Shown here piece after piece: positions 1 to 23,283 of a stretch of 23,283 nt of DNA. Location of the stretch: the IMG/VR virus record IMGVR_UViG_3300043427_000549, positions 1 through 23,283 of that record; one strand, 5' to 3'. Below the pieces are notes generated by a model. It was not told the origin of the DNA. It did not search any database and saw only the letters and a list, made by a program, of their open reading frames with translations. The stretch is from a virus. Every line of letters starts with the position of its first letter. Positions within the stretch are counted from its first letter, which is position 1. Made by a program: the position numbers and the translations under genes.

Positions 1-1069
1 GAGTGCCGGGCAGGGTGGCAACAGTTAGAGCGGTGACAACACGAACCGAGCCGGTGGTATCCAGCGCCAGCCTTGAAATCGAATCGGTGTGAACCTCAAC
101 GGTGCGAGCCGTACCACCACCGGAACCTTTCTCCGTACCGATGCGGAAGACGTTAGACGCCCACTCCAGCTTGCCGAGTTCGTAGTTGGTGCTGCTGGTG
201 AAGGTGTTGTAGACGCGGAAGGTTTGGGCGTTAGTGGTGTTGCGCTGGGCGAGGATGCCTCCGGCGTCGCGGCGAAGGATAGTATCATGTGTTCCGCTAC
301 TGCCGGGGTTAGTGCCTGACGCAAAAGCCAATAGTCCAGTATCGCCTCTTAATCCAACAAAGGAAGATGTTATCGCGGTTCCGCCATCGCTATTATTTAT
401 GGCTGAGGCGCCGACATATATTCCTAAACTGCCTAATAACCAAACTCCTCTAGCAGCAGAATCAGAAGTTGTAACTGCAAATCTTTGGCCAGAGGCGCCT
501 GTAATGTTAAATTTTGGAACAGTATTACTGTCAACCCCAGTAAAAGAAACTGCACTCGTCCCATTCACCTGCAGATCCAGCAGGTTCCCTGCAAACCCAC
601 TCGCCGCATTAACACCCAGGCCCGTGCCGCTGGTGCTCCAGGCGGTCGACGTAGCGCCAGTGGGCTCCACCAATACCTGAGGCTTGGTGGTGGTGCTGGT
701 GCCACCAGTGAACCAGGTGCCAGTGAAGGCTTTGGCCGGGCTCGATGCGGTGGCGTTATAGCTGTTGATGAACCTGCCAGAGCTGGTCAGGATGCTGCCG
801 TCATAGGTCAGCGTTGAGGCACCAGCATTAGCGCCAGCATTGTTATACAGCAGTTGCCCACTAGAGCCTGCAACTAATCCGACGGTGCCAGTGGCATCGG
901 GAAAGCTGATCGTGCGGTTGGCGGTCGGGGTGACACACTGCACCGTGGTGGTGTAGGTGCCGCCATCATCTAGAACGATGTCACCGTTGACATCAAGCTC
1001 CTCGAATACCCCGTTAGGGCTATCGACCGTGTCGAGCGTGCCTGTAAATGGGTTGAACTTGTATCCCAT
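1..1069 (-). CDS. Tail-fibre-like structural protein, incomplete (C-terminus beyond window)
   Basis: The minus strand is open from an ATG at 1069 to base 1 without a stop, giving at least 355 residues; the C-terminus lies outside the window. A GGAG Shine-Dalgarno sits just upstream of the ATG, and the previous gene stops 2 bases before it. The protein is rich in Ser, Thr, Gly and Asn with short beta-type units such as TLTYDGSILTSSGRF. Near the visible end is a block of the type LAQRNTTNAQTFRVYN, then LEWASNVFRIGTEKG, which I recognise from tail fibres and other adhesin-like proteins of tailed phages. The likely role is a fibre or virion-surface protein contacting the host. The family assignment rests on this style and on its place downstream of the head genes; the receptor-binding tip is not visible. 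Confidence 0.75.
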   Translation of the reverse strand, partial: MGYKFNPFTGTLDTVDSPNGVFEELDVNGDIVLDDGGTYTTTVQCVTPTANRTISFPDATGTVGLVAGSSGQLLYNNAGANAGASTLTYDGSILTSSGRFINSYNATASSPAKAFTGTWFTGGTSTTTKPQVLVEPTGATSTAWSTSGTGLGVNAASGFAGNLLDLQVNGTSAVSFTGVDSNTVPKFNITGASGQRFAVTTSDSAARGVWLLGSLGIYVGASAINNSDGGTAITSSFVGLRGDTGLLAFASGTNPGSSGTHDTILRRDAGGILAQRNTTNAQTFRVYNTFTSSTNYELGKLEWASNVFRIGTEKGSGGGTARTVEVHTDSISRLALDTTGSVRVVTALTVATLPGT

Positions 1070-1071
1070 GA

Positions 1072-1275
1072 TCAGCTCCGGGTAACGGTGAGCAGGTTAT
1101 TGCTGCCGTCATATGTCATTGTAAGCGTCGCAACCGTAGTACCGCTGGCACCGCCACGCTTAAACACCACTCCAGTCAGGTTGCTGCCTGTATATGTATT
1201 GCCGATGTAGTCATGGGTTGGGATTTCAAGCCCATCCCTCATGACTGCATCACCACCGCCAATGGAAATCATCAT
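1072..1275 (-). CDS. Small phage structural-region protein, unknown function
   Basis: This encodes 67 residues. The ATG at 1275 overlaps the stop of the upstream gene (ATGA), which suggests coupled translation. The C-terminal part, reading DYIGNTYTGSNLTGVVFKRG and then a TYDGSNNLLTV segment, resembles short beta-rich proteins often found just before fibre genes in tailed phages. It shares the TYDGS core with the adjacent fibre-like protein. No catalytic motif, signal peptide or membrane segment is seen. A later in-frame ATG (residue 12) is an alternative start. Function unknown; a virion or tail-assembly role is inferred from position only. Confidence 0.65.
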   Translation of the reverse strand: MMISIGGGDAVMRDGLEIPTHDYIGNTYTGSNLTGVVFKRGGASGTTVATLTMTYDGSNNLLTVTRS

Positions 1276-1835
1276 GACCGGCGAATTGCAACGTTACCAG
1301 GTCCACTTATTCTAAGCCCTGTCAGGTAACGCTCCATCAGCGGTGGCACCTTATCAGCACCAACAGCGCCGTAGCTTTCGCTGGGTGTCACATCAAGGCT
1401 GCCAATCTTGACATTCTTGTAATCCTCCAATCCGCTAAGCCCAAGCGCGTCGGTGTTGTTATGGAGGAACACCGCTAGCACGGTTTGCGCGTACTTGATT
1501 TGCGTTGGAATTTCGGTATCAGTGAAATAATCAGTAGTAATGCGAAACGGGAATCCAACCGCATAGGTGTTGATGTAAGTGTCAGGCTTGCGCACGCCAG
1601 TACGCGGCCATTGCAATGCCTGCGTATCAGTTGCCCTTGCACCTAGAAACCGCTCACGATCCAAGCGCTGCGTTGCAGTAAACAATGCCCGGTTGCGGCT
1701 GTCGGTGTTGCCGCTGCCCCAATGCTGCACATCAGCATCCTGCACAAAGCCGTCAACAATCGCTTGCGCTTCCGCCAGCGTCAGGTACGAGTTTGCGTCG
1801 GCGGCCCCTGGTGTGGCCACGATTACTACCGCCAT
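1272..1835 (-). CDS. DnaT_2-like putative head-tail connector protein
   Basis: This encodes 187 residues, with a GGAG Shine-Dalgarno about 9 bases before the ATG at 1835. The start MAVVIVATPGAADANSYLTL followed by an AEAQAIVDGF helix matches the usual beginning of a phage family labelled DnaT-like (Pfam DnaT_2), whose members sit between capsid and tail genes. A central ALQWPRTGV segment and an alpha-helical stretch ending in TVLAVFLHNN also fit that family. Despite the family name, the position after the capsid gene suggests a head-completion or connector role rather than primosome assembly. I recognise the family moderately well; the exact function is inferred. Confidence 0.7.
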   Translation of the reverse strand: MAVVIVATPGAADANSYLTLAEAQAIVDGFVQDADVQHWGSGNTDSRNRALFTATQRLDRERFLGARATDTQALQWPRTGVRKPDTYINTYAVGFPFRITTDYFTDTEIPTQIKYAQTVLAVFLHNNTDALGLSGLEDYKNVKIGSLDVTPSESYGAVGADKVPPLMERYLTGLRISGPGNVAIRRS

Positions 1836-1941
1836 TGTCCGGCTCCGTTGGTATCAGTTTAGGCTCTGGCATAGAAAGAGAGGCCGCCTCCGTAGAAGCA
1901 GCCTCACGCTCACGCAGTCGCCTGAAGGCGAACAAGCCCAT
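1753..1941 (-). CDS. Small charged protein starting MGLFAFRRLRERE, unknown function
   Basis: A 62-residue reading frame with its ATG one base after the stop of the upstream gene. It fills the 107-base gap between two recognised structural genes and then runs about 80 bases into the next gene in another frame. The N-terminal half (MGLFAFRRLREREAAS, then a Pro/Glu-rich stretch) looks like a designed small basic/acidic phage protein. The last 24 residues are an Arg/Gly-rich shadow of the overlapping gene and may not matter. No known domain is recognised. It could also be only an intergenic leader; the neat spacing to the upstream stop is the main support. Confidence 0.45.
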   Translation of the reverse strand: MGLFAFRRLREREAASTEAASLSMPEPKLIPTEPDNGGSNRGHTRGRRRKLVPDAGGSASDC

Positions 1942-1942
1942 A

Positions 1943-2311
1943 TCAGGCTTCAGCGCCCTTGATGACGGCATAGTTCAGCACCAGCGCTTCGCTCGCGGTA
2001 GAACCGAGATTGGAAAGCGTAATGGTGAATGAACCAGCAGCAACGGCACTCACGCTGGCAACATAAGTGCCAGTGCTAGCGCCCGAGCGAACGGCTACCA
2101 CAGGTACATCATTGAGGCCAACAAAAGAGTTGGTCACAACAAAGCTAACCTCAGCAGCGCCAGCAAGCTCGGCGTCGTCAGTAGTGATCTCACCAGCAGG
2201 CTTGTTGAGGGTGACCCCAGTAGCCTTGCTGGTTTCCTGGACGACAGCGCCGCCAGTACCTTCGGGATAACCAATCGCCTTGCCGGCGACAGTTTCAAAA
2301 ATGGAAGCCAT
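1943..2311 (-). CDS. Beta-rich capsid decoration-like protein
   Basis: This encodes 122 residues directly after the major capsid gene, with a clear GAGGT Shine-Dalgarno in the 11-base gap. The sequence is low in charge and rich in Ala, Val, Thr and Ser, with alternating strands such as AEVSFVVTNSFVGLNDV and GSFTITLSNLGSTASEALV, ending NYAVIKGAEA. Proteins with this repeating style (TAVAAGSFxITLxNL, then a NFAVIK-type end) occur beside capsid genes of many phages and are thought to be surface or decoration proteins. No cysteines or enzyme motifs are present. A head-decoration role is inferred from position, composition and high-expression signals; it could also be a minor tail or fibre component. 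Confidence 0.6.
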   Translation of the reverse strand: MASIFETVAGKAIGYPEGTGGAVVQETSKATGVTLNKPAGEITTDDAELAGAAEVSFVVTNSFVGLNDVPVVAVRSGASTGTYVASVSAVAAGSFTITLSNLGSTASEALVLNYAVIKGAEA

Positions 2312-2322
2312 GATCAGTTACC

Positions 2323-3351
2323 TCAATCGAAGTTAGAGGTGTTTGTAGCCCGCACGATCCCAAGGTTCTTGAGTTCGTACACCTTCGACCAGTTACCAAC
2401 CGTTGCCAGTTGAGCGCGGGTCGGGTTGGTGGTCGTCACGCCCCACTTAGCGCCAACTGGGTGGTAGCAGTAGTGCAGGTCGATCGACATGGCATCGCTC
2501 TTGGCGAGGATGTCACGGTCGGTTTCAGTCTGCATCCCCAGTTGCTCACCAGAGGCGACAGCGCCTTGGGTGAAGAAGTAGGTGGCGTACTCGGTGGAGG
2601 CGCCAGTGCCTTCGGTTTGCACATCGTCAGAGACGATCACGCGCAGACCCATGTAGGTCGGCACGGAGGTGTCACCGCCGTAAGCGCCAACCAGGCTGCC
2701 GCCAGATTGGGTGGTGGTGGTGCCGCGTGCATCAAGGGTGCTGACATAATCAATCGCCTTGCGCTCAACCAGGTCGTAGTAGACCTTCGAGTGCATGGCA
2801 ACAGCAGCCAGCTTGTCGCCTTGATCGCCCAGCAGGCTGCGGGCTTCTGCAACGTGACGGGGGCTCAGCACGGTAGGGGTGTCGCCAGACTCGCCGTCAA
2901 TGGTCAGACCAAAGAAGGCAGCAGACGAGCTGGTGGTGCCGAGGGTGCCGAAAACACCAGCAAGGCAAGACAGCAGATCCTTCTGACGTTGGTTGGCAAC
3001 GTAATCAGCAATTTTGGCGCCGATGGCAGCCATGGGGTCGCTACCAGCAGCCAAGGCTGCAAGGTCGCGTGCCTCAAAGGCGCGGCCACGGTGCAGGATC
3101 ACGCCAACTTGCTTATCAGCAGTGATCTTGCCGGGGGTCAGTGAGGTGCTGTCGGTCAGCACTTCAAAGTCGCCAGACAGGTTGGCCTTCCAGAAAGGCA
3201 CGTTAATGAAATCACCACCCTCGGTTGCATTCAGCTCCGCCATGGGCTGCACCACACCGGATGCCAGGAAGGCATCACGTTGAGTGGTTTGCTCAATGAC
3301 GTAAGGCGTAAAAATCTCGGGGATGATGATGTCAGAGCGAAGAGTCGCCAT
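2323..3351 (-). CDS. Major capsid protein
   Basis: This encodes 342 residues, the expected size of a phage major capsid protein, immediately downstream of a scaffold-like gene and upstream of a decoration-like gene. The start MATLRSDIIIPEIFTPYVIE and a central segment with AFEARDLAALAAGSDPMAAI followed by a long helix (IADYVANQRQKDLL) are typical of HK97-fold capsid proteins of the kind seen in podo- and siphoviruses. A late segment DAMSIDLHYCYHPVGAKWGV also fits the P-domain end of such proteins. It would form the icosahedral shell. A GAG-type ribosome site precedes the ATG. The assignment rests on size, order and sequence style; the precise capsid subfamily was not determined. Confidence 0.85.
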   Translation of the reverse strand: MATLRSDIIIPEIFTPYVIEQTTQRDAFLASGVVQPMAELNATEGGDFINVPFWKANLSGDFEVLTDSTSLTPGKITADKQVGVILHRGRAFEARDLAALAAGSDPMAAIGAKIADYVANQRQKDLLSCLAGVFGTLGTTSSSAAFFGLTIDGESGDTPTVLSPRHVAEARSLLGDQGDKLAAVAMHSKVYYDLVERKAIDYVSTLDARGTTTTQSGGSLVGAYGGDTSVPTYMGLRVIVSDDVQTEGTGASTEYATYFFTQGAVASGEQLGMQTETDRDILAKSDAMSIDLHYCYHPVGAKWGVTTTNPTRAQLATVGNWSKVYELKNLGIVRATNTSNFD

Positions 3352-3375
3352 GATTCATCTCGGGAATTGGTTTAC

Positions 3376-3398
3376 GGTGTGGGCGCAGCCCTTGCACC
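3376..3398 (-). promoter_or_regulatory. Hairpin in the scaffold-capsid gap
   Basis: The 69-base gap between the scaffold-like stop and the capsid ATG holds an interrupted inverted repeat. GGTG (3376-3379) pairs with CACC (3395-3398), and GGGC (3381-3384) pairs with GCCC (3388-3391) around a 3-base loop. There is no T-run, so it is not a classic terminator. It could stabilise capsid mRNA, partly stop upstream transcription, or be chance. The rest of the gap shows no convincing promoter. Confidence 0.35.
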
Positions 3399-3420
3399 AG
3401 CGCAGCCGGTTGCGGATAGC

Positions 3421-4092
3421 TTAGCGTCCTGCAGCAGCTTTTAGCCGTTCGTACATATCACGATCGGTACGGAATAACCGTGACTGCTCGGTCAGGTTGA
3501 ATGATTCCTGCGCAAATGGGTTCTTAATGCCTAGTGGCATCTCCCCACTGCTGCGACCTGATGGTGCACCACTGCCTTGCGGCTTGGGTTGCTTTTGCAT
3601 CCATGCCGGCAGTGACTTGGCCCATTCGCTGACGGGTGTCCGCTGGTAACCATCGACTACCACAACGGTGCCATCAGGGTCGCGTTCGATCTGATCGCTG
3701 CTCAGCTTGGTCTTTAGCACCAAGTCGGGGTCGTGTACGATGTCGGCCAATGCAGTCACGGCTGGCGTGACGAGTTCAAGTTCACGGACGCGGCCTTCAA
3801 GTTCGGCAATGCGCTGGTCCTTCTGCGCCGTCGCCTCACGGAATTGTTGCTCCAGAGCTTGTCTTGCCTCGGAATATTTTCCTTGGGATTCAAGTTCAGC
3901 TTGCTCGGCACGTCGCTTGAACTCAAGTAGTTCATCGACATCAACGCCATCCGGTAGTTTCTTTGACTTAGCAGCACGCAATTCAGCAATCAGCTCTTGG
4001 TTCTTGCGTTCCAATGCTTCAACACTGCGTTGCAATGCTTCATTGTTGCCCCCGGTAGCCGCAGGCTCCTGGGCTTGTGTTTCGTCAGACAT
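3421..4092 (-). CDS. Capsid scaffold-like protein
   Basis: This encodes 223 residues immediately upstream of the major capsid gene. The N-terminus is acidic and disordered. Residues about 18-105 are strongly predicted by eye to be a coiled coil (EALERKNQELIAELRAAKSK and AEQAELESQGKYSEARQALE, with many Glu, Gln, Lys and Arg in heptads). A Pro/Ser/Gly-rich linker follows, then a C-terminal helix with FNLTEQSRLFRTDRDMYERL, which is like the capsid-binding tail of phage scaffold proteins. Such proteins direct procapsid assembly and are then lost or cleaved. No protease motif is seen. The call is based on architecture, position and the characteristic end. Confidence 0.75.
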   Translation of the reverse strand: MSDETQAQEPAATGGNNEALQRSVEALERKNQELIAELRAAKSKKLPDGVDVDELLEFKRRAEQAELESQGKYSEARQALEQQFREATAQKDQRIAELEGRVRELELVTPAVTALADIVHDPDLVLKTKLSSDQIERDPDGTVVVVDGYQRTPVSEWAKSLPAWMQKQPKPQGSGAPSGRSSGEMPLGIKNPFAQESFNLTEQSRLFRTDRDMYERLKAAAGR

Positions 4093-4095
4093 GGA

Positions 4096-4129
4096 TAAGC
4101 CGCAGGCTTAATTACGCTGTCATCGTAAT
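4096..4129. promoter_or_regulatory. Two adjacent inverted repeats between divergent genes
   Basis: The 51-base region between the minus-strand scaffold-like gene (starts 4092) and the plus-strand small gene (starts 4144) holds two touching perfect palindromes. TAAGCC-GCA-GGCTTA lies at 4096-4110 and ATTACG-CTGTCAT-CGTAAT at 4111-4129. The first ends 3 bases before the scaffold ATG, where a ribosome site would normally be. Possible roles are an operator for a dimeric regulator, RNA hairpins that limit scaffold translation, or a bidirectional terminator-like structure without a T-run. The palindromes are certain; their function is inferred. Confidence 0.5.
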
Positions 4130-4143
4130 GGCGCGGCACGATT

Positions 4144-4341
4144 GTGTCAAAGCGTGAGTGGGACACCCCAGTTCGTCAACCATGGAATCAACTGATCAAG
4201 CAATGCCTTAATGCAATTGATCGCCACGAGGAGCTGTACCGCAAAACCGACAACGGCTGGCACGCTGCCAAGGCTCAGGACTTGCGGTGGTATATCTCTG
4301 AACTAAAGACTTGGATTCACGCGCAGGAGCGTGTTAGGTAA
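4144..4341 (+). CDS. Small protein on the opposite strand within the head gene cluster
   Basis: This is a 65-residue frame beginning with GTG, the only plus-strand gene I can support inside the left arm. The sequence (PWNQLIKQCLNAIDRHEELY, then DNGWHAAKAQDLRWYISELK and TWIHAQE) reads like a genuine compact helical protein with conserved-looking Trp residues, not like the antisense shadows nearby. No minus-strand gene competes for these bases. Its stop abuts the stop of the convergent small basic gene (4341/4342). There is no clear Shine-Dalgarno. Function unknown; its independent orientation suggests a moron-like accessory gene with its own expression. Confidence 0.6.
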   Translation: MSKREWDTPVRQPWNQLIKQCLNAIDRHEELYRKTDNGWHAAKAQDLRWYISELKTWIHAQERVR

Positions 4342-4503
4342 TCATTTCCGCTTGGGTTTCTTGGCGGTCTTAGCCGCAGCCTTGAATGCAGCAGCGGTAG
4401 GACGACCCGATTCACCTTTGCGTGCCATGCGTTCGTTGCTGCCAGCTTCAATGCGCTTGCGCTTGGCTGCGATGTTGGCGTAGAGGCCAGGTTTCTTAGC
4501 CAT
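4342..4503 (-). CDS. Small basic protein, DUF6321-like
   Basis: This encodes 53 residues from an ATG at 4503 that overlaps the stop of the upstream gene (TGATG). It starts [20 protein letters not shown] and continues with GESGRPTAAAFKAAAKTAKK. This matches a common small phage and bacterial family that starts MAKKxGLYANIxAKRKRI and has a PTAxAFKxAAKTAK tail (to my memory DUF6321). It is very rich in Lys, Arg and Ala and likely binds nucleic acid. The role is unknown; the place among head genes suggests a DNA-associated or internal virion protein, but that is a guess. Confidence 0.75.
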   Translation of the reverse strand: MAKKPGLYANIAAKRKRIEAGSNERMARKGESGRPTAAAFKAAAKTAKKPKRK

Positions 4504-4646
4504 CACTTTTTACCCTTTGGCTTGCGGGACTTTCCGGCTTTTGACAGCGCGATTGCGATTGCTTGCTTTTGCGGTTTGCCCGCCTTCATCTCCGCCTTGA
4601 TGTTGGCTGAGATTACATCCTTTGATTTGCCTTTCTTCAACGGCAT
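4503..4646 (-). CDS. Small lysine-rich protein, DUF6496-like
   Basis: This encodes 47 residues, starting [20 protein letters not shown], then [20 protein letters not shown]. It matches a widespread small family with the pattern MPLKKGxSxxxISxNI...GxPQKQAxAIALxKA (to my memory DUF6496), found in phages and bacteria. The longer open frame begins further upstream at 4751, but the family pattern puts the true start at the ATG at 4646. Its stop overlaps the next start. It lies almost wholly inside another open frame (4510-4818) read in a different phase. Function unknown; probably a nucleic-acid-binding or virion-internal protein. Confidence 0.75.
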
Positions 4647-4818
4647 AACGCCACTCGCTAGGTTCACCCAGTTTAAGAAGGTCCGGCGATGCCCAAAACT
4701 GCGTGCCATCTTCGCGTTGGCATAGCACGGCATTAACCCATGCTTCGCCAATCAACGCTTCCACCGGATCACTGGTGATCAGGCCATTGGCAAAATGCCG
4801 AAGGCTAGGCAGGTCCAT
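4510..4818 (-). CDS. Unknown protein overlapping the DUF6496-like gene
   Basis: This encodes 102 residues from an ATG at 4818 that overlaps the end of the MuF-like gene by 14 bases. The first 60 residues look real, with [20 protein letters not shown] and [20 protein letters not shown] followed by EWRYAVEE. The last 45 residues are read out of frame with the DUF6496-like gene and are low in recognisable structure. Either the two genes truly overlap, or a frameshift lost the original stop of this gene. No family recognised. It is probably a minor head or assembly factor by position. Confidence 0.55.
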
Positions 4819-6010
4819 ATCGTTTGCGGAGCTGCTCTAAGGTTAACTCTGAACCATCGTCGCGGACCAATTTGGCGATGGCAGCATCGGGGCCGTACTT
4901 ATCCGCCAATCTACGGAAGTAGGGCGCCTTGCTGCCTAATGCCTGCTGTTGACGCGCCAGCACGTCTGCATTGGTTTCACCTGGCATCTTGTCTTTAAGC
5001 CATTTGCCGTATGTGGTGTTGATCGGCACTTGGCCGTCTTTGCTGGCGCGGGTTGCGGTGGTTGATGGCGGGAGGATGTCCGGGTCGATGATTGGTACGG
5101 TTGTCGAGCGGCAGTTGAAATGCTGCGGCGGCGTCGGCCCCTTGCCATATTCAAACTCTTTGCCATCTAATGCGCGGCAGATGGCGCTGGTGCGTGTGTC
5201 CAACGTGGCGACGTAGCGGTACTTCTTGGTAATGTCTTGGTTGGCTTCGTATACCTGCTGGCTGGCAGTATTGGCCACTTGGTTGATGCTGGTGCGCACC
5301 AGCGTGATGATCTGATTATCAGCAACGGCTGTCGCTTGCCCGCCTGCTGATACCAGTTGCCGGACGGTTTTGGCCTCCTCGCCAAATTGCAAGCTGCCAA
5401 TCAGCCGCTTGGCAATATCTGGCGTGGTCTCACCAGTCAGCAGTCCTTGTCGCACCACCTGGCTAAACCGCTCAGCCTGATCGACGGCGACACCACGGAA
5501 TGCCTTTGTAATTACCTCGCCATTGGGCAGCGTGATGGTTGCGCCTTGCGCTGCGGTCAGGCTGAATGTCTGCGGTGCGCCTTGCACTGCTGCAAATAGG
5601 TCATCGCTTAATGCGACTACATTGAGCTGCGTCGGGTCAGTTGTGACCACACTTTGCGCAAACTGCGGGCTGATCTCAACGGTGCGCACCGCATCACGGC
5701 TGCCCGCTGGCAACGCACGGCGCAACTGCTCGGTGACAAACTCGGATTGCAGCTCCGCCAATCCTTGCAGTTCCAGTGCGGTCAGCTCAGTTGCATCACC
5801 AGCCCAAGTGCCGAGGCTGTCTTTCAGTTGCGCCAAGATGCCACGCAACCTAGCCGCCTTGACTGGTGCAGCTAGATCATCAATGGCCCGCAATTGATTG
5901 ACTGCATCAATGATGATGTCGTTATATGCATTGATAACACGCCGCGCCACGCTATTGCTATACCTGTTAAGGTCAATCGCATTGCGGTATAGCGACGCTG
6001 GTGTGCTCAT
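4805..6010 (-). CDS. MuF-type minor head protein
   Basis: This encodes 401 residues directly downstream of the portal region. The long alpha-helical N-terminus (residues 1-130) is followed by a Mu gpF-like domain (Pfam Phage_Mu_F). That domain includes RTSINQVANTASQQVYEANQ, then YRYVATLDTRTSAICRALDG and the diagnostic PPQHFNCRSTTVP. Members attach to the portal and may be injected with DNA. The ATG at 6010 overlaps the upstream stop (ATGA). The Cys/His-containing core HFNCRS is intact. The C-terminal about 90 residues after the domain (from TTYGKWLKDK to GPDAAIAKLV) also match the family's usual tail. No toxin domain is attached. Confidence 0.88.
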   Translation of the reverse strand: MSTPASLYRNAIDLNRYSNSVARRVINAYNDIIIDAVNQLRAIDDLAAPVKAARLRGILAQLKDSLGTWAGDATELTALELQGLAELQSEFVTEQLRRALPAGSRDAVRTVEISPQFAQSVVTTDPTQLNVVALSDDLFAAVQGAPQTFSLTAAQGATITLPNGEVITKAFRGVAVDQAERFSQVVRQGLLTGETTPDIAKRLIGSLQFGEEAKTVRQLVSAGGQATAVADNQIITLVRTSINQVANTASQQVYEANQDITKKYRYVATLDTRTSAICRALDGKEFEYGKGPTPPQHFNCRSTTVPIIDPDILPPSTTATRASKDGQVPINTTYGKWLKDKMPGETNADVLARQQQALGSKAPYFRRLADKYGPDAAIAKLVRDDGSELTLEQLRKRYGPA

Positions 6011-6273
6011 TGGATAATGCCTAAATCCTTGGCGGCATACCCCGAGCGGATGCTTACATTGGCACCACGTTGCAATGCACTTGTAACAATTGCAGCAAAT
6101 GCGTCATAGCCATTCTGGCCATCTTCCATCAGCACCATTTCATCAATCTCATCCGGCTTGCCATCGACATACCAGCTAACGCGGATGATCGCTAGGATCT
6201 CATCCGGCAGGTTGCTGACGTGATAATCAAGTTCCTGTTTCCTCGGCTTCCTCGGCCTCTTCGGTTCGATCAT
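6007..6273 (-). CDS. Unknown small protein between portal and MuF genes
   Basis: I choose the ATG at 6273 (88 residues). A longer frame starts at 6378, but its N-terminal part is only a shadow of the portal gene. The chosen start still overlaps the portal's acidic C-terminal tail by 47 bases in another phase. Its own N-terminus there is a basic PKRPRKPRKQE. The rest, with LPDEILAIIRVSWYVDGKPD and a YDAFAAIVTSALQRGANVSI helix, looks like a folded protein ending GYAAKDLGIIQ. It overlaps the MuF start by 4 bases. No known family; possibly a portal or packaging accessory. Confidence 0.6.
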   Translation of the reverse strand: MIEPKRPRKPRKQELDYHVSNLPDEILAIIRVSWYVDGKPDEIDEMVLMEDGQNGYDAFAAIVTSALQRGANVSIRSGYAAKDLGIIQ

Positions 6274-7681
6274 CACTGCTAAGTCGATTAACCAACTGAT
6301 CAGGTTGTCTAGCAGGTTGTACATCCATCCCCGCATTAGCCGTGGCCTCCAGTTCTTCATCAACATCAAAGTCATCACCTAGCACCTCGCCATCAGACAA
6401 TTGCTGCAGCAGGGTTTCTTGGGTGATGGTCCCTGCAGTGTAAAGCTGCAGCAGGCTGTTGATCTCCTGCGGCTCCAGCCTGGTGCCCATAAAGTCACGA
6501 TTAACGCGGCAGCTACCAGCAGCTTCGTTTTGGCCAAGGTACTGCGCATGAAACTGCAGGCAGTTGTCGATCATGTCCTGCATGTTCTGCGCAATCACCA
6601 TCATGGTGCTGTCGCCTTGGCTGCGGTTAATGCGCTTGGCTTCGGCGGTTTCAGCCGTCAGCTTCTGGCCCAGCACTGCCGACAGGCCAAGTTCATTGAT
6701 CTGCATTGCAAGCGCTTCAAGCCGCTTGAACTGATATTCGTAGCTGGTGCCACCGGGTTCGATGTACTCAGCGCGGCCTTCAGCAGGAAATGCAATAGCT
6801 TCGCCCGGACCGGCAGACACCTCCTCGGCGCTACTGGGGAAACCGTAAAACGCCAGCATCGGCACTGCTGAGATGTGCAGTTGATTATCGAGGTCTGACT
6901 GGATCTGGTAGGTCTTGAGGTTCAGCTCTGCAATATCCTCCAGCGGTGGCCGTGACTCCATAAAACCAATGCGGTTAGCGTAGGCAATGCTGAATGGGAT
7001 CTCGCTCAGGCTGGTGCGGCCCTCGTCAACAATTTGAAAGTCGCCCTTGTCGTCCTTTTGGTGGATCTGGTATTCACCAGGCGTTAGTACCCGCACCTGT
7101 TGCACTACCTTCTCGCCATACAAGCCATCGGGCACACTGGCCAGCTCCTGGAGCCGGAGCATGGTCAATTGCTGCTTGCCTTCGTTGGTTTCAGTGCGCC
7201 AACCAAGGATTTGGCGTGGCGTGTAATTCACCCAGTAGGGTCGACCCCCATCAGCCGGTGCATCCACCAATGTACCAACGTGGCCATAACGGACCATTTT
7301 GCGCGCGGTTTCATACGTCCAGACATTGAGGTCATTGCCATTTAGGTCAACATCAAACAACTGCTCGGTAATGGTGTCACTGGTATCAACCAGCCGCACC
7401 GGCTTGCGCGTCAACATGCCAGCCAGCAACCGCTCCAAGCGCTGGTAGTACGGCGGGCATACGCTGCGTGCTAGACGGTTGTCGTAGGACTCGTCTAGTT
7501 CGCGGGGCTCTTGCGGCAGGTAACGGCGATGCTTTTGCCGCATCCCAAAGGTGCCCTGCAGCAGGTCTTCAATCAGAATCCAATGCGCCTCTTGCGCATA
7601 CCATGCAGTATTGGGGTCCTGTACACGGGTGACCTTACGCTCAGCCGTAGGGCGGTCGTAGTAATTGAAACCCGTGTACAT
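6227..7681 (-). CDS. Portal protein, DUF4055 family
   Basis: This encodes 484 residues, the usual size for phage portals, located between terminase and MuF genes. The sequence has typical DUF4055 portal features: a CPPYYQRLERLLAGMLTRKP helix near residue 80, the segment YWVNYTPRQILGWRTETNEG, a VVQQVRVLTPGEYQIHQ strand region, the IPFSIAYANRIGF segment and a stem with LDNQLHISAVPMLAFYGF. It forms the dodecameric ring through which DNA enters and leaves the head. The C-terminus (after about residue 440) is acidic and disordered (EEAEEAEETGT) and is dual-coding with the next gene. Family membership is recognised from memory; no alternative is plausible. Confidence 0.85.
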   Translation of the reverse strand: MYTGFNYYDRPTAERKVTRVQDPNTAWYAQEAHWILIEDLLQGTFGMRQKHRRYLPQEPRELDESYDNRLARSVCPPYYQRLERLLAGMLTRKPVRLVDTSDTITEQLFDVDLNGNDLNVWTYETARKMVRYGHVGTLVDAPADGGRPYWVNYTPRQILGWRTETNEGKQQLTMLRLQELASVPDGLYGEKVVQQVRVLTPGEYQIHQKDDKGDFQIVDEGRTSLSEIPFSIAYANRIGFMESRPPLEDIAELNLKTYQIQSDLDNQLHISAVPMLAFYGFPSSAEEVSAGPGEAIAFPAEGRAEYIEPGGTSYEYQFKRLEALAMQINELGLSAVLGQKLTAETAEAKRINRSQGDSTMMVIAQNMQDMIDNCLQFHAQYLGQNEAAGSCRVNRDFMGTRLEPQEINSLLQLYTAGTITQETLLQQLSDGEVLGDDFDVDEELEATANAGMDVQPARQPDQLVNRLSSDDRTEEAEEAEETGT

Positions 7682-7698
7682 GTGACCCCGTTACCGCA

Positions 7699-8016
7699 TC
7701 AAGCTGCAGTCAGTGTAACGCTATTGCGGTTTACCTTGATCTCAAAGCCATCACCAGGTTTGAAGCCCATCTCGTCAAGGTAAGCACTGCCAACCATCAG
7801 GTTGCCGTTGAATTGCACCTTGGTTTTGTAGCTGAGCTTACGGCCCGGCTTCTTGGGTGTGGTCAGCTTGAGGCCTTTGGCTTCTAGCAGCGCTTCATAG
7901 AACTGCGTAAAGCAGAGCTTGTCGGCCTTGACGTAACCGCAAGCGCGGACGATATCGGATTTATTGCAGTCGCCAAGTTCCTTGACTTTGGCGAGCAGTT
8001 CAGCACCAGTGAGCAT
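7699..8016 (-). CDS. cyAbrB-type cyanobacterial transcription regulator
   Basis: This encodes 105 residues. The N-terminal half, MLTGAELLAKVKELGDCNKS, then ACGYV and FTQFYEALLEAKGL, and the C-terminal half, GRKLSYKTKVQFNGNLMVGS, then LDEMGFKPGDGFEIKV, closely follow the layout of cyanobacterial AbrB-like proteins (LTGKxLLxKVKEL...CGY...FYxAxLxAKG...GLKPGDEFEI). In hosts these DNA-binding proteins influence carbon/nitrogen balance and stress genes. Here it sits between large terminase and portal, separated from both by short gaps (24 and 17 bases), so it is likely expressed with late genes. A viral copy could retune host transcription or regulate the phage. It is the best evidence for a cyanobacterial host. 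Confidence 0.85.
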   Translation of the reverse strand: MLTGAELLAKVKELGDCNKSDIVRACGYVKADKLCFTQFYEALLEAKGLKLTTPKKPGRKLSYKTKVQFNGNLMVGSAYLDEMGFKPGDGFEIKVNRNSVTLTAA

Positions 8017-8040
8017 TTGGATAGTAAATGGTGGGCGGCT

Positions 8041-9390
8041 TTAATATAGCCTAATACCAGTCCCGCGTCCAGCGCCTGCGTGAAGTGGGTTGAACTCACG
8101 CCAGATGACATAGCCCAGCGCGTCGTTCATGTGGTCGTAGCCGGCATCTTTATCAGGATCGCCTTTCTCGTTGTAGCTCTGCAGCTCTAGGCACTCGATC
8201 ACCTTGCGGCAGGTGGCGGCGATGGTGAGCCTGACTTGGCCTTTGCCGTTTTCCAGCAAAGCCTGAACAGCAGCCACCCGATCACGAACGGGAGGATTGC
8301 TGCGTGGTGATTGGTTGCTGAAGCCGTAGGACTCCAGGATCTGGATGTCGGTCTGACTTGCGTTGGTGCTGCGGTTGCCGCCGCTGGCGTCCGGATAGAT
8401 GTACACCTGCCGCTGCGGATACCGCCGCTGGATCTCTTGCGCCAATGCGTCGGTGTCATGCGCGCCGCTGATCTCATCAATGACTAGCAGGCTGCTGCCT
8501 TGCCGGATGGCGATGACGGCAGACATGTTGCCAACGTTAAAGTCAACGCCAACCCTCAGCGGTTCGCGGCTGGTATCAGGCAGAATGGTGACTATGTGCT
8601 TGCTGCGGTCAAAGCGATCGTATACCTGACCAGTGGTCAGGTTGACAAACTCGCCGTCGAGGTATGCGCGCAGCAGTTGCGGATCGTAGTTGGCCTGCAG
8701 TCGCTCAATAAAGTCCGGCGGCAAGTGTGGGTTGTCAGCAGTGCGCATTTTGATCAGCTTGCGGTCGGTGCGCTGCTGAGCATCATCACTGCCGAATGTG
8801 TTCCACATCCAGCGGAAACCCTCTGGTGTGGATGCTGCTGCAAACTGCCGGACATTGCCCGAGCGCAAGCGACCAAGGATCTTTGGGAATGCTTTGTTGG
8901 CAATGACCGGCGTCACCGTGTCGATCTCGTCGGCCAATACCCAAGCAAGGTTCAAGCCAATGATGCGTGACCAGTTCTCAAAGCTGCGGCACAGGATTTT
9001 GGTGTCACCGTTTGGCAGGTGCAGCGTGTACTCCGGCAGTGGTGATGCGCGGAATGTATATGGGATGTCGTATGTCTCTAGGAAATCGTCAAAGTCGTTC
9101 TGCCAGATGTCGCGGATCAATGGGCCAGTGGGCTCCATCACGGCACCAATGAAGCCCTGATTAGCTGCAGCCAGCATTACCGCCTTGGCGCATAGCGCCC
9201 TGGTCTTGCCAGCGCCATAGCCAGCCGAGATGCCGATGATCTGCGTTGCGGTGTCATCCACAAACGCAAGCTGCCCAGGATGCAGGTCGCTGCGGATGCT
9301 GGTGACCAGCTCATCCATGGATGCCGCTGTTGGCATCTCCATAAAGCTAAGCAGCGGCGCATCTTCGCAGATGCTTGCGACGAGGCTCAC
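8041..9390 (-). CDS. Terminase large subunit
   Basis: This encodes 449 residues. The ATPase domain has Walker A GYGAGKT at residues 57-63 and Walker B WVLADEID with D154-E155. The RNase H-like nuclease domain shows GVDFNVG near 280, YPDASGG near 335 and a C-terminal DHMNDALGY near 427, supplying the metal-binding aspartates. The enzyme cuts concatemeric DNA and drives it into the procapsid through the portal. It starts with GTG at 9390, overlapping the stop of the small subunit gene (GTGA), so the two are coupled. All expected motifs are present and length is normal for the Terminase_3/Terminase_6 group. Confidence 0.93.
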   Translation of the reverse strand: MSLVASICEDAPLLSFMEMPTAASMDELVTSIRSDLHPGQLAFVDDTATQIIGISAGYGAGKTRALCAKAVMLAAANQGFIGAVMEPTGPLIRDIWQNDFDDFLETYDIPYTFRASPLPEYTLHLPNGDTKILCRSFENWSRIIGLNLAWVLADEIDTVTPVIANKAFPKILGRLRSGNVRQFAAASTPEGFRWMWNTFGSDDAQQRTDRKLIKMRTADNPHLPPDFIERLQANYDPQLLRAYLDGEFVNLTTGQVYDRFDRSKHIVTILPDTSREPLRVGVDFNVGNMSAVIAIRQGSSLLVIDEISGAHDTDALAQEIQRRYPQRQVYIYPDASGGNRSTNASQTDIQILESYGFSNQSPRSNPPVRDRVAAVQALLENGKGQVRLTIAATCRKVIECLELQSYNEKGDPDKDAGYDHMNDALGYVIWREFNPLHAGAGRGTGIRLY

Positions 9391-9710
9391 GACATCTCAA
9401 ATCGCAGCAACCGCGCTTGCTTTTCAAGCGCCATCAGCGCGGTTCCAAGTTGGTCTTTATCTGATGCTCTGCGCTCGTATTCTTGGGCTCGGGCTAACGC
9501 AGCTTCAAGCCACTGCGGACGCGCAAGCTCAGCATCAAGTGCTAGCAGCTTGCGCGCTTCAGCTAGGTAATCACGAACTTGGCGTTCAGTAATACCCCAC
9601 TTTTCGGAACCGTACTGAACGATCTGATTATGGCTGTATGCGCGCAGAAGCAATCCGTAAACCTCGTTTACGCGGTTCTGGATTTCATCTTTGGAGCTTT
9701 TGCGCGCCAT
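9387..9710 (-). CDS. Terminase small subunit (putative)
   Basis: This encodes 107 residues directly before and overlapping the large terminase gene. The N-terminal part (EIQNRVNEVYGLLLRAYSHN, then KWGITERQVRDYLAEAR) forms a helix-turn-helix typical of phage small terminases, where the second helix contacts DNA at the packaging site. The C-terminal part is a long helical segment suited to oligomer formation. The start ATG at 9710 has no strong ribosome site. Assignment relies on the HTH and the conserved TerS-TerL gene order; sequence similarity among small terminases is always weak. Confidence 0.75.
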   Translation of the reverse strand: MARKSSKDEIQNRVNEVYGLLLRAYSHNQIVQYGSEKWGITERQVRDYLAEARKLLALDAELARPQWLEAALARAQEYERRASDKDQLGTALMALEKQARLLRFEMS

Positions 9711-9714
9711 TGAA

Positions 9715-10755
9715 TCAGTTACGAATTTGCACAGGCATTATCAGGTAAGTCTGATCTGATGCATTAGATGGCGTCAAGACTACAGGAGTTGTTGGGCCAT
9801 TTGCTGACAGTGTAACGGATTCCGCCGAGCGGAATGCCTTGAGGCCATCGAGGAGGTAGTGGACATTAAATGCCCAGGCGCCAGATGCGGTGCCGGCGTA
9901 GGTGATGAGTTCCTTGCCATTACTGGCATCAGCTTCGGCGGTGATGGCAATGCTGCTGGGTGCGGCGGTGAGCTTGACGACGGAGTTGTGGGCCTCGGCA
10001 ATGAGCGCGACGCGCTCTAGGCAGCGTGCAAAACGGTGACGGTCCAGGGTGATGACGTGCTCAAAGGTGGTGGGGATGAGCTTTGCCACGTCGGGGTAGG
10101 AGCCGTCAAGGATGCGGCTGTAGATGGTGATGCCATCGCCAGCGTCGATGACGGCTTGGCCATTGGCGGCTGCGATGCCGACGCTGCGGTCTTGCAGCAG
10201 CTTCATGGTGCTGGCTGGCAGGGTGAGGTTAACGCCATCGGGCAGGTCCACCGGCAGCCGCACCAGCCGGTGCCCGTCAGTGGCCTCCATGTAGCCATTG
10301 GCGAGGTGGATGCCCTGGAGAATGGCCTTGGATGCGTCGGTGCTGGCCGCCATGAGACAGGCACGCACGCCAGCGGTGATGTCCAAGTCAGCGCTAGGAG
10401 CCTCCACAGCAGGCATCACCGGGTAATCGGCTGCATCACACGCGGCAAGGCCGTAAGAGCCGCTGGAGGCGCTCACAGCGCCGTCTGCGATGGTCACAGG
10501 CTCGCCATCGTCCATGCGGCTTACAAGGCCAGCTAGGAGCCGATACGGCAATGCCACGGATCCAGCCGTATCGACTGCGGCTGGGATGGTGACGGTGATG
10601 CCGAGGTCAAGGTTGAAGCCGGTGATGGTGGCGGTGCCACGGGCAGCGGTGATGAGGCAGCAGTCAAGGATCGGATGTGAGCTGCGGATACCAACGGCTG
10701 GTGCGATGGTCCGAAGCGCGTGGTCGAGATCAACCTGCGATGTGATGAGCTTCAT
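9715..10755 (-). CDS. dnaN: DNA polymerase sliding clamp (beta subunit, DnaN)
   Basis: This encodes 346 residues from the ATG at 10755; the open frame extends to 10860 but the extra 35 residues are low-complexity Ser/Thr/Pro shadow of the preceding gene. The protein begins MKLITSQVDLDHALRTIAPA as DnaN does. It has the three-domain length of bacterial clamps (usual about 365), the characteristic SRILDGSYPDVAKLIP segment near residue 215, and the typical end YLIMPVQIRN. It would form a ring on DNA that tethers a polymerase. No polymerase or clamp loader is in the window, so it may serve the host polymerase III or a polymerase gene elsewhere. Phage-encoded beta clamps are uncommon. Confidence 0.9.
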   Translation of the reverse strand: MKLITSQVDLDHALRTIAPAVGIRSSHPILDCCLITAARGTATITGFNLDLGITVTIPAAVDTAGSVALPYRLLAGLVSRMDDGEPVTIADGAVSASSGSYGLAACDAADYPVMPAVEAPSADLDITAGVRACLMAASTDASKAILQGIHLANGYMEATDGHRLVRLPVDLPDGVNLTLPASTMKLLQDRSVGIAAANGQAVIDAGDGITIYSRILDGSYPDVAKLIPTTFEHVITLDRHRFARCLERVALIAEAHNSVVKLTAAPSSIAITAEADASNGKELITYAGTASGAWAFNVHYLLDGLKAFRSAESVTLSANGPTTPVVLTPSNASDQTYLIMPVQIRN

Positions 10756-10948
10756 GGAGTGCGGCGATGATGTTGTTGTAATCGTCTTGAAAGCTGGCGA
10801 CGAGTTCCATGGGGATGGGGACGCCGTCATCTTGTGCGTTGTCGCGGATGGCGGCGGCATATGCCAGCGCTTGGGTCATGCAGTCATGGAGCCGGTTGAT
10901 CACCGGCGACTGCTTGGCGGGAATGTTGATCAAGTTTGGTGATGACAT
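10730..10948 (-). CDS. Unknown small helical protein before dnaN
   Basis: This encodes 72 residues if started at the ATG at 10948. An ATG at 10879, just after the stop of the upstream RHH gene, would give 49 residues. The common part reads MTQALAYAAAIRDNAQDDG, then PMELVASFQDDYNNIIAALH and ends EAHHIAG, two helices with an acidic linker. The end overlaps the dnaN start by 26 bases. The frame extends upstream to 11023, but that part is shadow. No family recognised. Neighbours suggest a replication accessory or a regulator partner. Confidence 0.5.
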   Translation of the reverse strand: MSSPNLINIPAKQSPVINRLHDCMTQALAYAAAIRDNAQDDGVPIPMELVASFQDDYNNIIAALHEAHHIAG

Positions 10949-11168
10949 AAGCAACGAGATATTCCACCTGAAGGCGAGGCAGGTCACCGCGGGTAGCGGC
11001 AACAGCATCAGCCACGAGCGCATGGTAATCCACCGTGGTCAACCGTGCAATAGAGGCGCTTAACGCTCTGTCACGAATGAGCTGCGTGCGGGTGGTGCCA
11101 GCAAGTGCCGCCTGCTGCTCTAAGGCGGCGATGTCAGCGGGCTGAAAACGGACTTTGATCTCTTGCAT
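10884..11168 (-). CDS. Ribbon-helix-helix DNA-binding protein
   Basis: This encodes 94 residues. The N-terminus MQEIKVRFQPADIAALEQQA followed by AGTTRTQLIRDRAL has the RHH pattern: a short beta strand, a helix, a turn with GTTRTQ, and a second helix. It resembles CopG/MobC-like phage and plasmid proteins. The remaining about 60 residues are helical and may give oligomer contacts. It begins right beside a block of GGTTAG direct and inverted repeats (11181-11243), a natural binding target for a dimeric RHH protein, so autoregulation or replication control is likely but inferred. No ribosome site stands out. Confidence 0.7.
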   Translation of the reverse strand: MQEIKVRFQPADIAALEQQAALAGTTRTQLIRDRALSASIARLTTVDYHALVADAVAATRGDLPRLQVEYLVAYVITKLDQHSRQAVAGDQPAP

Positions 11169-11178
11169 AGGGGGTTTT

Positions 11179-11390
11179 GAGGTTAGACGGGGTTAGACGC
11201 CTTGCTATCACTGGCTTTGTCCGACCGTCTAACCAACCTAACCTCTTAAATAAAATAAGTAAATAGAGGGGGAGGGGGGGGGTACGGGGTAACTCTGTAA
11301 GGGAGGTGGGTCAGTCCGAAGGTTAGGCGGCCGAGAAACGCTGCAGCGCAAGGCGTCTGGCCGTCTAGCCCTTAGGTTGGTCGTCTAGCT
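11179..11390. repeat. GGTTAG repeat block with A/T tract and G-run (possible origin or operator)
   Basis: Between the primase-helicase stop and the RHH gene lies 196 bases without a gene. It holds GGTTAGACG twice in tandem (11181-11189 and 11191-11199) facing CGTCTAACC (11226-11234), and CTAACC (11238-11243). Further weaker copies are GGTTAGGCG (11321-11329), CGTCTAGCC (11362-11370) and CGTCTAGCT (11382-11390, within the primase gene). The centre has a 20-base A/T tract broken by one G (11246-11265) followed by G5-A-G9 and G4 runs (11268-11289). Iterons, a meltable tract and a nearby replication gene suggest an origin; a repressor operator is equally possible. Confidence 0.55.
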
Positions 11391-13431
11391 GGTAGTACCA
11401 ACGTCGTTTGCCGGATGATTCGCGGCGTTTGGTCCAACCCAGCTCCTTGAGGATGGATGCGACCTGCATCTGGTCCACCTTGGTCTGGCGCTCCATGGGC
11501 TTCTGGATGGCCTTGGCGAGGATCTCCTCAGAGGTCAATACCTCCATAGATCGACGGTCGGCGAGGTATGTGCAAATAGCTGAGCGCCACGGTGATTCGA
11601 TCATGTAGGCATCATTTTCCTGCTGAACCGCAACTTCCATTGCAACCGGCAGGCGGCTAGTTTCACCGTTTCGATATGCCTGAACAGCAGCGGCCCAGAT
11701 CGCGTCACGCTCCATGAGGAGCATTGCGGTGTTAATTTGATCGACTTGAGTTTTAGTCGTTGGGATCACCCAAAAACGACGGTTTCCGGTTTCATCAACT
11801 AGGAATCCGGTGGTCTTATTGGTGGTGCCAACAATAATGCCACGCCTGGGAAACGCCTCAACAGCTTTACCGTATGGCACCCGAAGTAGGTCAACGGCCT
11901 GCGATAGGAAGGCCTTAACTTGGCCAGCGTGCTTGCGATTGGTGATGTGATCTAGCTCCGCCCATTCCATAATCCAAGAACGGTGAAGCACCATCACATC
12001 GTCTTTGGTGCTGATGTCACCAAGGGCGTCGGAGTAGAACGGGCCACCGAGGCAGCCCCAGAAGCTGGACTTGTACGCGCCTTGATCGCCCATGATGACG
12101 CAAGCGGTGTCGTGCTTGTAGCCGGGGTCAAAGGCACGAGCGACAGCGCCGATCAGGGTGCGTTTCAGCATCTCGTCGTAGATGGTCGGGCCCTCCGGCT
12201 CGTCACCTGGACGGAGGTAGGCGGTGGCGAGGCCGTCGATGTATGCCGGCTCAACGTGCTGCTCGCAGTGGAGCAGGTATTCGGTGACTGGGTTGTAGGG
12301 GTTTTCATTGGCCACCTGCACCAGGCAGTCAATGGCCAGCTCCTTGCCGACCTTGTAGCCCATCTCGGCCAGCTTGAGGTAAAAGCGGTCAGCGCCGTCG
12401 ATGACCTTGCCCTTGATCTCGATTTGCTGGGTGAACAGGTTGTAACGGATCTCATCGGACTGGCTGCGCAGAAGTGCCAAAAGCTCTGCGGTTTCCAGCT
12501 TTTCCGGTTTGGTGATGATCGGCGGCTTGTCGCCACCTGTATCCCCGGCGGATTTAGCGGCCACAGCGCGGCTTGGCTCACGACGCGAAGAGCGCCAGCC
12601 GTCCTTTTTGGCCATATCGCCAAGGGTGCCAAGGCTGATACCGGACTTCTTGAAGCTGCGCCACTTGCGCTGGCAGTCGCTGGGCTTGTGCTTGCCGGAT
12701 TGGGCTGACCAGTGCTCCCAGTCATCAAGCAGGCTGTCATCGCCGACGCTATGGAGCGCCATGCCGACAGCTAGCCAGTCGTCATAGTCATCAGCGCGGG
12801 TACCCGAGAGCGATTCAAGGTATGACCGCGCCCTGGCTGCGTCGTCAGTGCCGGTGACCACCAGCAATGGCGCCGGCTCGGCTGCGGGTTTGAGCATCCG
12901 CTCGATTAGGCACAGTGGCGCTTCGGCTAGGTCGAGGTCTTCAGGGCTGTATTTAGCTACCCAGTGGTATCCGCTGGTGGTTGGGTGCGCGCCGGCAACA
13001 ACGGACTGGCTGCCAGTCCAGCGGAGTTCGATCTGCTCAGGCTTGCCTTCAGAGTCGGTGACACCAGACTTGTATTTTCGCGTGGCAATGCCTGCCCAGT
13101 AGTGCTCGGGCACGCGGTAGATGACCTGAAACCTGCCGTCGCGGCCTGATGTGACGGTCCACGAACGCGGCAGCGAAGACATGGGGCAACCCCAGTCGCG
13201 CAGGATCGTGCTGGCGCTACGTCCATCGTGATCCAAAAACAGCAGCCCACCGGATGGCACACCGCAGCAGACGCCGATTGCCTTGGCATGACCGGCATCT
13301 AGTTCAGCCTGCAGGCCAGCCTTGTCCAGTGGCCGCTCTTGCCATTTGGCTTGGTATGGACGCTTCTGGCCATCGACAGCGACATAGCCCCACCCGTCTG
13401 GCAGGCGCGCAAGCTCTTTGGAGAGGGTCAT
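11365..13431 (-). CDS. Primase-polymerase/VapE-type helicase
   Basis: This encodes 688 residues in three parts. Residues about 1-165 resemble a bifunctional primase/polymerase (Prim-Pol) domain, with LLFLDHDG as the likely metal site, WTVTSGRDGRFQVIY and ELRWTGSQSVVAGAHP. Residues about 200-280 fit PriCT_2 (RSYLESLSGTRADDYDDWLA, then WRSFKKSG and LGDMAKKDGW). The C-terminal part is a VirE/VapE-type ATPase with Walker A GDQGAYKS at 448-455, SWIMEWAEL as motif B and an NRRFWVIP arginine-finger-like element. It would start and unwind phage DNA. The ATG at 13431 overlaps the stop of a small RHH gene. One protein can supply both primase and helicase activity to the phage. Confidence 0.87.
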   Translation of the reverse strand: MTLSKELARLPDGWGYVAVDGQKRPYQAKWQERPLDKAGLQAELDAGHAKAIGVCCGVPSGGLLFLDHDGRSASTILRDWGCPMSSLPRSWTVTSGRDGRFQVIYRVPEHYWAGIATRKYKSGVTDSEGKPEQIELRWTGSQSVVAGAHPTTSGYHWVAKYSPEDLDLAEAPLCLIERMLKPAAEPAPLLVVTGTDDAARARSYLESLSGTRADDYDDWLAVGMALHSVGDDSLLDDWEHWSAQSGKHKPSDCQRKWRSFKKSGISLGTLGDMAKKDGWRSSRREPSRAVAAKSAGDTGGDKPPIITKPEKLETAELLALLRSQSDEIRYNLFTQQIEIKGKVIDGADRFYLKLAEMGYKVGKELAIDCLVQVANENPYNPVTEYLLHCEQHVEPAYIDGLATAYLRPGDEPEGPTIYDEMLKRTLIGAVARAFDPGYKHDTACVIMGDQGAYKSSFWGCLGGPFYSDALGDISTKDDVMVLHRSWIMEWAELDHITNRKHAGQVKAFLSQAVDLLRVPYGKAVEAFPRRGIIVGTTNKTTGFLVDETGNRRFWVIPTTKTQVDQINTAMLLMERDAIWAAAVQAYRNGETSRLPVAMEVAVQQENDAYMIESPWRSAICTYLADRRSMEVLTSEEILAKAIQKPMERQTKVDQMQVASILKELGWTKRRESSGKRRWYYQLDDQPKG

Positions 13432-13592
13432 CGCTTGGTTGCAGGGAGGATGCCACGTAGATGCAGGTCAAGCGACTGCTCCAGCAAAAGCCGTATGGCA
13501 GTGGCGCGACTCATGCGATCACCACGCCAAGAATCGAGGCGCTGTAGCTGATCGGCGGTGAGTCGTATATGGGTCGGATGGCTCAGTCGCAC
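13428..13592 (-). CDS. Small ribbon-helix-helix protein, first gene of left arm
   Basis: This is a 54-residue protein from a GTG at 13592, ending in a TGA that overlaps the primase ATG (ATGA). It reads HPTHIRLTADQLQRLDSWRG followed by RMSRATAIRLLLEQSL, a textbook RHH arrangement: strand with IRLT, helix, MSRATA turn, helix. No in-frame ATG exists upstream. It is the first gene on the minus side of the divergent control region, so it is a strong candidate for a repressor or autoregulator of both arms. Short RHH proteins of this type commonly control phage and toxin-antitoxin operons. The start codon is uncertain since no ribosome site is clear. Confidence 0.75.
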   Translation of the reverse strand: MRLSHPTHIRLTADQLQRLDSWRGDRMSRATAIRLLLEQSLDLHLRGILPATKR

Positions 13593-13607
13593 GGCATTGG
13601 GCAGGAT

Positions 13608-13643
13608 GCTTGCACAGTGTAGCCGTCGCTGCTACGCTTGCAA
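13608..13643. promoter_or_regulatory. Overlapping divergent promoters
   Basis: For the plus strand, TTGCAC (13610-13615), a 17-base spacer and TACGCT (13633-13638) form a sigma-70-like pair about 20 bases before the helicase-methyltransferase ATG. For the minus strand, TTGCAA (13638-13643) and TACACT (complement of 13616-13621) with a 16-base spacer lead into the RHH gene. The two overlap face to face. GCTTGCA occurs twice (13608-13614, 13636-13642), and GTAGC/GCTAC forms an inverted repeat (13619-13635), a possible operator for the adjacent RHH protein. Promoter strength is unproven. Confidence 0.45.
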
Positions 13644-13658
13644 GGCCAGACGGCTGCC

Positions 13659-15917
13659 ATGACCTACAAAGACTTCCTAGCCTCAAAGTCCACTGCCTGC
13701 GCGCCTGCAGGATTTGACCCGCCGAGCTTTACAGCGCCGCTGTTTCCGTTTCAGCGGGACATCGTGACCATGGCCTGCCGCGTTGGCAGGTTCTGCATCT
13801 GGGCTGACTGCGGCATGGGCAAAACGGCCATGCAGCTGGAGTGGGCGCATCAGATACATCAGCACACTGGCGGCAACGTGCTGGTGCTGGCGCCGCTTGC
13901 GGTTGCCCATCAGACCGTGCGGGAGGGTGCCAAGTTTGGGATTGTCTGCAGCTTTGCGGCGACGCAAGTTGACGTAAAGCCCGGCATCACGATCACCAAC
14001 TACGAGAAGCTCAGCCACTTTGATCCGGCCAGCTTTCAGGGCGTGGTGCTTGATGAGAGCAGCATCCTTAAGGCGTACACCGGCAAGATCCGCAACCAGA
14101 TCATCGAGTCATTCAGCCAGACGCCATTCCGCCTAGCCTGCTCAGCCACGCCGGCACCGAACGATCACATGGAGCTGGGAAATCACGCCGAGTTCATTGG
14201 CGTGATGACCAGAACCGAAATGCTGGCCATGTTTTTTGTTCATGACGGCGGGGACACCGCTAAGTGGCGGCTGAAAGGTCACGCCAAGAGCAAGTTCTGG
14301 GAATGGGTCTGCAGTTGGGCGGTGACGATCCGTAAACCATCAGACCTTGGCTATGAGGATGGCAATTTTATCCTGCCGGAACTGCAGATCAGCGATTGCA
14401 CAGTGGAGACACCGCGCGAGGCAATGGCGGATGATGCCGGCCAGATGGCACTGTTTGCCATGGAGGCGCGGACGTTGAATGACCAGCGGCAGGTGCGCAA
14501 GGCATCGCTGCAGATGCGGGTTGACGCTGCTGCAGCACTGGCCAACAGCAACGGCGAACAGTGGCTGGTGTGGTGCAATCTCAATGATGAATCCAAGGCG
14601 CTTACCGCTGCCATTGATGGCGCCGTTGAGGTGTGCGGCAGTGACAGCGATGACCACAAGCGGCAATCAGCTATCGACTTCCAAGATGGCAATATCCGAG
14701 TGCTGGTCAGCAAGCCCAGCATCTTTGGGTTTGGCCTCAATTTCCAGGGCTGCCACAATGTTGCATTTGTTGGATTAAGCCACAGCTATGAGGCCTTCTA
14801 TCAAGCCATCCGCAGGTGCTGGCGATTTGGCCAGCAGCAACCAGTCAATGCGCACATCATCTACGACGTGGCAGAGGGTCGCGTCATTGAAAACATCCGC
14901 CGCAAAGAGGCGGACAGCATCGCCATGGCTGAATCCATGGTTGTCATCATGAAACAACAAACAATGGAACAACTCAAAAAGATCCAGCGTCAGGTCGCGC
15001 CTCACATCACAGAGCATCGGTCAGGCGACAACTGGGATCTGTACATGGGTGACTGCATCGAGAGCATTAAGCAGCTCGACTCTGACAGCATCCACTACAG
15101 CATCTTCAGCCCGCCATTTGCATCGCTGTACACCTACTCCAACAGCGACCGCGACATGGGCAACAGTCGCACCGAGCAGGAGTTCTTTGATCACTTTGCG
15201 TTTCTGGCAACAGAGTTGCATCGGGTGATGATGCCTGGCAGGTTGATCAGCTTTCACTGCATGAACCTGCCTAGCAGCAAAGAGCGCGATGGCTTTATTG
15301 GCGTCAAGGATTTCCGCGGCGACATGCTGCGGATCTTTCAAGCTGCTGGCTTTGTGTTCCATAGCGAGGTCTGCATCTGGAAAGATCCGGTCACTGCCAT
15401 GCAACGCACCAAAGCGATCGGACTGCTTCATAAGCAGGTGCGTAAGGATTCAGCGTTGAGCCGTCAGGGCATCCCCGACTATCTGGTAACAGTGCGCAAG
15501 CTGGGCGACAATCCCGAGCCATGCGCCGGACCGTTTACGGAGTTTGCTGGCGAAAATCCACCACCTAAGTCAGGAGACAATATCAAAGACAGCATCAACA
15601 TCTGGCAGCGGTATGCCAGCCCGGTATGGATGGACATCAACCCATCAGACACGTTGCAATATCGCAGTGCCCGCGCCAATGAAGACGAGCGGCACATCTG
15701 CCCACTGCAACTGGAGGTGATCCGCCGCGGGATGCAGCTATGGAGCAACCCTGGCGACGTGGTACTTAGCCCGTTTGCTGGTATTGGCAGTGAGGGCTAC
15801 GTCAGCCTGCAGATGCAGCGCCGGTTCGTCGGCTTTGAGCTGAAGCCCAGCTACTTCAACTGCGCCGCTAAGAACTTGAGCATGGTGGAGTCGCATAAGC
15901 AGGGTGAGCTGGTATGA
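13659..15917 (+). CDS. SNF2-type helicase fused to DNA amino-methyltransferase
   Basis: This encodes 752 residues from the ATG at 13659; a TTG at 13638 would add 7 residues but lies in the promoter. Residues about 25-430 are a superfamily 2 helicase: PFQRDIV, Walker A DCGMGKT at 50-56, motif II DESS at 132-135 (instead of DEAH), SATP at 162-165, and motif VI QAIRRCWRFGQ near 381-391. Residues about 460-752 are a beta-class amino-methyltransferase: GDCIESI, catalytic SPPF at 484-487, and the AdoMet-binding SPFAGIGSEG at 704-713, i.e. catalytic motif before AdoMet motif. It would translocate on DNA and methylate adenine-N6 or cytosine-N4. It overlaps the next helicase gene by 4 bases. Similar fusions are known in phages; a role in replication or protection from restriction is inferred. 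Confidence 0.88.
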   Translation: MTYKDFLASKSTACAPAGFDPPSFTAPLFPFQRDIVTMACRVGRFCIWADCGMGKTAMQLEWAHQIHQHTGGNVLVLAPLAVAHQTVREGAKFGIVCSFAATQVDVKPGITITNYEKLSHFDPASFQGVVLDESSILKAYTGKIRNQIIESFSQTPFRLACSATPAPNDHMELGNHAEFIGVMTRTEMLAMFFVHDGGDTAKWRLKGHAKSKFWEWVCSWAVTIRKPSDLGYEDGNFILPELQISDCTVETPREAMADDAGQMALFAMEARTLNDQRQVRKASLQMRVDAAAALANSNGEQWLVWCNLNDESKALTAAIDGAVEVCGSDSDDHKRQSAIDFQDGNIRVLVSKPSIFGFGLNFQGCHNVAFVGLSHSYEAFYQAIRRCWRFGQQQPVNAHIIYDVAEGRVIENIRRKEADSIAMAESMVVIMKQQTMEQLKKIQRQVAPHITEHRSGDNWDLYMGDCIESIKQLDSDSIHYSIFSPPFASLYTYSNSDRDMGNSRTEQEFFDHFAFLATELHRVMMPGRLISFHCMNLPSSKERDGFIGVKDFRGDMLRIFQAAGFVFHSEVCIWKDPVTAMQRTKAIGLLHKQVRKDSALSRQGIPDYLVTVRKLGDNPEPCAGPFTEFAGENPPPKSGDNIKDSINIWQRYASPVWMDINPSDTLQYRSARANEDERHICPLQLEVIRRGMQLWSNPGDVVLSPFAGIGSEGYVSLQMQRRFVGFELKPSYFNCAAKNLSMVESHKQGELV

Positions 15918-17263
15918 ACCTCCGCCCCTACCAGCAACAGCTAGTAACCGACATCCGCCTGCAGTACCAGCTAGGCCACCGCAAGGTGCTGGCAGTGCTG
16001 CCGACTGGCGCTGGCAAGACCGTGTGCTTCAGCCACATCGCCCAATCCGCTGCCAAGAAAGGTAACCGCGTGCTGATCGCAGTACACCGTCAGGAGCTGC
16101 TGGATCAGGCGTGCCGCAGCCTGCCGATGCCGCATGGTGTGATCGCCGCCAACCGCAGCATGGACCTATCAGCAGCGGTGCAGGTCGCCAGCGTGCAAAC
16201 CGTAGCCCGCAGGCTGCACAAGCTGCCGCGTGACTTCTTCCAGCTTGTCATTATCGACGAGGCACACCACAGCAATGCCGGCACGTGGGCCAAGGTGCTG
16301 GAACACTTCCAAAGTGCGCACGTCTTAGGCGTCACCGCGACTCCAATCAGGCTCGACGGTCGCGGCTTAGGCGAGCATTACCAAGCGATGGTGGAAGGCC
16401 CCAGTGCTGCATGGCTGACCGATAACGGCTACCTCGCCAGCGCCCGTGTGTTTGGGCCGCCGGGTTTTGATACCACCGGCCTGCGCAAGCGGATGGGCGA
16501 CTTCGACACCCGCGAGGCTGAGCATCGGATCGGCACCATCATGGGCGACTGCCTGAGCCATTACCGCAAACACCTCGATGGCCAAACGGCAATTGCGTTT
16601 TGCTGTTCAGTGGCCCATGCCGAGGCAGTGGCAAGGTTATTTATGGGTGCCGGCATCCCAGCCGCCAGCATCGACGGCAGCATGACCAGCGAGCAACGGC
16701 GTGACCTGCTGCAGGCTCTAGGCACAGGCCGCATTAAGGTCCTGACTAGCTGCGCACTGATTGGTGAGGGCGTGGACGTGCCCAGCGTTGGCGGCTGCAT
16801 CCTGCTGCGGCCTACCGCTAGCACCAGCCTGCACCTGCAGATGATCGGTCGCTGCCTGAGGCCATCACCGGGCAAAGCTGCTGCAGTGGTACTGGATCAC
16901 GTCGGCAATACGCTGCGCCTTGGCCATCACCTAGAACCGCGTGAGTGGACGCTGGATGGCCTGGCCAAGCGTGACCGTGAGCAGGCGCCCAGTGTCAAGG
17001 TGTGCCCAGTGTGCTTTGCCACCAGCATGAGCGCTGCGCAGGTCTGCCGCGAGTGCGGGCATGTCTTTGCGCCACAGGAAACCAGGGAGCTGAAACAGGT
17101 CGATGGCGAGTTGGTTGAGGTTGATGCCCGCGAACGCAAGCGCGAGCAAGGCAGTGCTCAGTCACTGCAGGACCTGATTGCACTAGGCCAAAGCCGGGGG
17201 TACAAGAACGCGGTAGCGTGGGCAAAACACGTGATGTATGCCCGGTCGCAACGGGGGCGATAG
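15914..17263 (+). CDS. DEAH-box superfamily 2 helicase with zinc finger
   Basis: This encodes 449 residues, starting with ATGA overlap to the fusion gene. Helicase motifs are complete: RPYQQQ near residue 4, Walker A PTGAGKT at 30-36, DEAH at 115-118, TATP at 141-144, and QMIGRCLRP at 309-317. Residues near 355-380 carry CPVC and CREC, a four-cysteine zinc finger. The C-terminal tail is basic and helical. It resembles the SSL2/RAD25-like phage helicases used in replication or recombination. It lies between a helicase-methyltransferase and a nuclease, so the three probably act together on DNA. The last 26 bases overlap the VRR-NUC gene. Confidence 0.9.
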   Translation: MNLRPYQQQLVTDIRLQYQLGHRKVLAVLPTGAGKTVCFSHIAQSAAKKGNRVLIAVHRQELLDQACRSLPMPHGVIAANRSMDLSAAVQVASVQTVARRLHKLPRDFFQLVIIDEAHHSNAGTWAKVLEHFQSAHVLGVTATPIRLDGRGLGEHYQAMVEGPSAAWLTDNGYLASARVFGPPGFDTTGLRKRMGDFDTREAEHRIGTIMGDCLSHYRKHLDGQTAIAFCCSVAHAEAVARLFMGAGIPAASIDGSMTSEQRRDLLQALGTGRIKVLTSCALIGEGVDVPSVGGCILLRPTASTSLHLQMIGRCLRPSPGKAAAVVLDHVGNTLRLGHHLEPREWTLDGLAKRDREQAPSVKVCPVCFATSMSAAQVCRECGHVFAPQETRELKQVDGELVEVDARERKREQGSAQSLQDLIALGQSRGYKNAVAWAKHVMYARSQRGR

Positions 17264-17606
17264 CGAGCAACGCATCCAGCAGGAGATCCGGCTAGCCGTC
17301 AGCAAGGGTGATACCAGGGTCTTCCGCAATAACACCGGCACGCTGCGTGACGCCAATGGCCGCCCGGTGAGCTTCGGCCTATGCAAGGGCAGCGCTGACC
17401 TGATCGGCTGGCGCACCGTCACCATCACCCCAGAGATGGTGGGCCAGCAGGTGGCGGTGTTCACCAGTATTGAGGTCAAGACCGCTACCGGCAGGCTCCA
17501 GCCAGAGCAGCAGCAATGGCTCAATGCGGTGCAGACAGCAGGCGGGATTGCTGGTGTGGCTAGGTCCGTCGAGGATGCGTTACGGATTACGACACCGCAG
17601 GGTTGA
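17238..17606 (+). CDS. VRR-NUC domain nuclease
   Basis: This encodes 122 residues, almost entirely one VRR-NUC domain (a PD-(D/E)XK fold). The signature is RNNTG (30-34), GLCKGSADLIGW with D54, the catalytic IEVKTATG with E79 and K81, and the family's QPEQQQWLNAVQTAGGIAGV helix with ARSVEDAL at the end. Such stand-alone domains in phages likely cut branched or flapped DNA; in eukaryotes the same fold is in FAN1. The ATG at 17238 lies inside the end of the upstream helicase gene in another frame. All key residues are intact. Confidence 0.88.
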   Translation: MPGRNGGDSEQRIQQEIRLAVSKGDTRVFRNNTGTLRDANGRPVSFGLCKGSADLIGWRTVTITPEMVGQQVAVFTSIEVKTATGRLQPEQQQWLNAVQTAGGIAGVARSVEDALRITTPQG

Positions 17607-17630
17607 CGAGGGCGGCGCATGGTGTAGGAT
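17603..17630 (+). promoter_or_regulatory. Sigma-70-like internal promoter
   Basis: TTGACG (17603-17608), a 16-base spacer and TAGGAT (17625-17630) make a good sigma-70-type match, 43 bases before the ATG at 17673. The -35 box overlaps the VRR-NUC stop codon. It ends the run of overlapping genes, as the next gene is separated by 66 bases, which fits an independent transcription start for the following small genes and recombination genes. Confidence 0.5.
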
Positions 17631-17655
17631 ACGGGGACAGGAGGCGAGAGCTTCC

Positions 17656-17679
17656 ACCCCAACCCGAGAACCATGACCG
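17656..17679 (+). repeat. Shared translation leader, copy 1
   Basis: The 24 bases from 17656 through the first codons of the gene starting at 17673 match those at 18017-18040 with two mismatches. The shared core is CCGAGAACCATGACCG, with an upstream ACCCCA. There is no Shine-Dalgarno within the leader. Repetition across unrelated genes points to a conserved translation or regulation element rather than protein conservation. Confidence 0.6.
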
Positions 17680-17975
17680 TTACCACCTTCCGCAGCTCCT
17701 ACGGCACCTACAACGTGACTCGCGCCGTGCTGGCTTGCCAGCCCGAGATCAGCGCCGAGGGCACTACCACTCAAAACGTGCTGATCTTCGAAACGACTGA
17801 TCAAACGGAGGCCGTGAGCATTGTCGGCAAGACTCTGTTTCTGCAGCCTGATGGCCGCACCTTTGAATCCAGCTACGACGGCCAGCGCCGCACCTCGCTC
17901 AAGCCTTGCGCTCGCAAGCAATACGCCCGCGCACTACAGCAGGGCTACAGCGCCAACATCGCGCTGATCTACTGA
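17673..17975 (+). CDS. Unknown protein with repeated leader
   Basis: This encodes 100 residues. The sequence is mixed beta and polar, MTVTTFRSSYGTYNVTRAVL, then ETTDQTEAVSIVGKTLFLQP and a basic C-terminal half (SLKPCARKQYARALQQGY). No signal peptide, membrane segment or catalytic motif is visible, and no family is recognised. Codon usage and the high-quality promoter 43 bases upstream indicate a real, probably well expressed gene. Its start lies in a 24-base leader nearly identical to that of the gene at 18034. A different-frame ORF over the same bases (17603-17800) is Arg-rich shadow. Confidence 0.7.
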   Translation: MTVTTFRSSYGTYNVTRAVLACQPEISAEGTTTQNVLIFETTDQTEAVSIVGKTLFLQPDGRTFESSYDGQRRTSLKPCARKQYARALQQGYSANIALIY

Positions 17976-17981
17976 CCCCCA

Positions 17982-18001
17982 CGCGGCCAGCCGGAGCCGC
18001 G
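17982..18001 (+). promoter_or_regulatory. GC-rich hairpin in a short intergenic gap
   Basis: CGCGGC (17982-17987) and GCCGCG (17996-18001) form a perfect 6-bp stem with an 8-base loop, 6 bases after the stop of the upstream gene. There is no T-run, so a simple terminator is unlikely; it may protect or attenuate the transcript. It could also be chance in GC-rich DNA. Confidence 0.3.
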
Positions 18002-18016
18002 CCCAATCCGGCGTTT

Positions 18017-18040
18017 ACCCCACACCGAGAACCATGACCG
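18017..18040 (+). repeat. Shared translation leader, copy 2
   Basis: Second copy of the leader described at 17656-17679, again placing the ATG 17 bases from its left end. The two differ only at two adjacent bases between ACCCCA and CCGAGAACC. Similarity then drops beyond the first two codons, although both coding starts are rich in ACC/ACG codons. Confidence 0.6.
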
Positions 18041-18219
18041 CCACGACCATTGCCCTGCTGCTAGCGCTGCTGCTATTGCCGCTGCTGGTATTGCTATGGG
18101 CAACAGAGAGCACCGAGCAACGCGTCAAGCGGCTGCGCAGCTACGGCTGGGCGCAGCGCCGCATTGCCGACCACCTCCATATCACCCGCTACCGCGTCCG
18201 CGTGGCGCTTGCATCATGA
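18034..18219 (+). CDS. Small membrane protein with cytoplasmic HTH-like tail
   Basis: This encodes 61 residues. Residues 5-22 are an almost pure Leu/Ala/Val/Pro run (IALLLALLLLPLLVLLWA), a clear membrane span. The rest, RVKRLRSYGWAQRRIADHLH followed by ITRYRVRVALAS, is basic and has the spacing of a helix-turn-helix like that of recombinase/transposase-type HTHs (RSYGW-QRRIADxL-ITRYRV). A membrane-tethered DNA-binding peptide is an unusual idea; alternatively the tail is simply a positively charged helix. It overlaps the next gene by 4 bases. Its leader repeats that of the gene at 17673. Confidence 0.65.
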   Translation: MTATTIALLLALLLLPLLVLLWATESTEQRVKRLRSYGWAQRRIADHLHITRYRVRVALAS

Positions 18220-18359
18220 TCACCAACCCTTGGATTAACCGCATCACCGCACTGGTAACGCTTGCGGCCATCTACGCCGCTGGTTATGCCGGTGGCCGCG
18301 ATGCCGCCACGATGGCGCACCAGCATCAGCAGCAGCAACACGCCTGCCAGATCAAATGA
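18216..18359 (+). CDS. Small single-span membrane protein
   Basis: This encodes 47 residues from an ATG at 18216, chosen since it overlaps the previous stop (ATGA); the longer frame from 18096 adds only Arg/Pro-rich shadow. Residues about 9-27 (ITALVTLAAIYAAGYAGG) form one membrane span with small-residue packing motifs. The tail is His/Gln-rich (MAHQHQQQQHACQIK). It is the second of two adjacent small membrane proteins, so a pair acting together (for example to anchor replication complexes or exclude other phages) is possible. Function unknown. Confidence 0.6.
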   Translation: MITNPWINRITALVTLAAIYAAGYAGGRDAATMAHQHQQQQHACQIK

Positions 18360-18556
18360 CTGACTCCGACATCTATTGGACACTCGCTACCGCCTGCCAG
18401 TACGGCGGCAGCTTTTATCAAGCCCTCGGCCAAGCTGGCATGAAGGCAGACCCCGGCAACAAACAACGCATCCTTGACGCATTCCCTGAAATGGTCGCCA
18501 CTTACGGCACCGCCAGCAGGCTGCACCAAGGCCTACGCAGTGGGGCGATGGTATGA
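18356..18556 (+). CDS. Unknown small soluble protein before RecE-like gene
   Basis: This encodes 66 residues and overlaps the genes on both sides by 4 bases (ATGA each). The sequence, TDSDIYWTLATACQYGGSFY, then QALGQAGMKADPGNKQRIL and AFPEMVATYGTASRL, is mainly helical with aromatic residues near the N-terminus and looks like a compact folded domain. No motif or family recognised. Tight coupling to the exonuclease suggests a recombination or replication accessory. Confidence 0.65.
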   Translation: MTDSDIYWTLATACQYGGSFYQALGQAGMKADPGNKQRILDAFPEMVATYGTASRLHQGLRSGAMV

Positions 18557-19341
18557 CCAGCAACGATGAGTACCACGCCGACCCAGCCATCAGCGCCAGT
18601 CACCTGCACGCTGTTGCCGCCAGCCCCTACCACTACTGGAGCCGCTACCTCAACCCAGACCGTCCGCCATCGGTGCAAACGCCTGCGATGAAACTCGGCA
18701 GCCTGACCCATTGCGCAGTGCTGGAACCGGATGAGCTGAGCAAGCGGTATGGCATCTGCCTGCCGCGTAATACCAAAGCCGGCAAGGAAATGGAAGCCGA
18801 GATGCAAGCATCCGGCATCGAGGCTGTCACCAGCACCGACATGGAGCAAGCGCTGGCAATGGCCGCCAGCGTCCGCAGCCACCAGGCTGCTGCAGCGCTG
18901 CTGCGTGACGGCAAGGCAGAGCAGAGCTTCTGGTGGGATGACCTCCAGACCGGCCTGCGCTGCAAATGCCGCCCTGACTGGTACACCGGCAACACCATTG
19001 TGGACCTCAAGACCACGACGGATGCATCTCCGAGGGGCTTCGCTAAAAGCGTCGCGGCTTGGAGATACCACGTCCAGCAAAACCACTATCTCGCCGGCAC
19101 GTTTGCAGAGCGGTTCATCTTCATCGCAGTGGAGAAGGCCTACCCGTATGCCGTCGGCGTGTACGAGCTGGATGCTGATGCCGTGCAATTTGGCGAATAC
19201 GAACGCCGCAGCAACCTGCAGACCATTGCTGATTGCCGTGTCATCTCTGAATGGCCCGGTTACGGCAACACCATCCAACCGTTGAGCCTGCCCAAATGGG
19301 CGCTCAACGCTACCCCAACCATGACCTCCGATGACTTCTAG
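18553..19341 (+). CDS. RecE-like PD-(D/E)XK exonuclease
   Basis: This encodes 262 residues of the RecE/exodeoxyribonuclease VIII type. Seen are ISASHL near residue 13, the GSLTHCAVLEP segment at 49-59, E123, then CRPDW with D142, the catalytic IVDLKTT with D151 and K153, and the Q/Y motif YHVQQNHYLAG at 172-182. The enzyme resects one DNA strand to produce single-stranded tails. It is followed by a RecT/Bet annealase whose start overlaps its end by 11 bases, the classic two-gene recombination pair. All catalytic residues are in place. Length is close to the usual stand-alone nuclease domain. Confidence 0.88.
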   Translation: MTSNDEYHADPAISASHLHAVAASPYHYWSRYLNPDRPPSVQTPAMKLGSLTHCAVLEPDELSKRYGICLPRNTKAGKEMEAEMQASGIEAVTSTDMEQALAMAASVRSHQAAAALLRDGKAEQSFWWDDLQTGLRCKCRPDWYTGNTIVDLKTTTDASPRGFAKSVAAWRYHVQQNHYLAGTFAERFIFIAVEKAYPYAVGVYELDADAVQFGEYERRSNLQTIADCRVISEWPGYGNTIQPLSLPKWALNATPTMTSDDF

Positions 19342-20071
19342 TTCACTTGCGCTCTGGACACCAGAGCAGACCCAACTAATCAGCACCACCATTGCGCCAG
19401 GGTGCAGCAATGACGAGCTGCGGCTATTTGCCTATGCCTGTCAGCGGACAGGATTGGATCCGTTTAGCAAGCAGATCTACGCCATCAAGCGTGGCGGCAA
19501 GATGACCATCCAAGCTGGCATCGACGGCCTGCGCAGCATCGCCGAGCGCACCGGGCAACTGGATGGCAGTGAGACGATGTGGTGCGGCGAAGATGGCCAA
19601 TGGACAGACGTATGGCTCAGCAGCAAACCACCTGCCGCGGCCAAGACCACCATCTGGCGCAAGGGTGCCAGCCATCCATTCACTGGTGTTGCCCGCTTTG
19701 CTGACTACAACGCCGGCCAAGGCTTGTGGTCCAAGATGGGCGCGACGATGATTGCCAAATGCAGCGAGGCATTGGCGTTGCGCAAGGCCTTCCCTGCTGA
19801 CCTGAGCGGCGTCTACAGCACCGATGAGATGGAGCAGGCTGTCGAGCCTGTCACCGTGACCGCCGTGCCAGCCGGTGATGACAAGGTGTTTACCGCTGGC
19901 AAGGCTGCCATTGCAAAGGCGACCAATATGGAAGCCCTTGCCAAGGTGACCGAGCGCATGGAAGCCCGCAAGGCTGACCTATCCAGCGAGCAGCAGGAAA
20001 CCCTGCTGGCGCTTGCCTTGGAGAAAGAAGCCAGCTTTGCCACCACCGAGGAGGATCCGTTTGATGACTAG
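19331..20071 (+). CDS. RecT/Bet single-strand annealing protein
   Basis: This encodes 246 residues of the phage Bet/RecT family. Diagnostic parts are DELRLFAYACQRTGLDPFSK, then QIYAIKRGGKMTIQAGIDGL, RSIAERTGQ, and a segment with WSKMGATMIAKCSEALALRK followed by AFPADLSGVYSTDEM. It pairs complementary single strands during recombination-dependent replication or repair. The C-terminal about 60 residues are helical and variable, ending in an acidic EEDPFDD, possibly a docking tip. It partners with the RecE-like exonuclease just upstream, and SSB is encoded three genes downstream. Confidence 0.9.
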   Translation: MTSSSLALWTPEQTQLISTTIAPGCSNDELRLFAYACQRTGLDPFSKQIYAIKRGGKMTIQAGIDGLRSIAERTGQLDGSETMWCGEDGQWTDVWLSSKPPAAAKTTIWRKGASHPFTGVARFADYNAGQGLWSKMGATMIAKCSEALALRKAFPADLSGVYSTDEMEQAVEPVTVTAVPAGDDKVFTAGKAAIAKATNMEALAKVTERMEARKADLSSEQQETLLALALEKEASFATTEEDPFDD

Positions 20072-20231
20072 CCTCTCCCCCGCCGCGCAGGCGGTGCTGG
20101 ATGCCAGCAATCTGCTTCTTGGCAAGGACTCCTACCTAATCCTCGCCGCCGCCCTGCGAGCTGCTGCACTGGTACCCAACATCGACCGCCTCAGGTTGCT
20201 CGCAATCGCCGACGAATTGGAGGGACAATGA
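20064..20231 (+). CDS. Unknown small Ala/Leu-rich protein
   Basis: This encodes 55 residues from the ATG at 20064, which overlaps the RecT stop by 8 bases; the longer frame from 20013 is shadow. The sequence LSPAAQAVLDASNLLLGKDS, then LAAALRAAALVPNIDRLRLL and AIADELEGQ resembles a frequent type of short phage protein beginning LSPAAQAVLDA and containing an AAALRAAA helix. Function unknown. It overlaps the next gene by 4 bases. Confidence 0.65.
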   Translation: MTSLSPAAQAVLDASNLLLGKDSYLILAAALRAAALVPNIDRLRLLAIADELEGQ

Positions 20232-20437
20232 CTGAACCATACCTGACGACTGATCAGCTAGCAGCGCGTTGGGGGCTGAAACCAGCAGCCATTAAAAACC
20301 AACGCGCGCGCAACATCGGTCCTGGGTACTACACCATCCCACGTATTGGCTTTCCTGCTGGTACGCCACGAGTGCGGTATCCGCTAGCGCAAGTGCTGGC
20401 ATTTGAAGAGTCCAATTCCATTACACCACTGACATGA
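20228..20437 (+). CDS. Small helix-turn-helix protein (MerR/excisionase-like)
   Basis: This encodes 69 residues. The N-terminus YLTTDQLAARWGLKPAAIKN followed by QRARNIGPGYY fits the short winged HTH of the HTH_17/excisionase type. The later part, IPRIGFPAGTPRVRYPLAQV then LAFEES, is the usual wing with the RYPLxxVLAFE end. It may regulate transcription in this operon or help an integrase, but no integrase is in the window. It overlaps both neighbours by 4 bases. Confidence 0.7.
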   Translation: MTEPYLTTDQLAARWGLKPAAIKNQRARNIGPGYYTIPRIGFPAGTPRVRYPLAQVLAFEESNSITPLT

Positions 20438-20778
20438 GCCTCTACGCATCCGGCATCATTCGCATCATCACCGACCCACAACTGCGCACCTTTGACAGCG
20501 GCACCATGGTTGCCAACTTTGCAGGTGGCATCCAAGAAGGCAAGGACAAGGACGGCAACTGGATCAACAATGCAATCGACATTGAGGTTTGGGGCAAGTC
20601 AGCCGAGTTAATTGTTGATCGCTGCAAAAAAGGCGACAGCATCTTTGTAACCGGCAACATCCGCCGCCAAGAGTGGGCAGACAAGGAAACTGCTGCCAAA
20701 CGCAGCAAGCATGTCTTCAGCGTGCAGCGGTTTGAGTTCCTGCCTCGTGGCGCTCAATCTGAGGAGGTGGCATTTTGA
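20434..20778 (+). CDS. ssb: Single-stranded DNA-binding protein
   Basis: This encodes 114 residues with an OB-fold layout: MSLYASGIIRIITDPQLRTF, then MVANFAGGIQE, DIEVWGKSAELIVDRCKKGD, SIFVTGNIRRQEW and FSVQRFEFLPRG. WGKxAE and KGDxIxVxGxL/I are typical for SSB. The N-terminus resembles cyanobacterial and cyanophage SSBs. It coats single strands made by the RecE-like nuclease and helicases. The usual acidic DDxPF end is absent, but EEVAF at the C-terminus may be a shortened docking tip. A strong GAGGAGGTGG site within the end of this gene serves the next one. Confidence 0.88.
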   Translation: MSLYASGIIRIITDPQLRTFDSGTMVANFAGGIQEGKDKDGNWINNAIDIEVWGKSAELIVDRCKKGDSIFVTGNIRRQEWADKETAAKRSKHVFSVQRFEFLPRGAQSEEVAF

Positions 20779-20948
20779 TTAAATCTAGATTCCTTGATCT
20801 TGCTTACTCTATTGAAATTATTGCAGAAGCTATTGATGAAAACTTTGGGGAAGGATATGCAAAAGCGCATCCTGAGTTAATTGCGGCTCAAATACAAGGC
20901 GCTGCAATTCACCGGCTAGCCGATGCGATTGGCGAGGTCAAGAGATGA
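20775..20948 (+). CDS. Small helical protein with TTG start after ssb
   Basis: A 57-residue gene starting with TTG at 20775, overlapping the ssb stop (TTGA). Support for this start is a near-perfect Shine-Dalgarno (GAGGAGGTGG, 20761-20770) 4 bases upstream and in-frame continuity to a stop that overlaps the next gene. The protein LDLAYSIEIIAEAIDENFG, then KAHPELIAAQIQGAAIHRLA, is fully helical and looks like a small phage family often near ssb. It is more AT-rich than its neighbours. Function unknown. Confidence 0.75.
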   Translation: MIKSRFLDLAYSIEIIAEAIDENFGEGYAKAHPELIAAQIQGAAIHRLADAIGEVKR

Positions 20949-21097
20949 ACGAAGCCACCATCAAAGCAGCCTTTGACGAGTGGTGGCGTGACAGCTATGG
21001 GGTGCCTCCGGGCACCCATGCCGTCATGACTCACACCGCTTTTGCTGCGCACCTGCTGACTCTATTGGAACTTATGCAGCCCGAACCAAACCAATGA
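20945..21097 (+). CDS. Very small protein (50 residues), unknown
   Basis: This starts with an ATG at 20945 that overlaps the preceding stop, and ends in a TGA overlapping the next ATG at 21094, so it exactly fills the space. The sequence ATIKAAFDEWWRDSYGVPPG, then THAVMTHTAFAAHLLTLLEL has a double Trp and helical ends, typical of conserved phage micro-proteins. No function can be given. The perfect fit of both 4-base overlaps is the main support. Confidence 0.7.
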   Translation: MNEATIKAAFDEWWRDSYGVPPGTHAVMTHTAFAAHLLTLLELMQPEPNQ

Positions 21098-21675
21098 ACA
21101 AAGCACTGAATTCTGCTCTTGTCTGCGTGGCACTAGTCGTTACGCCTTGGCCTGCAATTGCCTCTGGCGGAAAGGATGACAACCGCAACGGCTCCCAGCA
21201 ACAGACCAACAATCAGAGCAACAGCCAAACTAATAGCCAAACCGCTACCGCTACAACCGGCAGCAACGTCAACACCGTAAACATTTCCAGCGGAAGTGCT
21301 TCAGGGGGGTTGAGTTCCGTCTCTACCTCTAACACCAACAACTACATCGGCTATCCCGATTGGATCAATGTTGTCCCATCGCAATCCGGCGTCTCTGTTG
21401 ACTCTGTGACCTGCCAAGGGCCAACTCTTACTGCCACCGCTTCGACGCTGACCACCAACTCTTACAGCAATCAGTACGGAGTACAAGGAGCTATCGGCTT
21501 CTCAGTGCCAATTGGTGGGCAGGCAGACTGCAACGCAGTACAAGCCGCAATCCGTAAGCGTGCTGTTGTTGAAAACAGCGTCAGGCTTGCCCTTGCCTGT
21601 AATCAACTGCAAGCCAGCGGGATCCAAGTGGATGTCGAAAAGTTCCCAGACCTTGCAATCTGTGCTTCCAAATGA
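21094..21675 (+). CDS. Exported Gln/Asn/Ser-rich protein
   Basis: This encodes 193 residues with a clear Sec signal peptide: Lys near the start, a hydrophobic core (SALVCVALVVTPWPAIA) and a probable cleavage after A-I-A near residue 23. Residues 25-85 are low complexity (QQQTNNQSNSQTNSQTATAT, then many Ser, Asn, Thr and Gly), like a flexible linker or surface filament. The C-terminal about 105 residues look folded, with IGFSVPIGGQADCNAVQAAI and VRLALACNQLQASGIQV, and four cysteines in the mature part that could form disulphides. It would act in the periplasm or outside the cell. No family recognised. Such a protein is out of place in a replication operon. Confidence 0.75.
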   Translation: MNKALNSALVCVALVVTPWPAIASGGKDDNRNGSQQQTNNQSNSQTNSQTATATTGSNVNTVNISSGSASGGLSSVSTSNTNNYIGYPDWINVVPSQSGVSVDSVTCQGPTLTATASTLTTNSYSNQYGVQGAIGFSVPIGGQADCNAVQAAIRKRAVVENSVRLALACNQLQASGIQVDVEKFPDLAICASK

Positions 21676-21908
21676 CCGACCCAATCAACCCTGACCACTA
21701 CAAGCAAGGCGACATCGAGTGCATTGACGCGATCAGGGCCGCACTAGGCCCTGACGGGTTCAAAGCATACTGCAAAGGCCAGGTGATCAAGTACCTCTGG
21801 CGCGCTGAACATAAAGGCAGCCCAATGCAGGATTATTGCAAGGCCGAATGGTATTGCGATCGTCTAGCGGTTGATGCTGTATTCAACGAACCACTTAATG
21901 CGTTGTAG
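21672..21908 (+). CDS. DUF3310 protein (T7 gp1.7-like)
   Basis: This encodes 78 residues of the DUF3310 family: INPDHYKQGDIECIDAI, then GFKAYCKGQVIKYLWRAEHK, and DYCKAEWYCDRLAV. The conserved HY, K and YxWR-type residues are present. In T7 the related gp1.7 region is involved in nucleotide metabolism, so a role in nucleotide handling is plausible and matches the dCTP deaminase gene three genes downstream. It overlaps the previous gene by 4 bases and the next by 11. Confidence 0.85.
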   Translation: MTDPINPDHYKQGDIECIDAIRAALGPDGFKAYCKGQVIKYLWRAEHKGSPMQDYCKAEWYCDRLAVDAVFNEPLNAL

Positions 21909-22230
21909 AACCTGCAAAAGCAAAAACACGAGGGTTACATGCACTGAGCATCAAGGCAACACAACCAAACGGTATTGCCGTTGCCTTGATTGCAAAGAGC
22001 GGTATATCACAGTTGAAACCTATTTGCACCCAATTACGGAAACGCATCCAAGGCAAATCAAGCGCGGCGAGGACAATAACCTCGCCGTTTTAACAGAGCA
22101 AAATGTACGTGACATCCGCCGCCTTGCACGGGATAACACCTACAAGGTGATTGCCAAGCAGTACGGCATCCATCCATCAACGGTTTACCGCATTGTCAAT
22201 GGCAAGCGGTGGTCGCACATCAAGGATTAA
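21898..22230 (+). CDS. NrdR-like zinc-ribbon fused to helix-turn-helix
   Basis: This encodes 110 residues from the ATG at 21898, chosen since the zinc ribbon begins there. Residues 1-42 have CxxC at 3-6 and CxxC at 29-32 with RYCRCLDCKERYITVE, like the N-terminal ribbon of NrdR. The ATP-cone of NrdR is missing. Residues about 65-110, NLAVLTEQNVRDIRRLARDN then YKVIAKQYGIHPSTVYRIVN and GKRWSHI, are the HTH often attached to phage HNH nucleases. The result is a two-part DNA-binding regulator with no nuclease. It may regulate nucleotide or replication genes; that is inferred. Confidence 0.75.
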   Translation: MRCRTCKSKNTRVTCTEHQGNTTKRYCRCLDCKERYITVETYLHPITETHPRQIKRGEDNNLAVLTEQNVRDIRRLARDNTYKVIAKQYGIHPSTVYRIVNGKRWSHIKD

Positions 22231-22232
22231 CC

Positions 22233-22505
22233 ATGCCAGCACAGACAACAGTCTTAAATCCATCCGCCAGGGCAATGGCAGCCCGCAACCGGACGCTCAA
22301 TATCCGGGTGACAGATGAAGAAATTGCAATGGCGCGGCATTTGGGCAATGGCAACGCTTCACATGGTTACCGCCTTGCAATTCGTTACATGTCCGAAAGG
22401 TCAATCCGTGGCATCCCATTAAGCACTATGCTGCGCGCTGCGGCTGAGATGGCTGCAGAGCTTGAACGTTCACCTAAACGCGGCGCAAAGCCGACAACAC
22501 GATGA
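22233..22505 (+). CDS. RHH-like small DNA-binding protein
   Basis: This encodes 90 residues from the ATG at 22233, 2 bases after the upstream stop. Residues 22-55, NRTLNIRVTDEEIAMARHLG followed by NASHGYRLAIRYM, have the strand-helix-turn-helix pattern of ribbon-helix-helix proteins (LNIRVTDEE, then a G-N-A-S-H-G turn). The C-terminal part is a helical, basic extension. It overlaps the dCTP deaminase start by 4 bases. It is probably a regulator. The assignment is weaker than for the two RHH proteins in the left arm. Confidence 0.6.
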   Translation: MPAQTTVLNPSARAMAARNRTLNIRVTDEEIAMARHLGNGNASHGYRLAIRYMSERSIRGIPLSTMLRAAAEMAAELERSPKRGAKPTTR

Positions 22506-23056
22506 TTCTCTGCGACACCGAGATCCAAGAATTGATTGCTGACCATGCCATGGTGCAGCACTACCAGCCAGAACTAGTCAACCCAGCGAGTTTGGATCTG
22601 CGTGTTGGCAATTTGATCATGCTTGAATCGGTCACATCACACCAGATGATCCCGCTGGACATCAGCGGCTATACCGTCGAGCACCCTTACGAGCTGGTGC
22701 CAGGGCAGTTCATCTTGGCGCAGACGATTGAGGTGTTCCACATGCCGGAGGACATTGCCGGGTTGTTCTTCCTTAAATCCAGCCGCGCACGCGAAGGCTA
22801 CGAGAACCTGCACGCCGGTTACGCCGATCCTGGTTGGCATGGCAGTGCATTGACGCTGGAGTTGAAGAACGCACGGCAACTGCAGCCGCTGCCGATCTAT
22901 CCAGGCCTCAAGATTGGGCAGATGGTGTTCTGGCGCATGAGCAGCAAGCCTGCCTTGAGCTACGCCGTGACGGGTAGCTACAACAACGACAGGTTAGTCT
23001 CTGCCAGCAAGCAATTCGCTAGCCGCTGTTCGATGCCATTCCTGGACGCTGCATGA
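22502..23056 (+). CDS. dcd: dCTP deaminase/dUTPase-family protein
   Basis: This encodes 184 residues of the Dcd/dUTPase superfamily. NPASLDLRVG (27-36), the region LKSSRAREG with S93-S94 and R97, then GYADPGWHG (106-114), LTLELKN with E120 as the likely catalytic glutamate, GLKIGQMVFWRM and a SYNND motif near the end match dCTP deaminase layout. It would convert dCTP to dUTP (or directly to dUMP if bifunctional), feeding thymidylate synthesis for phage DNA. Length is normal (about 190). The stop codon region is overlapped by an antisense small gene. Confidence 0.87.
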   Translation: MILCDTEIQELIADHAMVQHYQPELVNPASLDLRVGNLIMLESVTSHQMIPLDISGYTVEHPYELVPGQFILAQTIEVFHMPEDIAGLFFLKSSRAREGYENLHAGYADPGWHGSALTLELKNARQLQPLPIYPGLKIGQMVFWRMSSKPALSYAVTGSYNNDRLVSASKQFASRCSMPFLDAA

Positions 23057-23215
23057 CCTCATCGCCTCTCGCGCCAGCCAGTGGATTTGCGACTTCTGGC
23101 TGGCTTCCTGCTCGGCTAGCAGCAGCGCATACTCCAGCAACCCATTCCAGTCGCCCTTGGCGTGTAGTGCTCGCAATGCGCTTGCATTGGCTGCACCGTG
23201 GAATTGTGCTTCCAT
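22994..23215 (-). CDS. Small antisense-oriented gene in the right arm
   Basis: This is a 73-residue frame on the minus strand, starting at an ATG at 23215 (alternatives at 23239 and 23254). The sequence ANASALRALHAKGDWNGLLE then YALLLAEQEASQKSQIHWLA and REAM looks like a real helical protein, unlike the Arg/Pro-rich plus-strand frame over the same bases. It resembles short proteins seen in cyanophages with a LLxxYxxLLxxQ...WLxREA pattern, by memory only. Its last 21 residues lie antisense to the 3' end of the dCTP deaminase gene. It occupies the whole gap before the next plus-strand gene. Function unknown. Confidence 0.55.
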   Translation of the reverse strand: MEAQFHGAANASALRALHAKGDWNGLLEYALLLAEQEASQKSQIHWLAREAMRSCSVQEWHRTAASELLAGRD

Positions 23216-23237
23216 TGTGTGAACCAAAGGATTACCC

Positions 23238-23283
23238 ATGACTGATTCCATCAAGGACTACCTCAACGATATTGCCAAGCAAC
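23238..23283 (+). CDS. Start of possible sigma-70-family factor (incomplete)
   Basis: Only the first 15 codons are in the window: MTDSIKDYLNDIAKQ. A good Shine-Dalgarno (AAAGGA, 23226-23231) lies 6 bases upstream. The D-S-I-K-D-Y-L-N-D-I pattern is that of sigma region 1.2 in primary and group 2 sigma factors (DxVRxYLxxIG), which in phages often begin right at this motif. If right, the phage encodes its own sigma factor to redirect host RNA polymerase. The evidence is short, and the call needs the following sequence. Confidence 0.4.
   Translation, partial: MTDSIKDYLNDIAKQ

Follow-up and report, generated by a model that had tools for sequence, protein, structure and literature searches.

In phage P4, the alpha protein acts at once as primase, helicase and origin-binding protein, and the phage needs a second site, crr, for its replication. 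PICI origins lie 3′ of rep and consist of an A/T region with one set of iterons on either side, with no other known bacterial replicon alike (PMC6092414), and SaPI Rep and Cch2 have C-terminal domains and iterons of this kind (PMC7581432). The replicon modules of the V. cholerae PLE are exchanged, and the binding domain of RepA covaries with the origin (PMC8263062). For pRN1 orf904, an archaeo-eukaryotic primase-helicase, an origin described as a stem-loop is placed within about 200 nt 3′ of the gene, and an origin 3′ of the gene has been proposed also for the PriCT_2 phage BIP-1 (PMC4234260). No replication origin for the cyanophage group considered here was described in the literature searched.

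The window, by which we mean the whole viral record of 23,283 bases that was analysed, contains a 196-nt non-coding gap (11169–11364) in which, with a probability of roughly 86%, a tailed phage of the Synechococcus/Cyanobium type has its replication origin. This putative origin is SaPI/PICI-like and follows directly on the 3′ side of the gene for its presumed initiator, gene and putative origin together forming one cassette. Because the relatives include Synechococcus phages S-H1 and S-LBS1 and a Cyanobium contig, the hosts are probably picocyanobacterial. The neighbouring genes are those named in the original prediction: on one side a primase-helicase with PriCT_2 and VapE-like domains (11365–13431, minus strand), the presumed cognate initiator, and on the other a NikA-like RHH gene (10884–11168, minus strand) followed by a phage DnaN sliding clamp (9715–10860, minus strand). 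A sequence search of the PDB with the initiator returned one relative, 7pds, named 'Similar to D. nodosus vapE'. Pfam placed no domain over the C-terminal region of the initiator, which from its sequence appears to be a winged helix, as stated for related proteins (PMC4234260). The window also encodes portal, head morphogenesis, terminase and Gp13-like major capsid genes; it thus has virion genes of its own, whereas satellites of the SaPI/PICI kind borrow those of a helper. Beyond the initiator gene lie an ORF joining a helicase-like part to an N6_N4 DNA methylase part (13638–15917), an adjoining second helicase gene (15914–17263) and recombination genes for an exonuclease VIII-like protein, RecT and SSB (18553–20778). 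The gap is not strictly the only sizeable one of the left arm, as had been supposed, since in 4093–4509 (417 nt), too, the coding strand carries no long ORF.

The gap is dense in short repeats. Where at least four GGTTAG units in two facing tandem pairs had been predicted, five exact copies were found (11181+, 11191+, 11229−, 11238− and 11321+), comprising those two mutually facing pairs and a fifth copy, against 0.29 expected and a maximum of 3 in 5,000 dinucleotide shuffles of the gap. When up to one mismatch is allowed, the 23,283-base record holds five copies of the fuller unit, GGTTAGACGG; they all lie within 11181–11370, and none elsewhere. The RHH-proximal arm has GGTTAGACGG (11181–11190, plus strand) in tandem with GGTTAGACGC (11191–11200, plus strand), and this pair is faced by a second GGTTAGACGG (11225–11234, minus strand) and a degenerate copy, GGTTAGGTTG (11234–11243, minus strand), that adjoins an A/T tract. 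The primase-proximal arm holds GGTTAGGCGG (11321–11330, plus strand) and GGCTAGACGG (11361–11370, minus strand), the latter overlapping the primase stop codon, into which the array extends. With five to six sites the array is sparse compared with the up to 14 of relatives. The two arms also share a perfect 11-nt inverted repeat (11195–11205 and 11348–11358). The A/T tract between them (11246–11265), a putative melting zone made up of TTAAATAAAATAA, a G and TAAATA, had been described as 20 bases of A/T; it is A or T at 19 of its 20 positions and is still the only such stretch in the record. Next to it, the G5-A-G9 run that had been reported lies at 11268–11282 (plus strand) and is the record's only G or C run of at least 7. 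It is also the sole G4-type motif of the record and its top G4Hunter peak, but the capacity to form a G-quadruplex is not conserved: many relatives have a G or C run close to their A/T tract, and a G4 motif on the G-run strand is found in 38% of window-type gaps and in 0% of those of two other types (D and Z, below), so a conserved G-quadruplex element was rejected. Rfam, tRNA, promoter and terminator scans yielded no hits.

To place these features, we assembled 374 related loci, most of them retrieved with the RHH protein, the primase or one of three related initiators as query, together with the named phages S-H1 and S-LBS1 and a Cyanobium contig; most viral records in this set are fragments, and a locus is said to be without an RHH gene where none was detected by tblastn. 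Four groups of initiators precede the gap: V, to which the window belongs, and VL (S-LBS1-like, with Prim-Pol), which have a VapE-like helicase domain in common; D, with D5_N/DUF5906; and Z, with Zn_Ribbon_Prim and a weak Toprim match. Counted with V and VL together, these make three primase-helicase families, among which no similarity was detected in these searches, and each occupies the same slot, followed by an A/T tract that iterons peculiar to the family flank on either side. In 248 distinct gaps of all groups, the best 9-mer reached group means of 5–11 copies per 300 nt on the 3′ side of the initiator gene; shuffles gave about 2.4–2.7, and the 300 nt on the 5′ side of the gene gave 2.4–3.0. 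The arrays thus lie 3′ of the initiator gene and not 5′, the position they take in SaPI/PICI-type origins. In 95–100% of gaps the A/T peak had iterons to either side of it, and the innermost iterons were opposed in 202 of 234 (78 of 78 in V, only 30 of 48 in D). Arrays were about as dense where a downstream RHH gene was not detected (all 49 VL gaps, 29 Z, 8 V and 7 D). In two D-type records of 40,546 and 44,918 bases, CGGACGCAA has nine exact copies per record, all in the gap, and neither these records, which may be incomplete, nor the window contained a second iteron cluster of the P4 type. GC skew, proposed earlier as a check, was uninformative for the window and showed no turn at the gap in S-H1; in S-LBS1 its minimum fell near the gap, but at the end of the record.

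Comparison of close relatives shows that initiator gene and putative origin are exchanged as one cassette, which has the RHH start codon at one end and the initiator start at the other. Two D-type loci (L002 and L004) and one Z-type locus (L008) share ~90–92% identity with the window for thousands of bases from the RHH gene onward, so that the RHH gene and dnaN remain together when the cassette is swapped; the homology breaks 3–10 nt before the RHH start codon, and the sequence upstream is unrelated. In L002 and L004 homology resumes in the region of the primase gene start (window 13428–13538), and since it stops and resumes at those ends, the exchanged piece consists of the initiator gene and the gap. 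In the reverse combination, L068 keeps a window-type gap despite a diverged RHH gene and dnaN, and L079 and L080 do likewise, less perfectly. In the 30 nt before the RHH ATG, pairs from different initiator groups show 27–29% identity, which is near chance; in the first 15 nt beyond the ATG their identity is 92%. These first 15 nt of the RHH gene, so similar across initiator groups at the boundary of the cassette, are possibly a recombination linker.

These swaps bear on what the repeats are for. The original prediction had offered, beside an origin, an RHH operator, in which case the NikA-like RHH protein would bind the repeats and regulate the RHH-dnaN operon; the repeats do sit directly upstream of the RHH gene, and RHH proteins commonly bind short repeats. 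We consider this very unlikely because the repeats are not co-conserved with the RHH protein. Among 149 loci, which are related so that locus pairs are not independent events, the 497 pairs with RHH proteins at least 85% identical but initiators of different groups had a median gap 6-mer cosine of 0.133, close to the background of 0.107, whereas the 86 pairs with initiators at least 85% and RHH proteins at most 65% identical had a median of 0.724. The comparison with relatives that had been called for thus found the repeats kept with the same initiator even where the RHH protein had diverged, and all 49 distinct S-LBS1-type gaps carry dense arrays with no adjacent RHH gene detected; the RHH protein is therefore not a likely reader of the repeats. 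The swaps argue equally against a packaging (pac/cos) or other terminase-related site, to which the nearby terminase genes and the S-LBS1 gap abutting terS might point, but which we regard as extremely improbable because swapping leaves the downstream DNA, including the gene of the terminase large subunit, ~90% identical next to an unrelated gap, and because arrays persist beside other downstream genes.

Two further alternatives invoke structure. A leader or attenuator RNA between the primase and RHH-dnaN would account for the fold of the window gap on the transcript strand (z = −3.2); however, in 18 relatives both strands fold about equally well, which is expected of inverted DNA repeats, and with no Rfam match, no terminator and sequences that are unrelated between groups, this explanation is scarcely credible. 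Operator, packaging site and structured RNA were each rejected after testing against relatives. An origin of the pRN1 type, in which the initiator would recognize a large two-arm hairpin and not duplex iterons, has in its favour that the two arms are inverted and able to pair and that, for AEP-PriCT_2 proteins, an origin of this kind 3′ of the encoding gene has been proposed (PMC4234260). We nevertheless think it unlikely, because the window gap does not stand out when folded as DNA (z −1.25) and because direct tandem iterons, together with covariation between iteron tail and initiator, point to reading of sequence. The origin put forward in the original prediction is therefore the reading we retain; an A/T tract lies between iterons on the 3′ side of the primase-helicase gene, in a layout that recurs in the 248 distinct gaps and is co-inherited with the initiator.

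The covariation concerns V and VL, whose iterons are mostly GGTNRG followed by a variable tail. Bases 7–8, in the tail, were compared with residues close to the C-terminus of the initiator, in the window the G-K-R-R-W encoded at 11398–11412 (minus strand), presumably in the wing of the winged helix: [QS]RW occurred with CA in 10 of 10 cases, xR[QSA]W with GC in 14 of 14, L[KR]W with AA in 19 of 22 and RRW with AC in 51 of 68. Mutual information between tail bases and wing class was 1.67 bits, against at most 0.60 in shuffles, the classes having been drawn post hoc, after the data had been seen. The wing class has switched many times on a tree built from the 330 residues that precede it, and tree-independent pairs agree with the association (on average 2.3, 4.0 and 4.3 with and about 0 against), although these pairs are few and none of the comparisons reaches 0.05.

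A further element, B, is common to the putative origins of the three initiator families and reads TTGCTATCACTGG in the window (11202–11214, plus strand). Its form TTGSTATSACTGG has 56 copies in gaps and 2 outside, gaps making up 3% of the bases; it is present in V, D and Z gaps, the exact form is in no VL gap, and the element is nearly absent from S-LBS1-type gaps. Element B could be an RHH site, though gaps next to which no RHH gene was detected contain it as well, and for that reason this assignment was not upheld.

On the origin reading, the VapE-type primase-helicase would bind the GGTTAGACGG iterons through its C-terminal domain; two helicase rings might assemble face to face on the two arms, as their symmetry suggests; the A/T tract would then open; and the initiator protein itself may prime synthesis, to be extended by a host or phage polymerase with the phage DnaN clamp. 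A broader proposal, which we offer tentatively and think somewhat doubtful as a whole, is that the locus is one slot for interchangeable initiators of three families, each with its own origin, in which the VapE wing residues set the iteron end (RRW-AC, QRW/SRW-CA, LKW-AA and xR[QSA]W-GC) as a readable code that has switched repeatedly, and in which element B may recruit a common factor to three origin types.

Compared with the SaPI/PICI rep-ori systems (PMC6092414, PMC7581432), the putative origin is likewise directly 3′ of an initiator helicase-primase gene, its iterons appear specific to the initiator and the helicase is VapE-type by its sequence match to PDB 7pds; the loci differ in belonging to tailed cyanophages that themselves encode capsid, portal and terminase, in admitting three unrelated initiator families to one slot, and in having the extra shared element B and a G or C run close to the A/T tract. 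The order iterons, A/T zone, iterons 3′ of rep, which among known bacterial replicons the 2018 paper (PMC6092414) found in PICIs alone, is common here in full phages. The V. cholerae PLE replicon (PMC7145576, PMC8263062) resembles these loci in the covariation of the initiator DNA-binding domain with the origin and in the exchange of modules, but its initiator is RepA_N, without predicted helicase or primase activity, and it is the binding domain that is swapped in PLE, whereas whole unrelated initiators are swapped here. Like pRN1 orf904 (PMC4234260), the initiators are primase-helicases with a putative origin close 3′ of the gene; unlike the stem-loop there, iterons dominate here. Swapping might aid escape from origin-directed nucleases such as Odn (PMC8263062) or relieve incompatibility between co-infecting phages. 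The union of primase, helicase and, as predicted here, origin binding in one polypeptide is shared with P4 alpha, from whose ori/crr system these loci differ in that no second array was seen. The gap offers a testable candidate origin for a cyanophage group, and the natural swaps with covarying wing residues provide ready pairs for studying change of origin specificity. Among the relatives, the Cyanobium MAG contig (L151) encodes an initiator 47% identical to that of the window and is possibly a prophage or phage contig.
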